Shown: one piece after another, positions 1 to 59,051 of the stretch
Layout: every line of letters starts with the position of its first letter
Numbering within the stretch: position 1 is the first letter of the stretch
Translations under genes and position numbers: made by a program
Assembly (NCBI GenBank): GCA_900315785.1
Contig: ONAL01000011.1
Span: 1 to 59,051 of the forward strand
Source of the DNA: an uncultured Eubacteriales bacterium
GTDB lineage: Bacteria; Bacillota; Clostridia; Oscillospirales; Acutalibacteraceae
Direction of reading: 5' to 3'
DNA: 59,051 bases
The notes under the pieces: generated by a model
Databases searched by the model: none
Seen by the model: the letters and a program-made list of their open reading frames with translations, nothing else
Told to the model about the DNA's origin: nothing

Positions 1-304
1 GTCCGTCAACATTAAGGTTGTCAAGGCTTCTAACCCGATGAAGGTTACTTTCAAGAAGTCCGTAACAGCCAACTCCAAGAAGAACACAACAATCAAGGGC
101 GTTGTTACAGTCAAGAAGGCTCAGGGCAAGGTTACCTACAAGACCAATAACAAGAAGGTTACCTGCTCCGCAGGCAAGCTCGTTGTCAAGAAGGGTCTCA
201 AAAAGGGCAAGACAGTTACAGTCAAGATTACCGTAACAGCCAAGGGCAACGCAAACTACAAGGGCGCAAACAAGGTAGTTTCCGTCAAGATTAAAGTTAA
301 ATAA
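1..304 (+). CDS. C-terminal end of a surface/secreted protein with Lys-rich repeat module (partial)
   Basis: The reading frame is open from the left edge (first full codon at base 2) to a TAA at 302-304, so only the last 100 residues or so of a longer protein are present. They are strongly basic and beta-prone, alternating Lys/Val/Thr, with blocks such as AQGKVTYKTNNKKVT and KITVTAKGNANYKG. The same module ends the 743-residue secreted protein at 17880-20111, where it follows a signal peptide and Ig-like domain, so this fragment is probably also the tail of an exported protein. The Met at base 38 is internal and is not proposed as the start. A strong terminator follows at 317-350. Function unknown. 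Confidence 0.8.
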   Translation, partial: SVNIKVVKASNPMKVTFKKSVTANSKKNTTIKGVVTVKKAQGKVTYKTNNKKVTCSAGKLVVKKGLKKGKTVTVKITVTAKGNANYKGANKVVSVKIKVK

Positions 305-316
305 TCAACATTAACT

Positions 317-350
317 AAGGCTCAGAACCTCGCGTTCTGAGCCTTTTTCT
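317..350. terminator. Bidirectional intrinsic terminator
   Basis: A 12-bp perfect inverted repeat (AAGGCTCAGAAC at 317-328, GTTCTGAGCCTT at 334-345) with a 5-base loop is followed by a T-run on the plus strand. It lies between the convergent ends of the surface-protein fragment and the LysM gene and can serve both. Confidence 0.9.
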
Positions 351-659
351 TTAGATATAAAGCCTTGTTCCGGGATAAATCATATTGGGATTGCACATTC
401 CGTTTTTCTTTGCAATCGCCTCAACGGTTGTGCCGAATCTCTGTGCAATCGACCAGAGCGTGTCGCCGGGACGTGTAACGTAGATATATCCGTCGGCGAT
501 GTCCGTGTCGACGGGAACGTTGATTGTCTGACCGACGTAAATCATATTCGGGTCGGAAATCTGGTTCATACTCAGAATCTTGTCAACGGTCGTGCCGAAG
601 AACTGAGCAATGCCGAAAAGTGTGTTGCCCTTGCGGACCGTATATGTTACTGTTTCCAT
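351..659 (-). CDS. Small protein of two LysM domains
   Basis: The 102-residue product consists almost entirely of two LysM repeats, about residues 4-50 (YTVRKGNTLFGIAQFFGTT...) and 58-102 (YVTRPGDTLWSIAQRFGTT...). LysM domains bind N-acetylglucosamine in peptidoglycan or related glycans. No signal peptide or membrane segment is visible, so either it leaves by another route or it acts inside the cell; small LysM-only proteins of this kind occur in Clostridia, some linked to spores. A GGAGG ribosome-binding site lies just upstream of the ATG at 659. It converges on the surface-protein fragment and diverges from the pullulanase gene. Domain call is secure, role is not. Confidence 0.85.
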   Translation of the reverse strand: METVTYTVRKGNTLFGIAQFFGTTVDKILSMNQISDPNMIYVGQTINVPVDTDIADGYIYVTRPGDTLWSIAQRFGTTVEAIAKKNGMCNPNMIYPGTRLYI

Positions 660-885
660 ACTTTACCTCCATTCTTTTCCATTCTATTACGCTTTCGCGT
701 ATGTGTGCCTAAAAGGTAAAATGGCTTCCGTTAAAATGCACATAAAACAGGTATATTTTTCTACACTGCCGACATCGTTAATATTCTCTATTAGAAATAT
801 AACACCTGTTAAATTTGTTAAAATTTATGGTGAATTATTACGTTGGAAATTTACGTGTGTTATTATTCTCTGGGGGAATTTTGTA

Positions 886-3681
886 TTGAAAAAGCTTCTT
901 TCTGTCCTGCTTTCCGTTGTGATTTTTTCGATGTCGGCGGTTATTTTCTGCAATGCTTCCGCGGCTAAGGATTACGAGGGAAACGCCAAAAAGCTGGATA
1001 AAACTACCTTTTCGGGAGAGCTCGGAGCTTTGTATACCAAATCCGCCACAACCTTCCGTGTGTGGGCTCCGACCTCGGACGACGTAAAGGTCAAGTTCTA
1101 CAAGAAGGGCGACAGCAAGGATTATCTCAGGATAGTCAATATGAGTAAGAACAAGAGCACGGGCTTGTGGAGTGTCAAGGTCGCGGGCGACCACAAAAAC
1201 ATCTTCTACACCTATGTTTTTACACGCGGTAAAAAGTCCTACGAAACCTACGACATTTACGCCAAGGCTTGCGCCGCGAACGGCAAGCGCAGTATGGTAG
1301 TCGACCTCGGCTCAACCAATCCAAACGGCTGGGACAAGGACACCCACGTTACGGTCGACAACCCCACCGACGCTATGATTTGGGAGGTTCAAGTTGCGGA
1401 CTTCTCGTCCTCAAAAACCTCTGGCGTAAGTGAGGAGAACAGGGGAAAGTACCTCGCCTTTACCGAGCGCGGAACCACGGTTTCGTCTGTCGCGGGCGCG
1501 GCTCCGACCTGTGTTTCGTATCTCAAGCGCCTCGGCGTTAACTATGTTCAGATTAATCCGTTCTATGATTTCGGTTCCGTAGACGAGACCGACAAGAGCG
1601 GCGGCGACAAAAACTACAACTGGGGCTACGACCCCATCAACTATAACGTTCCCGAGGGTTCCTACTCCAAGGACCCGACGAACGGAGTACGCAGAATTAT
1701 CGAATGTAAAAAGATGATTCAGTCTCTGCACCGAGCGGGTATCGGCGTAATTATGGACGTCGTTTATAACCACACTCACGAGAGCAAGGACTCTGCGTTC
1801 AATATTACCGTTCCCGATTATTACTACCGAATCAATCCCGACGGAAGCTGGTCTAACGGCTCGGGCTGCGGCAACGACACCGCATCCGAGAGAAAGATGT
1901 TCTCGAAGTATATGACCGATTCCGTTCTCTACTGGGCTAAGGAGTACCACGTCGACGGCTTCCGCTTTGACCTTATGGGACTTCACGATGTGAAAACTAT
2001 GAACCACATCCGCAAAAAGCTCGACGAGCTCGACGGGGGAGATAAGCTGCTAATGTACGGCGAGGCGTGGAACCTCAACACCACCGCCGATTCGGGCACG
2101 ATTCTCGCCAATCAGGGCAACGTAAAGAAGCTCAACGACCGCATCGGAGCCTTTGACGATATGTTCCGCGACGCGGTTAAGGGCTCGACCTCGGGAGCAG
2201 ATAAAGGCTTTGTTCAGGCAGGCGAAAAGCGCGGCAACCTCGAAACAGGTATCACGGGTCAGTCCGACGGCGTTTTAGGCTGGGCTAACACCCCGAACCA
2301 GTGCGTGACCTACGCTTCCTGTCATGATAATCTGACCCTCTGGGATAAGCTCATCAAGAGCGTGAAGGGGGAAAAGGGCGAATACACAAAGCGCTATTCC
2401 GATTTGGTAGCGATGAACAAGCTCGCGGGAGCGATAACCTTTACCTCACAGGGCACGAGCTTCATTCTCGCGGGAGAGGAATTTTGCCGAACCAAGAAGG
2501 GTGACGAGAACTCCTATCAATCGGGCTTCAAGATTAATCAGCTCGACTGGACGAGCCTGCAGACCTTCGGCGACGTTTCCGATTATTACAAGGGTCTCAT
2601 TTCACTTCGCAGGCATATTCCGTCATTCAGGGATAACACCGATGTCACCGCAAAGGACATCAGCTTTATCGACGACGTCCCCGACGGAGTTCTGGCATAT
2701 ACGCTCAGCGACAACAAGTACGGCAAGGTTTTTGTCGGCTTCAACTCAGCCGATAAGAGCGCCAAGCTCGACCTCGACGGAAGCTATGTTCAGCTTGTCA
2801 ACGAGGAAACCGCGGGTTTGGACAGCCTCGGCGAGGTTAGCGGCTCCGTTACAATTCCCGCGCGTTCAGCCGCCGTGCTGGTCGATAAGGACAGCTATAA
2901 CAAAAGCGCCAAAAACAAGAGAACCCAGGGCAAGGTTATAGTCCGTTACAACGTGGACGGCGAGACCTTCAAGTCCTACACGGTAAGCGGCAAGCTTAAC
3001 ACAAGCTACAATATCTCTCCGCTCACCTCTGTTCTTATGGATTACAATATCAAGAAAAAGTCGGGCGACAGCGGAACCTTCACAGAGAATATCCGCTACT
3101 GCACCTTCGAATGTGAGAAGTACGACGGAGCATATTCGTCGGTTTCGTTCGAATGTGTCGATGAAAAGGGCAACATCATCTCCGATACGACCGTGCTTTC
3201 AAACCGCTCGGGTCAGCCCTATGAGACCTTGCAGATTCCGTCCGTGACGGGATATACTCTCGATTTGCAGAAGCTCCCGAAGAACGGCTGCGGCACCTTC
3301 AAGGATAAGGATATATCCGTCAAGTATGTTTATAATAAAAAACCGAGAGATGACAAAACCTGCCGCGTTAACATTGTCTATATGTCGACGGAGGGCAAAA
3401 TCCTCGGTACAAATACTCTCACGGGCGACGCTGGCTCGCATTACGCGACCACTCAGCTCGAGATTGAAAACTACGACTTCAAGAGCGTTACGGACAACAA
3501 GTCGGGCGAATACGCGCTTATGGAGCAGAACGTGCTTTATATCTATTCTCCCGTTTCAGTTGTCTCGAACGTCCTCACCGTGATTCTGATAGTCGCGGGA
3601 GCGGCGGTTCTCATTATGTTCGCATTCGCGTACTACAAGCGCCGCCGAAGCGAGCTTGCAAAGAAGCTCGATATTTCATAA
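886..3681 (+). CDS. Type I pullulanase, membrane-anchored, with MucBP-like repeats
   Basis: Hydrolyses alpha-1,6 branches in starch and pullulan. A TTG start at 886 is chosen because a GGGGG ribosome-binding site lies nine bases upstream and it opens directly onto a signal peptide (KKLLSVLLSVVIFSMSA). It gives 931 residues. Order: CBM48-type N-terminal domain (about 40-160), GH13_14 catalytic domain with the pullulanase signature YNWGYDP, nucleophile D362 (GFRFDLMG), acid/base E393 (MYGEAW) and transition-state stabiliser D481 (SCHDN); then about three MucBP-like repeats (680-890); then a transmembrane helix and a short RRR-containing tail. The enzyme is therefore probably held on the outer face of the membrane. 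Its neighbour at 3727 is a paralogue with a dockerin instead of this anchor. Upstream Met codons would place long extra sequence before the signal peptide and are rejected. Confidence 0.92.
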   Translation: MKKLLSVLLSVVIFSMSAVIFCNASAAKDYEGNAKKLDKTTFSGELGALYTKSATTFRVWAPTSDDVKVKFYKKGDSKDYLRIVNMSKNKSTGLWSVKVAGDHKNIFYTYVFTRGKKSYETYDIYAKACAANGKRSMVVDLGSTNPNGWDKDTHVTVDNPTDAMIWEVQVADFSSSKTSGVSEENRGKYLAFTERGTTVSSVAGAAPTCVSYLKRLGVNYVQINPFYDFGSVDETDKSGGDKNYNWGYDPINYNVPEGSYSKDPTNGVRRIIECKKMIQSLHRAGIGVIMDVVYNHTHESKDSAFNITVPDYYYRINPDGSWSNGSGCGNDTASERKMFSKYMTDSVLYWAKEYHVDGFRFDLMGLHDVKTMNHIRKKLDELDGGDKLLMYGEAWNLNTTADSGTILANQGNVKKLNDRIGAFDDMFRDAVKGSTSGADKGFVQAGEKRGNLETGITGQSDGVLGWANTPNQCVTYASCHDNLTLWDKLIKSVKGEKGEYTKRYSDLVAMNKLAGAITFTSQGTSFILAGEEFCRTKKGDENSYQSGFKINQLDWTSLQTFGDVSDYYKGLISLRRHIPSFRDNTDVTAKDISFIDDVPDGVLAYTLSDNKYGKVFVGFNSADKSAKLDLDGSYVQLVNEETAGLDSLGEVSGSVTIPARSAAVLVDKDSYNKSAKNKRTQGKVIVRYNVDGETFKSYTVSGKLNTSYNISPLTSVLMDYNIKKKSGDSGTFTENIRYCTFECEKYDGAYSSVSFECVDEKGNIISDTTVLSNRSGQPYETLQIPSVTGYTLDLQKLPKNGCGTFKDKDISVKYVYNKKPRDDKTCRVNIVYMSTEGKILGTNTLTGDAGSHYATTQLEIENYDFKSVTDNKSGEYALMEQNVLYIYSPVSVVSNVLTVILIVAGAAVLIMFAFAYYKRRRSELAKKLDIS

Positions 3682-3726
3682 GGTAAAAATGCCTGAAATC
3701 AGGTTTAAATTAAGGAGGAAATAACT

Positions 3727-6700
3727 ATGGCAAAGAAGATTTTGTCAACCTTACTCTGCGTTGCGTTGATTCTTTCGTCTATCGTGCTGGTTGCAGCTGC
3801 CGACACTTCAAAGTCCGCCACAGGCGACACCAAGTATACGACAGCTTCTCAGACTCTTGATGAGCAGTACGGCTATGACGGCGACGACCTCGGCGCGACC
3901 TATACCAAAGAGGCTACAACCTTCAAGGTTTGGTCTCCTTTAGCTACCGCGGTAAAGGTTAACCTTTACGCAACAGGAAGCGACTCCGAGCAGGGCGCTA
4001 AGAAGCTCGGCACAACCGCGCTTCAGAAGGTCATGGACGGAGATAATTTCACGGGTGTTTGGTCAGCGACTCTCTCGGGTGATCACGTTGACGAGTATTA
4101 CACCTACTCTATCACAACTCCCGACGTCACAGGTGCTGACTCCAAGACCTACGAAACACAGGATATCTATTCCAAGGCTGCAGGCGTTAACGGCAATCGC
4201 TCGATGATTGTTGACCTTTCCAAGACAAACCCCGACGGCTGGGAAAGCGACAAACACGTTCTCCTCGACAAGGCTACCGAGTCTTATGTCTGGGAAGTTC
4301 ACGTAAAGGACTTCTCCTATGACACAAAGTCAGGCGTAAGCGAAGCTAACCGCGGCAAGTATCTTGCGTTCACCGAGACAGGCACAACTCTCAACAACGA
4401 GGGCGATATCTCCACCTGTATAGATTACCTCAAAAAGTCAGGTATCACAACAGTTCAGATTCAGCCTTTCTATGATTACGGTTCTGTTGACGAGGCAGGT
4501 TCAAGCGCTCAGTTCAACTGGGGCTATGACCCGAAGAACTACAACGTTCCCGAGGGCTCCTATTCCTCAAACCCCTATGACGGCAACGTAAGAATCAAGG
4601 AAGCAAAGGCTATGATTAAGGCTCTCCACGACGCGGGTCTCTCCGTTGTTATGGACGTAGTTTACAACCATACCTATTCCACAGACTCCTGCTTCACAAG
4701 CACACTTCCCAAGTACTACTACAGAATGGACGCCAAGGGCAATTATTCCAACGGCTCAGGCTGCGGCAACGACACTGCTTCCGAGAGGAGAATGTACCGC
4801 AACTTTATGATTCAGTCCTGCCTCTACTGGGCAAACGAGTATCACATCGACGGTTTCCGTTTTGACCTTATGGGTCTCCACGACAAGGAAACTATGGAGA
4901 TGATTCGTACAGAGCTCGACAAGGTTGACTCCCGTATCACAATGTGGGGCGAGGGTTGGTCGATGAACTCCGTATATCCCTCAAAGACATGGAACGGCAA
5001 CACACTCAGACCTTGCCTCCAGTCCACAGCAGGCTCGCTCAAGACAGGTATCGGCTTCTTCAGTGACAAGGAGCGTGACGCTCTCAAGGGCAGCGTATTC
5101 CAGAAGACAGCAAGAGGCTGGCTCCAGGGCTCCACAGGTTCATCCAACCCCGTTATGGTTGGTATGCAGGCAAAGTGCCTTACCTATAACTACAGACTTC
5201 CTTCACAGGTAGTTACCTACGCGGCTTGCCACGACAACCAGACTCTCTGGGACCGTTTCGCCGCTTCTCAGGAATTAAATGATTACTTCAGAAAGCGTCA
5301 TCCCGTACTTGTTGCTCAGAACAAGCTCGCTGCCGCTACAATGAATATGTCACAGGGTATCACATTCATTCTTGCAGGTGAGGAATTCGGTCGTTCCAAG
5401 GATAACGACGCAGACTCCTACAAGTCTCCCGCACCTCTCAATATGATTGACTGGTCGCTCGTTACCTCGAACGCTGACATCGCATCCTACTACACAGGTA
5501 TGCGCAAGATTCGCACACACTTCTCACCGCTCACCGACGACACCAGAAACAGCGATTCTAACGTAAGCTTCAAGGATATCCCCACAAAGGATACAAGCAA
5601 GACAAACAACGGCTTTGTTGCTACATGGACAAACAGCACTTCGGGCGAGTGGTCAAAGCTTGTCGCAATCTTCAACAACACCGAGAACGAGGTTAACTAC
5701 ACACTTTCCGACTCCGTTAAGGATTGGGCTGTTATCGCTGACTCCGAGAAGGCAGGCGTTAAGCAGCTTTACGAGGTAAAGGACAACAAGTTTACTCTTC
5801 CCGCATACTCCGCAATCATCGCTGTTGACAAGTCAAGCTATGACGCTGTTGCAATTTCCGACAACACAGGCGCTGTAAACGTCAAGGCTATCGACACAGT
5901 TGCTAAAAAGACAGTTGAGTCCTACTCAATCACAGGCGAAATCGGCGACAGCTATCAGCTCGTTAAGCCCTCAAGCCTCGGCAAAGAGTACGACTTAATC
6001 AACATCGAAGGCAATATGAAGGGAACATTCGCTGATGGCGACCAGAACGTAACAATGAACTACGGTTACTATGTTCCCGAGTCCGTAAAGGCTGACGTTA
6101 CAGGCGACGGTAAGGTTGATATCAACGACGTAACAGCTATCCAGCTTGCTCTCGTTAAGAAAACAACTCTTACAGACGCTCAGAAGAAGACTGCCGACGC
6201 GACAATCGACGGCAAGGTTAACATCAACGACGCAACAATGATTCAGAACTACCTCGCTGACAAGAGCGTAGGCTTGGGTCAGGTAGTTGTTAACCACTAT
6301 GACAAGGCAACAGGCAAGAAGGTTGCCAAGGCTTCAACCTTCACCGAGAGAGTTGGCGACAAGTTCACAGCTGAACCCATCACACGTCTCGGCTACAAGC
6401 TCAGCGAAGGCTCAGAGGTTACAACAATCAACGTTCCCTACGGCAGAGTTGAGATTAACTACTACTACGACAGCCTCGGAACCGACGTTACTCTCCACAT
6501 CAAGCACAGCTCAGGCTCAGGCTATGACCCGACTATCTGGATCTGGGGTAACTGCGAAGGCGACGAGACCGAGAACTATAACGACAGATACAACAAGTGG
6601 CCCGGAGATATGTTCACAACAAAGGACGCTAACGGCTGGTACAACAAGACATATGAGGTTGACAAGTATGATGATTCGTTCAACATCATCATCTCCAAGT

Positions 6701-6873
6701 GCACAGGCACATACAGCAACCCTGTTCTTGTAATGCAGTCAGCTGACTGTCGTGACATCATCTATAATGAGATTTGGGCAGTTATCGACGATACACGTGA
6801 CGACGTAAGCTTCAATGTTTACAACGTAAATCCCGACACAAACCCCGGTGCCGAGCCCGTAGCTCACGTATAA
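3727..6873 (+). CDS. Type I pullulanase with internal dockerin and C-terminal starch-binding-like domain
   Basis: 1048 residues with an AAGGAGG ribosome-binding site and signal peptide (ILSTLLCVALILSSIVLVAAA). Order: CBM48-like domain, GH13_14 domain (FNWGYDP; catalytic D380, E409, D503), a MucBP-like repeat (about 715-785), a type I dockerin at about 788-847 with two calcium-loop repeats (DVTGDGKVDIND and DATIDGKVNIND), a second MucBP-like repeat (850-920) and a Trp-rich C-terminal domain (about 925-1030) resembling CBM25/26 starch-binding modules. Dockerins bind cohesins, so this enzyme should join a multi-enzyme complex such as the Ruminococcus bromii amylosome; no cohesin gene is in the window. 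The dockerin is internal, not at the C-terminus as usual. Codon use (many ACA, GTT, GCT) suggests high expression. It starts 45 bases after the first pullulanase and probably shares its transcript. Confidence 0.93.
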   Translation: MAKKILSTLLCVALILSSIVLVAAADTSKSATGDTKYTTASQTLDEQYGYDGDDLGATYTKEATTFKVWSPLATAVKVNLYATGSDSEQGAKKLGTTALQKVMDGDNFTGVWSATLSGDHVDEYYTYSITTPDVTGADSKTYETQDIYSKAAGVNGNRSMIVDLSKTNPDGWESDKHVLLDKATESYVWEVHVKDFSYDTKSGVSEANRGKYLAFTETGTTLNNEGDISTCIDYLKKSGITTVQIQPFYDYGSVDEAGSSAQFNWGYDPKNYNVPEGSYSSNPYDGNVRIKEAKAMIKALHDAGLSVVMDVVYNHTYSTDSCFTSTLPKYYYRMDAKGNYSNGSGCGNDTASERRMYRNFMIQSCLYWANEYHIDGFRFDLMGLHDKETMEMIRTELDKVDSRITMWGEGWSMNSVYPSKTWNGNTLRPCLQSTAGSLKTGIGFFSDKERDALKGSVFQKTARGWLQGSTGSSNPVMVGMQAKCLTYNYRLPSQVVTYAACHDNQTLWDRFAASQELNDYFRKRHPVLVAQNKLAAATMNMSQGITFILAGEEFGRSKDNDADSYKSPAPLNMIDWSLVTSNADIASYYTGMRKIRTHFSPLTDDTRNSDSNVSFKDIPTKDTSKTNNGFVATWTNSTSGEWSKLVAIFNNTENEVNYTLSDSVKDWAVIADSEKAGVKQLYEVKDNKFTLPAYSAIIAVDKSSYDAVAISDNTGAVNVKAIDTVAKKTVESYSITGEIGDSYQLVKPSSLGKEYDLINIEGNMKGTFADGDQNVTMNYGYYVPESVKADVTGDGKVDINDVTAIQLALVKKTTLTDAQKKTADATIDGKVNINDATMIQNYLADKSVGLGQVVVNHYDKATGKKVAKASTFTERVGDKFTAEPITRLGYKLSEGSEVTTINVPYGRVEINYYYDSLGTDVTLHIKHSSGSGYDPTIWIWGNCEGDETENYNDRYNKWPGDMFTTKDANGWYNKTYEVDKYDDSFNIIISKCTGTYSNPVLVMQSADCRDIIYNEIWAVIDDTRDDVSFNVYNVNPDTNPGAEPVAHV

Positions 6874-6890
6874 TAAGTCAATAAATAATT

Positions 6891-6919
6891 AAGACCGTCG
6901 CGAAAGCGGCGGTCTTTTT
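6891..6919. terminator. Intrinsic terminator after the pullulanase pair
   Basis: An 11-bp stem (AAGACCGTCGC / GCGGCGGTCTT, one T-G pair) with a GAAA loop is followed by TTTTTC on the plus strand. Confidence 0.9.
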
Positions 6920-6939
6920 CGTCATAAGTTATATAGTTT

Positions 6940-7317
6940 TTATTCAAAGTCTCCGTAGAAATCAAATTCCTCAAAGCAGTCTGTGAGCAGGTCTGCCGCT
7001 TCGTCTCTGATTTCCGAATCGTCCTTGCCGTGGTCAAGCTCAGCGAGAAACAGGTTGATACTGCCGAACAAATCTGTGAAAAGAATCTCCGTGATATCTT
7101 CCTTTGTGAGCTCGGGGTTTGAGTCGTAGAGAACCTTTGCGGTCTGGAGCGTGATGTACTGGAGCGTGCTCTCGATTGACTCGAGCTCTGCTTCCTCACA
7201 GCTCATACCCGCGTTAATCTCACCGTTTGCGTCGCAGTGACCGTACAAAAACAGCTCGCCTGCGCCAAGCTGAGTATTCTCTATTTCCTTGATTTTCTTG
7301 GTTATGTTCGAAGCCAT
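6940..7317 (-). CDS. Hypothetical acidic protein
   Basis: A 125-residue protein, not recognised. The start at 7317 is backed by an AAAGGAGAG ribosome-binding site. It is rich in Glu and Asp, especially in the C-terminal third, is predicted mostly helical, has no membrane segment or signal peptide, and has two isolated Cys (about 29 and 40) plus one near the end. It stands alone between the pullulanase terminator and the pckA promoter region, on the opposite strand to both. Could be a small cytosolic helical protein; no function is proposed. Confidence 0.7.
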   Translation of the reverse strand: MASNITKKIKEIENTQLGAGELFLYGHCDANGEINAGMSCEEAELESIESTLQYITLQTAKVLYDSNPELTKEDITEILFTDLFGSINLFLAELDHGKDDSEIRDEAADLLTDCFEEFDFYGDFE

Positions 7318-7515
7318 AAAAACTCTCCTTTGGTTGTGATGTACTTATTTTACCGTATTTGAGGCGGATTGTAAAGGTACAATAATTGATTATTGTTTAT
7401 CATCTGAGTTCTGAATATTTCGGTTTATATATTCATCAAAAACTGACGGTTAATTGTTATTTATTTGGCTATTTCATTGATTTTTGCAGGAGAGGTAAAA
7501 ATCTTTGTCATTTAC

Positions 7516-7544
7516 TTGACTTTGCGGCTCTAAAATATTAAAAT
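7516..7544 (+). promoter_or_regulatory. Sigma-A type promoter of pckA
   Basis: TTGACT (7516-7521), a 17-base spacer, then TAAAAT (7539-7544). The predicted transcript start near 7551 leaves about 50 bases of leader before the ATG at 7602. The region 7318-7515 upstream is AT-rich and holds nothing else I can identify. Confidence 0.75.
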
Positions 7545-7601
7545 ATAAGGGTAATTATGACTAACCCCAAAAAGGTAATTTTTCATAAAGGAGTAGATAT
7601 T

Positions 7602-9293
7602 ATGTCCACAAAGGCTAACTACAAAACCGAAGAAATCGGAACAGGCAAAATTGGTTTTTCCAAGACCCGTTCCATTATCGAGACAGCTTTCTACGGCAAC
7701 AACGTTGTTCCCGTAAACACTCTTAAAGAGGCATATAACCTCGCTAAGAATTCTCCCGGAACAATCGTTACCGACCTTCCCGTATACAGAGGTGAGGAGT
7801 TCGGTCTTGACCGCGACGCTAAGGTGCTTCTCTTCAACGACGGCGCCGTTACAGGCCGTTACGCTGCTGCACGCCGTATCAAGGGCGAGCCCGGCGTTGA
7901 CGATGTAAAGCTCGACAAGGTTGTTATGGACGCTGTTTATAAGACACGTTTTAAGAAAATGTACCACGCTACCGTATTCGTAGGTCTTGACCCCGAGTTT
8001 ATGGTAAAGGCTCACCTTCTCATTCCCGAGGGTGAAGAGAACCTTATGTACTCCTGGATGCTCAACTTCCAGTATATGTCCGACGAGTACGTTAAGATGT
8101 ATAAAAACTCAAAGGCAGTAGGCGACGGCAAGGAAGCTGATATCTATATTCTCTCCGACCCCCAGTGGGCTCCTGTTGAGTCTCCCGACGTTGACTACAG
8201 CTGTCTGAGCGACCCGCTCACACTCTGCTACTTCGATACAAACGAGAACTGCGCTGCAATCCTCGGTATGAAGTACTTCGGCGAGCACAAGAAGGGCACT
8301 CTGACAATGGCTTGGGCTATCGCTAACCGCAACGGTTATGCTTCCTGCCACGGCGGTCAGAAGGAGTACTTACTCGACGACGGCTCCAAGTTCGTTGCTT
8401 CCGTATACGGACTTTCGGGTTCGGGTAAATCCACACTTACACACGCTAAGCACGGCGGCAAGTACGAGATTAAGGTTCTCCACGACGACGCTTTCATCAT
8501 CAATACAGATACATGCGCTTCAATTGCGCTTGAGCCCACATACTTCGACAAGACTGCCGACTATCCCGCAGGCTGCCCCGATAACAAGTATCTCCTTACT
8601 TGCCAGAACTGCGGCGCAACTCTCGACGAGGACGGCAAGGTTCAGCTCGTAACCGAGGATATCCGTAACGGCAACGGCCGTGCAATTAAGTCCAAGCTCT
8701 GGTCTCCGAACCGCGTTGACAAGATTGACGCTCCCGTAAACGCTATCTTCTGGATTATGAAGGATCCTACAATTCCTCCCGTTGTCAAGCTCAAGGGCGC
8801 TTCTCTTGCTTCCGTAATGGGCGCAACTCTCGCGACTAAGACATCAACAGCGGAGCGTGTTGCGGCTGGCACAGACCTCAACGCTCTGCGTATCGTACCT
8901 TATGCTAACCCGTTCAGAACCTATCCGCTCAAGAACGACTATGTTAAGTTCAAGAAGCTCGTTGAGGAGAAGAACGTTGACTGCTACATCATCAACACAG
9001 GCGACTTCATGGGCAAGAAGGTTAAGCCCGCCGATACTCTCGGAATCCTCGAGGCTATCGTTGAGAAGAGAGCTGAGTTCAAGAAGTGGGGTCCGTTCTC
9101 CGATATCGAGATTATGGATTGGGAAGGCTTTGACGTAGATATGAACGACAAGGACTACGTTGAGGCTCTCAAGAACGCTATGCAGAACCGCGTTAACGCT
9201 ATCGAAGGCTTCGCAGTAAATAAGGAAGGCTATGACAAGCTTCCCGACGAGGCATTAGAGGCTGTTAAGAAGGTTGTAGCTGAGCTCAACTAA
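7602..9293 (+). CDS. pckA: Phosphoenolpyruvate carboxykinase (ATP)
   Basis: Interconverts oxaloacetate and PEP plus CO2 using ATP/ADP; in fermenting anaerobes it often runs in the CO2-fixing direction toward oxaloacetate. The start at 7602 is preferred because AAAGGAG lies 10 bases upstream, while the in-frame ATG at 7557 sits almost on the predicted transcription start. The 563-residue product carries the kinase-1a P-loop GLSGSGKSTLTHAKH and the downstream HDDAF acidic site, plus the C-terminal ALRIVPYANPFRTYPL stretch seen in clostridial members. It is transcribed alone between its own promoter and a terminator. Codon use is of the highly expressed type. Confident family call. Confidence 0.92.
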   Translation: MSTKANYKTEEIGTGKIGFSKTRSIIETAFYGNNVVPVNTLKEAYNLAKNSPGTIVTDLPVYRGEEFGLDRDAKVLLFNDGAVTGRYAAARRIKGEPGVDDVKLDKVVMDAVYKTRFKKMYHATVFVGLDPEFMVKAHLLIPEGEENLMYSWMLNFQYMSDEYVKMYKNSKAVGDGKEADIYILSDPQWAPVESPDVDYSCLSDPLTLCYFDTNENCAAILGMKYFGEHKKGTLTMAWAIANRNGYASCHGGQKEYLLDDGSKFVASVYGLSGSGKSTLTHAKHGGKYEIKVLHDDAFIINTDTCASIALEPTYFDKTADYPAGCPDNKYLLTCQNCGATLDEDGKVQLVTEDIRNGNGRAIKSKLWSPNRVDKIDAPVNAIFWIMKDPTIPPVVKLKGASLASVMGATLATKTSTAERVAAGTDLNALRIVPYANPFRTYPLKNDYVKFKKLVEEKNVDCYIINTGDFMGKKVKPADTLGILEAIVEKRAEFKKWGPFSDIEIMDWEGFDVDMNDKDYVEALKNAMQNRVNAIEGFAVNKEGYDKLPDEALEAVKKVVAELN

Positions 9294-9303
9294 GTATAAA
9301 ACT

Positions 9304-9332
9304 AAGGACTGACGCGAGTCAGTCCTTTTTTT
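9304..9332. terminator. Intrinsic terminator of pckA / envelope operon
   Basis: A perfect 10-bp stem (AAGGACTGAC / GTCAGTCCTT) with a GCGA loop, followed by seven T on the plus strand; it lies between the convergent pckA and licD-family genes. Confidence 0.92.
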
Positions 9333-9347
9333 ATGTGTATTAGTTTT

Positions 9348-10193
9348 TTAAATTGCGGGTTTGTTCAAATCAAGCTTTGCCAAGTCGTGGCTGATAACGC
9401 GCTCGCTCTCGGGCGGCGGCGTCATATAATCCTCGCCGAACGCAAGTCTGAGATAACCGTCGTAGCCGTTCATAGCCTTGAACTTTTCACCCTCAAACTC
9501 AATATCGACCGTGCTCTCAAAGAACTCCTTGGGATATTCGTTCTTCATAATCCTCGGACCAGCGCAGAGCTCGCATACGAGGTTGCAGTCGTCGAGACTG
9601 TAGCTTGTCATACGCCTTTCGGCGAACTTCCAGATTTTCTTGCGGCGTTTGTAGCTTCGGAAGATTCCGAGCAGAATCTTGCTTCCGAGCGCCATAATTC
9701 CGCCGTGCTTCTCGGGAACCGTCTGAGCTCTGAAAAGCGAGTAGATTATGCACCAGAAAAATTGCAGATACTTCTGGCTTTTCTTTGTCGGTCTCGCGTC
9801 AATGGGGAAGATGTCGAACGCGACGCCGTGCGGAATATTCAAATCCTTCTGATAATTCTTAACAAGCGTTACGCTTGTGTCGACCAGAGTCGCAAAGCAG
9901 TTGCGCGTGAAGGTTTCGTCGGTTTCGTTCAGGAGCAGAAAACGCTCTGACGGGTTTTCCTCGAGATATGTCTTTATGAAAATCTCATAATCCGCCCTCG
10001 GCATAAACACGTCGGCGTCATCGTCCCAGGGAATGAACTTTCCGTAGCGGAGCGCGCCTATAAGACATCCGCCGCACAAATAGTACGTGATGTCGTGTTT
10101 GTCGCAGAAATCGCGGAAATATCTGAGCAAATCGAGCTCCTTGAGCTGAAGGGCTCTCAGCTCTTTGCCTGTCAGTGAGATAATCTCGGACAT
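9348..10193 (-). CDS. LicD family phosphotransferase
   Basis: LicD proteins are nucleotidyltransferase-fold enzymes that transfer phosphocholine or similar phospho-groups to teichoic acids and other surface glycans. The 281-residue product has the family hallmarks near the N-terminus: LCGGCLIGALRYGKFIPWDDDADV, shown here in its key pieces GGCLIGA and PWDDDAD (metal-binding acids), followed by the RADYEIF motif. It is the last gene of a five-gene minus-strand operon and starts two bases after the glycosyltransferase stop, which suggests it modifies the glycan that the glycosyltransferase helps to build. The substrate is not known. No signal peptide; cytosolic. Confidence 0.85.
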   Translation of the reverse strand: MSEIISLTGKELRALQLKELDLLRYFRDFCDKHDITYYLCGGCLIGALRYGKFIPWDDDADVFMPRADYEIFIKTYLEENPSERFLLLNETDETFTRNCFATLVDTSVTLVKNYQKDLNIPHGVAFDIFPIDARPTKKSQKYLQFFWCIIYSLFRAQTVPEKHGGIMALGSKILLGIFRSYKRRKKIWKFAERRMTSYSLDDCNLVCELCAGPRIMKNEYPKEFFESTVDIEFEGEKFKAMNGYDGYLRLAFGEDYMTPPPESERVISHDLAKLDLNKPAI

Positions 10194-10195
10194 AG

Positions 10196-11233
10196 TTAAC
10201 CTCTGTCAGTGTTTTTTTCTTCTTCCTTTGCTTTTTTGAGCTTGTGTTTCCAGAACGGAATTTGCAGAATTCCCACAATCGTACCCATTCCGTAAGCAAG
10301 GTGCATAATGGGGAACAGGAGAGGAAGCAGGAAGAACTGCGGTCTGATGTCGCGCATTGTAAAGCAGCTTACCGTGTTAACGAAGTCGAACATCGAATAG
10401 AGCAAGAGCAGAATTTCGATAAAGAGCGGGAAGCCAAGCAGCGCGAGCACCGATGTTACCATTAGAGCTCCGACGAAAAGGAACGGAACAAAGTGGTAAT
10501 AGGAAAGGCACTTGGGAGCTACCGAGAGCGTAAGTCCAATCCATCTGCCATTGCCGAACTTCTGCTTAATCATACCCTTGAGCGAGTTTCTGGTATGCTG
10601 ATACGATATGATTTCGGGGTTAAAGCAGATTCTGAAGCCTGCCTTTTTCATTCTATAGTGAACCTCGTTGTCTTCGGTTCTGGTCAAATCCTCGTTAAAG
10701 AATCCGATTTTGTCAAATACCTCACGTCTGTACGCGCCGTGGAAGAGCGAGTTTACGTAGGTTTTGCCCTGCTGACGGCGGTACGGAGCTATGGAGCTTC
10801 CGAACATAGAGGTCTCAACCAGGAGCAAGGTTTCCTTCCACGCGGTCGGCTCGTCGATGATGTTAGGTCTGAAACCGCCGCAGATGTTCTCGCCGTCCTC
10901 GAGCGTCTTGACGTTCTTTGCGATGAAGTCGGACGGAATGGAAGCGTGTGCGTCAATTCTGACCACCGCGTCGCCGCTGTAGTTGTTAAGCACGACGTTC
11001 CAGCCGCAGGGCTGGGTTTTCTTGGGGTTTGAGAGAACCTTTACGTCGTAAAAGTCCTGAGCGTTATTCTTTCTGAACGTCTCCATAATAACCTTTGTGT
11101 TATCTGTGGAGTTGCTGTCTACAAGAATAACCTCAATTTTTTTATGGTCATACGTCTGTTTACAAATATCCTTCAGTAACGAGCCCAGAGAGTTTTTCTC
11201 GTTATAGGCTATTACGCCGATTGTAATTATCAT
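10196..11233 (-). CDS. Family 2 glycosyltransferase with C-terminal membrane segments
   Basis: 345 residues. The GT-A fold N-terminus shows TIGVIAYNEKNSLGSLL and the nucleotide-sugar region VILVDSNSTDNT; VVRIDAHASIP carries the likely DxD-type metal site (DAH). From about residue 235 there are several hydrophobic helices (LSYYHFVPFLFVGALMV; LLFPIMHLAYGMGTIVGIL), as in GT2 enzymes that elongate exopolysaccharide or cell-wall glycans at the membrane. The ATG overlaps the preceding gene's stop by four bases, so translation is coupled. Acceptor and donor are unknown. Confidence 0.87.
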   Translation of the reverse strand: MIITIGVIAYNEKNSLGSLLKDICKQTYDHKKIEVILVDSNSTDNTKVIMETFRKNNAQDFYDVKVLSNPKKTQPCGWNVVLNNYSGDAVVRIDAHASIPSDFIAKNVKTLEDGENICGGFRPNIIDEPTAWKETLLLVETSMFGSSIAPYRRQQGKTYVNSLFHGAYRREVFDKIGFFNEDLTRTEDNEVHYRMKKAGFRICFNPEIISYQHTRNSLKGMIKQKFGNGRWIGLTLSVAPKCLSYYHFVPFLFVGALMVTSVLALLGFPLFIEILLLLYSMFDFVNTVSCFTMRDIRPQFFLLPLLFPIMHLAYGMGTIVGILQIPFWKHKLKKAKEEEKNTDRG

Positions 11234-12018
11234 ACCGTAGTACCTTCCTTGTTAAGTTTAAAAAGCCATTTAACGCTTGTTGCGAACGAAGTCATAAAGT
11301 AGGGGACGACATAGAACATCGGGAGCACAAAGAAGCAAAGCAGAATCCACGGGATAAACGTGAAGAAGAGCTTGACCAAATCGAAGTAGTGCTTTCTGAG
11401 AATCCTTCTGCCGTCATAGAACGGACGCGGGCTTGCGTCACCCGCAAAGAGAAAGTCGTAAACCGTGAGTCTGAGCCAGAGTACAAGCGAGGTCGCGATA
11501 CCCAGGCAAATCAGAACCACAGCCACAGCGTTCATAATTTCGTTAGCCGAAACCGAGGTGTAAATCGATTGGCTGAACGCATTCGTGATTATCAGAAACA
11601 GAATGTACGGAGAAAAACCGATTAACGCGAGAAGAAGCCTTCTAAGCATCATCAGTGCGTTGAAGATAAGTGCCGAGAAGTAGTTTTTAGTTCCGCAGAA
11701 GAAATAAAATATCTCTCGTAAATCGCATTCGCCTGTATCCGAAAGCTTGTAGAAAAGCCTGAAAAAGCCGTTGACAATCGGAGTGAGCGCGAAAATGAAG
11801 ATAAATACCGAGCAGAGAATAATTATCAGAGGTACCTCTGCGCCGTGTCTCAGAACTCCGTCATCGGTGAAAACTCCCGACAACAGGATTAACAGTGAGT
11901 AGATTATGTCGCCGAGCGTTCCGAACGCCATCAGCGTTAAAAGTCCCGATACCGCCGCAACCCAGTTGCCCTTCAAGACCTGTCTTGACTGCGCGCGAAT
12001 AATTCCTTCAGGTTTCAT
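11230..12018 (-). CDS. DUF975-like integral membrane protein
   Basis: 262 residues with about five or six hydrophobic segments. The N-terminal IIRAQSRQVLKGNWVAAVSGLLTL resembles the start of DUF975 membrane proteins, which begin with a basic helix and an LKGNW motif; this is a motif match only. It is coupled by four-base ATGA overlaps to the M20 peptidase before it and the glycosyltransferase after it. This tight packing suggests a role in the same envelope process. No catalytic motif seen. Confidence 0.65.
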   Translation of the reverse strand: MKPEGIIRAQSRQVLKGNWVAAVSGLLTLMAFGTLGDIIYSLLILLSGVFTDDGVLRHGAEVPLIIILCSVFIFIFALTPIVNGFFRLFYKLSDTGECDLREIFYFFCGTKNYFSALIFNALMMLRRLLLALIGFSPYILFLIITNAFSQSIYTSVSANEIMNAVAVVLICLGIATSLVLWLRLTVYDFLFAGDASPRPFYDGRRILRKHYFDLVKLFFTFIPWILLCFFVLPMFYVVPYFMTSFATSVKWLFKLNKEGTTV

Positions 12019-13388
12019 ATATCGCTTAAATCCTCTGTGTACATCCTGTACATCGCTTCAAGACAAATCTGAGCGTGCAGGAAGAATTTTTCCTCGTCGA
12101 TGCTCTCGTCAGCGTTGTGCATATTCACGTTATCGTCCTTGAACGCGGGACCGAACGCAACGCCCTTGCCGCCGAGCATACGCGCGTATGTACCGCCGCC
12201 TGTCGAGTAGAGCTCGGGCTTTTTGCCGACAATGCTCTCGTAAGCGCCGCTGAGCAGGCTGATTGTCCTGCTGTCCTTGGGAAGATAGAGCGGCTCTGCG
12301 TGGTGGAGCACCTCGACCTTGAGACCGCTCATAGCCGCGCTCTTCTCAATCCTCCTGAGAATGTTTTTGACTGTCATTGTGACAGGGTAGCGGATATCGA
12401 GAGTGAGGTAGGAGCTGTTGTCGTTGAGGCGGATTTTGCCGAGGTTACAGCTGAGGTCGCCCGAAACAAAGTCTCTCATCTTCAGTCCCAGTGAGGTTCC
12501 GTCTGTCTCGGTGCGAATCGCGTAGCCGATGAACTCGCAGAGACTTCCGACCTCTTCGCTGCCGAATTCGCCGTTGATAAACTCAGCGAGCGCAGTCGCC
12601 GCGTTAAAGCCCTTTTCAGGCTCGCAGGCGTGCGAAGCCTTGCCGAAGCTCTCAACAACAAGTCCGTCAATTGTATCTATAAAGTTGAATTTGCCGTTAT
12701 ATTTTTTGCTGTTTCTCTTGAGTATGTTTGTCTCCGAATCAGAAACATAGAGCAGAGCCTTCGCCTCGTCGGGAACCGCGTTGACCGCGTCGCCCGCTCT
12801 GATTGCGCTGAGCACCGTGCCGTCCTTGCGGTCGGTGTAGACCTTGACCTGTAAAATTCCCTTTTCCGCAAAGCAGATACCGTAGTCGCTGTCGGGAGTA
12901 AAGGAGAGGTCGGGGAGAGGCTCGCTTTCAAAATAGGCTTCCATATCGGTCATACCGATTTCCTCGTCTGTGCCGAAGATTGCCCTCAGGGTGTTCTTGC
13001 CCTCAACGCCGCTGTCCTTGAGCGCCTTGAGACAGTAAAGGTCGATAATCGAAGCGCCCTTGTCGTCGTCAACTCCTCTGCCGAAAAGCCTTCCGTCCTT
13101 CTGTGTGAGAGTAAAGGGCTCGACAGTCCAGTTCTTGCCCGCGGGAACAACGTCAAGGTGGGTGAGAGCTCCGCAGAGCTTTCCGCCGTTACCGAGCTCG
13201 GCGTGTCCAGCCTTGTTGTCGATATTCTTGGAAACAAGTCCGAGCTCCTCTGCGCGTGTGAGAACAAACTCGAGCGCCTTGACGCAGTTTTCCTCACTTT
13301 CCGAGGAAACCGAGCGGATTTCAAGCAGCGTCTTTAAATCTCTCAGAATATCGTCTTTGTATTTCAGAATGTTATTACCGAAGTTCAA
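12015..13388 (-). CDS. M20 family metallodipeptidase (PepV/Sapep-like)
   Basis: Cytosolic zinc/manganese dipeptidase of 457 residues. Metal and catalytic motifs are in order: THLDVVPAG (His/Asp), GRGVDDDKG (bridging Asp), FGTDEEIGM (general-base Glu-Glu), PDSDYG, and a C-terminal STGGGTYARM that matches the active-site Arg region of Sapep enzymes. The start is a TTG at 13388, three bases after the stop of the yfhO gene, with a purine-rich AAGAGA just upstream; no ATG fits the frame nearby. Finding a dipeptidase translationally coupled to glycan-assembly genes is unexpected; it may recycle wall peptides or D-amino-acid dipeptides, which is inference. Confidence 0.87.
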   Translation of the reverse strand: MNFGNNILKYKDDILRDLKTLLEIRSVSSESEENCVKALEFVLTRAEELGLVSKNIDNKAGHAELGNGGKLCGALTHLDVVPAGKNWTVEPFTLTQKDGRLFGRGVDDDKGASIIDLYCLKALKDSGVEGKNTLRAIFGTDEEIGMTDMEAYFESEPLPDLSFTPDSDYGICFAEKGILQVKVYTDRKDGTVLSAIRAGDAVNAVPDEAKALLYVSDSETNILKRNSKKYNGKFNFIDTIDGLVVESFGKASHACEPEKGFNAATALAEFINGEFGSEEVGSLCEFIGYAIRTETDGTSLGLKMRDFVSGDLSCNLGKIRLNDNSSYLTLDIRYPVTMTVKNILRRIEKSAAMSGLKVEVLHHAEPLYLPKDSRTISLLSGAYESIVGKKPELYSTGGGTYARMLGGKGVAFGPAFKDDNVNMHNADESIDEEKFFLHAQICLEAMYRMYTEDLSDI

Positions 13389-13391
13389 TTT

Positions 13392-15845
13392 TCATTCTCT
13401 TTTCTTTCGTAAAATTTTGATTGCGGCAAGCGCCGATAAATACATAAAAAGTATTATACCACTAACAGCGGTGATTATAATTCCGATGCGGAAACCAAAG
13501 GGCTCGTATTTAAAAACAATCTTGTTTTTTTCGTGACCGTTTACCTTGACGGACATAAAACCAATCTGAGACTGTACAATCTCAGCCTCTTTGCCGTTGA
13601 CTGTAGCTGTCCAGCCCTTGTCATAGGGAACGCTGAAAAACAGCAGATTGTCGTCGCCGCTGTTCTCAAACTCCGCAGTAAAGCCGTCGTCGGTGTAACG
13701 GAAGTTCTCGGCGGTGTTTTCCCTGAGCTTTTCGCAGTCATTGAAGTAGTTCATCGAGCCGTACTCGAATTGCTTTGTTTTGCTCTTGAATGTGTGCTTT
13801 TCTGACTTTTTATCCTTTTTGAGCTCCTTGATGTCGTCCTCGGTGTAGCCTGTTATATCCTTGTACTTGATGAGGTCGTCGAAGCTAAGCGCCAGAGCCT
13901 TGAGCGTGGCGTCGCTTTTGTATCGTCCGTCAATTTCCTTCAGCTCGTAATTGCTGATGAACTTGTCGAACGTGAAGCCCATCGGGATATAGTACTTGTT
14001 CTCGTAAACCCTGCAGCCGTTGGAGTTTTTGAGGAATTCCCAACCGGGCATCTTGGTTTTGTTGTCGTTGTCGAGGAAGTCGTACTGCTCCTCGTCGTTG
14101 TCGGCGATTTCGTCAAAAAGATACTTGCAGCTTAAAAGCCCTCTCAGCGCGTAATCATCGGTGTCGGGACGTGAAGCGACGTCTCGGGTGATTCCGATTG
14201 CGTCGTAAAACTTCATTATGCTCGTCGAAACAACGCTGTGGAAGGTATTTATAGACTGAATTTTCCAGTACATCGCCGTGTTATCGGGCGTCTCGTAAAA
14301 GTCCGAGCGCACATCGTGAATGTCGTCGATGTTGAGCTTGTCGCCCATATTTATCGCGTATTTTTTGATGAACTTCTTGTCTGAGTGGTCGAGCATATTT
14401 CCCGTCTGAATTATATATGTCGAGCTGAGCGTCGTGATTACGCATACGCCGATGATTACGAAGAACGCGCGCCTTCTGCCGTTGTTCTTGAAGAAGAACA
14501 CAATCAGCGCGAACGCGGCAAGTGACAGCATAGCGATAGCGACGTAAATCCAGTATCTTTCGGTGAAATCCTCAAGTCCGATTGTCGTCGTCGCGACGTT
14601 GTAGTCGTCCTCGGTTGTCTCGGGCATAAGTCCGATAAGAATCGCGATTACCGCGGTAATTCCCGCAGACCACGCGAAGGCGCGCGGCCAGTCTGCCTTG
14701 TTGTTCTCAAGCGCTCTGATTGTCGCAAGCGTCATCACGAGCGTGAGCATATAGTACCATCTTGCATAGAAAATGCTACAATTCAGGAGCTGGAACATCG
14801 AGTTGAACATCGGTACGAGCGCGAACAGAATCATCAGCATAATCAGCTTTTTGAGCCAGTCGCGCTTTTTGAGCTGTAAATACGCGATAACGCCTGTCAT
14901 TCCCGCAAGCGGCAGCCAGCCGCTTACCGAAGCCCAGTTTGCCTCAACGTCGGGCGCGAAGTTCGGCTGAGCCGCAAGCTCGGGCGGGAAGAAGAAGCTC
15001 AGAACGATGTATGCGTATCTCTGGGCGTTTTCGTAAACCACCGAACCGTAGCCGTCGGGGAGCGACGAAAGCCGCGGATTTCCCATAATGAACAGCACGG
15101 TCGGAAGCATAACAAACGCCGTTGCCAGAAAGCCTGTGATTATCTCCAGCGCGAGCAGTAAAATTCCTTTCAGCGTGAGCTTGTACGTGTTTGTGAACAC
15201 GAGCATAAGCCAGTAAATAGCCGTGAAAACCGCCATTCCCGCGAAGAAATAGTAGTTAATAATACACGCCGAGAACACCGCAACAGCCACAACTCCGCGT
15301 CTGCCGTTGTACATAAACTCGTCAATGGCGAGCAGAAGCAGCGGGAACATTATAATTGCTTCGTGGAAGTGGAAGAAGAATACATTATATATGGAGAATC
15401 CCGAAAAAGCATACATCAAGCCGCCAGCAATCGCGAGATTTTTGTTGCTGACATATCTTTTCAGATACAGGTAAGAGGTCAGCGTCGCAAAGGCAAATTT
15501 CAGAATAAACAGAGGACCCATAAGGTAGGGAACAGCCTCGTTGGGGAAGAGCAGCGTTAACCAGAAGAACGGACTTCCTGTTATATAGAACATATAGGAG
15601 CTTACGGACGGCGTGCCTAAATCCGTCAGATGAGTCCAGAGGAAGTTGCCGCTTTTGTATTCGCTGTGCATAAGCTGATAGAACGGAACCTCCTGAGCGT
15701 TAAAATCTCCGTAGTAGAGGAAAAGTCCATTCTGTTCTATAATCACGGGAACGATAAAGAGCGCGGAAAGCAGCAGCCCAAGCAAAAACGCTTTGAGAGC
15801 ATACTTACCGCGTGAAATATTTCTCAGAGTTTTTATGGTTTCCAT
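13392..15845 (-). CDS. YfhO family membrane protein (GT-C type)
   Basis: 817 residues with a short cytosolic N-terminus, about 12-13 transmembrane helices through residue 510, a large extracytoplasmic domain and a last helix before a KILRKKRE tail. YfhO proteins are GT-C-fold lipid-linked sugar transferases; the Bacillus and Listeria members glycosylate lipoteichoic or wall teichoic acid. The short FLYYGDFNAQEVPFY loop after helix 1 carries the acidic residue typical of GT-C active sites. The ATG at 15845 is chosen because it has an AAAGGGA site and lies just downstream of the promoter at 15882-15910, whereas the longer frame begins upstream of that promoter. First gene of the envelope operon. 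Confidence 0.85.
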   Translation of the reverse strand: METIKTLRNISRGKYALKAFLLGLLLSALFIVPVIIEQNGLFLYYGDFNAQEVPFYQLMHSEYKSGNFLWTHLTDLGTPSVSSYMFYITGSPFFWLTLLFPNEAVPYLMGPLFILKFAFATLTSYLYLKRYVSNKNLAIAGGLMYAFSGFSIYNVFFFHFHEAIIMFPLLLLAIDEFMYNGRRGVVAVAVFSACIINYYFFAGMAVFTAIYWLMLVFTNTYKLTLKGILLLALEIITGFLATAFVMLPTVLFIMGNPRLSSLPDGYGSVVYENAQRYAYIVLSFFFPPELAAQPNFAPDVEANWASVSGWLPLAGMTGVIAYLQLKKRDWLKKLIMLMILFALVPMFNSMFQLLNCSIFYARWYYMLTLVMTLATIRALENNKADWPRAFAWSAGITAVIAILIGLMPETTEDDYNVATTTIGLEDFTERYWIYVAIAMLSLAAFALIVFFFKNNGRRRAFFVIIGVCVITTLSSTYIIQTGNMLDHSDKKFIKKYAINMGDKLNIDDIHDVRSDFYETPDNTAMYWKIQSINTFHSVVSTSIMKFYDAIGITRDVASRPDTDDYALRGLLSCKYLFDEIADNDEEQYDFLDNDNKTKMPGWEFLKNSNGCRVYENKYYIPMGFTFDKFISNYELKEIDGRYKSDATLKALALSFDDLIKYKDITGYTEDDIKELKKDKKSEKHTFKSKTKQFEYGSMNYFNDCEKLRENTAENFRYTDDGFTAEFENSGDDNLLFFSVPYDKGWTATVNGKEAEIVQSQIGFMSVKVNGHEKNKIVFKYEPFGFRIGIIITAVSGIILFMYLSALAAIKILRKKRE

Positions 15846-15881
15846 CGTTTGTTTCCCTTTACAACTTGTCAAAAATAGTAT

Positions 15882-15910
15882 ATTATACAGTATATCACAA
15901 CAAATACCAA
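15882..15910 (-). promoter_or_regulatory. Promoter of the envelope operon (yfhO to licD)
   Basis: Read on the minus strand: TTGGTA (15910-15905), 17-base spacer, TATAAT (15887-15882). It sets the yfhO start at 15845 rather than further upstream. Confidence 0.7.
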
Positions 15911-15938
15911 TTCGCAATATTTAAGGAGAATAATAAGG

Positions 15939-16523
15939 ATGTCACATTTTTTCGCAATGCTTTGGCGTATGAAATACATAACGCGCTGGGGGCTGATGAA
16001 TAATACTAAGAGCGAGAATATCAGCGAGCACAGCCTTCAGGTTGCGATGTTCGCGCATTTGCTTGTTCTGCTTCATAATAAGGAAACGGGGGAGAACCTC
16101 AACGCCGAGAGAGCCGCAATGCTCGGTCTCTATCACGACACCACCGAGATTATCACAGGCGATATGCCAACTCCCGTCAAGTATTATAACCCCGATATTA
16201 TCGCTTCATATAAAAAAGTAGAGAAGATTGCGGGCGAAAAGCTTGTTTCAATGCTTCCCGAGGATTTGCGCGGCGACTACCGCGACCTCATTCTCGGCGA
16301 AAACCCCGACGATAAGGATTTGCTTGTCTACGTCAAGGCAGCGGATAAGCTTTCGGCGCTTGTGAAGTGTATCGAGGAGATAAGAATGGGCAACGACGAA
16401 TTCCGTCAGGCGAAGGAATCCACCGAGAAATCCATTCACAAAATGAATGTTCCCGAAGCGGAAAGGTTTATGACGGAGTTTCTGCCGTCGTTCTCACTCA
16501 CGCTCGACGAACAGAATACATAA
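15939..16523 (+). CDS. yfbR: HD-domain 5'-deoxynucleotidase, YfbR type
   Basis: Removes the phosphate from deoxynucleoside 5'-monophosphates. The 194-residue product has the family N-terminus SHFFAMLWRMKYITRWGLM, then EHSLQVAMFAHLL (first metal His), YHDTTEI (HD pair) and a later VKAADKLSAL (fourth-ligand Asp). An AAGGAG ribosome-binding site precedes the ATG. It stands alone, divergent from yfhO; it has no visible terminator before the next gene, which has its own -10 element. Confidence 0.9.
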   Translation: MSHFFAMLWRMKYITRWGLMNNTKSENISEHSLQVAMFAHLLVLLHNKETGENLNAERAAMLGLYHDTTEIITGDMPTPVKYYNPDIIASYKKVEKIAGEKLVSMLPEDLRGDYRDLILGENPDDKDLLVYVKAADKLSALVKCIEEIRMGNDEFRQAKESTEKSIHKMNVPEAERFMTEFLPSFSLTLDEQNT

Positions 16524-16602
16524 AAAGCAGGTTTTCACACAATTTCCACAATGGTTACAGATAGGTTATTATTCCTTTTTAGAACAATAAATCAACTTAA
16601 TA

Positions 16603-16611
16603 TGGTATAAT
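16603..16611 (+). promoter_or_regulatory. Extended -10 promoter element of the LCP gene
   Basis: TGGTATAAT, a consensus extended -10, about 55 bases upstream of the ATG at 16665. No good -35 hexamer lies at the right distance, which is normal for extended -10 promoters. Confidence 0.6.
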
Positions 16612-16664
16612 TCCTAATTGTAGTAGTGTAGAATAAGTCGAATTTTATCTTTAGGAGAGATATT

Positions 16665-17840
16665 ATGGCGAAAAATAACACCCGTCCTCCCCGTGAAAAG
16701 CTGGTTGACATCAGCCAGGGAACTCAGGTGAAAAAGCTCTATAAAAAGAAAGGCAGATGGGTAAGGGTAATTTCGATTATCCTTGTGGTGCTTCTTATGA
16801 TAGGCGGCGCTGTTCCGATTGCTCTGTATTTCGGCGTCGGTATGGTTAACTACAAAACCCTTGACAATATTTCAATTGACAAGAAGGTTAAGGTCGGCGG
16901 CGACGACGACGGAAACATCTCCACCTCATTTACCGACAGCGAGCTTCTCACTCACCCCAAGGTTCTCAACATAATGCTTTTCGGCGAGGACTCTCACTCA
17001 GCGGACAGCTACGGCCGTTCCGACTCGATGATGCTCCTCTCGATTGACAACCTTTCAAAGTCAGTCAAGATTACATCCTTCCAGCGTGACACATATCTTT
17101 ATGTTCCTGGTCACGGCTACGACAAGATGACTCACTCCTATCCGATAGGCGGTCCGTCACTTGCTATTCGTACTCTGGAAGCCAACTTCGGTATCAAGGT
17201 TGACCGCTACATTGCTGTTGACTTTATCAGCTTCAGAAAGGTTATCAACGCTCTCGGCGGTATTGATATGGAGCTCACTCAGGACGAGATTGATTACATC
17301 AACTATCAGATGTACAAGAACCACCAGACAAAGCAGCGCAACCTCATCAAGGATTCGCCCGGAATAGTTCACCTCAACGGCTTGCAGGCGCTCTGGTACT
17401 CCAGAAACAGAGGCTTGGACACCAGCGAGGACGGCAACGAGGTAGGCTTTGACGGAGACGACTGGGACAGAACAAGCCGTCAGCGCAAGCTGATTGACAC
17501 GCTCTTCAAGTCGCTCAAGAAGGCCTCTTGGGACAAGATAATCCAGATTGCCACCGATGTCGGTCCTCTTGTAACAACCAACCTCAAGAAGGACGAAATC
17601 ACGGGACTTCTGACACGCGCTCTCTCATATCTTAACTATGATATGAAGAAGTACAACATCCCGCAGAAGGGACTTTGGTCGTACTACATCGACGAGTCCG
17701 CCGGCTCCTGTATCCAGATTAACGATATGGAGAAATGCCGCAAGAAGCTTGTAAACTTCGTATTCGGCAATGCTCTCGACTCCAAGTCGAGCAGCTCGTC
17801 CTCCTCGTCAAAATCATCATCGTCATCAAAAAGTGAATGA
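16665..17840 (+). CDS. LytR-CpsA-Psr (LCP) family glycopolymer transferase
   Basis: LCP enzymes attach teichoic acids or capsular polysaccharide to peptidoglycan outside the cell. The 391-residue product has a basic cytosolic tail, one transmembrane helix (about 38-60) and an LCP domain from about residue 100: IMLFGEDSHSADSYGRSDSM, split here as LFGED and YGRSDSM, then SFQRDTYL, ALGGID and the RTSRQRKLI segment; the conserved Asp and Arg residues that bind the lipid pyrophosphate are present. The C-terminal 20 residues are almost pure Ser/Lys. The downstream gene is a convergent cell-surface protein. GGAGAG ribosome-binding site. Confidence 0.92.
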   Translation: MAKNNTRPPREKLVDISQGTQVKKLYKKKGRWVRVISIILVVLLMIGGAVPIALYFGVGMVNYKTLDNISIDKKVKVGGDDDGNISTSFTDSELLTHPKVLNIMLFGEDSHSADSYGRSDSMMLLSIDNLSKSVKITSFQRDTYLYVPGHGYDKMTHSYPIGGPSLAIRTLEANFGIKVDRYIAVDFISFRKVINALGGIDMELTQDEIDYINYQMYKNHQTKQRNLIKDSPGIVHLNGLQALWYSRNRGLDTSEDGNEVGFDGDDWDRTSRQRKLIDTLFKSLKKASWDKIIQIATDVGPLVTTNLKKDEITGLLTRALSYLNYDMKKYNIPQKGLWSYYIDESAGSCIQINDMEKCRKKLVNFVFGNALDSKSSSSSSSSKSSSSSKSE

Positions 17841-17848
17841 TAAAAAGT

Positions 17849-17880
17849 AAGCTCAGAGCCTCGGCTCTGAGCTTTCCTTT
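17849..17880. terminator. Bidirectional intrinsic terminator
   Basis: AAGCTCAGAGC and GCTCTGAGCTT form a long perfect stem with a 4-base CTCG loop, with T-rich sequence following; shared by the LCP gene and the convergent secreted-protein gene. Confidence 0.88.
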
Positions 17881-20111
17881 TATCTGATTCTGATTTTAAC
17901 AGTCTTGACAACCTTTTTTGATTTGTAATTGCCGTTGCCCTTTGCGGTTACGGTGATTTTTACTTTGATTGTCTTTCCCTTTTTAAAGCCTTTTGCTACG
18001 GTAATTGCGCCTTTCTTCACGGTAACCTTTTTGTTGTTTGTGGTGTAGGTTACCTTGCCCTGTGCTTTCCTGACGATTACCGCCTTTTTGATTGTTGAAG
18101 CTTTATTTGCTTTTGCCGTTACCGCCTTTTTGGTTGTTACCTTGACGGTGTTTTCAGCCTTTGTAATCTTGAAGGTCTTTACGATTTTACCCTTGTATTC
18201 ATACTTGCCCGTTATTGTTACGGACGCCTTGCCGACTTTTTTGTTGTTCTTGTATTTCAGAGTATAATCGACGCCGTTTTTGAGCTTTGTTTTTCCGTAC
18301 TTCACCGTCACAGAGGGCTTGAGAGCCTTGCCTGTAAATACAGCGTTCTTTACGGAAGCCTTGCACTTTGAAAGGCTGACCGCGCCTGTTCCTTTGAATG
18401 TAAAATTCTCTGAGGGGTAGGTTACGGAATAATTGCTTGTTTCTTCCTTTACACGTTCCATATCCGTGATAGAGGTTTTACCCGTATAGTTAAAGGGGAG
18501 AATAGTAACCGTCTTACCTTTGTAGGTTGCGGTTTTTGTATCGGATAAATCATAGATGTAATAGTAACGCCTGTCTGCACCGAGGAAATTTACTATATCG
18601 CTGCGTACGGCGACCTCCTTGCCGTTTTCATCCAGATAAACGGAGTAATAGTCAAGCACGCCGTAATTGATACGAAGCTTTTCGTGTACGTCGCTGTATT
18701 TATAGGTGTAGCCCTTATCGGTAAATTCCTGAGCGGTAACGGTATCGTAGGCAACGGCATCTTTATCGCCGTAGTTCGCGTACTCATAGTGTTTAGTCTC
18801 TTCGTTATAAACCGTTTTGTAAATGCTGAACTTCATCGTCTCGGGGTATCCGTAGGCGTATGTTCCGCCGACAACATATAAACCGTCAGGGTCGTTGTCA
18901 TTGACCGCCTCATAACCGTAGCCGTTGCTTGAGCCGCCGTTAAAGTAATAGCTTATGCCTTTCGGCGTTCCGTCATCCTTCATTACATAGTGATAGCCCT
19001 GCTGCTCAAATTCGGTTATCGTGAGGTTATCGAAGTTGTCACGGATATACTTTTTCTGTTCTTCGTCATATCTGAGCTTTCCGACGCTGTACACGAATTC
19101 ATCCTTAGTCCTGTCACGGAATATTTCCTTGGTAATAACGTAAGTTCCGTCGGGGTCATCGGGATTATTGATTGCGTACATAGTATTGTTGGTGCTCGAA
19201 CTGTCGGGCTTGTAGACATATACGCTGTCGGCAGCCTCGGACTTAACAATATTGTAGCTGTAACCCGCTTTGTTCATTTCCTCCTCGTTCTCAAAGCCCT
19301 CAATGTTATAATCTGGGTCGTCAATGTATACCTCGAGTTCCTTAGAGTAAATGTATTTTTCAACAACAAGCAGTTCCTCGTTTACAATTTTTTCGTTTGT
19401 ATACGTGGTAACTGTTTTCTTTCGAGCGGAATAAATGCCCTTGGGGTCTTTCTTGCTGATAACTCTTTCTCTGAACGGAGTTTTTCGCGTCACACCGGGA
19501 ACAGCGTAAACACTCTTGTATAAGGTGCTCTTTTCAACGTCCTGGCTGAGCTTCATCTCCTTGCCGCCCACTATAAACTTGCACTTATCGCTCGGAGCCA
19601 TACCGCGGAAATAAATCGGGCTCGTCGAGCAGGTTATGTTGAGGCTTAGTTTTTTGCCAACCGTAACCGATGTGCCTTCTTTACCTGTGGTTATGTAAAT
19701 GCCTTCAAGAATCGGTAATGAGTCGAGATTAAGCGTTCCGGTACCGCTCAATCCGAGCTTGAAGTAATCCTCATAGTTTTCAACCAGAATCGCGCCGATT
19801 TTGCAATTTCCGTAAATCTTGATATTAATGCCGCTTTTGATTTCTCTAAGATAGAGAGCTTTGTCGGCATAGTTTATACCGTTGAAAGTCAGCGTGTTGG
19901 TTTTTGCGTCGTATTTCGCGCCTTTGACGGAATCAATGGGACCGTTCTCACGGTAAAGGTAAAGCGCATCATCGTCACTGGTGAAAATATCGGGTGTCAG
20001 ACTGATGCTGCCGCCCTTGTATTCGATTACCCTTGCTCCGACCGTAATTGAAACAAGCGAAAACGAGGCGAGAATAACAATCGCCAGTAAAAAGCAGATT
20101 AACCTTTTCAT
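17880..20111 (-). CDS. Secreted repeat protein with Ig-like domain and basic C-terminal module
   Basis: 743 residues from an ATG at 20111 with a perfect AGGAGG site; the start 11 codons upstream lacks one. Signal peptide at 1-25 (LICFLLAIVILASFSLV). Residues 30-205 form a beta-rich N-terminal region. Residues 222-495 hold three diverged repeats of about 90 residues, each opening with DPxGxY. Residues 575-650 look like the Ig-like repeat common in clostridial surface proteins (VTVKYGKTKLKNGVDYTLKY). Residues 655-743 are a Lys-rich module nearly the same as the protein fragment at the left edge of the window. No LPXTG or transmembrane anchor; the basic tail may hold it to anionic wall polymers. 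Function unknown, probably cell-surface. Confidence 0.82.
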   Translation of the reverse strand: MKRLICFLLAIVILASFSLVSITVGARVIEYKGGSISLTPDIFTSDDDALYLYRENGPIDSVKGAKYDAKTNTLTFNGINYADKALYLREIKSGINIKIYGNCKIGAILVENYEDYFKLGLSGTGTLNLDSLPILEGIYITTGKEGTSVTVGKKLSLNITCSTSPIYFRGMAPSDKCKFIVGGKEMKLSQDVEKSTLYKSVYAVPGVTRKTPFRERVISKKDPKGIYSARKKTVTTYTNEKIVNEELLVVEKYIYSKELEVYIDDPDYNIEGFENEEEMNKAGYSYNIVKSEAADSVYVYKPDSSSTNNTMYAINNPDDPDGTYVITKEIFRDRTKDEFVYSVGKLRYDEEQKKYIRDNFDNLTITEFEQQGYHYVMKDDGTPKGISYYFNGGSSNGYGYEAVNDNDPDGLYVVGGTYAYGYPETMKFSIYKTVYNEETKHYEYANYGDKDAVAYDTVTAQEFTDKGYTYKYSDVHEKLRINYGVLDYYSVYLDENGKEVAVRSDIVNFLGADRRYYYIYDLSDTKTATYKGKTVTILPFNYTGKTSITDMERVKEETSNYSVTYPSENFTFKGTGAVSLSKCKASVKNAVFTGKALKPSVTVKYGKTKLKNGVDYTLKYKNNKKVGKASVTITGKYEYKGKIVKTFKITKAENTVKVTTKKAVTAKANKASTIKKAVIVRKAQGKVTYTTNNKKVTVKKGAITVAKGFKKGKTIKVKITVTAKGNGNYKSKKVVKTVKIRIR

Positions 20112-20150
20112 CACTGTATTCCTCCTGTTTTCATAATATTTCACAATTCA

Positions 20151-20179
20151 GTTATACCATATTAAAGACAATAATTCAA
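20151..20179 (-). promoter_or_regulatory. Promoter of the 743-residue secreted protein
   Basis: On the minus strand TTGAAT (20179-20174), 17-base spacer ending in TGG, then TATAAC (20156-20151), an extended -10 arrangement. Confidence 0.68.
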
Positions 20180-20191
20180 GCAAACACGCGC

Positions 20192-20222
20192 AAAAAAGGT
20201 CGGGAACCTGAGCGCCCGACCT
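20192..20222 (-). terminator. Intrinsic terminator of yebC
   Basis: On the minus strand AGGTCGGG, a 10-base loop, CCCGACCT, then a run of T; it lies 55 bases past the yebC stop. Confidence 0.82.
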
Positions 20223-20277
20223 CAATGTTCAGTATGAAATTTTAATCACGCATTACGCATTCCGGATTGCGGATAAA

Positions 20278-21012
20278 TCAGTCCATTTCCCAGTTATGCC
20301 ATACGTTCTGGATATCGTCGTTATCCTCGAACATATCGAGCATCTTCTGCATCTTCTCCTTGGACTCCTCGTCCTCGAGCTTGGTGTAGGTGTTGGGAAC
20401 CATCTCAACCTCTGCGGAAGCGAACTCATATCCCTTGGAAGCAATCTCGTCGCGAACCGCCGAGAAATCCTCGGGCTCGGTGTAAACCGTGAACGCGTCG
20501 TCCTCGGTCTCAAAGTCGGAAGCGCCTGCCTCAAGCGCGTCCTCCATAACCTTGTCCTCGTCAGCCTCGAGCTCTTCTCTGTCGATTACAAGCACGCCCT
20601 TCTTTTCGAACATAAATGTAACGCAGCCCTGTGTGCCCATATTTCCGCCGAACTTGTCAAAGTAATGTCTGACGTCGCCCGCGGTTCTGTTTCTGTTATC
20701 GGTAAGAGCCTCTACGATAACGGCGATACCGTTGGGACCGTAGCCCTCGTAGGTGACAGCCTCGTAGTTAGCCGAGTCAGCGTCGCCCGCAGCCTTCTTG
20801 ATGATACGGTCGATGTTGTCGTTAGGCACGTTGTTAGCCTTTGCCTTTGCGATGATATCGCGAAGCTTGGAGTTTACCGACGGGTCAGCGCTGCCGCCTT
20901 CCTTGACGGCTACGATAAGCTCACGTCCGATTTTGGTAAAAATCTTCGCTCTCGCGGCGTCGTTCTTGCCCTTTTTCTGCTTGATAGTACTCCATTTATT
21001 ATGTCCTGACAT
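20278..21012 (-). CDS. yebC: YebC/PmpR family protein
   Basis: 244 residues of the TACO1/YebC family. Members bind DNA or act at the ribosome; recent work on YebC paralogues ties them to translation of polyproline stretches. The N-terminal block MSGHNKWSTIKQKKG is the family signature, followed by ARAKIFTKIGRELIVAVKEGG and GYGPNGIAVIVEALTDNRNR. The length is normal. It has its own promoter and terminator and diverges from the yicC operon. Confidence 0.95.
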   Translation of the reverse strand: MSGHNKWSTIKQKKGKNDAARAKIFTKIGRELIVAVKEGGSADPSVNSKLRDIIAKAKANNVPNDNIDRIIKKAAGDADSANYEAVTYEGYGPNGIAVIVEALTDNRNRTAGDVRHYFDKFGGNMGTQGCVTFMFEKKGVLVIDREELEADEDKVMEDALEAGASDFETEDDAFTVYTEPEDFSAVRDEIASKGYEFASAEVEMVPNTYTKLEDEESKEKMQKMLDMFEDNDDIQNVWHNWEMD

Positions 21013-21048
21013 ATTACCATCCCTTTGTATATGATTATTTACCGAAAA

Positions 21049-21077
21049 ATTATACCATATAATATAGAAAAAAGCAA
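21049..21077 (-). promoter_or_regulatory. Promoter of yebC
   Basis: On the minus strand TTGCTT (21077-21072), 17-base spacer ending in TGG, TATAAT (21054-21049). Divergent from the yicC promoter about 60 bases away. Confidence 0.72.
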
Positions 21078-21114
21078 GAATGAAAAAAGTGGTTACAAAA
21101 TGGTTACAAAACCA

Positions 21115-21143
21115 TTGTCAAACGGCTCTCTGCGTGCTAAGAT
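21115..21143 (+). promoter_or_regulatory. Promoter of the yicC-thiN operon
   Basis: TTGTCA (21115-21120), 17-base spacer, TAAGAT (21138-21143). Just upstream is a tandem direct repeat GGTTACAAAA (21091-21100 and 21102-21111), a possible binding site. Confidence 0.7.
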
Positions 21144-21174
21144 ATAGGGAGATAAAAACGAAAGGACTGATAAT

Positions 21175-22053
21175 ATGATAAAGTCAATGACGGGCTTTGG
21201 ACGCTTTGAGGGTCAGATAAACGGCAGAAGCATCACCCTCGAGATAAAGAGCGTCAATCACCGCTACACGGAGTTCAATTTCCGCGTGACCAGAGGTTAT
21301 TCTTTTCTTGAGGAAAAGCTCAAGTCTTACATAACCTCGAAGGTTTCGAGAGGTAAGATTGATATGTTCGTGTCAATCACGGAGCCCGAGGACACACCTG
21401 CCGAGGTTGTTATTAACCACAATCTTGTACAGGGTTATCTTAATGCTTTTAAAGAATTAAACGAAACCTATTCAATCCCGAATAGCGTCACGGTAAATGA
21501 TATCGCCAGATATCCCGACGTTCTCACGGTCAACAAGGCAAAAGAGGACGAGGAAACCGTGCTCAAGGATGTCATCGAAGCTGTAGACGTCGCTCTGGAG
21601 AGCTTCATTTCAATGAGAGAAGCCGAAGGCGAAAGGCTCAAGGCTGACGTTCTCGGCAGAGCCGACACGATTATGGAGCTTGTTGCGGAGATTGAAGCGC
21701 GTTCTCCCGAAACTGTCAGAGAGTATCAGGACAGGCTCAGAGAGAAGATTGAGGAGTTTTTGAGCTCGGGCGATTACGACGAGAACAGGATTATCACAGA
21801 GGTCGCAATCTTTGCCGATAAGGTAGCGGTTGACGAGGAGACAGTCCGCCTCAGAAGCCACTTTGAACAGCTCAAAACCTATCTCGACTCCGACAAGCCC
21901 GTGGGCAGAAGCATAGACTTTTTGATTCAGGAGATGAACCGAGAGGCGAACACAATCGGCTCCAAGGTCAAGGACGCCGAGATTGCCCAGAAGGTTGTCA
22001 GAATCAAGAACGAAATCGAAAAGATAAGAGAGCAGATTCAGAACATCGAATAA
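21175..22053 (+). CDS. yicC: YicC/YloC family endoribonuclease
   Basis: 292 residues with the family N-terminus MIKSMTGFGR and EIKSVNHRY, and the conserved C-terminal GRSIDFLIQEMNREANTIGSK. YicC homologues are hexameric endoribonucleases involved in small-RNA turnover. First gene of the housekeeping operon; remA follows 16 bases later, the usual order in Bacillota. AAAGGA ribosome-binding site. Confidence 0.95.
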   Translation: MIKSMTGFGRFEGQINGRSITLEIKSVNHRYTEFNFRVTRGYSFLEEKLKSYITSKVSRGKIDMFVSITEPEDTPAEVVINHNLVQGYLNAFKELNETYSIPNSVTVNDIARYPDVLTVNKAKEDEETVLKDVIEAVDVALESFISMREAEGERLKADVLGRADTIMELVAEIEARSPETVREYQDRLREKIEEFLSSGDYDENRIITEVAIFADKVAVDEETVRLRSHFEQLKTYLDSDKPVGRSIDFLIQEMNREANTIGSKVKDAEIAQKVVRIKNEIEKIREQIQNIE

Positions 22054-22069
22054 GCTTTGAGGAGAGAAA

Positions 22070-22306
22070 ATGAAACTTATTAATATTGGTTACGGTAATA
22101 TGGTTTCGTCCGAGAAGATTGTCGCGGTGGTATCGCCCGACGCGGCTCCCGTCAAGCGAATTGTTCAGGAAGCCAAGGCAAAGGGGCTCGCGGTTGACGC
22201 GACCTGCGGCAGAAAGTGCAAGGCGGTAATTGTCACCGAGAGCGACCACATTGTTATGTCGGCGCTTTCTCCCGAAGCCATCTCAAACCGTACCGAGGAG
22301 GATTAG
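22070..22306 (+). CDS. remA: RemA/DUF370 regulator
   Basis: 78 residues: INIGYGNMVSSEKIVAVVSP, PVKRIVQEAK and ESDHIVMSALSPEAI match the RemA family, which in Bacillus forms DNA-binding rings that activate biofilm-matrix and osmoprotection genes. In most Clostridia it stays next to gmk and yicC, as here, even without matrix operons. GAGGAG ribosome-binding site; gmk starts two bases after its stop. Confidence 0.93.
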   Translation: MKLINIGYGNMVSSEKIVAVVSPDAAPVKRIVQEAKAKGLAVDATCGRKCKAVIVTESDHIVMSALSPEAISNRTEED

Positions 22307-22308
22307 GA

Positions 22309-22860
22309 ATGAAAAAAGGAAAGCTCGTGGTTTACACAGGCTACTCGGGCGTCGGCAAGGGTACGATTATGAAGCGCCTGCGTGAGCTTGACGACAGCGT
22401 AAGGCTGTCCGTATCGTGCACAACGCGCAATCCCAGAGAGGGCGAGCGTGACGGCGTGGAATACTTCTTTGTCACCAAGGACGAGTTCCAAAAGCTCATC
22501 TCGGAGGACGGTTTCCTCGAGTACGCCGAGTACTGTGACAACTACTACGGAACGCCTGCAAAGGCGGTTGACGAAATGCTCGAGAAGGGCTACAACGTCT
22601 TTCTCGAAATTGAGGTTCAGGGCGGTATGCAGGTTATGAAGAAGCGCCCCGACTGCGTCAGCATTTTCATAGTTCCGCCGTCAATGGAGGAGCTTGAGCG
22701 AAGGCTCAGAACACGTGGCACAGAGGACGAGGAGACAATCCTCAAGCGTCTTTCGGCTGTCGAGGAAGAGAAGAAGTACAACAAGTATTACAGCTATTCG
22801 GTTCTCAACGACGACGTTGACCGCGCGGCTAAGGAAATACTCAGCATATTAAATAAATAA
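22309..22860 (+). CDS. gmk: Guanylate kinase
   Basis: Phosphorylates GMP to GDP with ATP. 183 residues from the ATG at 22309, which sits right after the remA stop and has an upstream GAGGAGGA; a start 31 codons earlier would overlap remA and is rejected. P-loop GYSGVGKGT, GMP-binding SCTTRNPREGERDG and EYFFV, and the LID RLRTRGTEDEETILKRL are present. The P-loop begins TGYSG instead of the more usual SGPSG, a conservative change. Confidence 0.95.
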   Translation: MKKGKLVVYTGYSGVGKGTIMKRLRELDDSVRLSVSCTTRNPREGERDGVEYFFVTKDEFQKLISEDGFLEYAEYCDNYYGTPAKAVDEMLEKGYNVFLEIEVQGGMQVMKKRPDCVSIFIVPPSMEELERRLRTRGTEDEETILKRLSAVEEEKKYNKYYSYSVLNDDVDRAAKEILSILNK

Positions 22861-22871
22861 GGAGAATCATT

Positions 22872-23075
22872 ATGAAAAAGGTAAACGTAGACGATTTATT
22901 CAACAGAAAGGCAAGCCCCTACGCGCTCGTTATCGGCGTAGCAAAGAGAGCCCGCCAGATTACACAGGATATGATTGACGAGGGCGAAGTTACAGACGAC
23001 AAGGCGGTTCTGCTCGCTATCGACGAAATCAAGGACCACAAAGTAAGTATTTACGAGCCCGAGAACGATGACTAA
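22872..23075 (+). CDS. rpoZ: RNA polymerase omega subunit
   Basis: 67 residues with the omega core SPYALVIGVAKRARQI and KAVLLAIDEI. Omega stabilises the beta-prime subunit in RNA polymerase. Located between gmk and priA as in most Bacillota; coaBC, often found between rpoZ and priA, is missing here. Its last codons overlap priA by eight bases. AAGGAG ribosome-binding site. Confidence 0.92.
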   Translation: MKKVNVDDLFNRKASPYALVIGVAKRARQITQDMIDEGEVTDDKAVLLAIDEIKDHKVSIYEPENDD

Positions 23076-25491
23076 GCTTATCGCGGGAATCGCGGTAGAA
23101 AATACCGCGTACTCTTTCGATAGAATCTTTGACTACGACGCAGACGCGTTTTCCGACAGCATAGCGGTGGGCAAGAGGGTGCTCGTGCCGTTCGGCAACG
23201 GCAACCGCAAGCGTCAGGGAATGGTAATGTACCTGAAAAGCGCAGAGACCGACGGGCTCAAGTCCGTGCTCTCGGTGCTCGACAGGGAGCCCGTTCTGCC
23301 ACACGAGCTTGTGAAGCTTGTCGGCTTTATGAAGGAGCACTATTTCTGTACCTACTACGACGCGGTGAGGGCAATTCTGCCCGCGGGTATCAGCTACAAT
23401 ATCGCGACGATGTACTCGGCTGTGAGGGGTATCGAGACCGATAACCTCACAATCGACGAGCAGGCGGTCTATGACTTTCTGCTCGCAAAGAAATCCGCTG
23501 TTAAGCTCGACGTGCTCGAAAAAAACTTCGGATTGACCCAAGGCGTTTTTGAGGAAATGCGCGAAAAAGGAGCTTTGCGCAAGAGCGACGAAGCCTTCCG
23601 CAAAATCAAGGACGCGGTTATGAAAATGGTCGCCGTCAACGACGACGCGGATTTGTCGGGTATAAAGCTCAGCCCCAAGCAGAGCTCCGCGCTGGAGCTT
23701 TTGCAGACCGCGGGCACAGCCTCGGTCAAGGAGATTTGCTACTACCTCGGAGTAACGCCGTCCGTAGTCGATAATCTTGTCAAAAAGAACCTCGCTTATT
23801 ATTATGAGGACGAGGTTTTCAGAACAGAAAATAATTCTTATTCAGAAAATAAACCCGTTGAGCTGACCGAGGAACAGAACAAGGCTTATGAAAATCTGCT
23901 CGGTGAATACAAGCAGGGCAAGCCCTCAGTCAGTCTGTTGTACGGCATTACGGGCTCGGGCAAAACCTCGGTTTTCCTGAAGCTGATTGAAAGCGTAATA
24001 GCTGACGGCAGAGACGTCATAGTTATGGTTCCCGAAATCGCTTTGACGCCGCAGTTTCTCAGCATTTTCAAGGCGAAGTTCGGCAGCGATGTAGCTGTTT
24101 TTCACAGCGGTCTGAGCCTCGGCGAACGCCTTGACGAGTATAAACGCGCTCTGAGGGGCAAGGCTAAAATTGCCGTAGGTACGCGCTCGGCGGTTTTCGC
24201 TCCGCTTCGAAACGTCGGTCTTGTGATTATAGACGAGGAACAGGAGCACACCTATAAATCCGAGAGCACACCGCGCTATCACGCGCGCGAGGTCGCAAAG
24301 TTCAGGGTCGCGGAGAATAACGCGCTGCTGCTTTTGTCCTCGGCAACTCCCGACATCGAGAGCTTTTACCACGCAAAAACGGGACGCTATTCTCTGAATA
24401 CGCTCACAAAGCGTTACGGCAACGCGATATTGCCGAAGGTTGTGGTCGCCGATATGAACGAAGAGCTTTTGAGCGGAAACACGACAGGCTTTTCGCACGA
24501 GCTTTTGTCTGCTCTTGAGTATAATCTCGAGACAGGCAAGCAGAGCATTCTGCTACTCAACCGCAGAGGTCACAACACCTTTGTGATGTGCTCAAAGTGC
24601 CGTGAGACAATAACGTGTCCGCATTGTTCGATTTCGATGACCTATCACAGCGCGAACAACAAGCTGATGTGCCACTACTGCGGTTACTCGATGGACAATC
24701 CCACCGAATGTCCCGCCTGTCACTCGACCTCACTGAGGTTCGGCGGAGCGGGAACTCAGAGGATAGAGCAGCAGCTCTCCGACCTCTTGCCGTCTGCAAG
24801 GGTTCTCAGACTTGACGCGGATTCCACAATGCGGAAGTCTGCGCACGAAAGGCTGCTTTCGGCGTTCTCAAACGGCGATTACGATATCCTCATCGGCACC
24901 CAGATGGTAGCCAAAGGTCTCAACTTCCCGAAGGTTACGCTGGTGGGCGTTCTCAACCCCGATTCAATGCTCTACGCAGACGATTACCGAAGCTACGAGC
25001 GCACGTTCTCGCTGCTCACCCAGGTAGTCGGACGCTCGGGCAGGGGAGACGACAAGGGCGTCGCGGTCATTCAGACCAACACTCCCGAGAACAACGTCAT
25101 CACAATGGCGGCGGCACAGGATTACGAGCGTTTCTACAACAGCGAAATCGTTATCCGCAAGGCTATGCTTTATCCGCCGTTTGCCGAGATTTGTATGGTA
25201 GGCTTTGTCAGCGAAAGCCATATGTCGGCTATACGCGCCTCGGCTTCGTTCACGAAGAGCTTTATCGAGCGTGCCAAGCGCGATTATCCCGAGCTTCCGC
25301 TCAGGATTCTGGGACCGTCGGCGGCTTCCGTCGCAAAGGTCAGCAACAAATACCGCTACAAGCTCATAATCAAATGCCGCAACGACAGGAGATTTCGAAA
25401 GCTTCTTGCGGATTCAATAATAGAATTTAATTCGATAAAAGAAAATAAGAACGTCACAGCCTACGTCGATATGAACGCGCTGTCGTTCTGA
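23068..25491 (+). CDS. priA: Primosomal protein N' (replication restart helicase PriA)
   Basis: 807 residues. PriA loads the replicative helicase at stalled forks. N-terminal 3'-DNA-end-binding domain, a winged helix, helicase motif I GITGSGKTS, motif II DEEQEH, motif III SSATPD, then the zinc domain with eight Cys in four CxxC pairs (CSKC, CPHC, CHYC, CPAC) at about 510-550, and motifs V-VI (GTQMVAKG; QVVGRSGRG). Full-length and intact. Confidence 0.96.
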   Translation: MTKLIAGIAVENTAYSFDRIFDYDADAFSDSIAVGKRVLVPFGNGNRKRQGMVMYLKSAETDGLKSVLSVLDREPVLPHELVKLVGFMKEHYFCTYYDAVRAILPAGISYNIATMYSAVRGIETDNLTIDEQAVYDFLLAKKSAVKLDVLEKNFGLTQGVFEEMREKGALRKSDEAFRKIKDAVMKMVAVNDDADLSGIKLSPKQSSALELLQTAGTASVKEICYYLGVTPSVVDNLVKKNLAYYYEDEVFRTENNSYSENKPVELTEEQNKAYENLLGEYKQGKPSVSLLYGITGSGKTSVFLKLIESVIADGRDVIVMVPEIALTPQFLSIFKAKFGSDVAVFHSGLSLGERLDEYKRALRGKAKIAVGTRSAVFAPLRNVGLVIIDEEQEHTYKSESTPRYHAREVAKFRVAENNALLLLSSATPDIESFYHAKTGRYSLNTLTKRYGNAILPKVVVADMNEELLSGNTTGFSHELLSALEYNLETGKQSILLLNRRGHNTFVMCSKCRETITCPHCSISMTYHSANNKLMCHYCGYSMDNPTECPACHSTSLRFGGAGTQRIEQQLSDLLPSARVLRLDADSTMRKSAHERLLSAFSNGDYDILIGTQMVAKGLNFPKVTLVGVLNPDSMLYADDYRSYERTFSLLTQVVGRSGRGDDKGVAVIQTNTPENNVITMAAAQDYERFYNSEIVIRKAMLYPPFAEICMVGFVSESHMSAIRASASFTKSFIERAKRDYPELPLRILGPSAASVAKVSNKYRYKLIIKCRNDRRFRKLLADSIIEFNSIKENKNVTAYVDMNALSF

Positions 25492-25505
25492 TAAAGGAGC
25501 ATTAT

Positions 25506-26063
25506 ATGGCTTTAAGAGAAATTGTCGTCGAAGGCGACGACGTACTGAACAAAAAATGCCGAATCGTCGAAAAGTTTGACAAAAGACTTTCGGTTCTAAT
25601 AGACGATATGATTGACACACTGATTGAGTCAGGCGGCGTAGGACTTGCGGCTCCGCAGGTCGGTATTCTGCGCAGAGTCGTTGTTATCCAGGTTGACCCC
25701 GAAGAAGCTCCGCTCGAGCTCGTAAACCCCGAAATTATCGAAACCTCGGGCGAACAGAAGGGACTTGAGGGCTGTCTGAGTATCCCGGGAAAATGGGGAA
25801 TAGCTACGCGTCCTTACTATGTAAAGGTAAAGGCGTTTGACCGTGACGGTAACGAGTATACAGCTGAGGGCACTGGACTTCTTGCGCGCGCGTTCTGTCA
25901 CGAGCTCGACCACCTCGACGGTGTGCTCTATAACACTGTTTGCGACCGTATGCTCACACCGCCCGAAATCGAAAAGTACAACGAGGGCGAGATTGATTTC
26001 GCCGACGAGTGCTATGTCGACACAGGCGACGTCGAGCTAGACGACAAGGGTGACGAGGAATGA
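25506..26063 (+). CDS. def: Peptide deformylase
   Basis: Removes the formyl group from nascent proteins. 185 residues with the three active-site motifs GVGLAAPQVG, EGCLSIPGK (metal ligand C90) and HELDHLDG (H132, H136 and catalytic E133). Slightly longer than the usual 150-170 because of an acidic C-terminal tail. The stop overlaps fmt by four bases (ATGA), pairing the enzymes that remove and add formyl groups. Confidence 0.96.
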   Translation: MALREIVVEGDDVLNKKCRIVEKFDKRLSVLIDDMIDTLIESGGVGLAAPQVGILRRVVVIQVDPEEAPLELVNPEIIETSGEQKGLEGCLSIPGKWGIATRPYYVKVKAFDRDGNEYTAEGTGLLARAFCHELDHLDGVLYNTVCDRMLTPPEIEKYNEGEIDFADECYVDTGDVELDDKGDEE

Positions 26064-26971
26064 ATATAGTTTTTATGGGAACTCCCGACTTTGCCGTTCC
26101 CACGCTCGAAAAGCTCTGTCAGAGCGAGCACAGCGTCCTCGCGGTTTTCACACAGCCCGATAAGCCTGTCGGCAGAAAACAGATTCTGACTCCGCCCGAC
26201 GTAAAGGTTTGCGCCGAAAAGTATGGGGTAAAGGTTTATCAGCCGACGACTCTCAGAGATGATAATTCTTATAACGAATTAAAAGCGCTCAATCCAGATG
26301 TAATCGTGGTTGTGGCTTACGGCAAAATCCTCCCCAAAAACATTCTCGAATTACCGCGCTTCGGCTGTATCAATATTCACGGCTCACTTTTGCCGAAGTA
26401 CCGCGGCGCCGCTCCGATTCAGTGGTCGGTGCTCAACGGCGACAAGGTGACGGGCGTTACCTCTATGTTTATGGGCGAAGGTCTCGACACAGGCGATATA
26501 CTTCTGACCTCGGAGACCGAAATAGGGGAGAACGAAACCTCCGCCGAGCTGTTCGACAGACTTTCTGTTCTCGGCGCTGACCTGCTCATCGAAACTCTCG
26601 ATAAGCTCCCTGAAATTACACCGATTAAGCAGGACGAGGACGAGGCGACATATACCGCCAAAATCACCAAGGAGCTCTGTCCGATTGACTGGAACAAGCC
26701 GAACACCGAGGTTCACAACAAGGTCAGAGGCTTGCAGACCTGGCCTGTCGCGACCGCGGTTCTGAACTCAAAGGACGTCAAAATCCACTCAACTCTGCTC
26801 TGTGACAAAAGCGGAAACGCGGGCGAGATTATCTCCCTCGACCCCCTCACCGTTGCTTGCTCGAGCGGCTCTGTAATCATCAAGGAGCTCCAGCTCAGCG
26901 GCAAAAAGCGTATGGATTCAAAAGCGTTTTTGCTCGGACATCCCCTCAGAATCGGAGATAAGTTTAACTAG
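26060..26971 (+). CDS. fmt: Methionyl-tRNA formyltransferase
   Basis: Formylates initiator Met-tRNA with 10-formyl-tetrahydrofolate. 303 residues: Rossmann N-terminus IVFMGTPDFAVPTLEKL, the folate/catalytic site INIHGSLLPKYRGAAPIQW (Asn, His), FMGEGLDTGDIL (Asp), and the C-terminal OB domain. Directly downstream of def, in the standard order. Confidence 0.96.
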   Translation: MNIVFMGTPDFAVPTLEKLCQSEHSVLAVFTQPDKPVGRKQILTPPDVKVCAEKYGVKVYQPTTLRDDNSYNELKALNPDVIVVVAYGKILPKNILELPRFGCINIHGSLLPKYRGAAPIQWSVLNGDKVTGVTSMFMGEGLDTGDILLTSETEIGENETSAELFDRLSVLGADLLIETLDKLPEITPIKQDEDEATYTAKITKELCPIDWNKPNTEVHNKVRGLQTWPVATAVLNSKDVKIHSTLLCDKSGNAGEIISLDPLTVACSSGSVIIKELQLSGKKRMDSKAFLLGHPLRIGDKFN

Positions 26972-26979
26972 GAGAAGCT

Positions 26980-27690
26980 ATGGGATATTTCAGTTTTCTT
27001 TACTATTACAACTGGAGCTATATGCTCTTTATGCTTCCGTGCATTATTCTTACAATCGTCGTTCAGGCGAGTATGAAAAGCACGTTCAACAAGTACGGCT
27101 CAATCCACAATTCACGCGGTCTCACGGGCTATGAAGCAGCTTCGAGACTTCTCAGCAGCTGCGGAGTTACGGGCGTGAGAATTGAGCGCGTTTCGGGCAG
27201 CTATACAGACCACTTTGACCCGAGAACGAACGTAATCCGCCTTTCCGATGCGGTTTACTCCTCGACCTCGATTGCGGCTGTCGGAGTTGCCTGTCACGAA
27301 GCAGGTCACGCGGTTCAGCACGCCCAAGGCTATTTCCCGAACAAGGTGCGTTCCGTGATTCTGCCTGTCGCTAATATCGGCTCAAAGCTGAGCTGGTTTT
27401 TCATAATCGCGGGTCTTGTGGCTTCCGCTATGCAGCCGTTGCTTTATATCGGAATCGCCCTGTTCTCGGCATCCGTGCTCTTTACGGTTGCCACCTTGCC
27501 TGTAGAGTTCAACGCTTCGTCGAGAGCCTTAAAGGTTATCCGCGAAACAGGTATGCTCTCGAGCGATGAGTATGTCGGAGCGAAAAAGACACTGCGCGCC
27601 GCCGCTATGACCTATGTCGCGTCAGCGGCTACGGCGATTATGCAGCTTCTCAGATTGCTTGCGATTGCGGCAAGCAGAAACCGCGATTGA
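26980..27690 (+). CDS. YugP-type membrane zinc metallopeptidase
   Basis: 236 residues with an N-terminal transmembrane helix (LFMLPCIILTIVVQ), zinc site HEAGHAVQH with H106 and H110, and two further transmembrane helices after the active site. The motif and topology fit the neutral zinc metallopeptidase family of B. subtilis YugP. Substrate unknown. It sits between fmt and rsmB, a common order in Clostridia. GGAGAAG ribosome-binding site. Confidence 0.9.
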   Translation: MGYFSFLYYYNWSYMLFMLPCIILTIVVQASMKSTFNKYGSIHNSRGLTGYEAASRLLSSCGVTGVRIERVSGSYTDHFDPRTNVIRLSDAVYSSTSIAAVGVACHEAGHAVQHAQGYFPNKVRSVILPVANIGSKLSWFFIIAGLVASAMQPLLYIGIALFSASVLFTVATLPVEFNASSRALKVIRETGMLSSDEYVGAKKTLRAAAMTYVASAATAIMQLLRLLAIAASRNRD

Positions 27691-27691
27691 T

Positions 27692-29023
27692 ATGAACGTC
27701 AGAAACCTTGCGTTAAAAACGCTTTTAAGCATCGAGCGCGACGGCAGCTATTCGGCTTTAGCGATTAATAATTCTGTAAAAGAAAATAAACTCAACAGGC
27801 TCGATTCGTCCTTTCTTTCGGCTCTCGTTTACGGAGTTCTCGAAAGTCAGCTGACGCTCGATTACATCATCAAAACCTACTCTAAAATTCCTTTAAGAAA
27901 AATAGAACAAAAAACAAAAATAATACTTCGGCTCGGAATCTTCCAGCTCGTGTTTATGGACAAGGTTCCCGACAGCGCGGCTGTCAACGAGAGCGTAAAC
28001 CTTGCCAAAAAGCACAGGCTCACGAAGTCCTCGGGCTTTATCAACGGAATTCTGCGCTCCGTCACCAGAGCCGAGCAGAGGCTTGTTCTGCCCGATAAGA
28101 GCAAGGATTACGAGTATTATCTCAGTATCAGGTACTCCTGTCCGCGTGAGCTCATTAAGCTCTGGACTGATTCCTACGGAGCGGAAATTACGGAGAATAT
28201 TCTCAAATCCCTGTTGGGACGTCCTCAGCTCACGGCTCGTGTGAACACCCTCAGAACTACCCCCGAGAAGCTCCTTTCACAGCTCAGGGACGACGGGGCA
28301 GAGGCTGGGCTCAGCGACCTTGTAGAGAATGCGGTTGTGCTCAAAAACACTGGCTCAGTCGAAAGCCTTTCCGCGTTCAAGAACGGCGGTCTTTACATTC
28401 AGGATATCGCTTCACAGCTCTGCGTCAAGGCGCTCGACCCAAAGCCGCACGACATTATGCTCGACGTTTGCTCCGCTCCGGGCGGAAAGTCCTTCACCGC
28501 GGCTCAGTATATGGAGAACCGCGGCAAGATTTATGCCTTTGATATCTACGAGCACAAGCTCAGGCTCATCGAAAAAACTGCTTCACGTCTCGGAATATCG
28601 ATAATCAAAACCGATATCCGCGAAGCCCAGTCTGACACGCGCGAGCTGGAGCTCTGCGACAAGGTGCTCTGCGACGTGCCTTGTTCGGGTCTCGGAATCC
28701 TCTCCAGAAAGCCCGAAATCAGATACAAAAAGGACTTGCTCAACCCCGAGCTGAGTGAGCTTCAATACAAAATACTTACGAATACGGCGCGTTTCACCGC
28801 ATACGGCGGAACGCTGATATACTCAACCTGTACGCTCAATCCCGCCGAGAACACCGAGAACGTCAAGCGGTTTCTCAGCGAATATCCCGAGTTCAAGCCC
28901 GCGGAGCTTAACCTCGGAATCGAGAGCGTCACGGACGAACCCTCGAACTGCCTTACGCTGTTTCCGTTCGGCGGTACAGACGGATTTTTCATAGCAAAAT
29001 TCAAGAGAGAGAAAAATGCTTGA
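27692..29023 (+). CDS. rsmB: 16S rRNA m5C967 methyltransferase RsmB
   Basis: 443 residues from the ATG at 27692, one base after the preceding stop; a longer frame would overlap yugP by 77 bases. N-terminal NusB-like domain (about 1-130), then a SAM methyltransferase: motif I DVCSAPGGKS, motif IV DVPCSGLG with the release Cys, and motif VI YSTCTLNPAEN with the catalytic Cys. Overlaps rlmN by eight bases. Confidence 0.95.
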   Translation: MNVRNLALKTLLSIERDGSYSALAINNSVKENKLNRLDSSFLSALVYGVLESQLTLDYIIKTYSKIPLRKIEQKTKIILRLGIFQLVFMDKVPDSAAVNESVNLAKKHRLTKSSGFINGILRSVTRAEQRLVLPDKSKDYEYYLSIRYSCPRELIKLWTDSYGAEITENILKSLLGRPQLTARVNTLRTTPEKLLSQLRDDGAEAGLSDLVENAVVLKNTGSVESLSAFKNGGLYIQDIASQLCVKALDPKPHDIMLDVCSAPGGKSFTAAQYMENRGKIYAFDIYEHKLRLIEKTASRLGISIIKTDIREAQSDTRELELCDKVLCDVPCSGLGILSRKPEIRYKKDLLNPELSELQYKILTNTARFTAYGGTLIYSTCTLNPAENTENVKRFLSEYPEFKPAELNLGIESVTDEPSNCLTLFPFGGTDGFFIAKFKREKNA

Positions 29024-30044
29024 TATCAAATCACTTTACTATCCCGAGCTTGAAGCCTTCATAACCGAGAACGGTTTTCCGAAGTTCAGAGCAAAGCAGC
29101 TTTACGGCTGGCTCAACAAGGGCGCTGTCTCATTTGAGGAAATGAAAAACCTGCCGAAGAATCTGATAGAATTTCTGTCGTCAAGTTGTTACATTTCTGT
29201 TGCAAATATTGAAAAAAAGCTCGTATCAAGGTATGATAAAACAGTAAAATACTTATTCCGTCTTTGCGACGGCGAGTACGTCGAAAGCGTAGTGATGAGC
29301 TACCGTCACGGCTACTCGATTTGCGTGAGTACACAGGTCGGCTGCAAGATGGGCTGCACCTTCTGCGCGACGGGCAGAAGCGGCTTTTCACGGAGCCTTG
29401 CGGCTTCCGAAATTCTTGCTCAGATAGAGGCCGCCCAAAAGGATTTGGAAATCCGAATCAGCAACATCGTGCTGATGGGAATGGGCGAGCCGCTCGACAA
29501 TTTCGACAATGTTATCCGCTTTTTGAAGCTAGTAAGCTCCGAGGACGGACTCAATATCGGAATGAGGCACATAACCCTTTCAACCTGCGGAATTGTCCCG
29601 AGGATTTACGACTTAGCCGAGTACAGGTTCGGGCTCACGCTTTCAGTTTCGCTTCACGCTCCCGATAACGAGACCAGAAGCAAGACTATGCCGATTAACA
29701 ATCGTTACCCGATAGAACAGCTTATAAAGGCTTGCCGCGATTACTTTGACATCACAGGCAGAAGGGTGAGCTTTGAATACGCGATGATTGACGGCGTAAA
29801 CGACACCGACGAATGCGCCGAAAAGCTGAGCCGACTTCTAAAGGGGCTCAACTGTCACGTGAACCTTATACCCGTGAATACGGTCAAGGGCGCCGGCTAC
29901 AAAAAGAGCCGCGCGGACCGTCAGCGGGCTTTCACGGAAATCCTGAACAAACACTCGATAACTGCCACCGTAAGACGGACGCTCGGAAGCGACATCGACG
30001 CTTCCTGCGGTCAGTTAAAGAGAAACTATACAGAAAAGATTTAG
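29016..30044 (+). CDS. rlmN: 23S rRNA/tRNA adenine-C2 methyltransferase RlmN
   Basis: Radical SAM enzyme that methylates A2503 of 23S rRNA and A37 of some tRNAs. 342 residues: CxxxCxxC cluster motif at C110-C114-C117 (GCKMGCTFC), MGMGEPLDN, HITLSTCG, FEYAMIDGVND, NLIPVN, and the C-terminal methyl-carrying Cys at 331 (DIDASCGQL). An AT-rich patch at 29160-29260 stands out from the rest of the gene. Follows rsmB, grouping two rRNA methylases. Confidence 0.96.
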   Translation: MLDIKSLYYPELEAFITENGFPKFRAKQLYGWLNKGAVSFEEMKNLPKNLIEFLSSSCYISVANIEKKLVSRYDKTVKYLFRLCDGEYVESVVMSYRHGYSICVSTQVGCKMGCTFCATGRSGFSRSLAASEILAQIEAAQKDLEIRISNIVLMGMGEPLDNFDNVIRFLKLVSSEDGLNIGMRHITLSTCGIVPRIYDLAEYRFGLTLSVSLHAPDNETRSKTMPINNRYPIEQLIKACRDYFDITGRRVSFEYAMIDGVNDTDECAEKLSRLLKGLNCHVNLIPVNTVKGAGYKKSRADRQRAFTEILNKHSITATVRRTLGSDIDASCGQLKRNYTEKI

Positions 30045-30060
30045 AAGGAGGTTAATAACT

Positions 30061-30786
30061 TTGGAAATATTCAGCAAAAGCGACGTAGGCTTAGTCCGCA
30101 CCCAGAATCAGGACGACTGCCGTTTCGGAGTTATTTCCCCAAGCTGCGCGTGGGCAGTAGTATGTGACGGAATGGGAGGAGCCAACGGCGGCAACATTGC
30201 CTCAGCCTCGGCGGTTGAGTACATCAGCCGTGAGATTGAGAAGATGTATTCCGACACGCTCTCCAAGCCCGAGCTCGCTACACTTATGACCGAGATTGTC
30301 TCACAGGCGAATAAGGCTATTTTCGATTTGTCTCAGAATGATGTTGAGTTGACGGGAATGGGCACGACATGCGAGTTTGTTCTTATCAAGGATACGACGG
30401 TTCACGTTGTTCACGTCGGCGACAGCCGCACCTACGCTATCAGAGGCGGCAAGATAAAGCAGCTCACCGAGGACCATTCCGTGGTTCAGGAAATGGTTCG
30501 CCGCGGAGAGATTACCTCCGAGCAGGCTCAGACGCATCCCAACAAGAACTTTATCACCAGAGCCCTCGGCATAAAGCCCGACGTTCACCTAGACTATATC
30601 GAGACCAACTTCATCTACGGCGATGTGCTTCTGGTTTGCACCGACGGCTTCTCAAACTGCGTTTCCACAGGCGATATGGTTAAGCTCTGCCACGAAAACC
30701 GCGGCGAGGGTCTGACCGACAAACTTGTTGACAAGGCAAAGGACGGCGGCGGTACCGACAACATTACCGTAGTCGTTATCTATTGA
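30061..30786 (+). CDS. prpC: PP2C-type Ser/Thr phosphatase (Stp/PrpC)
   Basis: 241 residues starting with TTG at 30061, set by an AAGGAGG eight bases upstream. PPM-family motifs: DVGLVRTQNQDDC, VVCDGMGGANGG (metal Asp), GMGTTCEFVLI, HVGDSRTY, LTEDHS, CTDGFSNC and GGTDNITVVV. It reverses phosphorylation by the PASTA kinase encoded immediately downstream (14-base gap), the standard pairing in Gram-positive bacteria. Confidence 0.95.
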   Translation: MEIFSKSDVGLVRTQNQDDCRFGVISPSCAWAVVCDGMGGANGGNIASASAVEYISREIEKMYSDTLSKPELATLMTEIVSQANKAIFDLSQNDVELTGMGTTCEFVLIKDTTVHVVHVGDSRTYAIRGGKIKQLTEDHSVVQEMVRRGEITSEQAQTHPNKNFITRALGIKPDVHLDYIETNFIYGDVLLVCTDGFSNCVSTGDMVKLCHENRGEGLTDKLVDKAKDGGGTDNITVVVIY

Positions 30787-30800
30787 CGGAGGTGAGTTAA

Positions 30801-32882
30801 ATGGATAAATACAGCGGAAAAAAGCTTGACGGACGCTACGAAATCCACGAGCTCATCGGCGTCGGCGGAATGGCGTACGTTTATCGCTGCACAGACACGC
30901 TCGACGACCGCGAGGTCGCGGTAAAAATCCTCAAGGACGAGTTCTTAAACAACGAGGAATTTATCAGAAGATTCAAGAACGAGAGCAAGGCAATCGCTAT
31001 GCTCTCTCACCCCAATATTGTAAAGGTATATGACGTAAGCTTCGGCGATATGATTCAGTATATCGTAATGGAGTATATCGACGGAATTACACTCAAGGAG
31101 TACATCGGTCAGCAGGGAGTTCTCGATTGGAGAGAGGCTCTGCACCTCACCACCCAGATTCTCAAGGCGCTCCAGCACGCTCACAACAAGGGCGTAGTTC
31201 ACCGTGATATCAAGCCGCATAACATTATGCTTTTGCAGGACGGCACAATCAAGGTGACCGACTTCGGTATCGCGCGCCTTACCGATAACCACACCAAGAC
31301 AATGACCGAGCAGGCTATCGGCTCTGTTCATTATATTGCTCCCGAGCAGGCTCGCGGCAGCTCCACCGACGGCAAGTCGGACATCTACTCCGTAGGCGTT
31401 ATGCTCTACGAGATGATTACGGGCAAGCTTCCGTTCGACGCGGACAGCGCCGTTTCCGTAGCTCTTATGCAGCTCCAGTCCACGCCAGTTATGCCGCGTG
31501 AGATTAACCCGGGAATTCCGCTCGGACTTGAGCAGATTACAATGCACGCAATGCAGAAGAATCCCTCCGAGCGTTACCAGACAGCTCTCGATATGCTCGG
31601 CGACCTCGAGAGATTCAGACTTAACCCCAACGTCCATTTTGACTACAAGTACTTTGTTGACCAGGAGCCGACAAAGTTTGTCAGCAAAAAGACGAAGAAG
31701 CCCGAGCCCAAGCCCGAACCCGAGAAGAAAAAGAAGAAGGGCGAGGCTGAGGAGCTCGCGACCAAGAAGGAACGCTCCACGGTGTTCCACGCTGTCAAGG
31801 CTTCAATCATCGCGGCGGCGATTATCATCATTGTTTTCCTTTCCGCTTCGCTCATAAAGGGCTTTATGTCAGCTCAGGCGACGGACGTAGAGGTTCCCGA
31901 CTTCAAGGGAATGACGATTGTCGAAGCGAACGAGAACAACCCCAACAACTTCAAGTTTGAGATAAAGAGCAGTCCCAAGTTCGACAAGAACAAGGAGACA
32001 GGCGAAATCATCAAGCAAGACCCCGAAGCAGGCTCAAAGCTTGTCAAGACAGGCTCCACAATTGAGCTTACAATCAACTCCGAGGACGTTGACGCGACTG
32101 TTCCGTTCTGTAAGAACCTCAGCCGCAAGGAAGCTTTGAAGCTTATCCGCTCAAAGTCTCTCACACCCACGGTTGTCGACGTTTACGACAGCCTCGGCGC
32201 TACCGACGCGGTTGTGGATACGTTCCCGCCCGCAGGCGTCAAGACCACAGTCGGCTCGCCCGTATATGTTTATATTGTTCGCGGAACCTACAAGGAAAAG
32301 ATTCAGGTTCCCAACGTAACCGATATGACTCTTGATACGGCACAGGGAGCGCTCAACGAGAAGAAGCTCGAGTGCAAGTACACCTACGATGACGAGAGCC
32401 TCGCTCCCGAGGGTACGGTTATCGGTCAGTCGCCGCTCCAGTATTCCAAGGTTGACGACGGCACAATCGTAAACCTCATCGTAAGCTCGGGTAAGGGCAG
32501 CCAGAGCACGGTTAATATCACCGTCGATATGCCCACAAACGTTGATTATGACGTTAATATGACGGTATCAATTGACGGCGTTGTGGATTCGTCCTACTCA
32601 AAGAAAATTAACCCCAAGTACAACTCAAGCTACGCTATGTCCTTCACAGGCAGCGGCAGCGCTACTGTACTGGTTATGCTTGACGGTCAGAATTACCGCA
32701 AGTATGAGATAGACTACGCCACGGGCAACTACAAATCCACATCCTATGCATTTGTCCCGACTGAACCCGAAACCACCCAGCCGACGGAGGCTCCGACCTC
32801 GGAATCCGAGCCCGTAACGGAGCCTGAGAGCGAATCGGTATCAGAGGAAGCGTCGGAGGAAAATCTGGATGAATTTGCTTAA
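30801..32882 (+). CDS. prkC: PASTA-domain Ser/Thr protein kinase (PrkC/PknB)
   Basis: 693 residues. Cytosolic kinase domain with intact catalytic residues: GVGGMAYVY, K42 (VAVK), HRDIKPHN with D136, DFG with D154, and the APE motif. Transmembrane helix about 334-353. Outside: three PASTA domains (about 362-432, 433-502, 503-568), which sense muropeptides or lipid II, then a further beta-rich domain and an acidic Pro/Thr/Glu/Ser-rich tail (651-693). Controls wall growth and other processes. The gene after thiN encodes a related protein with a dead kinase domain. Overlaps rsgA by 14 bases. Confidence 0.96.
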   Translation: MDKYSGKKLDGRYEIHELIGVGGMAYVYRCTDTLDDREVAVKILKDEFLNNEEFIRRFKNESKAIAMLSHPNIVKVYDVSFGDMIQYIVMEYIDGITLKEYIGQQGVLDWREALHLTTQILKALQHAHNKGVVHRDIKPHNIMLLQDGTIKVTDFGIARLTDNHTKTMTEQAIGSVHYIAPEQARGSSTDGKSDIYSVGVMLYEMITGKLPFDADSAVSVALMQLQSTPVMPREINPGIPLGLEQITMHAMQKNPSERYQTALDMLGDLERFRLNPNVHFDYKYFVDQEPTKFVSKKTKKPEPKPEPEKKKKKGEAEELATKKERSTVFHAVKASIIAAAIIIIVFLSASLIKGFMSAQATDVEVPDFKGMTIVEANENNPNNFKFEIKSSPKFDKNKETGEIIKQDPEAGSKLVKTGSTIELTINSEDVDATVPFCKNLSRKEALKLIRSKSLTPTVVDVYDSLGATDAVVDTFPPAGVKTTVGSPVYVYIVRGTYKEKIQVPNVTDMTLDTAQGALNEKKLECKYTYDDESLAPEGTVIGQSPLQYSKVDDGTIVNLIVSSGKGSQSTVNITVDMPTNVDYDVNMTVSIDGVVDSSYSKKINPKYNSSYAMSFTGSGSATVLVMLDGQNYRKYEIDYATGNYKSTSYAFVPTEPETTQPTEAPTSESEPVTEPESESVSEEASEENLDEFA

Positions 32883-33753
32883 CGGCATTATTGTAAAAAG
32901 CACAGGCGGCTTCTATTATGTGGAAGCCGCCGACAGTGTATACGAATGTAAGGCGAGAGGTATATTTCGAAAAAGGAATAATTCTCCTAAGGTCGGCGAC
33001 AGGGTCAGCATAAGCGTTCCCGCCGACGGCTACTGTTCTATCGAGGAAATTCTGCCCCGAAAGAACACGCTTCGCAGACCGCCTCTCTCAAATATAGATT
33101 TGCTTGTGATAGTCGTTTCGACGGTCGACCCCGCGCCGAACACTCTGATTATCGACAAGATGACAGCCGCGGCGGTCGATAACGATATCGAGCCTGTGGT
33201 TGTTATCTCAAAGTCCGATTTGAAATCTGGCGACGAGCTTGTCGAAATCTACCGCAAGGCGGGAATCAAGGCGTATTCCTATAACGCTGAGGATAAGGAC
33301 AGCGTCGACACAATAAGACAGCTTTTATGCGGTAAGGTCTCCGCTTTCACAGGCAACAGCGGCGTGGGAAAATCCACTCTGCTCAATCTCCTTTATCCCG
33401 AGCTCGAGCTCGCGACAGGGGAGATAAGCGAAAAGCTCGGTCGAGGAAGGCACACCACCAGAACAGTTGAGCTGTTCAAAATCGGCTCGGGTTATGTAGC
33501 CGATACCCCGGGGTTCTCGACTGTCGACCTTGAACGCTACAATATGATTGACAAGGACAATATCAAGTTCTGTTTCCCCGAGTTCAGGGATTACCTCACG
33601 AGCTGTCAGTTCACCTCTTGCTCTCACACCTGTGAAAAGGGCTGTTCCGTAATCGACGCGGTCAAAAACGGAGTTATCTCCGAGAGCCGCCACCAGAGCT
33701 ACGTCGCGATGTACAACGAGGTTAAGGATATAAAGGACTGGCAAAAGAAATGA
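32869..33753 (+). CDS. rsgA: Ribosome small subunit GTPase RsgA
   Basis: 294 residues. Late-stage 30S assembly factor. N-terminal OB fold, then the circularly permuted GTPase order G4 (ISKSD), G1 (TGNSGVGKST), G3 (DTPGFS), and a C-terminal zinc knuckle with Cys/His (CQFTSCSHTCEKGC). In most Bacillota rpe lies between rsgA and thiN; here thiN overlaps the rsgA stop by four bases, so rpe is not in the operon. Confidence 0.95.
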   Translation: MNLLNGIIVKSTGGFYYVEAADSVYECKARGIFRKRNNSPKVGDRVSISVPADGYCSIEEILPRKNTLRRPPLSNIDLLVIVVSTVDPAPNTLIIDKMTAAAVDNDIEPVVVISKSDLKSGDELVEIYRKAGIKAYSYNAEDKDSVDTIRQLLCGKVSAFTGNSGVGKSTLLNLLYPELELATGEISEKLGRGRHTTRTVELFKIGSGYVADTPGFSTVDLERYNMIDKDNIKFCFPEFRDYLTSCQFTSCSHTCEKGCSVIDAVKNGVISESRHQSYVAMYNEVKDIKDWQKK

Positions 33754-34382
33754 AAAGATGTGTTATAGTCTGCGCTTCTCCCGACCTCAGGGCTCAGCTT
33801 GTAAAGAGCGTGATATCTGACGGCGACTACATAATCGCCGCTGACGGCGGAATGAAAGTCCTCGCAGAGCTCGGTATCGCTCCCGATTTGTTTGTCGGAG
33901 ATTTCGATTCCTTCAGCGGAGAGGTTCCCGAAACGACCGAGGTCATCAAGCTCAATGTCCGCAAGGACGACACCGACTCTATGCACTGCGCGTCCGTTGC
34001 TTCGGAAATGGATTTTTCAGAGATAGTTTTCCTCGGAGCAGTCGGCGGTCGGCTTGACCACACCTTCGCGAATTTCAGCACCTTAGCTTACCTTTCACAA
34101 AAGGGCATAAGAGCCTCAATCATTTCCGAAAGGGAAGAGGTAAGGGTTCTCTCTGAGGGCGAATACCTCTTTGAAAACCTCGGTGGCTGCGACTTTTCTG
34201 TGTTTCCGTTTGCCTGCGGCAGCGTGACGGTTTCGTATATCGGCGAGGTCGAATACCCTGCCGAAAACCTCACCGTAAAGGCTGAGGAAAGCATAGGAGT
34301 GTCAAATGTCTTTCGCAGCAATTCGGTCAAGATAAAGATAATTTCGGGTCGGGCGCTCGTGTTTAATTCTTTTAAAAAATAA
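33750..34382 (+). CDS. thiN: Thiamine pyrophosphokinase
   Basis: Converts thiamine to thiamine diphosphate with ATP. 210 residues with AADGGMKVL, the DLFVGDFDS motif, RKDDTDSMHC and GAVGGRLDHTFAN, all active-site signatures of the family. Last gene of the housekeeping operon; no convincing terminator follows, and the next gene has its own tandem promoters. Confidence 0.93.
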   Translation: MKRCVIVCASPDLRAQLVKSVISDGDYIIAADGGMKVLAELGIAPDLFVGDFDSFSGEVPETTEVIKLNVRKDDTDSMHCASVASEMDFSEIVFLGAVGGRLDHTFANFSTLAYLSQKGIRASIISEREEVRVLSEGEYLFENLGGCDFSVFPFACGSVTVSYIGEVEYPAENLTVKAEESIGVSNVFRSNSVKIKIISGRALVFNSFKK

Positions 34383-34433
34383 TAAAACGTAATATATTTC
34401 GACGCAAATCCTCTTATTTCGTTACTTTTGCGC

Positions 34434-34461
34434 TTGTCTTTAACAAAACTGTAACTATAAT
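34434..34461 (+). promoter_or_regulatory. Candidate promoter P1 of the pseudokinase gene
   Basis: TTGTCT (34434-34439), 16-base spacer, TATAAT (34456-34461). Confidence 0.55.
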
Positions 34462-34475
34462 AACAGCGGCATTTA

Positions 34476-34505
34476 TTGAAATTTAAATATCAGCTGTGAT
34501 ATACT
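34476..34505 (+). promoter_or_regulatory. Candidate promoter P2 of the pseudokinase gene
   Basis: TTGAAA (34476-34481), 18-base spacer, TATACT (34500-34505), about 38 bases upstream of the start codon at 34544. Together with P1 this shows that the gene can be transcribed separately from the prkC operon. Confidence 0.55.
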
Positions 34506-34543
34506 TAATATGATGTGATTTTATAAATAACAGGAGGCAACAA

Positions 34544-36172
34544 ATGGCTTTATGTATGGGTTGTATGCGGGAAATCGGAGACAATGTAATTTGCCCGAGC
34601 TGCCGCTTTGATAATTCCAACGAACAGCATTCTCCGTTTTTACCGTATGGTACAGTCCTTCACGGACGTTATATAGTAGGCTCAGTAATTGATACTAACG
34701 GCGAAAGCTCGCGCTATATCGCTTTTGATAAGCAGACGGGCGACGTTGTTATCGTGTGCGAGTTCCTTCCGATGGGACTTTTCGAGAGAGAGAACGACGA
34801 GACAAACCTCACCGTAAGGTTCGAGAACGACGAGGTTTTCCGCAAGCTCACTCAGGATTTTATTTCCTACTTCCGCACAATTGCGGAGCTCAAGGATTTT
34901 TCAGCCTTAATCCGTATTCATAACATTTTTCAGGAGAACAACACCGCGTACGTTATCGAGGAAAATCAGGATTTGATTCCCTTCGAGGAGTATGTCGAGA
35001 GAAGCAACGGCTCGCTTGAGTGGGATATCGCAAGACCGCTCTTTATGCCCGTTATCTCTGCTCTCGAGGCTCTTCACCGCAGAGGTCTCGGTCATTACGC
35101 TATTTCTCCCAAGAATATGTACGTAACAGCCTACGGAAAAATCAAAATCGCGGGCTTTGCTACCTCAAACGAGCGCAAGAGAGGAACTCCCCTCAAGTCT
35201 CAGCTCTATTCGGGCTGTGCCGCTCCCGAGCAGTATGAAAACAACTTTCCGCTCGATACCATTACCGAGATTTACGGCTTTTCCGCAACTCTGTTCTATG
35301 CCTTAACAGGTCATCTGCCCGCTCCCGCGAAGGACCGTCTCAAGGACAGCAGACTCCTTATGAGCACCAGCACAGTCAAGAGACTTCCGCCTCACGTCGT
35401 TACCGCGATTGCGAACGGCTTACAGGTTAAGCGTGAGAACCGTATCACGGACTTTGACGCGCTGAGAAGCCAGCTTTCGGTTTCACACACAGCTCAGGCG
35501 ATTCAGGAGGAAATCTCCAGAACAGCCAATATGAATATGAAGAAGTCCGATATCAAGAAGGCTAAGGGCGGTTCTCAGAAGCTCATCGTCTTTGCCGCGG
35601 CAATCCTTACCACGCTTATCATCGGCGGTCTGGGACTGTTTATCTTCTTCCAGAATCCGTTCCAGAATCTTTTCCGTCATCAGAACGAGGCGACTACCAC
35701 AGCGCCCACGGAGAAGTGGACAGGACCGACGGTTCCCGATTATGTCGGCAAAACCTACGAGGAAGCCGAAGCCGACGCGGAGCACGACGACAACCTCACC
35801 ATTTACCGTGATACCAAGGAGGTTTACTCCAACGATTACGCCGAGGGCGTTATCACCGAGCAGTATCCCGCTGCGGGCTCGCCGCTTACCGCTTCGGGTG
35901 AGTATTCGATTTCCGTCAAGGTCAGCAAGGGCGCGCAGATGCGTAAGCTCCCCGACGTGGATAACAAGAGCGTTAACGCAGCCGCAAAGGCGCTTGCGAA
36001 CAAGGGCTTCGTTGTTAATGCCGAGTATCAGCACAGCACTACGGTTGACGAGGGCGATGTAATCGGCTACAAGGAGTACAAGGCGGGCGATATGCTCGAG
36101 CACGGCTCCACCGTCACGATTATAGTGAGCAAGGGAACCGAACCCACGAAAGCACAGACCTCAAATAACTAA
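34544..36172 (+). CDS. Zinc-ribbon / pseudokinase / transmembrane / PASTA protein
   Basis: 542 residues, AGGAGG site. Order: zinc ribbon (C4, C7, C17, C20), kinase-like domain (about 36-310), transmembrane helix (347-369), two PASTA domains (395-463 and 466-532). The kinase fold is recognisable (LYSGCAAPEQY; IYGFSATLFYALTG) and resembles zinc-ribbon kinases of Clostridia. However, the ATP Lys is Cys (C72 in VVIVCEFLP), HRD has become HYA (184-186, in GHYAISPKN), DFG has become AGF (203-205), and the Gly loop is DTNGESS. By family knowledge this should be unable to transfer phosphate. The outside looks like PrkC's sensor. It follows the prkC operon but has its own promoters. Possibly an allosteric partner or decoy of PrkC; that is inference. 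Confidence 0.88.
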   Translation: MALCMGCMREIGDNVICPSCRFDNSNEQHSPFLPYGTVLHGRYIVGSVIDTNGESSRYIAFDKQTGDVVIVCEFLPMGLFERENDETNLTVRFENDEVFRKLTQDFISYFRTIAELKDFSALIRIHNIFQENNTAYVIEENQDLIPFEEYVERSNGSLEWDIARPLFMPVISALEALHRRGLGHYAISPKNMYVTAYGKIKIAGFATSNERKRGTPLKSQLYSGCAAPEQYENNFPLDTITEIYGFSATLFYALTGHLPAPAKDRLKDSRLLMSTSTVKRLPPHVVTAIANGLQVKRENRITDFDALRSQLSVSHTAQAIQEEISRTANMNMKKSDIKKAKGGSQKLIVFAAAILTTLIIGGLGLFIFFQNPFQNLFRHQNEATTTAPTEKWTGPTVPDYVGKTYEEAEADAEHDDNLTIYRDTKEVYSNDYAEGVITEQYPAAGSPLTASGEYSISVKVSKGAQMRKLPDVDNKSVNAAAKALANKGFVVNAEYQHSTTVDEGDVIGYKEYKAGDMLEHGSTVTIIVSKGTEPTKAQTSNN

Positions 36173-36180
36173 AATAAAGA

Positions 36181-36208
36181 AAGACCGCAAACGCGGTCTT
36201 TTCCTTTT
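36181..36208. terminator. Bidirectional intrinsic terminator
   Basis: AAGACCGC and GCGGTCTT (8-bp perfect stem) with an AAAC loop, T-rich on both strands; between the pseudokinase and the convergent XRE gene. Confidence 0.88.
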
Positions 36209-36232
36209 GGTTGACATAAATCAAATCATTTG

Positions 36233-36886
36233 TTAAGATATTCTATGGTTCTGGATAATTGTTTTTTCGGCGTTCTTGATAAGCTCGTTGAGCGCAGGGA
36301 AGCTTTCGCCGTAATCCTGAGAAAGACTGTCGACAGACAGGCTCATACCCTCCAGATTCTGTGACGCTTCCTTGATTCTCGCGTCGGTAACGCTGAGCGT
36401 CGCGGCGCAGTAATTATCCGAAAAAGGAGAGGTGACGCGGAAGATATCCGCAGGGTTATTTTCTTTTATAGAATAAATCTTTCTGAACATATTATACTCG
36501 GCGACGAAAAGGTAATCGCTGACGTGCTTTGTCAGCTTCTTGTTGTTGATTTTCGACAGCAGACTGTAGATAACCGCCGCGGAGTTGACCGCCAGACGAC
36601 GGTTGAGAAGGCACTGGGTGTTGCTCCTCGCGATTTCCGCGTCGGAGTAATCGTCCTCGGTCAGCGTTTCGCTTGCGGCTTCCGAGCTTCTGCCGAGAAG
36701 ATAGTCGGTGCTGACCTCGTAATAGTCGGCGAGCCTGACAATGAACTCAAGCCCGCATTCGCGGATTCCCTTTTCGTAATGGGAGAGCAGAGCCTGACTG
36801 ATTCCGAGCTCCGCCGCCGCGTCCTTCTGGCTCAGACCGCGCTTTTTTCTGAGGGCTGTTATCGTTCTGCCGAGTTGTTTTTTCAT
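36233..36886 (-). CDS. XRE-family transcriptional regulator
   Basis: 217 residues from the ATG at 36886, eight bases after AGGTGG; an in-frame GTG four codons upstream lies inside that site and is rejected. N-terminal helix-turn-helix (about 3-60): LRKKRGLSQKDAAAELGISQ then ALLSHYEKGIRECGLEF, ending STDYLLGRS. The remaining 150 residues are helical and match no family I know; they may bind a ligand. Its promoter overlaps a 15-bp palindrome, so it may regulate itself and the divergent phosphatase gene. Confidence 0.88.
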   Translation of the reverse strand: MKKQLGRTITALRKKRGLSQKDAAAELGISQALLSHYEKGIRECGLEFIVRLADYYEVSTDYLLGRSSEAASETLTEDDYSDAEIARSNTQCLLNRRLAVNSAAVIYSLLSKINNKKLTKHVSDYLFVAEYNMFRKIYSIKENNPADIFRVTSPFSDNYCAATLSVTDARIKEASQNLEGMSLSVDSLSQDYGESFPALNELIKNAEKTIIQNHRIS

Positions 36887-36915
36887 AATGCACACCACCT
36901 GATTATATTACAATC

Positions 36916-36944
36916 AGTATAATATATTATTTACAATTTGTAAA
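36916..36944 (-). promoter_or_regulatory. Promoter and palindromic operator candidate of the XRE gene
   Basis: On the minus strand TTTACA (36944-36939), 17-base spacer, TATACT (36921-36916). The perfect palindrome TTTACAATTTGTAAA at 36930-36944 covers the -35 box. A second inverted repeat, CTGATT/AATCAG, flanks 36899-36917 beside the -10. Confidence 0.62.
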
Positions 36945-36957
36945 GTGAGATGTTTGT

Positions 36958-37575
36958 ATGCAGTCATATGTAATTCATTTTCTACGTCACGGCGCAATCG
37001 CCGACACCCTCAAGGGCAAGTATATCGGCAAAACCGACGTGCCCCTCAGCGAAGAGGGCAGAGCGCTGCTTAGAAAGTACGACGCGGAGTATATTTATCC
37101 GGGCGCTGCCGTGCTTTTCACCAGTCCGCTCAAGCGCTGTGTCGAGACGGCAAATATAATCTATCCTGACTTAAAGCCCATCGTAATCGACCAGCTCGCG
37201 GAGTGCGACTTCGGCGACTGGGAGGGCAAGACAGCCGACGAGCTCAAGGATAACCCCGATTTCCAGAAATGGCTTGCGGGCGAGAAGGGCTCAAAGCCCA
37301 CGAACGGCGAAAGCGGCTCTGAATTTGCCGAGAGGATTTGTCTTGTGTTCGAGCAGATTGTCGACGGACTTATGAAAACAGGCAACAACGAGGCGATTAT
37401 AATAACCCACGGCGGCGTTATTATGACGCTCTTGTCCGTTTACGGATTGCCGAGGGCAAAGTCGTTTGAATGGGTAATGGACAACGGCTTCGGCTATTCC
37501 GCCAGAATCACACCTATGCTCTGGTCAAGGGACAAGGTTATGGAGGTTTACCGCAAAATCCCCGTTACCGAATAA
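36958..37575 (+). CDS. Histidine phosphatase family protein (CobC/phosphoglycerate mutase-like)
   Basis: 205 residues. The phospho-His motif is LRHGAIA (first catalytic Arg-His), followed by SPLKRCVETA (Arg), ECDFGDWEG (acid Glu) and ITHGGVI (second His). This pattern fits alpha-ribazole phosphatase (CobC) and general small-molecule phosphatases; no cobalamin genes are nearby, so the substrate stays open. Divergent from the XRE regulator. Confidence 0.87.
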   Translation: MQSYVIHFLRHGAIADTLKGKYIGKTDVPLSEEGRALLRKYDAEYIYPGAAVLFTSPLKRCVETANIIYPDLKPIVIDQLAECDFGDWEGKTADELKDNPDFQKWLAGEKGSKPTNGESGSEFAERICLVFEQIVDGLMKTGNNEAIIITHGGVIMTLLSVYGLPRAKSFEWVMDNGFGYSARITPMLWSRDKVMEVYRKIPVTE

Positions 37576-37588
37576 ATCAGAATATCAA

Positions 37589-37612
37589 ATTGTATCATAA
37601 GATACAATCTTT
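37589..37612 (+). repeat. AT-rich inverted repeat upstream of leuB
   Basis: ATTGTATC (37589-37596) and GATACAAT (37601-37608) with an ATAA spacer, then CTTTT. Either a weak terminator of the phosphatase gene or an operator for leuB; the sequence cannot decide. Confidence 0.5.
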
Positions 37613-37662
37613 TATCCGACTATATGTCATAATTAAGTAAACTATTTAAAGGAGTTATCAAA

Positions 37663-38736
37663 ATGGATAATTTTAAGATTACATTACTCAAGGGCGACGG
37701 AATCGGTCCCGAAATCGTAGACGAGGCTGTCAAGGTCCTCAACAAAACAGCCGACAAGTTCGGCTTCACGGTTGACTATGACGAGGCTCTGATGGGCGGC
37801 TGCGCTATCGACGCGACAGGCGAGCCCTTACCTCAGGAAACTATCGACAAGTGCAAGGCTTCCGACAGCGTGCTCTTAGGCGCTGTAGGCGGTCCCAAGT
37901 GGGACAACCTTCCAGGCAGCAAGAGACCCGAAGCGGGACTTCTCGGAATCCGCGGCGCTCTCGGACTTTTCGCAAACCTCAGACCTTCGGTTATCTTTGA
38001 GCCCTTACAGGGCGACTCTCCGATTAAGGACGAGATTATCGGCGGTCAGCTTGATATTATGATTGTACGTGAATTAACAGGCGGCATTTACTTCGGCAAG
38101 CGCGGCAGAACAACCGCAGAGGACGGCTCTCCCGCTGCCTGGGATACAGAGATGTACTCCGTTCCCGAGATTGAGCGTATCGCGAGAGTAGCCTTCGAAA
38201 TGGCTATGAAGAGAAACAAGAAGGTCACAAGCGTCGATAAGGCTAACGTGCTCGAGAGCTCCAGACTCTGGAGAGAGACAGTTATCCGCATCGCAGAGGA
38301 ATATCCCGAGGTTGAGCTCAACCACCTTTATGTTGACAACTGCGCTATGCAGCTCGTACGCAATCCTCGTCAGTTTGACGTTATCGTAACCTCGAACATC
38401 TTCGGCGATATTCTCTCCGACGAGGCTTCGATGATTGCGGGCTCAATCGGTATGCTCGCTTCCGCTTCGCTCGCAGACGGCAAGTTCGGTCTTTACGAGC
38501 CTATCCACGGTTCGGCTCCCGATATCGCGGGCAAGGGTATCGCTAACCCCTTGGCAACAATCCTCTCCGTAGCTATGATGCTTCGCTATTCGCTCGATAA
38601 GGGTGAGGCTGCCGACGCAATCGAGAACGCGGTTAACGAGACTCTCAAGAAGTACCGCACACCCGATATTTACGCCGAGGGTATGACCAAGGTCAGCACT
38701 TGTGAAATGGGCGACAAGGTCTGCGAATTTATCTAA
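37663..38736 (+). CDS. leuB: 3-isopropylmalate dehydrogenase
   Basis: 357 residues. Third step of leucine synthesis: NAD-dependent oxidation and decarboxylation of 3-isopropylmalate. Motifs: [21 protein letters not shown], the substrate Arg region [24 protein letters not shown] (Lys), and the metal/NAD region [15 protein letters not shown] and [17 protein letters not shown]. leuA, leuC and leuD are not in the window. AAGGAG ribosome-binding site. Confidence 0.95.
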
Positions 38737-38739
38737 GAG

Positions 38740-39450
38740 ATGTTTTATGATATGCATTCCCATCTCTTACCCGAGATGGACGACGGCTCCAAGAGCGTTG
38801 AGCAAAGCCTCGAGCTTATTGATAAGTTGCGCGCGCAGGGCGTAAAGAAGCTTTGCTTCACTCCGCATTTTTACACAAACGAGGAGAGCATAAACAGCTT
38901 TCTCGCAAGGCGCGAGGAGAGCGTAAACAAACTTCTGCCTCATATCCCCGACGACGTCGAGGTGTGTATCGGAGCCGAGGTTTATGTGACGAGGTACCTG
39001 TTCAATAATAAGGATTTGTCGGGAATCTGTTACGGAGATTCGCGGTATATTCTCTGCGAGTTTCCGTTCGACAGTCATTTTTCCGACCATACAATGGATT
39101 ATATCTATCGTCTGAGGGGTAACTACAGCCTGAAACCCGTGCTCACGCATATTGAGCGCTACCGTCATCTTATGGAGGACGAGGGCTTGGTTGAGGATTT
39201 GCTCGACGAGGATATGATTATCCAGACGAACGTCGGAGCTTTCAGGGGCTTCTCTCAGAAGCGCAGACTTTTGAAGTACATAAAGCGCGGATATATCGAT
39301 ATCGTCGGAACCGACTGTCATTCCGCGACGAGGGGAAATCCCGACGAGTATATGACCACCATAAACCTGATAAAAGAAAAATGCGGTCAGGAATTTGTTG
39401 ACCACATTATCAAAACAAGCGAGGAAATTTTCTCTCCGATAAAGAGATAA
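38740..39450 (+). CDS. CpsB/YwqE-type PHP-domain tyrosine phosphatase
   Basis: 236 residues. PHP metal motifs DMHSHLLPEMDDG, CFTPHFY, ILCEFPF, VLTHIERY and GTDCHS fit the CpsB/CapC/YwqE manganese-dependent phosphotyrosine phosphatases that act on bacterial tyrosine kinases controlling polysaccharide export. No such kinase lies in the window. It begins three bases after leuB; the ribosome-binding site is weak (AAGAG), so translation may depend on leuB. Confidence 0.88.
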   Translation: MFYDMHSHLLPEMDDGSKSVEQSLELIDKLRAQGVKKLCFTPHFYTNEESINSFLARREESVNKLLPHIPDDVEVCIGAEVYVTRYLFNNKDLSGICYGDSRYILCEFPFDSHFSDHTMDYIYRLRGNYSLKPVLTHIERYRHLMEDEGLVEDLLDEDMIIQTNVGAFRGFSQKRRLLKYIKRGYIDIVGTDCHSATRGNPDEYMTTINLIKEKCGQEFVDHIIKTSEEIFSPIKR

Positions 39451-39456
39451 AAGAAA

Positions 39457-39480
39457 GGGGCTGTCACTGACAGCCCTTCG
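39457..39480. terminator. Intrinsic terminator between PHP phosphatase and hisF
   Basis: GGGCTGTC (39458-39465) and GACAGCCC (39469-39476) with a three-base loop; the T-rich side is on the minus strand, so it mainly ends the hisHF transcript. Confidence 0.78.
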
Positions 39481-40236
39481 CTATTTTCTTACACTGATTC
39501 CTTTTTCGTCCAGGTATTGTTTGAGCTTGGGTATCGGGATTTCGCCGAAGTGGAAAAGCGAAGCCGCGAGCACAGCGTCAGCCTTGCCCTCGGTGAACGC
39601 GTCGTAGAAGTGCTCAAGCGCTCCCGCGCCGCCGCTCGCGATTACGGGTATGTTGACCCTCTCGGAAACAGCTCTCGTCAGAGCGAGGTCATAGCCCTTT
39701 TTCTGACCGTCCTCGTCCATACTTGTGAGCAGAATTTCACCAGCACCGCGCTTTTCACATTCGACAGCCCACTCGACCGCGTCAATTCCCATAGCAACTC
39801 TGCCGCCGTTGATGTAAACCTCCCAGCTGTCGCCCTCGCGCTTTGCGTCAATCGCAACAACAACGCACTGGCTTCCGAACTTCTGCGAAGCCTCGTTAAT
39901 CAGCTCGGGGCGCTTGATTGCCGCGGAGTTTACACTGACCTTGTCGGCGCCCGCTCTCAGAATTTCGTTAAAGTCATCGACGCTGCGTATTCCGCCGCCT
40001 ACGGTGAACGGAATGAAGATTGTGTCGGCAACTCTCCTTACCATATCTACAACAATTCCCCTTGCGTCGGACGACGCGGTGATGTCAAGGAATACGAGCT
40101 CGTCTGCACCCTCGCGGTCATACTGCTTGGCGCATTCGACGGGGTCGCCCGCGTCCACGAGATTCACAAAGCTCATTCCCTTTACAACTCTGCCGTTCTT
40201 TACGTCGAGGCAGGGGATAATCCTTTTAGCGTACAT
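39481..40236 (-). CDS. hisF: Imidazole glycerol phosphate synthase cyclase subunit HisF
   Basis: 251 residues from the ATG at 40236 ([13 protein letters not shown]), the usual HisF start; a GTG three codons upstream is less likely. Uses ammonia from HisH to cyclise PRFAR into IGP and AICAR. (beta/alpha)8 motifs: [11 protein letters not shown] with the general acid Asp, [26 protein letters not shown], and the second catalytic Asp in LTSMDEDGQ. Intact, whereas its partner hisH just upstream is broken. Confidence 0.95.
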
Positions 40237-40811
40237 TATTCTCACTCATTTCAACAAAGTTTCTCAGAATCTGAAGTCCCACGTCGCCGCTCTTTTCGGG
40301 GTGGAACTGGGTGGCAAACACGTTGCCCGAGCTGACAGCCGCGTCAATCTTAACTCCGTACTCGGTCTGAGCGCTGACAATGCTCTTGTCCTCGGCGTCG
40401 AGATAGTAGGAATGTACAAAGTAAACGTACGGCTTGTCGGATATGCCCTTGAATATACCGCTCTTGTCCCTGAGCTCAAGGCTGTTCCATTCGCTTGATT
40501 TTGCCCTTGAATACCGAAAGACCTTCAACGCCCTCGTTCTCTTCGCTTTCCTCAAAAAGCAGCTGTAAGCCCACGCAAATTCCGAGGAACGGCTTGCCGC
40601 TGTTCATAAAGTCCTTGACGGTGCTCTCAATCTCACGGCTGCGTATTGAGCTTATGCAGTCGCCGAACGCGCCCTGACCAGGGAGAATCGCGCCGTCTGC
40701 GTTCATTATTTTGTCCTTATCGTTCGTAATTTCACACTCGGCGCCGATGAATTTCAGAGCCTTCTGAACGCTCCGAACGTTTCCTGCGCCGTAATCAATT
40801 ATAGCAATCAT
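40226..40811 (-). pseudogene. hisH: Imidazole glycerol phosphate synthase glutaminase HisH, frame-broken
   Basis: Two overlapping frames together make one HisH. The N-terminal half (40811 down to 40476) runs from MIAIIDYGAGN through PGQGAFGD and the nucleophile motif GICVGLQ to [11 protein letters not shown], then stops. The C-terminal half is in another frame (to 40226): [21 protein letters not shown] and [10 protein letters not shown] with the catalytic His and Glu. Around 40490-40510 the usual stretch ending PHMGW is missing about seven residues and the frame shifts, so a small deletion, real or from assembly, fits. If real, HisF would depend on free ammonia. Start ATG at 40811 with GAGGT upstream. 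Confidence 0.85.
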
Positions 40812-40839
40812 AATATACCTCTTTGCAATTAGTGTATCA

Positions 40840-40868
40840 ATTCTACCATATTAGCCCTTATTTTGCAA
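40840..40868 (-). promoter_or_regulatory. Promoter of hisHF
   Basis: On the minus strand TTGCAA (40868-40863), 17-base spacer ending in TGG, TAGAAT (40845-40840). The -35 box lies inside the left arm of the 13-bp inverted repeat. Confidence 0.65.
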
Positions 40869-40903
40869 GATTTCGCTGTAACTATTTCCCAATCTTGCAA
40901 AAT
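40860..40903. promoter_or_regulatory. 13-bp inverted repeat, candidate operator between hisH and rpiR
   Basis: ATTTTGCAAGATT (40860-40872) and its exact reverse complement AATCTTGCAAAAT (40891-40903), 18 bases apart, with a third copy of the core TTTTGCAAG at 40933-40941 inside the rpiR promoter. The layout covers both divergent promoters and suits a dimeric or tetrameric RpiR-family repressor. Confidence 0.65.
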
Positions 40904-40927
40904 TTCTTAAATTTTCCTTCAAAACAG

Positions 40928-40956
40928 TTGAGTTTTGCAAGTCAAAGTGATAAAAT
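40928..40956 (+). promoter_or_regulatory. Promoter of the rpiR-ispH/S1 operon
   Basis: TTGAGT (40928-40933), 17-base spacer, TAAAAT (40951-40956); the spacer holds a TTTGCAAG half-site. Confidence 0.65.
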
Positions 40957-41014
40957 GAATGAGTATCAGAAGGATATTCACATTTTTGTTTATATAGATA
41001 GAGGTAATGGAAAA

Positions 41015-41893
41015 ATGGTAGAACACTTACTTACAAGAATTGAGATGAATATGGGTACGTTCTCAAAGGGTCAAAAACGTATCGCAAATTTTATTGAAGA
41101 GCATTATGACAGAGCGGCATTTATGACCGCTTCAAAGCTCGGCAAGACTGTCGGAGTTTCCGAGAGTACGGTAGTGCGCTTTGCTACCGAGCTGGGTTAT
41201 TCGGGCTATCCCAAGCTCCAGAAGGCTATGCAGGAGATGATAAGGGACAAGCTCACTTCGGTTCAGCGTATCGACGTCACCACAAACCGTATCGGCGACA
41301 ACGACGTTCTCGACGCTATTATGAACCAGGATATCGACAAAATCCGACGCACGCTCGAGGAAACCTCTCACGAGGATTTCGACAAGGCTGTAAAGTCCAT
41401 TGTCAACGCACGCCGTATTTTTATCTTCGGCGTTCGCTCAACCGCTTCGCTGGCTCAGTTCCTCGGATATTATTTCGGACTTATTTTCGATAACGTCAGA
41501 GTTATCACCGATACTTCTAAAACTCATACCTATGAGCAGCTTTTCCGTATCAGCGACAAGGACGTTATGATTGGAATCTCGTTCCCGAGATATTCCACAA
41601 TGGCGGTTGAGTCGATGACGCTTGCACAGGAGAGAGGCGCGAACGTAATCGCGATTACCGACTCAATGGTATCTCCGCTCGTAAACGTTGCCGACGAGGT
41701 GCTTATCGCCCGCAGCGATATGGCAAGCGTCGTAGATTCACTTGTAGCTCCGCTCAGCCTTATCAACGCGCTCATCGTTGCCACGGTTCTTGAGAAGAAG
41801 GAAGAGGTAACAGATACTTTCAAGGAGCTCGAAATGGTATGGAACCACCAGGGCGTATATGATAAGTCGGGCATAACGACAAAGAATGAGTAA
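41015..41893 (+). CDS. MurR/RpiR family transcriptional regulator with SIS domain
   Basis: 292 residues from the ATG at 41015, 10 bases after GAGG; upstream ATGs would lie in the leader next to the promoter. N-terminal HTH_6 domain (about 1-80: TASKLGKTVGVSESTVVRFA then TELGYSGYPKLQ), C-terminal SIS phosphosugar-binding domain (about 120-260: RIFIFGVRSTASLAQFLGYY; ISFPRYSTMAVESM; VIAITDS). Such regulators sense sugar phosphates. Its gene lies next to an inverted repeat that could be its own operator. The following flavoprotein gene overlaps it by eight bases. Confidence 0.9.
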   Translation: MVEHLLTRIEMNMGTFSKGQKRIANFIEEHYDRAAFMTASKLGKTVGVSESTVVRFATELGYSGYPKLQKAMQEMIRDKLTSVQRIDVTTNRIGDNDVLDAIMNQDIDKIRRTLEETSHEDFDKAVKSIVNARRIFIFGVRSTASLAQFLGYYFGLIFDNVRVITDTSKTHTYEQLFRISDKDVMIGISFPRYSTMAVESMTLAQERGANVIAITDSMVSPLVNVADEVLIARSDMASVVDSLVAPLSLINALIVATVLEKKEEVTDTFKELEMVWNHQGVYDKSGITTKNE

Positions 41894-43106
41894 GGTTATA
41901 ATAATCGGCGGAGGTGCCGCGGGAATGATGGCGGCAGGCTACGCCTCAATGTACGGAGCCGACGTCACTTTGCTCGAAAAAATGCCCCGACCGGGACGCA
42001 AGATTCTGATTTCGGGCAAGGGCAGGTGCAACCTCACCAACGCTTGTGACGTGAACACGTTTATGGAGAACGTGCCCGTCAACAACAAGTTTCTTTATTC
42101 GGCAATCAATAATTTCACACCGTATGATATTATTGATTTCTTTGAAGGTCTCGGGCTCAGAACCAAGGTCGAGAGGGGAAACCGTGTATTTCCCGTATCC
42201 GATAAGGCTATGGACGTTGTGGACGCTATGCGAAGCTTCGCCCTTTCATACGGAGCTCGGCTTGTTAATGCCGAAGCTCATGACGTAGTCGCCGAGAACG
42301 GACAGGTCAAGGGAGTTGTGTGGAACGGAAAGCTCCGCGACTGCGACAGCGTGATAATCGCGACAGGCGGTATGAGCTATCAGAGAACAGGTTCAACAGG
42401 CGACGGCTACCGCTTTGCCGAGAACCTCGGTCACACAATCACGAAAATCACCCCGTCGCTTGTTCCGCTCGAAAGTCCCGATAAGGATTGCAAGCGCTTG
42501 CAGGGGCTTTCTCTCAAAAATGTGGGCTTGAAAATCACCGAGGAAAACGGCAGAACCGTTTATACCGATTTCGGCGAAATGCTGTTCACTCACTTCGGAC
42601 TATCGGGTCCGATGATTCTATCGGCGAGCTGTTCGCTGAAGAGCTTCGACAGAAACTATACGGCTTCAATCGACTTAAAGCCCGCTCTGAGCGACGAACA
42701 GCTCGATTTGAGATTACAGCGCGATTTCAAAGAGAACATAAACAAGGCGGTCTCAAACTCGCTTTCAAAGCTTCTGCCGAAGAAGCTTATCCCTGTCGTG
42801 CTTGACAGGTGGGGAACAGACCCCTCAAAAAAATGCAACTCGGTAACCAAGGAGGAGCGCAAGGCTCTTCTTAACATATTAAAACATTTCACTATTAAGA
42901 TTTCAGGCGTTCGCCCCATCGAGGAAGCGATAATCACCTCGGGCGGAGTGAAGGTCAGCGAGATTAACCCAAAGACAATGGAGAGCAAGCTTGTAAAGGG
43001 CTTGTACTTTGCGGGCGAGGTAATCGACGTTGACGCTTACACGGGCGGCTTCAACCTGACCATAGCCTGGGCTACAGGTAAGCTTGCGGGCGAAAACGCC
43101 GTATAA
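41886..43106 (+). CDS. HI0933/YhiN family flavoprotein
   Basis: 406 residues. The FAD-binding dinucleotide fold is at the N-terminus (VIIIGGGAAGMMAAGYAS), then LEKMPRPGRKILISGKGRCN, a signature of this NAD(P)/FAD oxidoreductase family, IATGGMSYQRTGSTGDGY, and the C-terminal VIDVDAYTGGFNLTIAWATG. Physiological substrate is unknown; one relative (BaiN) was linked to bile-acid reduction. It is commonly placed just before cmk in Clostridia, as here. Confidence 0.9.
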   Translation: MSKVIIIGGGAAGMMAAGYASMYGADVTLLEKMPRPGRKILISGKGRCNLTNACDVNTFMENVPVNNKFLYSAINNFTPYDIIDFFEGLGLRTKVERGNRVFPVSDKAMDVVDAMRSFALSYGARLVNAEAHDVVAENGQVKGVVWNGKLRDCDSVIIATGGMSYQRTGSTGDGYRFAENLGHTITKITPSLVPLESPDKDCKRLQGLSLKNVGLKITEENGRTVYTDFGEMLFTHFGLSGPMILSASCSLKSFDRNYTASIDLKPALSDEQLDLRLQRDFKENINKAVSNSLSKLLPKKLIPVVLDRWGTDPSKKCNSVTKEERKALLNILKHFTIKISGVRPIEEAIITSGGVKVSEINPKTMESKLVKGLYFAGEVIDVDAYTGGFNLTIAWATGKLAGENAV

Positions 43107-43121
43107 AGGAGAGTAGTTATT

Positions 43122-43802
43122 ATGAGCATCAGAATTGCAATCGACGGTCCTGCGGGAGCAGGCAAAAGCACAATTTCAAGGTCAGCCGCGAAAAGGCTCG
43201 GATTCATCTATATTGATACGGGAGCGCTCTACAGAACCGTAGGTCTTGCCGCGACACGCGCAAATGTCGAGCCCAAGGAGGGCAAGGAGGTAGACGACCT
43301 TCTCACCACAATCAAGGTTGAGCTCAGCTTCAACGATAAGGGAGAGCAGATTGTTCTGCTCAACGGCGAGGACGTTTCGGGTCTTATCCGCACTCCCGAG
43401 GCTTCAATGACAGCGTCGGCGATTTCCGCTATTCCGTCCGTCAGAGCGTTCTTGCTCGACTTGCAGCGCGATATCGCAAAGACAAACAACGTCATTATGG
43501 ACGGTCGTGATATCGGTACGGTTGTGCTTCCCGACGCCGAGGTCAAAATCTTCCTCACCGCAACTCCCGAGGCAAGGGCTCAGAGACGTTACAAGGAGCT
43601 CTGCGAAAAGGGTATGGACGTTAAGTACGAGGATATCTTAAACGACGTAATTACACGCGATTACAACGACAGCCACCGCGAAATCGCTCCGCTCAAGCAG
43701 GCTGACGACGCGGTTCTGGCGGATACAACCGAGGTAGACCTTGAGGGCAGTATCGACTTAATCTTATCAATCATTAAGGAGAAAACCAATGGGGCAGTCT
43801 AA
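43122..43802 (+). CDS. cmk: Cytidylate kinase
   Basis: 226 residues; phosphorylates CMP and dCMP. P-loop IDGPAGAGKSTISR, the TGALYR motif, MDGRDIGTVV and the LID-region DYNDSHREIAPL are all present. AAAGGAG ribosome-binding site; overlaps plsC by 14 bases. The order cmk-plsC-ispH/S1 is a typical clostridial cluster. Confidence 0.95.
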   Translation: MSIRIAIDGPAGAGKSTISRSAAKRLGFIYIDTGALYRTVGLAATRANVEPKEGKEVDDLLTTIKVELSFNDKGEQIVLLNGEDVSGLIRTPEASMTASAISAIPSVRAFLLDLQRDIAKTNNVIMDGRDIGTVVLPDAEVKIFLTATPEARAQRRYKELCEKGMDVKYEDILNDVITRDYNDSHREIAPLKQADDAVLADTTEVDLEGSIDLILSIIKEKTNGAV

Positions 43803-44415
43803 GGTTCTTTATGCGGTCGGCAGAGCAGTCTGCGCGCCGATTTTCAAGGTATTCTACCGCTACAAGGTTATCAATAAAAGCAACATTCCCAACGACGGCA
43901 AGGGCTATATCATAGCCTGTAATCATATGTCGTACTCCGACCCTGTGCTTCTCGGACTCGGTCAGAAGCGCAGACTCAACTTTATGGCAAAGGACGAGCT
44001 GTTCAAAAACAAGTTTTTCGCTTTCCTTATCCGTCATCTCGGAGCTTTCCCCGTAAAGCGCGGAGCAGGCGACGGCAAGGCGATTAAGAACGGCGAGGAT
44101 ATCATCAACGAGGGCAACCTGATGACAATCTTCATCGAGGGCGGTCGAAGCAAAACGGGCGAGCTTATGCGTCCGCGCAGCGGCTTTGCCGTAATCGCTC
44201 AGCAGACAAAGGCTCCCGTTGTGCCTGCTTGTATCACAAATGTCGGCAAAGGAATATTCGGAAAAAGAATTATACACTTCGCCGAGCCAATCTCCGTCGA
44301 GGAGCTCGGTCTTGATTCCATCGACCGCAGAGCCTTGAAGGGTGCCGCCAATATCGTAATGGGCAAAATTAAGGAAATGAGAGAGCAGGATTCAAATGAC
44401 TATTCGCGTAGCTAA
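43789..44415 (+). CDS. plsC: 1-acyl-sn-glycerol-3-phosphate acyltransferase
   Basis: 208 residues. Second acylation step in phospholipid synthesis. Active-site motif NHMSYSD (H46, D51), then the glycerol-phosphate-binding FIEGGRSKTGEL and VVPACITN. The N-terminal hydrophobic stretch should dip into the membrane. Its 3' end overlaps ispH by 20 bases, so the cmk-plsC-ispH genes are translationally coupled. Confidence 0.93.
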   Translation: MGQSKVLYAVGRAVCAPIFKVFYRYKVINKSNIPNDGKGYIIACNHMSYSDPVLLGLGQKRRLNFMAKDELFKNKFFAFLIRHLGAFPVKRGAGDGKAIKNGEDIINEGNLMTIFIEGGRSKTGELMRPRSGFAVIAQQTKAPVVPACITNVGKGIFGKRIIHFAEPISVEELGLDSIDRRALKGAANIVMGKIKEMREQDSNDYSRS

Positions 44416-46420
44416 AACCGCAGGCTTCTGCTTCGGCGTAAAGCGTGCCGTAGAAATAGTTTACAATATGCTCGACGAGGGCAAGCGCGTCTGCACGCTC
44501 GGTCCCATTATCCACAATATGGAGATGGTAAACGAGCTCAAGGAGCGCGGCTGCAACTCGATTGACAGCGTCGAGGAATGTCCCGAGGGCGCGACGGTTG
44601 TAATCCGTTCCCACGGTGTGTGCAAAAATGTTTATGATAAGCTCAGCGAGCTCGGTATAGATTATGTCGACGCTACCTGTCCTTTCGTCAAGAAAATCCA
44701 TAGGATTGTCAAACAGGCGGGGGAGCAGAACATCCCCGTTCTGATTGCGGGTAATAAGAACCACCCCGAAATTCAGGGCATAATGGGTCACTGCGCAGGA
44801 GACTGCTTCACCTTTAACAGTGACGACGAATTAAACGAGCTTATTCCTAAAATTCCTTTTGAGAAAAATAATGACGTTTTTGTGGTCGCACAGACAACTT
44901 TTTCAAAAAAAGAATGGAAAAAATGTTTAAAAACCGTTAAAAAGGTCTATACAAACGCGAAAATTTTTGATACAATATGTAAGGCTACATCAGAACGTCA
45001 GGAGGAAGCCGAAGAAATTTCCTCAGGCTCTGACCTTATGATTGTGATAGGTGACAGGCACAGCTCAAATACCGCAAAGCTCTACGATATTTGCAGCCGA
45101 CAGTGCGGGAGAACCTTTCTTATCGAAACAGCTAAAGAGCTTGACAAAAATCTCGTTAGTATTTCACGTTCAATCGGTGTAACTGCAGGCGCGTCAACGC
45201 CTGCAAGGATAATAAAGGAGGTACTGGATACCATGAGTGAAGAAATCAAATCCAGCGAAACAGTCGAAACTGAATCTTTTGAGGCGATGCTTGAGGAATC
45301 CCTCAAAAATTTTAATACTAATGAGAGGGTAATGGGCACAGTTATTAGTATTGCTCCTAACGAAGTAATCGTTGACGTAGGCAGAAAGCAGTCCGGCTTT
45401 ATTCCTGCGGATGAGCTTAGCAACGATCCTACATTAAAGCCTGAGGATGTTGTTAAGGTAGGCGACGAAGTAGAGCTTCTTATCATGAAGACTAACGACG
45501 CCGAGGGTACAATTATGCTTTCCAAGCGCAGAGTTGACGCTCAGAAGGGCTGGGAAGAGCTTAAAGAGCTTGCTGAGACCAACGAGGTACTCACAGGCAA
45601 GGTTGCAAGTGTTGTTAAGGGCGGCGTAATCGTTGTTTACAACGACAACCGCGTATTTATCCCTGCTTCTCAGGCTACAGCGTCCAGAGACGAGAGCCTT
45701 GAGGAATTAGTAGGTCAGGAAGTTCAGTTCAGACTTATCGAGGTAAGTCAGAAGGGCAGAATGAGAAGAGTAGTAGGCTCTATCCGTTCCGTACTCCGTG
45801 AGCAGAGAGCAGCTCAGAGAGCTACATTCTGGGAGACCTGCGAGGTAGGCAAGCACTACACAGGTGTTGTTAAGTCGCTCACAAGCTACGGCGCGTTCGT
45901 AGACCTCGGCGGCGTATTCGGAATGATTCACATCTCCGAGCTTTCCTGGACACATATCAAGAACCCCTCAGAGGTTGTCGCTGTAGGCGATAAGGTTGAG
46001 GTTTACGTAAAGGATATCAACGAGGAAACCAAGAAGATTTCCTTAGGCTACAAGGATCCCGACGCTAATCCGTGGGAGATTCTCCGCCGCGACTATCCCA
46101 TCGACACAGTTGTTGACGCTACAATCGTCGGTCTCACAACCTTCGGCGCGTTCGCTAACGTAATCCCCGGAATTGACGGTCTTATCCACATTTCCCAGAT
46201 TGCTAACCAGCGCATCGAGAAGCCCGAGGATGTTCTCAAGGTAGGCGACAAGGTTAAGGCTAAGATTATCGCTATCGACTTCGATAAGAAGAGAGTAAGC
46301 CTTTCAATCCGCGCTCTCCTTCCCGTTGAGGAGCCCGCTGCTGCTGCAGAGGAAGAGGAAGTTGTTGCTTCCACAGAGGACGAGGTTGTCGCTTCAACCG
46401 AAACTCCCGCTGCTGAGTAA
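44396..46420 (+). CDS. ispH-rpsA: IspH (HMBPP reductase) fused to S1-domain protein (RpsA-like)
   Basis: 674 residues. IspH part (1-278): last step of the MEP isoprenoid pathway; three [4Fe-4S] Cys at C12 (GFCFGVKRA), C95 (DATCPFVKK), C195 (TICKATSERQ). The S1 part (about 280-674) has four S1 RNA-binding domains (from about 308, 393, 483, 567) and an acidic tail. Fusions of these two are known in Clostridia. Here the joint holds a complete ribosome-binding site and in-frame ATG (45214-45235), so a free 395-residue S1-like protein may also be made. The S1 half uses codons of highly expressed genes (GTT, ACA, GCT) while the IspH half does not, which fits separate demand. Confidence 0.93.
   Translation: MTIRVAKTAGFCFGVKRAVEIVYNMLDEGKRVCTLGPIIHNMEMVNELKERGCNSIDSVEECPEGATVVIRSHGVCKNVYDKLSELGIDYVDATCPFVKKIHRIVKQAGEQNIPVLIAGNKNHPEIQGIMGHCAGDCFTFNSDDELNELIPKIPFEKNNDVFVVAQTTFSKKEWKKCLKTVKKVYTNAKIFDTICKATSERQEEAEEISSGSDLMIVIGDRHSSNTAKLYDICSRQCGRTFLIETAKELDKNLVSISRSIGVTAGASTPARIIKEVLDTMSEEIKSSETVETESFEAMLEESLKNFNTNERVMGTVISIAPNEVIVDVGRKQSGFIPADELSNDPTLKPEDVVKVGDEVELLIMKTNDAEGTIMLSKRRVDAQKGWEELKELAETNEVLTGKVASVVKGGVIVVYNDNRVFIPASQATASRDESLEELVGQEVQFRLIEVSQKGRMRRVVGSIRSVLREQRAAQRATFWETCEVGKHYTGVVKSLTSYGAFVDLGGVFGMIHISELSWTHIKNPSEVVAVGDKVEVYVKDINEETKKISLGYKDPDANPWEILRRDYPIDTVVDATIVGLTTFGAFANVIPGIDGLIHISQIANQRIEKPEDVLKVGDKVKAKIIAIDFDKKRVSLSIRALLPVEEPAAAAEEEEVVASTEDEVVASTETPAAE
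44948..44976 (+). promoter_or_regulatory. Possible internal promoter ahead of the S1 part
   Basis: TATACA (44948-44953), 17-base spacer, TACAAT (44971-44976), in an unusually AT-rich stretch of ispH (44860-45000) where Lys switches to AAA. The -35 box is weak. Confidence 0.35.
45214..45235 (+). promoter_or_regulatory. Internal ribosome-binding site and start codon at the IspH/S1 joint
   Basis: AAAGGAGGT (45214-45222), 10-base spacing, ATG (45233-45235) in the same frame as the fusion. Translation from here would give MSEEIKSSETVETESF... and all four S1 domains. It is one of the strongest Shine-Dalgarno matches in the window although it is inside a gene. Confidence 0.7.
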
Positions 46421-46433
46421 TAAACAAACTAAC

Positions 46434-46465
46434 AAAGCCGTCGCTTAATTGCGGCGGCTTTTCTG
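46434..46465. terminator. Bidirectional intrinsic terminator
   Basis: AAAGCCGTCGC and GCGGCGGCTTT (11 bp, one T-G pair) around a TTAATT loop, then T; between the fusion gene and the convergent alkD-like gene. Confidence 0.88.
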
Positions 46466-46469
46466 CGTC

Positions 46470-47096
46470 TTATTGTTTTTTGACTGTCTTTGTCCAGTCC
46501 TTGATTTCCTTGCTTACTCTGAACGACTCGCGGCATTTCTGCAGAGCCTTGTTGTATGTTCGGTCGCTGATTTCGACATTTGATTTAAGGTATTTTACGC
46601 ATTTGTCGGGGTACTTAGCCATAATTGTCGCAATCGCCCACGCAGTTCCCATCATCGCGTAATACTCGCCGTCGTAGAGGTTGTCGAGAACCTCTATGAC
46701 CTCGTCTATGTAATCGTCAACGAGGAAGTGTGAGAGAAGCGTAACGGAAACTACTCTGCTTTCAAACTCTTTTCGGCTGTCCCTGTACTTCATAAGCAGT
46801 TCAAACATTTTTGCTCTGTGCTTTCTCGCTGTTTTAAAGCTCTGACAGAAGGTGTCGCACACTGCCCAGTCGCCGACATAGGGTATGAAGTCCTCGAAAT
46901 ATCGGAGAAGTACGTCAATATCGTCCCTTGCGTAACCAAGTACATATCCGTAAAGAATCTTCATCTCGAAGCTGTCCTTGGGGTTGTTGTCGAGAAAGAC
47001 TCTGTAGTCGTCTTTTGCGATTCTCTTTGATAGTATCCTGTACTCAGGAAATGTTTTCAGCTTTGAAAGCTCGGATTTGATTTCACTGATATCCAT
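46470..47096 (-). CDS. DNA alkylation repair protein (AlkD-like, HEAT repeats)
   Basis: 208 residues, helical throughout, with the family motif VGDWAVCDTFCQSF near the middle and RVVSVTLLSHFL after it. AlkD-type proteins are DNA glycosylases that excise bulky or positively charged alkylated bases without flipping them. Slightly shorter than typical members (220-230). Last gene of a five-gene minus-strand operon; its ATG overlaps the preceding stop by one base. Confidence 0.85.
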   Translation of the reverse strand: MDISEIKSELSKLKTFPEYRILSKRIAKDDYRVFLDNNPKDSFEMKILYGYVLGYARDDIDVLLRYFEDFIPYVGDWAVCDTFCQSFKTARKHRAKMFELLMKYRDSRKEFESRVVSVTLLSHFLVDDYIDEVIEVLDNLYDGEYYAMMGTAWAIATIMAKYPDKCVKYLKSNVEISDRTYNKALQKCRESFRVSKEIKDWTKTVKKQ

Positions 47097-47674
47097 TATC
47101 TGTGCCAGTATGAACGGTGACCGCTCATAAATACCTTGGCTCCGTTCGGAACCTGAGTTAACGCGTTGAACACGTTGATGTAATCGCCTGCGCCTGCGCC
47201 GAGGTTAACCGCGCCGAAGAATCCCAGCCATAACTGCTCGGGGAAAAAGAAGAACAGAATGTACGGAATTATTCCGAAGCAGATGTTCGGAAGCATCGAC
47301 ATAAACACAAACCTTTTCTTGCTCATATCCTCGGTACCTACAACGAACATCAAGCCTTTTTTGAGGTAGGTGTACATCTGAACGTCCTCTTTAAAGCAGA
47401 GCGCGTGCAGAATCTCGTGCGGAAATAGTACCAGTAAGGCAAGAAGCAGCGCGACCAGATAATGAACCATCAAATTAACTGAAATGTCGCTTTTGAACGC
47501 AGTAATAAAAATCGGAATCCACGCCGCGACTATTATAACCGCGCCGATTGCATTCGCTATCATGCTGAGCTTTTTTATGCTCTCGGGTTCCTTGAAGATG
47601 ACCGCTCCCTCAACCTCACGTTTGGGGAGCTTTTCCAAATCTCCGTCAAACTCCTTCTTGAATGTAAGCTTCAT
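47096..47674 (-). CDS. DUF3267 membrane protein with HExxH motif
   Basis: 192 residues with four hydrophobic segments (about 42-62, 70-85, 120-140, 145-165) and the zinc-peptidase-like motif PHEILHALCF at about residue 84. This fits the DUF3267 family, thought to be membrane metalloproteases from the motif alone. Substrate unknown. One base separates it from the thioesterase gene before it. Confidence 0.78.
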   Translation of the reverse strand: MKLTFKKEFDGDLEKLPKREVEGAVIFKEPESIKKLSMIANAIGAVIIVAAWIPIFITAFKSDISVNLMVHYLVALLLALLVLFPHEILHALCFKEDVQMYTYLKKGLMFVVGTEDMSKKRFVFMSMLPNICFGIIPYILFFFFPEQLWLGFFGAVNLGAGAGDYINVFNALTQVPNGAKVFMSGHRSYWHR

Positions 47675-47675
47675 A

Positions 47676-48080
47676 TTATCTCCTCAGTTTAAAGCCCGTG
47701 AATACCACCTGAGCGATATCGCGACCAGCGTTGTCGGTGATGTCCACATTGAAGATAGATGTCGTTCCGCCGTCCTTCTTGCAAACGGCTTTTGCGGTGA
47801 GTGTGTCGCCCTTGGCTCCGCTCAGAAAGTTTATGCTCGACTGAAGCGCGACGGTGGGAAAGTGCAGATTGTTTGCGGCAGCCGAAAAGGCTAAGTCAGC
47901 GAGCGTGAAAATCGCTCCGCCCATAACTCCGCCGACGGCGTTTCTATGACCGTCAGTTATTTTGAGAGAGCATACCGCGCTGTCCTCTCCGAGCTCCTCG
48001 ATAAATACTCCGTTATCGGTGGCGAATTTGTCGCCCTTGAAGAACTCTCTTGCTTCTTCTACGTTGTTGAAATGTCCCAT
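47676..48080 (-). CDS. PaaI-type hotdog thioesterase
   Basis: 134 residues, a single hotdog domain. The motif HRNAVGGVMGGAIFTLADLAFS with the catalytic Asp/Asn region matches PaaI family acyl-CoA thioesterases; only its key pieces, NAVGGVMGGAIF and LADLAF, are needed to see it. Substrate cannot be told. Located nine bases after cysK. GGAG ribosome-binding site. Confidence 0.85.
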   Translation of the reverse strand: MGHFNNVEEAREFFKGDKFATDNGVFIEELGEDSAVCSLKITDGHRNAVGGVMGGAIFTLADLAFSAAANNLHFPTVALQSSINFLSGAKGDTLTAKAVCKKDGGTTSIFNVDITDNAGRDIAQVVFTGFKLRR

Positions 48081-48089
48081 AATTACTCC

Positions 48090-49019
48090 TTATTCCTCAA
48101 AAAGCGAGGTTGAAAAATACCTTTCCGCCGTGTCGGGCAGAATTGTTACCACGGTCTTGCCCTCGCCGAGCTTTTCGGCGAGCTTGAGCGCTGCCGCTAC
48201 GTTTGTTCCGCTCGAAATTCCGCACATAATGCCTTCCTCGCGCGCGAGCCTCTTTGCCGTGTCAATCGCTTCCGCGTCGGTTGTGATGTAGATGTTGTCG
48301 TAAATCTCACGGTTGAGAATTTCGGGGATAATGCCGTCGCCGATACCCATCTGCACGTGTGTGCCGATTGTTCCGCCCGCGAGAATCGCCGCGTTCTCGG
48401 GCTCAACCGCCCAGATAAGTGTGTCGGGATTATTTTCCTTAAGCACTTCGCCGATACCCGAAAGTGTGCCGCCTGTGCCGATTCCGCTGCAGAAGCCGTC
48501 AATCTTACAGCCTGCCTGCTCAATGAGCTCCTGTGCGGTGTACTTGATGTGAGCGAGCTTGTTGTCGGGGTTCTCGAACTGCTGGGGAACAAAAACATTC
48601 GGGTTGTTCTTCTTCATTCTGAGAGCCGTCTGCAAGCACTCGTCAATGCATTTGCCGATGTCGCCCGAGTCGTGAATCCTCTGAACCTTCGCACCGTAAT
48701 GCTTCACGAGCTTCATTCTTTCCTCGCTTACCGAATCGGGCATAATGATGATAGTTCTGTAGCCTCTGACCGCTCCGACGAGCGCGAGACCGATACCCTG
48801 ATTTCCGCTTGTGGGTTCGACGATAATCGTGTCCTTGTTGATTAAGCCTTTCTTCTCAGCCTCGTTAATCATATTGAGAGCGGTTCTCGTCTTGATTGAA
48901 CCGCCGACGTTAAGTCCCTCAAACTTAACGAGTATCTGAGCCATACCGGGCTTTACCATATTTCTCAGTCTGATAAGCGGCGTATTGCCGACCGCTTCGA
49001 GAATATCGTTGTAAATCAC
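48090..49019 (-). CDS. cysK: Cysteine synthase A
   Basis: 309 residues; O-acetylserine plus sulfide to cysteine, PLP-dependent. Schiff-base Lys K43 in GGSIKTRTAL, the substrate loop PTSGNQGIGLAL, and the phosphate-binding GIGTGGTLSGIG are clear. The Lys loop reads GSIKTR instead of the usual GSVKDR, a variant common in Clostridia. It follows rlmD by 23 bases on the same strand with its own GGAG site. Confidence 0.93.
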   Translation of the reverse strand: MIYNDILEAVGNTPLIRLRNMVKPGMAQILVKFEGLNVGGSIKTRTALNMINEAEKKGLINKDTIIVEPTSGNQGIGLALVGAVRGYRTIIIMPDSVSEERMKLVKHYGAKVQRIHDSGDIGKCIDECLQTALRMKKNNPNVFVPQQFENPDNKLAHIKYTAQELIEQAGCKIDGFCSGIGTGGTLSGIGEVLKENNPDTLIWAVEPENAAILAGGTIGTHVQMGIGDGIIPEILNREIYDNIYITTDAEAIDTAKRLAREEGIMCGISSGTNVAAALKLAEKLGEGKTVVTILPDTAERYFSTSLFEE

Positions 49020-49042
49020 TGTATTACTCCTTTTATATAAAA

Positions 49043-50200
49043 TTACCTCTTAGGATTGAACTCCAAAAGAGCTGCACATTCAACGTGTTCGGTGTGTGGG
49101 AACATATCCACGGGTTGGATTTTTCTGATTTTGTATCTGTTCTTTGACAGGAACATCAAATCTCTTGCCAGCGTTTCGGGGTTACAGGAGATGTAAACCA
49201 CCTTTTTCGGGCTGAGCTTTACGAGCGATTTCAGGAACTTGATGTCGCTGCCCGCTCTCGGCGGGTCCATAATCACAACGTCAGCCTTGAGCCCTTCGTC
49301 TGCGATGTTTACCATATATCTGCCCGCGTCCGTGTTGACAAAATCGATGTTCTCGATGTTGTTGAGCTTCGCGTTTTTCTTCGCGTCCCTTACCGCGTCC
49401 TTGTTGAGCTCCACGCCGTAAACGTGACCCGCGTATTTTGACGCGATAATTCCTATCGTGCCCGTTCCGCAGTATGCGTCGATGACGATATCGCTCTTTT
49501 TGATGTCCGCAAACTCCATAGCCTTGTTGTAGAGAATCTCGGTCTGAACGGGGTTAATCTGGTAAAACGCCTTCGGTGAAATCGTAAAGGTGTAGCCGCA
49601 GAGGTTTTCTTTGATAACTCCGTCGCCGTAGAGCGTAATCATCTTTTCACCCAGAACGAGGTTTGTGCGTTTGTTGTTGATGTTCTGAACAATCGTCGTG
49701 ATGTCGGGGTGACGTTCAAGCAGAGCGTTTATGAAGCTTCGCTTTGACTTGAATTCCTCTGTGCCTGTCACAAGCACAACCATAATCTCACCGCTCGCAA
49801 AGCCTCTCTTGACGAGCACGTGGCGTAGAAATCCGACCATTTTGTTCTCGTCAAAGGTGCCGAGCTTGAAGCTCTTAATCAGCTTGCGGATTGTGACGAT
49901 AATCTCGTCAGCCTTTTTGTCCTCAATTAAGCAGTTGTCCACGGGCACAATCCTGTGCGTTGAGCTCTGATAAACTCCCGAGATAATGCGGTTCTGCTTG
50001 TCTCTGCCGAACGCTGCCTGAACCTTGTTGCGGTAGTGGTAGGGATTGTCCATTCCTATTATATTTTCAACATAATGAAACCGCCCGAGCAGTCTGACGA
50101 CCTTTTTCATCTTGAAATCGAGCTGAGCTTCATAGTCCATATTGTGAATCTGACAGCCGCCGCATTTCTTGTACAGCGGACATCTTTTAGGATTGTTCAT
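49043..50200 (-). CDS. rlmD: 23S rRNA uracil-C5 methyltransferase (RlmD/RumA family)
   Basis: 385 residues from the ATG at 50200 with GGGAG upstream; longer frames run back through the promoter. An iron-sulfur motif near the N-terminus (RCPLYKKCGGCQ; C7, C13, C16) and a SAM domain: DAYCGTGTIGI, MDPPRAGSD and the catalytic ISCNPETLARDL. It has no N-terminal TRAM domain, which explains the short length, so it may be RlmD or the related RlmCD type. First gene of the operon with cysK. Confidence 0.92.
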   Translation of the reverse strand: MNNPKRCPLYKKCGGCQIHNMDYEAQLDFKMKKVVRLLGRFHYVENIIGMDNPYHYRNKVQAAFGRDKQNRIISGVYQSSTHRIVPVDNCLIEDKKADEIIVTIRKLIKSFKLGTFDENKMVGFLRHVLVKRGFASGEIMVVLVTGTEEFKSKRSFINALLERHPDITTIVQNINNKRTNLVLGEKMITLYGDGVIKENLCGYTFTISPKAFYQINPVQTEILYNKAMEFADIKKSDIVIDAYCGTGTIGIIASKYAGHVYGVELNKDAVRDAKKNAKLNNIENIDFVNTDAGRYMVNIADEGLKADVVIMDPPRAGSDIKFLKSLVKLSPKKVVYISCNPETLARDLMFLSKNRYKIRKIQPVDMFPHTEHVECAALLEFNPKR

Positions 50201-50240
50201 ACTTGCTCCCGTTAATTGATTTTTAACAGCTTTACTCCTA

Positions 50241-50270
50241 ATTTTACCACAATCATACATATCCTGACAA
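50241..50270 (-). promoter_or_regulatory. Promoter of rlmD-cysK-alkD operon
   Basis: On the minus strand TTGTCA (50270-50265), 18-base spacer, TAAAAT (50246-50241). Confidence 0.65.
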
Positions 50271-50286
50271 GACCAAAATAAAATAC

Positions 50287-50315
50287 TTGAACTTTTTTTA
50301 TGATTGTACTATAAT
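50287..50315 (+). promoter_or_regulatory. Promoter of ilvA-ridA-rubredoxin
   Basis: TTGAAC (50287-50292), 17-base spacer, TATAAT (50310-50315). It places the ilvA start at 50344, not upstream. Confidence 0.8.
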
Positions 50316-50343
50316 AATCGGGTATGAAAGGTCAGATGATATT

Positions 50344-51534
50344 ATGTTAACACTAGACAAGATTTATCACGCGTCCAAGGTTTTAAAGGACGTTATCCAC
50401 CCGACAACTATCGTAAGGGCTTCCGCAATCGACGCTGACTGCGACCTTTACTTAAAGCCCGAGTGCTTGCAGCTCACAGGCTCGTTCAAGCTCCGCGGCT
50501 CGGGTTATAAGATTTCTCAGCTCACCGACGAGGAAAAGGAGAGGGGAGTTATCGCTTGTTCCGCGGGCAACCACGCTCAGGGCGTTGCTCTTGCCGCTAC
50601 CAAGTACGGTATCAAGTCCCTTATCTGTCTGCCCGACGGAGCTCCTATCTCCAAGGTGGAGGCGACAAAGGCGTTCGGTGCCGAGGTTTGTATGGTTCCT
50701 GGCGTTTATGATGACGCTTACGCCGAGGCTTGCAGACTTCGCGACGAGCACAACTACACATTTATCCACCCCTTTGACGACGAAAACGTCATTGCTGGAC
50801 AGGGAACAATCGGTCTCGAAATTATGAACGAAATGAACGACGTCGACGCTGTTATCTGCGCTGTCGGCGGCGGCGGTCTGATTTCGGGCGTAGCCTGTGC
50901 TATCAAGCACCTTAACCCCAACGTCAAGGTCTACGGCGTTCAGGCTGAGGGCGCTCCCTCAATGGTCAAGTCTCTGAAAGAGGGCAAAATCACTGCTCTC
51001 GATAAGGTCGGGACAATCGCCGACGGTATCCAGGTTAAGGAACCGGGTACGCTCACATTTGAGTATGTTCAGAAGTATGTCGACGATATCGTAACCGTTT
51101 CCGACGACGAAATCTCAACCGCTATCCTTACGCTTATCGAAAAGCAGAAGATGGTAGCCGAGGGTGCTGGCGCGGCTCCTGTCGCGGCTGTAATGTTCGG
51201 TAAGGTTCCCGTAAAGGGCAAGAAGGTTGTCTGCGTTGTATCGGGCGGTAATATCGACGTTACAATCCTCAACCGTGTTATCAAGAGAGGTCTTATCACC
51301 GCGGGACGTCAGCAGACGCTCTGTATCCAGCTTGATGATAAGCCGGGTCAGCTGCTCGGCGTATCCAAGATTATCGCGGAGCACGGCGGCAACGTAATCA
51401 GCATTCACCACGAGAGAGCGAGTGAGGGCGAGATTACCGACTGTATCCTGAGAATCGTACTTGAAACAAAGAACTTTGACCACGTCAGAGAGATTTCAAA
51501 CTCTCTCAAAAACGCGGGTTTCAGATTAGTATAA
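50344..51534 (+). CDS. ilvA: Threonine ammonia-lyase
   Basis: 396 residues. PLP enzyme converting threonine to 2-oxobutanoate and ammonia, for isoleucine synthesis or threonine breakdown. K49 in TGSFKLRGS binds PLP; SAGNHAQGVALAA and the GGGGLISG glycine loop follow; an ACT domain (about 325-396) begins at QLDDKPGQLLGV. The single ACT domain and length fit the short clostridial/TdcB-like forms. ridA follows directly, which makes sense because RidA removes the reactive enamine released by this enzyme. Confidence 0.93.
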   Translation: MLTLDKIYHASKVLKDVIHPTTIVRASAIDADCDLYLKPECLQLTGSFKLRGSGYKISQLTDEEKERGVIACSAGNHAQGVALAATKYGIKSLICLPDGAPISKVEATKAFGAEVCMVPGVYDDAYAEACRLRDEHNYTFIHPFDDENVIAGQGTIGLEIMNEMNDVDAVICAVGGGGLISGVACAIKHLNPNVKVYGVQAEGAPSMVKSLKEGKITALDKVGTIADGIQVKEPGTLTFEYVQKYVDDIVTVSDDEISTAILTLIEKQKMVAEGAGAAPVAAVMFGKVPVKGKKVVCVVSGGNIDVTILNRVIKRGLITAGRQQTLCIQLDDKPGQLLGVSKIIAEHGGNVISIHHERASEGEITDCILRIVLETKNFDHVREISNSLKNAGFRLV

Positions 51535-51547
51535 AGGAGTAATCACT

Positions 51548-51919
51548 ATGGAAAAGATTTATACAAAGAACGCGCCCGACGCAATCGGTCCCTACAGTCA
51601 GGCTGTAGTAGCTAACGGACTTGTTTTTACATCGGGTCAGATTGCAATCAACCCCGCAACAGGCAATGTTGAGGCAACTACAATCGAAGCTCAGACAGAG
51701 CAGGTCTGCACAAACCTCAAGAACGTTCTCGAGGCTGCGGGCTCTTCGCTCGATAAGGCTGTCAAGACAGTCTGCTTCCTCGCTGAAATGGGCGATTTCG
51801 CCGCGTTCAACGAGGTTTACGGCAAGTATTTCAGCTCAAAGCCCGCCCGTTCCTGCGTAGCTGTAAAGCAGCTCCCCAAGAATGTGCTCGTTGAAGTTGA
51901 GGTTATCGCCGAATTATAA
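51548..51919 (+). CDS. ridA: RidA family enamine/imine deaminase
   Basis: 123 residues of the YjgF/RidA family: NAPDAIGPYSQAVVANGLVF, then GQIAINPATG, and the active-site Arg and Glu region PARSCVAVKQLPKNVLVEVE. It hydrolyses 2-aminoacrylate and 2-aminocrotonate made by IlvA, whose gene ends 13 bases upstream. AAAGGAG ribosome-binding site. Confidence 0.95.
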   Translation: MEKIYTKNAPDAIGPYSQAVVANGLVFTSGQIAINPATGNVEATTIEAQTEQVCTNLKNVLEAAGSSLDKAVKTVCFLAEMGDFAAFNEVYGKYFSSKPARSCVAVKQLPKNVLVEVEVIAEL

Positions 51920-51928
51920 TCGGAACTT

Positions 51929-51942
51929 ACGGGACGTCCCGT
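51929..51942. repeat. Perfect 14-bp palindrome between ridA and rubredoxin
   Basis: ACGGGACGTCCCGT; in RNA it could form a five-base-pair stem with a 4-base loop. No full T-run follows, so it is more likely a processing or attenuating hairpin than a terminator. Confidence 0.5.
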
Positions 51943-51969
51943 TTATAAATTTATGAAAGGAGAAACCTT

Positions 51970-52125
51970 ATGAAATACGTATGCGATGTATGCGGTTGGG
52001 AGTATGACGAGGAGCTCGGCGCTCCCGAGTACGGCATTGAGCCCGGCACAAAGTTCGAGGATTTACCCGAGGATTTCGAGTGCCCTCTCTGCGGAGTAGA
52101 TAAGTCAAACTTCTCCGAGGCATAA
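51970..52125 (+). CDS. Rubredoxin
   Basis: A 51-residue one-iron electron carrier. The ATG at 51970 has an AAAGGAG site. Cys pairs CDVC (C5, C8) and CPLC (C38, C41) bind the single iron, and the segments GWEYDEELG and [14 protein letters not shown] are typical of rubredoxins, as is the length. It passes electrons to oxygen- or peroxide-detoxifying enzymes in anaerobes; no partner is adjacent. It lies 50 bases after ridA and ends before a strong terminator. Confidence 0.95.
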
Positions 52126-52135
52126 CAAGAACACA

Positions 52136-52160
52136 AAGGTCGGTTCGCCGACCTTTTTTC
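52136..52160 (+). terminator. Intrinsic terminator after rubredoxin
   Basis: AAGGTCGG and CCGACCTT with a TTCG tetraloop, followed by TTTTC. Confidence 0.93.
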
Positions 52161-52170
52161 TTTTTTGCTA

Positions 52171-52199
52171 TTGACATTTCAGTAATAGTGATGTATTTT
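52171..52199 (+). promoter_or_regulatory. Promoter of the membrane protein-padR operon
   Basis: Consensus TTGACA (52171-52176), 17-base spacer, TATTTT (52194-52199); the likely start site falls on the palindrome that follows. Confidence 0.7.
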
Positions 52200-52200
52200 A

Positions 52201-52236
52201 TACATAGATAATCTATGTATATCGCATATCTATGTA
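52201..52236. promoter_or_regulatory. PadR-type operator candidate
   Basis: The palindrome TACATAGATAATCTATGTA (52201-52219), two perfect 9-base arms around one base, is followed by a third arm ATCTATGTA at 52228-52236. ACAT/ATGT symmetry is typical of PadR operators. It lies just after the -10 box and ends four bases before the ribosome-binding site. Confidence 0.68.
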
Positions 52237-52248
52237 TGGAGGTTCAAA

Positions 52249-53721
52249 ATGAAAAACAGCTATCTCGACAGGGTAGGAGAGCTGATTGACAACAAAAGAG
52301 CAAGAGTACAAATCCTCACGGAGCTTGAAGCTCACATAGCGGATAAAACCGATTATTATCTGGAGCTCGGATATTCACGTGAAGAAGCCGAGTCAAAGGC
52401 GGCAGAGGAGATGGGCGACCCCGAGGAAGCCGCGGTTTCCTTAAACGCTTTGCAAAGTGTGAAGTGGTATAAAAAACCGTTCAATATCATAGTAATCGCT
52501 TTGATTCTGCTTGTGTTGGTTCTGTCCGCTCCGTTACGCGATTCGCTCAACTACGGCAGCTTTCTCCACGATATCAATCATTCATTGATAAAGGACGTTT
52601 TATCGCTTGCGTTATTTGTCGGATTGGCTTTGGTTATCGCCTTGTCCTACAAACGTAAAAACAAGTTTACCGCGGTCGCTTCGGCGGTGTTCTGCCTGCT
52701 GCTGCTTTTATTGCCGCTCTTATGGCGTCTGATGTACTCTGCGGGCTTGGTTGACGAGCTCGCGTCAAGAAGTTTTCCGATAGATATTCTGTACGGGTTC
52801 AGCGCGATGTCCGCGGTTTTCGCGCCTATGTATTATTCGCTTGTTACCCTTTTTACAAAGAATCCCTTTGGACTTGTTGACTCGGTGCTGACTCCGACAG
52901 CGTTTCCGTACTCGATACGTACAATCTACACCGCGCTCTCGTATCTGACAATTCTGTTTTTCCTGGTGTGGTCATTGATTGTTGTTATAAAAATTATTCG
53001 TTCCGAGAGGTGTCTTAAATCAAAGAGCTTTAACAAGTCGCACAGAGTGTTCAGGACAGCGGCAATCTGCGTTTCCTCGGCAGCGGCTGTTGTGATGCTT
53101 ATCTCGAGCGTTTTCGCCTGCTTGAAAATCCCCGAGTACAACGCTAAAAGCCGTGATATGATTGACTTTATAACGGAATACGAGCCTTCCGATACCAAAG
53201 CGGATGTGTTAAAAAGAGCGGATTCCTACGGCTTTAACCTTGAACGTGTATCCGACGCAGGCGACGATAACGGCTTTTTGCAGGTCTATTCATATTATTT
53301 CGGCAACTGCTCCGTTAGCTATTTCGCTGATTGTTTTGATGATGAAGAAGATTTTGAATTTTCGACGGGCAATATTATGAGCTATTCGGTCGATTTTTCA
53401 GGCTCGATACAGCCTATCTCGGAGAGCTCGATTACGGTCGGCAAAAACGCCTTTGACAGCCTTAAGCCGAACGAAACAACGCTTGAGGATTTCAAGCACG
53501 ACGGAGATTTCTATAAGGCGAGGTCGGTGACGGCGTTTACGGACGGAAGAGTTCAGTTTTTCTATTCAGTCGAAAACCTCGATTCGCTTTGGGTTATCGA
53601 GTTTGAAAACGGCGTACTCATCAAAAACGAGAGTATGAATTTTGAAAATGAAACTTATGAAAATGAAACGGAACCGCCTGTCGATGAGCTTCCGACAGTG
53701 AATAACCCGCTTTTTGATTAA
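52249..53721 (+). CDS. Multi-pass membrane protein with DUF1700/permease-prefix-like N-terminus
   Basis: 490 residues. Residues 1-70 are helical and charged (LTELEAHIADKTDYYLELGY; SREEAESKAAEEMGDPEE), like the permease-prefix region often found with PadR regulators. Then about six transmembrane helices to residue 285, and a C-terminal extracytoplasmic domain of about 200 residues ending in an acidic tail. No catalytic motif. It is the first gene of a two-gene operon with a PadR regulator, so it is probably induced by an envelope-active compound or stress (inference). Confidence 0.75.
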   Translation: MKNSYLDRVGELIDNKRARVQILTELEAHIADKTDYYLELGYSREEAESKAAEEMGDPEEAAVSLNALQSVKWYKKPFNIIVIALILLVLVLSAPLRDSLNYGSFLHDINHSLIKDVLSLALFVGLALVIALSYKRKNKFTAVASAVFCLLLLLLPLLWRLMYSAGLVDELASRSFPIDILYGFSAMSAVFAPMYYSLVTLFTKNPFGLVDSVLTPTAFPYSIRTIYTALSYLTILFFLVWSLIVVIKIIRSERCLKSKSFNKSHRVFRTAAICVSSAAAVVMLISSVFACLKIPEYNAKSRDMIDFITEYEPSDTKADVLKRADSYGFNLERVSDAGDDNGFLQVYSYYFGNCSVSYFADCFDDEEDFEFSTGNIMSYSVDFSGSIQPISESSITVGKNAFDSLKPNETTLEDFKHDGDFYKARSVTAFTDGRVQFFYSVENLDSLWVIEFENGVLIKNESMNFENETYENETEPPVDELPTVNNPLFD

Positions 53722-53733
53722 GGAGTGAACAAA

Positions 53734-54060
53734 ATGAAAGTAAGTAAGGAATTGATAAAAGGAAGCACCTCTTTGCTTGTTATGAGCGTTTTGAAGGGGA
53801 AGGATCTCTACGGCTACAGGATAATAAAGGAGCTTGAAATCCGCAGCGAAAACGCGTTTGAGTTTAAGGAAGGCACGCTTTACCCGATTCTACACGCTCT
53901 TGAAAAGGAAGGCTTCCTCGAGAGCTATTGGGACGAAATTGACGGCAGAAAGCGAAAGTATTATCACCTCACCTCAAAGGGCTTAAAGCAGCTCGATTCC
54001 AAAAAGCAGGAGTGGAAGTTCTATTCCGAGTCTGTGGACAGAGTGCTGAATTTTGCGTAG
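53734..54060 (+). CDS. PadR-family transcriptional regulator
   Basis: 108 residues from the ATG at 53734, eight bases after AGGAG. Winged helix: LLVMSVLKGKDLYGYRIIKE, EGTLYPILHALEKEGFLESY, DGRKRKYYHLTSKG, the family signature, with a short C-terminal helix. It follows the membrane protein by 12 bases and probably represses its own operon through the palindrome at 52201-52236. Confidence 0.93.
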   Translation: MKVSKELIKGSTSLLVMSVLKGKDLYGYRIIKELEIRSENAFEFKEGTLYPILHALEKEGFLESYWDEIDGRKRKYYHLTSKGLKQLDSKKQEWKFYSESVDRVLNFA

Positions 54061-54064
54061 GACT

Positions 54065-54092
54065 AAGGGTCGGCGGCTGCCGACCTTTTTCT
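54065..54092 (+). terminator. Intrinsic terminator of the padR operon
   Basis: AAGGGTCGGC and GCCGACCTT with a short loop, followed by TTTTCTTT. Confidence 0.9.
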
Positions 54093-54142
54093 TTGCTTTC
54101 AAATATTCACAATTTGTTTTTCGAAATGACACAATTTTTATG

Positions 54143-54171
54143 TTGTCTTTACACAAAATGTATGTTATAAT
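54143..54171 (+). promoter_or_regulatory. Promoter of the hydS cluster
   Basis: TTGTCT (54143-54148), 17-base spacer, TATAAT (54166-54171), about 40 bases upstream of the first gene. Confidence 0.7.
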
Positions 54172-54211
54172 GTTTAAAATACTTTACCGTTTTAGAAAGG
54201 GTGTTTGTATA

Positions 54212-54559
54212 ATGGTAGTCAGAGATATTATAGATATTCTCGAAGGTGAGATTATTTGTGAGGGCGACCTCGACCAGGAGATAAAAACCGCTTGCGGCTC
54301 CGATATGATGAGCGACGTTCTTGCGTTTGTAAAGGACCAGTCCGTGCTTCTCACAGGTCTTGTGAATCCTCAGGTTGTCAGAACAGCCGAGATGATGGAT
54401 ATGGCGTGCATCGTATTTGTACGCGGCAAGGACCCCGACGAAAGCATCGTCAACCTCGCCGAGCTGCGCGGTATCACGCTTATCAAGACAAAGTACAGAA
54501 TGTTTACCGCCTGCGGCCGTCTTTACGCTAACGGACTTTCGGGAGGTACCAAGGTATGA
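54212..54559 (+). CDS. DRTGG-domain protein
   Basis: 115 residues from the ATG at 54212, 11 bases after AGAAAGG and just after the promoter. A single DRTGG-like domain (VRDIIDILEGEIICEGDLDQ; RGITLIKTKYRMFTACGRL). DRTGG domains appear as ligand-binding or regulatory units, for example in some pyrophosphatases; no enzyme motif is present. A second DRTGG protein lies on the other side of the hydrogenase gene. The stop overlaps the next ATG by four bases. Confidence 0.85.
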   Translation: MVVRDIIDILEGEIICEGDLDQEIKTACGSDMMSDVLAFVKDQSVLLTGLVNPQVVRTAEMMDMACIVFVRGKDPDESIVNLAELRGITLIKTKYRMFTACGRLYANGLSGGTKV

Positions 54560-54984
54560 GTTCGGCTCTGCATCTTCACTACGAGGTTTCGGGCGAGGAT
54601 TTCACACGCGCAGGCGAGGCAAGCTCCTCTGTCAAGAAGCGTCTGAAGTCGCTCGGCTACGATTCCGACGCAATCCGCCGCGTAGCGATTGCTATGTATG
54701 AGGCGGAGATTAATATGGTTATCCACGCCGAGGGCGGCTACTGCGATGTCGATATCTACCCCGATAAGGTAGAGATTCTGCTCGCCGATAAGGGTCCGGG
54801 TATCCCCGATGTAGATAAGGCTATGCAGGAGGGCTTTTCCACAGCGCCCGATAATGTTCGTAACCTCGGATTCGGCGCTGGTATGGGACTTCCCAATATC
54901 AAGAAGTACACCGACGATATGCGTATTGAAACGACAATCGGCGTCGGCACAAACCTTTATCTCACCGTTATTGTACACAAATAA
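54556..54984 (+). CDS. RsbW/SpoIIAB-like ATP-binding protein
   Basis: 142 residues with a HATPase_c fold: N box YEAEINMVIHA, DKGPGIPD (Asp-Gly box) and GFGAGMGLPNIKKY (G2 box). This matches anti-sigma-factor type kinases or ATP-binding regulators. No sigma factor or anti-anti-sigma gene is nearby. It is translationally coupled to the DRTGG gene and followed by the hydrogenase-like gene, so it likely belongs to the same signalling unit. Confidence 0.87.
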   Translation: MSSALHLHYEVSGEDFTRAGEASSSVKKRLKSLGYDSDAIRRVAIAMYEAEINMVIHAEGGYCDVDIYPDKVEILLADKGPGIPDVDKAMQEGFSTAPDNVRNLGFGAGMGLPNIKKYTDDMRIETTIGVGTNLYLTVIVHK

Positions 54985-55009
54985 CACACCGTTTTATTAA
55001 GGATAGATT

Positions 55010-56281
55010 ATGACTAAATATTTCCATTCCGTGGAGCTCGACGCTGAAAAGTGCTGCGGTTGTACGCACTGTCTTTCGCGCTGCCCGACCGAGGCTATCA
55101 GAGTTCACGACGGCAAGGCGCAGATTCTCCCAGAGCGATGTATCGACTGCGGAGAGTGTATCCGCGTCTGTCCTCATCACGCCAAAAAGGCGAGCTGCTC
55201 CACACTTGATGATACAAAAAGCTTTAAATATAAGGTCGCGATTCCCGCACCCGCTTTGTTTGGTCAGTTCAACAACCTCGACAATATCGACATAGTTCTC
55301 ACGGGACTGAAGGCTGTCGGCTTTGACAAGGTCTTTGAGGTCTCTCGAGCTGCCGAGCTCGTCAGCGAGGCAACGCGCAAGCTTATCAAGGAGAATAAGC
55401 TCAAAAAGCCGATTATCAGCTCGGCTTGTCCCGCTGTTGTCCGTATGATTAAAATCCGTTTTCCCGAGCTTTGCTCGAACGTAATGCCTCTGCTCGCGCC
55501 CATCGAGGTTGCCGCGAGATTGGCAAGGAAAGAGGCAATCGAGGAAACTGGGCTCAAAAGCGAGGAAATCGGCGTATTCTTCATTACACCCTGCGCAGCA
55601 AAGGTAACGGAGGTTCATTCTCCGTCCTATGTTGAAAAATCCGCCTGTGACGGCGCGATTTCATTCTCAAAGATTTACCCTGAGCTGTCTCAGGCTATGG
55701 ATCACCTCACCGAGATTGAGCCTATCGCTCAGAGCGGCTTGATTGGTATCGGCTGGGCTAACTCGGGCGGCGAAAGCGCCGCAATGCTCGGCGACAAATA
55801 CCTTGCGGCTGACGGTATCGAGAACGTCATCAGAGTTCTCGAGGAGCTCGAGGACGAGCATATCCGCGACATTGATTTCATCGAGCTCAACGCTTGCTCG
55901 GGCGGCTGCGTCGGCGGCGCTCTGACCGTTGAGAACCCGTATGTTGCTCAGGCTCGTATCCAGAACCTCAGAAAATATATGCCCGTATCCATGAACCATA
56001 TCGGCGAAAATATCGACAATATGATGTGGGAGAACGAGCTCAAATTTGACGCCGACATCTTCCGTCTTGATGAGGATATCTTCAAGGCTATGAGTATGAT
56101 GGAGCGTATGGAGACAATCATCAAGGACTTGCCGGGTATCGACTGCGGCTCCTGCGGAGCTCCGACCTGTCGTGCTATGGCTGAGGATATCGTAATGGGC
56201 AGAGCAAAGGAGACCGACTGTATCTTCAAGCTCAAAGCCAGAATCCAGAATGTATATGACACGCTCAGCGGATTAAGTTAA
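55010..56281 (+). CDS. [FeFe]-hydrogenase-like protein of the sensory (group D/HydS) type
   Basis: 423 residues. N-terminus: two [4Fe-4S] motifs (C15-C18-C21-C25 and C44-C47-C50-C54). H-cluster motifs: L1 SSACP (C140), L2 ITPCAAKVTE (C195), L3 NACSGGCVGG (C296, C300), all four ligands present. In catalytic enzymes L1 is TSCCP and L2 is MPC; here the proton-relay Cys is Ala (A139) and the Met is Thr. This is the pattern of putative sensory group C/D hydrogenases. The C-terminus has a further Cys-rich domain (DCGSCGAPTCRAMA...DC). Flanked by DRTGG proteins and an ATPase, not by NADH-linked subunits. Confidence 0.88.
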   Translation: MTKYFHSVELDAEKCCGCTHCLSRCPTEAIRVHDGKAQILPERCIDCGECIRVCPHHAKKASCSTLDDTKSFKYKVAIPAPALFGQFNNLDNIDIVLTGLKAVGFDKVFEVSRAAELVSEATRKLIKENKLKKPIISSACPAVVRMIKIRFPELCSNVMPLLAPIEVAARLARKEAIEETGLKSEEIGVFFITPCAAKVTEVHSPSYVEKSACDGAISFSKIYPELSQAMDHLTEIEPIAQSGLIGIGWANSGGESAAMLGDKYLAADGIENVIRVLEELEDEHIRDIDFIELNACSGGCVGGALTVENPYVAQARIQNLRKYMPVSMNHIGENIDNMMWENELKFDADIFRLDEDIFKAMSMMERMETIIKDLPGIDCGSCGAPTCRAMAEDIVMGRAKETDCIFKLKARIQNVYDTLSGLS

Positions 56282-56296
56282 TTTAAGAGGTATATT

Positions 56297-56623
56297 ATGA
56301 CCACAAAAGAGATTATCGGAAAACTCAACCTTGATACGCTCGTAGAGGGCGACCTCGACCGAGAGGTGACCTCCTGTTATATCGGCGATTTGTTAAGCTG
56401 GGTAATGGGCAGAGCGCCCGAGGACAGCGCGTGGCTCACCGTTATGGGTAACATCAACTCAATCGCTGTCGCCACACTTGCCGACGTAAGCTGCATTATC
56501 CTTGTCGAGAATGCGGCGCTTGACGACGACGCGCGCAAGAAGGCTGAGATGCACGACGTGACCATTCTCAGAACCGAGGATAACAGCTATTCCTTGGCTC
56601 TCAAGCTCAGCGAGCTGATATGA
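56297..56623 (+). CDS. DRTGG-domain protein (second paralogue)
   Basis: 108 residues, similar in length and pattern to the protein at 54212 (TKEIIGKLNLDTLVEGDLDREV; MHDVTILRTEDNSYSLALKL). No enzyme motif. The stop overlaps the PHP gene by four bases, so all five genes from 54212 to 57339 form one unit. Confidence 0.82.
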   Translation: MTTKEIIGKLNLDTLVEGDLDREVTSCYIGDLLSWVMGRAPEDSAWLTVMGNINSIAVATLADVSCIILVENAALDDDARKKAEMHDVTILRTEDNSYSLALKLSELI

Positions 56624-57339
56624 ATTTCTTTTACGATTTACACCTTCATTCCTGTTTGTCGCCCTGCGGCGATATGGATATGACGCCTAATAATATCGTG
56701 GGAATGTCGAAGCTGCTCGGACTTGACGTTATTGCTCTGACCGACCATAACACCTCGCTCAACTGCGAGGCGACTATGAAGGTGGGTGAGGAGAACGGCT
56801 TGCTCGTTATCCCGGGAATGGAGCTCACCACCAGCGAGGATATCCACGCCGTGTGTCTGTTCCCGACGCTTGAAAAGGCGCTCGAATGGAACGACTACGT
56901 CGACCAAAACAGAATTAAGATAAAGAACAAGCCCGACATATACGGCCGTCAGGTCATTATGAACGAGAATGATGAGGAAACGGGGGAGATAGAGGCTCTG
57001 CTTCTGCCCGCGACAAATATCAGCATAATGACCGCGCATAAGCTCGTCAGAGACTTCGGCGGCGTTTGCTATCCCGCTCACGTTGACCGCGACAGCCTTT
57101 CGATTCTCTCAGTGCTCGGCGAGATTGACGAGAGCTGCGGTTTTACGACCGCGGAGCTCGCCGATAAGAGCAAGCTCGGCGAGCTGAGAGCGCTTCACCC
57201 AATCCTTGATACGCTCAATATCGTCACTAATTCCGACGCGCATTATCTCGAGAATATGCGCGACGCCGAAAACTACCTTGACCTGCCCGAGCTTACGAGG
57301 GAGAACGTCATAAAATACCTTGACAGCGTAAAACAATAA
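56620..57339 (+). CDS. PHP-domain phosphoesterase
   Basis: 239 residues with PHP metal motifs DLHLHSCLSPCGDMD, ALTDHNTS, IPGMELTT, CYPAHVDRD and TNSDAH. The family includes phosphoesterases and exonucleases such as YciV; the substrate here is unknown. It is often found at this place beside HydS-type clusters in Clostridia as far as I recall, which I could not check. Followed by a terminator. Confidence 0.83.
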   Translation: MNFFYDLHLHSCLSPCGDMDMTPNNIVGMSKLLGLDVIALTDHNTSLNCEATMKVGEENGLLVIPGMELTTSEDIHAVCLFPTLEKALEWNDYVDQNRIKIKNKPDIYGRQVIMNENDEETGEIEALLLPATNISIMTAHKLVRDFGGVCYPAHVDRDSLSILSVLGEIDESCGFTTAELADKSKLGELRALHPILDTLNIVTNSDAHYLENMRDAENYLDLPELTRENVIKYLDSVKQ

Positions 57340-57345
57340 TACAGC

Positions 57346-57372
57346 GACGTCGCTTTTGCGGCGTCCATTTTT
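57346..57372 (+). terminator. Intrinsic terminator of the hydS cluster
   Basis: GACGTCGC and GCGGCGTC (one T-G pair) with a TTTT loop, followed by a T-rich tail. Confidence 0.82.
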
Positions 57373-57431
57373 TATATGAAAATTCTCTATCCCGCCGTTG
57401 ATAAACGATTGATAAGAAGAACGTTCCAAAA

Positions 57432-57463
57432 GACGGGCGAGAGTGCCCACCGTCGCTTTTTTT
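57432..57463 (+). terminator. Second terminator-like hairpin
   Basis: GACGG/CCGTC outer stem with a GGGC/GCCC alternative inner pairing, followed by seven T. It comes about 85 bases after the first terminator, so it either backs it up or ends a small RNA. Confidence 0.65.
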
Positions 57464-57586
57464 GCTTAAAGAATTATTTCGGTACCTAAAGGAGCTTATA
57501 CTTCTCGGTTAGATAAAACTAACCAAACAAAAGGATAATTTCTCCCATTTTGTCATTAATTTTGAATAAAAAAGTCGAAAATTTTA

Positions 57587-57615
57587 TAGACATTCATTTG
57601 TTTCTATGTTATAAT
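57587..57615 (+). promoter_or_regulatory. Promoter of the nuoE hydrogenase operon
   Basis: TAGACA (57587-57592), 17-base spacer, TATAAT (57610-57615), with a 76-base leader. Confidence 0.72.
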
Positions 57616-57691
57616 TCAAGGTAAGATTATAAGTGAAATTATGTATTGTTAAAAATTTCACAATCTCTATTATTATAAAGGAGGCAAAACG

Positions 57692-58189
57692 ATGCAGAAA
57701 AAAATCAGCAGTATTCCTTTTGCGGGAACACCTGAGCAGGAAGCCGCTCTGAAAGAATCAATCGCTCGTCATATCGACGATCCGGGCGCGGTAATGCCTG
57801 TACTTCAGGAGGCTCAGGATATCTACGGATATCTTCCTTATGAAGTACAGAAGATGATAGCTGACGGCTTGAACGTACCGCTCGAGGAGGTATTCGGCGT
57901 ATCCACCTTCTACTCCCAGTTTGCGCTTTCTCCCAAGGGCAAGTACAACATCTCCGTATGTTTGGGTACCGCTTGTTACGTTAAGGGCTCCGGTGACATT
58001 CTTGACAAGCTCAGTGAAATTCTCGGAATCGAGGCAGAGGAGTGCACACCCGACGGTATGTTCTCACTCACAGCTTGCCGTTGTATCGGCGCTTGCGGTC
58101 TTGCTCCCGTAATCACTGTTAACGAGGATGTTTACGGCAGACTTACCGTTGACGACGTTCCCGGCATTATCGAAAAGTACAAAGCATAA
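57692..58189 (+). CDS. NuoE-family [2Fe-2S] subunit (NAD-linked hydrogenase subunit)
   Basis: 165 residues, 24-kDa complex I subunit family. Thioredoxin-like [2Fe-2S] ligands C90 and C95 (CLGTAC), C131 and C135 (CIGAC). The N-terminal helical part (AVMPVLQEAQDIYGYLP) is typical. With the following genes this begins an electron-bifurcating or NADH-dependent [FeFe]-hydrogenase operon; NuoF and the catalytic subunit should lie past the right edge. Excellent AAGGAGG site. The stop overlaps the next start by one base. Confidence 0.93.
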   Translation: MQKKISSIPFAGTPEQEAALKESIARHIDDPGAVMPVLQEAQDIYGYLPYEVQKMIADGLNVPLEEVFGVSTFYSQFALSPKGKYNISVCLGTACYVKGSGDILDKLSEILGIEAEECTPDGMFSLTACRCIGACGLAPVITVNEDVYGRLTVDDVPGIIEKYKA

Positions 58190-58737
58190 TGCGCGAGCTG
58201 TCGCTCAATGTGATGGACGTTGCCCAGAACTCTGTCCGCGCCGAAGCCTCGCTTGTTACCATCACGGTAACCGAAAGCGACAAGGATGATTTCCTCACAA
58301 TCAGTATCGAGGATAACGGCTGCGGTATGACCGAGGAACAGGTAGCGTCGGTAATCGATCCATTCTTCACCACACGCACAACCCGAAAGGTAGGTCTCGG
58401 CGTTCCGCTGTTCAAGATGTCGGCGGAGCAGACAGGCGGTTCCTTTTCGATAAAGTCCGAGGTAGGCAGGGGCACGGTTACAACCGCTTCTTATGTGAAG
58501 AGCCACGTTGATATGACGCCGCTCGGCGACATCAACTCAACAATCGCCATTCTCATAAGATGCAATCCCGATATCGACTTTGTGTTCGTTCACACAACCG
58601 ATAACGGCTCGTTCACCCTTGACACCAGAGAGCTCAGAGAAGTGCTCGGAGACGTAAGTCTCGACACTCCCGACGTGGTCGATTGGATTACGGAATTTTT
58701 AAAAGAACAAACAGAAATTATATACGGAGGTGTATAG
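58189..58737 (+). CDS. HATPase-domain protein of the hydrogenase operon
   Basis: 182 residues. Histidine-kinase-type ATPase motifs without a His-phosphorylation domain: N box LNVMDVAQNSVRAEAS, G1 EDNGCGMTEE, F box DPFFTTRTTRKVGLG and G2 GGSFSIKSEVGRGT. Single-domain ATPases like this sit between nuoE and the ferredoxin-like gene in many clostridial hydrogenase operons; their role is unclear. Differs from the RsbW-like protein at 54556 in type. Confidence 0.87.
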   Translation: MRELSLNVMDVAQNSVRAEASLVTITVTESDKDDFLTISIEDNGCGMTEEQVASVIDPFFTTRTTRKVGLGVPLFKMSAEQTGGSFSIKSEVGRGTVTTASYVKSHVDMTPLGDINSTIAILIRCNPDIDFVFVHTTDNGSFTLDTRELREVLGDVSLDTPDVVDWITEFLKEQTEIIYGGV

Positions 58738-58740
58738 ATA

Positions 58741-59051
58741 ATGAAATCTTTAGCTGAATTACAGGCTATCCGCGAAAAGGCTAAGGCTAACATCAATCTC
58801 AGAAAAGAAAACCCCAACGCAGCCCGAGTTCTCGTTGGTATGGCTACCTGCGGTATCGCAGCAGGCGCGAGACCTGTATTAAACGCTTTTACTGAGGAAA
58901 TCGCCAAGAGAGGTCTTCAGGACAGCATTACGGTTACTCAGACAGGCTGCATCGGTATTTGCCAGTTTGAACCCGTTGTCGAGGTCGAAATCCCCGGCGA
59001 GGAAAAGGTTACTTACGTTAAGATGACCCCCGAGAAGGTTGCTCGCGTTGT
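58741..59051 (+). CDS. Thioredoxin-like [2Fe-2S] ferredoxin protein (partial, runs off the right edge)
   Basis: The frame opens at ATG 58741, eight bases after GGAGGTG, three bases past the preceding stop, and stays open to the edge (103 codons). It shows VGMATCGIAAGARPVL and TQTGCIGICQFEPVVE, with Cys at 37, 70 and 74, the pattern of the [2Fe-2S] small protein found in NADH-dependent hydrogenase operons between the ATPase and NuoF genes. Confidence 0.88.
   Translation, partial: MKSLAELQAIREKAKANINLRKENPNAARVLVGMATCGIAAGARPVLNAFTEEIAKRGLQDSITVTQTGCIGICQFEPVVEVEIPGEEKVTYVKMTPEKVARV

What the first reader, a model, noticed from the sequence alone, without database searches (positions are those of the whole stretch)
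34544..36172. Membrane PASTA protein with a dead kinase domain beside the PrkC-Stp locus
The kinase fold is kept (APE motif, C-lobe) but all three catalytic positions have changed: ATP Lys to Cys (C72), HRD to HYA (184-186), DFG to AGF (203-205), and the Gly loop is lost. Yet the zinc ribbon, transmembrane helix and two PASTA domains remain, there are two candidate promoters, and the reading frame is intact, so this is unlikely to be a decaying gene. A PASTA pseudokinase next to an active PASTA kinase and its phosphatase suggests a wall-sensing regulator that binds PrkC or shares its ligand without phosphorylating.
Basis: partly seen in the sequence, partly recalled or inferred. Interest (0 to 1): 0.72.

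Follow-up and report, generated by a model that had tools for sequence, protein, structure and literature searches.

The report
Conserved dead PASTA-type membrane kinase
A membrane protein built like a cell-wall-sensing kinase has lost its catalytic parts, yet about nine in ten sampled genomes of its bacterial family keep it, so it probably works as a non-enzymatic partner in cell-wall signalling.

Summary
Window 34544-36172 (+) encodes a 542-aa protein: zinc ribbon, protein-kinase fold, one membrane helix, two PASTA domains. This is not local decay. In 152 distinct relatives the HRD Asp is absent in 151 of 151 rows with the site. Matches at E<=1e-40 occur in 266 of 300 family genomes. dN/dS of the dead domain (0.03, 13 pairs) equals that of the PrkC kinase domain (0.03, 37 pairs). 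It is not a PrkC duplicate: it descends from zinc-ribbon kinases (KEYxP/HRDISPDN), and the 41 dead sequences tested form one clade (UFBoot 97). The argument from the PrkC-Stp neighbourhood is weak: PrkC lies upstream in 31 of 37 near loci but 0 of 83 more distant ones. Best mechanism: a PASTA receptor acting by binding, probably a scaffold or modulator of PrkC, the only other Pkinase match in this genome (inferred). Ten paper searches found no PASTA pseudokinase family.

The parts
34544..36172 (+). PASTA pseudokinase gene, 542 aa
   Evidence: intact ORF; Pfam Pkinase and 2 PASTA
34532..34537 (+). ribosome-binding site AGGAGG
   Evidence: read from sequence
34434..34505 (+). two sigma-70-like promoter matches (34434-34461, 34476-34505)
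   Evidence: consensus scan, not proof
34553..34603 (+). zinc ribbon, Cys 4, 7, 17, 20
   Evidence: four Cys in 151 of 151 rows with the site
34670..35497 (+). pseudokinase domain, about residues 43-318
   Evidence: Pfam 105-302, PpkA alignment
34757..34759 (+). Cys72 in place of the ATP Lys
35093..35101 (+). H184-Y185-A186 in place of HRD
   Evidence: HRD Asp absent in 151 of 151
35153..35161 (+). G204-F205-A206 in place of DFG (corrected register)
35222..35230 (+). A227-P228-E229, kept APE-type motif
   Evidence: E229 in 151 of 151 rows with the site
35582..35638 (+). transmembrane helix, residues 347-365
   Evidence: hydropathy
35729..35929 (+). PASTA domain 1 (predicted outside the cell)
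   Evidence: PF03793, 48.8 bits
35945..36133 (+). PASTA domain 2
   Evidence: PF03793, 42.9 bits
36179..36202 (+). terminator-like hairpin after the gene
   Evidence: 10-pair stem and T-rich tail
30801..32882 (+). PrkC, PASTA kinase with K, HRD and DFG intact, three PASTA
30061..30786 (+). Stp, PP2C-type phosphatase
   Evidence: PF13672, 67 bits
36233..36898 (-). XRE-type regulator, tail to tail with the pseudokinase gene
   Evidence: PF01381; neighbour in 29/41 near, 14/17 intermediate and 5/70 distant loci

Best explanation
A single-pass receptor pseudokinase. Two PASTA domains outside the cell read nascent peptidoglycan or a wall precursor (inferred from the domain). Inside, a kinase fold that cannot phosphorylate, and in the window's lineage probably cannot hold ATP in the usual way (inferred from the residues), acts by binding, with the zinc ribbon as a second contact. 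It descends from a zinc-ribbon kinase that lost catalysis once, before the families that carry the dead form split (supported by the tree). Most likely it modulates PrkC, the only other Hanks kinase found in this genome: it pairs with PrkC, serves as its docked substrate, or competes for the same ligand, and so sets PrkC output at the division or growth site (inferred, not shown).
For: Hallmarks present in 16 of 16 active zinc-ribbon kinases are lost or replaced in the 41 dead sequences compared: Gly loop, beta3 Lys (8 of 41 keep it), alphaC Glu (0 of 41), HRD Asp (0 of 41), DFG Asp (4 of 41 keep it). HRD Asp is absent in 151 of 151 family members. The 41 dead sequences form one clade, UFBoot 97 / SH-aLRT 89.5, joined to a clade of 12 active zinc-ribbon kinases with UFBoot 100. 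dN/dS is 0.03, equal to the PrkC kinase domain. PASTA and the kinase fold are found in 26 of 26 representatives, a linker membrane helix in 151 of 152. PrkC is the only other Pkinase match in the genome and is found in 283 of 300 family genomes. Partial precedent: the membrane kinase-like CD2148 of C. difficile, which lacks an Asp and an Asn whose spacing fits HRDxxxxN (my reading), is phosphorylated in vitro only with PrkC present, and its mutant shows more CwlA S136 phosphorylation; the authors suggest it may act on PrkC (PMC9674922, PMC8262956; passages).
Against: No interaction, ligand or phosphorylation was tested. The PrkC gene is not a neighbour outside the window's clade. PrkC is matched while the pseudokinase is not (no match at E<=1e-40) in 9 of 9 sampled genomes of the small-genome genera g34, g47 and g86, so PrkC does not need it. 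Co-occurrence with PrkC says little because PrkC is nearly universal. The PASTA domains of the two proteins are only distantly alike (10-19 identical residues per pair). The CD2148 precedent is mixed: S136 of CwlA was also higher in the prkC CD2148 double mutant, and many sites depend on CD2148.
Confidence: 0.48

Rival explanations
1. A wall-targeted scaffold independent of PrkC: PASTA domains bring the protein to sites of wall synthesis, and the dead kinase fold and zinc ribbon recruit cytoplasmic wall or division proteins.
For: PrkC within 5 kb upstream in 0 of 83 intermediate and distant loci; residues conserved in the dead clade but not in active relatives (W160, F167, R211) point to a selected surface; EssB/YukC is a membrane pseudokinase that works as a scaffold (PMC12599244 section 4).
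Against: PrkC is the only other kinase match in this genome; neighbour clustering found no partner gene shared by all clades.
Confidence: 0.28
2. A PrkC-phosphorylated adaptor read by a phosphothreonine (FHA) domain, as MviN-FhaA in mycobacteria; here the reader would be the FHA domain fused to a SEDS-type wall synthase elsewhere in the genome.
For: The genome's only FHA match is on an FHA-FtsW/RodA fusion; Thr or Ser at activation-segment position 215 in 114 of 152 rows (T 91, S 23); in 200 family genomes a hit reaching into the FHA part (query start 62 or less) occurs in 88 of 174 with and 6 of 26 without the pseudokinase, Fisher p 0.011 (lists typed).
Against: The association is not corrected for descent; the fusion was not found in 86 of 174 genomes that have the pseudokinase; some counted hits carry stops between FHA and synthase; no phosphosite is known.
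Confidence: 0.12
3. A non-canonical enzyme (for example glutamylation or AMPylation on a kinase fold).
For: SidJ and SelO show that kinase folds can be repurposed (PMC12599244 section 4).
Against: No new conserved acidic or basic residue at the old active-site positions; invariant E73 and near-invariant R82 are also present in active relatives and PpkA, so they are inherited. Gly loop, Lys and DFG Asp are gone together in the window's protein.
Confidence: 0.05
4. A decaying gene or sequencing artefact.
For: Some draft-genome relatives carry one stop codon inside the match.
Against: Open frames and the same HRD loss in more than 100 genomes; dN/dS 0.03.
Confidence: 0.01

Closest known systems
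PASTA Ser/Thr kinases PrkC / PknB / StkP (NCBIfam NF033483)
   Same: Single-pass membrane topology, kinase fold inside, PASTA outside; PASTA part matches solved PASTA-kinase ectodomains 3py9 and 3m9g (S. aureus PknB by recall) and PknB 2kui
   Different: Catalytically dead; zinc ribbon at the N terminus; kinase domain from another class; 123.4 bits against the model's cut-off of 450
Active zinc-ribbon kinases with KEYxP/HRDISPDN, some with PASTA (L283, L284)
   Same: Same ribbon, same kinase class, sister clade; three have 4-8 PASTA
   Different: All three catalytic residues intact; C-terminal parts vary (DUF5050, beta-helix, MORN, beta-lactamase fold); the PASTA-bearing active ones sit inside the active clade
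CD2148 of Clostridioides difficile
   Same: Second membrane kinase-like protein beside PrkC, lacks an Asp and Asn read here as those of HRDxxxxN, affects CwlA phosphorylation (PMC9674922, PMC8262956; passages)
   Different: No PASTA domain; membrane segment at the C terminus; sequence not compared here
MviN-FhaA of Mycobacterium tuberculosis
   Same: Pseudokinase in wall-synthesis control, acted on by FhaA after PknB transphosphorylation (PMC3989709 passage)
   Different: The pseudokinase domain is part of MviN, a flippase (recalled); no PASTA (recalled)
DYD pseudokinases
   Same: Membrane-associated, in Firmicutes, Lys-to-Arg and loss of alphaC Glu (PMC12599244 section 12)
   Different: DYD motif absent here; the review says DYD and DLHK keep HRD and/or DFG

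Membership tests
Bacterial Ser/Thr pseudokinase (general kind) | kinase fold lacking one or more of beta3 Lys, HRD Asp, DFG Asp | tested here: met
   all three lost in the window; HRD Asp lost in 151 of 151; Pfam Pkinase above cut-off
PASTA Ser/Thr kinase (PrkC/PknB, NF033483) | intact catalytic residues | tested here: not met
PASTA Ser/Thr kinase (PrkC/PknB, NF033483) | score over the curated NCBIfam cut-off | tested here: not met
   123.4 bits, cut-off 450
PASTA Ser/Thr kinase (PrkC/PknB, NF033483) | PASTA repeats after one membrane helix | tested here: met
   (topology predicted)
PASTA Ser/Thr kinase (PrkC/PknB, NF033483) | kinase domain in the PrkC clade | tested here: not met
   tree
Zinc-ribbon kinases with KEYxP/HRDISPDN | N-terminal CxxC...CxxC ribbon and E-[FY]-x-P...R signature | tested here: met
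   four Cys and E73 in 151 of 151; R82 99%, P76 98%
Zinc-ribbon kinases with KEYxP/HRDISPDN | K, HRD Asp, DFG Asp intact (16 of 16 active ones compared) | tested here: not met
DYD pseudokinases | DYD motif in place of DFG | tested here: not met
   GFA in the window; column 204 is Gly in 113 and Asn in 15 of 151
MviN-type phospho-adaptor | phosphorylated by the PASTA kinase and bound by an FHA domain | not testable with these tools
   one FHA protein exists
CD2148 orthologue | sequence orthology | not tested
   CD2148 sequence not obtained; it lacks PASTA by description

The most novel reading that the evidence does not exclude
These gut bacteria run a three-part wall-sensing relay: PASTA kinase PrkC, a PASTA pseudokinase that is its phosphorylated co-receptor, and an FHA domain fused directly to a SEDS-type wall synthase that reads the phosphorylated pseudokinase and switches synthesis on site.
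Probability: 0.1. Interest if true: 0.82.

Novelty: new variant of a known kind. Interest (0 to 1): 0.6.

Why it matters
PASTA kinases govern wall growth in Gram-positive bacteria and affect beta-lactam sensitivity (general knowledge), but how their output is tuned is poorly known. A PASTA receptor with a dead kinase fold, found in about nine tenths of the sampled genomes of a gut bacterial family (266 of 300) and with a dead domain as constrained as the live kinase domain of PrkC, makes non-catalytic control of that pathway directly testable in harmless isolates.

Tried and rejected
Local decay: rejected. A PrkC duplicate that died: rejected. PrkC neighbourhood as evidence of partnership: rejected as general evidence. 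'PASTA was gained together with loss of catalysis': held after (0 of 6 active zinc-ribbon kinases with PASTA), then dropped, which found three active zinc-ribbon kinases with PASTA, one in the window's own family. Conserved partner gene: clustering of neighbours gave an XRE regulator in one part of the family and a YebC-like gene in another, none in all. Literature: ten searches listed no paper on a PASTA pseudokinase family; only open-licence PMC papers are held, and I opened four papers (PMC12599244: outline, sections 4 part 1, 10 and 12, and passages; PMC9674922, PMC8262956, PMC3989709: passages). The sections of PMC12599244 on ActPs1-3, GLW and DLHK were not read; a word search of its text gave 0 for zinc, ribbon and clostridia.

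Limits of counts: the 152 sequences (window included) come from 29 short loci, 80 further regions picked by hand among the listed rows, and the 45 loci, after dropping copies of the window, duplicates and matches under 200 bits. Relatives below the listed rows were not read. One row (L084) is a fragment that lacks the N-terminal and catalytic sites, one (L075) is cut after residue 325, one (L055) has a gap over the APE site. The 266 of 300 is my count of E-values <=1e-40; its own tally at 1e-10 (289) probably includes PrkC cross-hits. The 94 FHA-type hits were picked by query start 62 or less. dN/dS uses few, non-independent pairs with dS between 0.1 and 1. Four active zinc-ribbon kinases (L283 1153-3129, L284 1193-3163, two of L295) fall outside the sister clade, so the class as a whole is not one clade.

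Full report
What is there. The frame at 34544-36172 (+) is intact and codes for 542 residues. Order of parts: CxxC...CxxC zinc ribbon (Cys 4, 7, 17, 20), protein-kinase fold (about 43-318; Pfam Pkinase 44.7 bits against a cut-off of 31.7), one hydrophobic helix (347-365), two PASTA domains. It has a ribosome site, promoter-like sites upstream and a terminator-like hairpin at 36179-36202. The genome held (1.67 Mb, 57 contigs, 91.5% complete) gives only two Pkinase matches: PrkC at 30801-32882 and this one. PASTA matches fall in three proteins: PrkC, this one, and a protein I take by recall for a penicillin-binding protein beside a MraY-like gene. The nearest named relatives (73-81% identical) are metagenome genomes labelled Ruminococcus sp., Clostridia or Oscillospiraceae.

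Catalytic residues. Compared with active relatives and with the solved kinase PpkA, the beta3 Lys is Cys72, the HRD Asp is Ala186, the DFG is Gly204-Phe205-Ala206, the alphaC Glu and the Gly loop are gone, and the APE-type Glu229 is kept.

Is it conserved? A search of 300 family genomes with the protein gave E<=1e-40 in 266 (my count). I aligned 152 distinct relatives, of which 151 have the sites. HRD Asp: 0 of 151 (Gly 93, Ala 57, Ser 1). Beta3 Lys: kept in 8 of 151 (Arg 88, Cys 35, His 14, Ala 3, Gln 3). DFG Asp: kept in 13 of 151. AlphaC Glu: 0 of 151. So loss of the catalytic base is fixed, while Lys and DFG Asp vary. In the sister family (f5) and one f159 genome, 13 sequences were compared: 5 keep Lys, 2 keep the DFG Asp, 0 the HRD Asp. 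Two sequences (L096, f5 L231) keep both Lys and DFG Asp without the HRD Asp. Over 13 close pairs the dead domain has median dN/dS 0.03, the same as the PrkC kinase domain over 37 pairs; the PASTA part is looser (0.147, 12 pairs, against 0.07, 13 pairs, for PrkC).

Origin. Active relatives nearest by sequence are zinc-ribbon kinases with KEYxP and HRDISPDN, not PrkC. In a tree of 72 kinase domains rooted on PrkC, all 41 dead sequences form one clade (UFBoot 97, SH-aLRT 89.5) whose sister is a clade of 12 active zinc-ribbon kinases (the two joined with UFBoot 100); four further active zinc-ribbon kinases fall outside it. All 31 active sequences in that alignment carry Lys, HRD Asp and DFG Asp. 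An earlier tree of 62 domains separated the pseudokinases from the active kinases with UFBoot 100. Three active zinc-ribbon kinases also carry PASTA, 8, 6 and 4 stretches (L283 3133-7185; L284 3160-6873 and 6881-11029), the first in a genome of the window's own family, but they sit inside the active clade. So PASTA was gained more than once or lost in other active members; the tree cannot tell.

Neighbourhood. stp, prkC, rsgA and a thiamin pyrophosphokinase gene (families checked) precede the gene in the window. PrkC lies within 5 kb upstream in 31 of 37 near loci that had 4.2 kb of upstream sequence, but in 0 of 16 intermediate and 0 of 67 distant loci. A convergent XRE regulator is a wider neighbour (29 of 41, 14 of 17, 5 of 70). 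In 29 of the 100 loci L085-L184 a YebC-like gene lies upstream (family of one checked).

Link with PrkC. Reasons for: shared PASTA ectodomains, PrkC as the only other kinase match of this genome, near-universal PrkC in the family (283 of 300 at E<=1e-60). Reasons against: in nine of nine sampled genomes of three small-genome genera (g34, g47, g86) PrkC is matched and the pseudokinase is not, and linkage is local. In C. [quoted passage not shown] its mutant shows more CwlA S136 phosphorylation, but so does the prkC CD2148 double mutant. The authors suggest that CD2148 may act on PrkC and do not exclude a pseudokinase (PMC9674922, PMC8262956; passages). It is the nearest working precedent I found, and a mixed one. 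Another is MviN-FhaA (PMC3989709 passage).

A lead. The only FHA match in the genome is on an FHA-FtsW/RodA fusion (L272 328-1998). In 200 family genomes, 138 match this protein at E<=1e-40 and 94 of these hits reach into the FHA part by my criterion: 88 of 174 genomes with and 6 of 26 without the pseudokinase (Fisher p 0.011, not corrected for descent). This makes a phospho-adaptor model testable but far from shown.

Shown: real gene, dead site, strong purifying selection, separate origin from PrkC, variable neighbourhood; supported by the tree: one ancient loss. Inferred: PASTA ligand binding, lack of ATP binding, action on PrkC. Novelty: bacterial pseudokinases and PASTA kinases are both known; no PASTA pseudokinase family was found in ten searches of open-licence PMC papers.

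Noticed in passing
L272:328-1998 (window genome contig C51): The genome's only FHA match is fused to an FtsW/RodA/SpoVE-type wall synthase; its FHA part resembles FhaB/FipA (NF049868, 53.6 bits, below the cut-off of 125).
   Followed up: partly
L283:3133-7185; L284:3160-6873 and 6881-11029: Active zinc-ribbon kinases of 1238-1383 codons with 4-8 PASTA stretches plus Ig-like, RCC1 or other repeats, encoded next to another active zinc-ribbon kinase.
   Followed up: partly
L193:610-2799; L189:1441-4035; L192:1471-3261; L188:1492-3570: Active zinc-ribbon kinases fused to a beta-lactamase-like fold, a beta-helix, MORN repeats or DUF5050: a modular receptor-kinase class.
   Followed up: no
window 36233-36898 (-): XRE regulator tail to tail with the pseudokinase gene, kept in many relatives even where PrkC is not near; a phosphatase/mutase-like gene (36958-37575, named by recall) follows it.
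   Followed up: partly
29 of the loci L085-L184, for example L104:8148-8918: In distant relatives a YebC/TACO1-like gene lies just upstream of the pseudokinase gene.
   Followed up: partly
L005:1477-3162: PASTA-bearing protein that looks like a penicillin-binding protein (recall) next to a MraY-like gene, the third PASTA protein of the genome.
   Followed up: no
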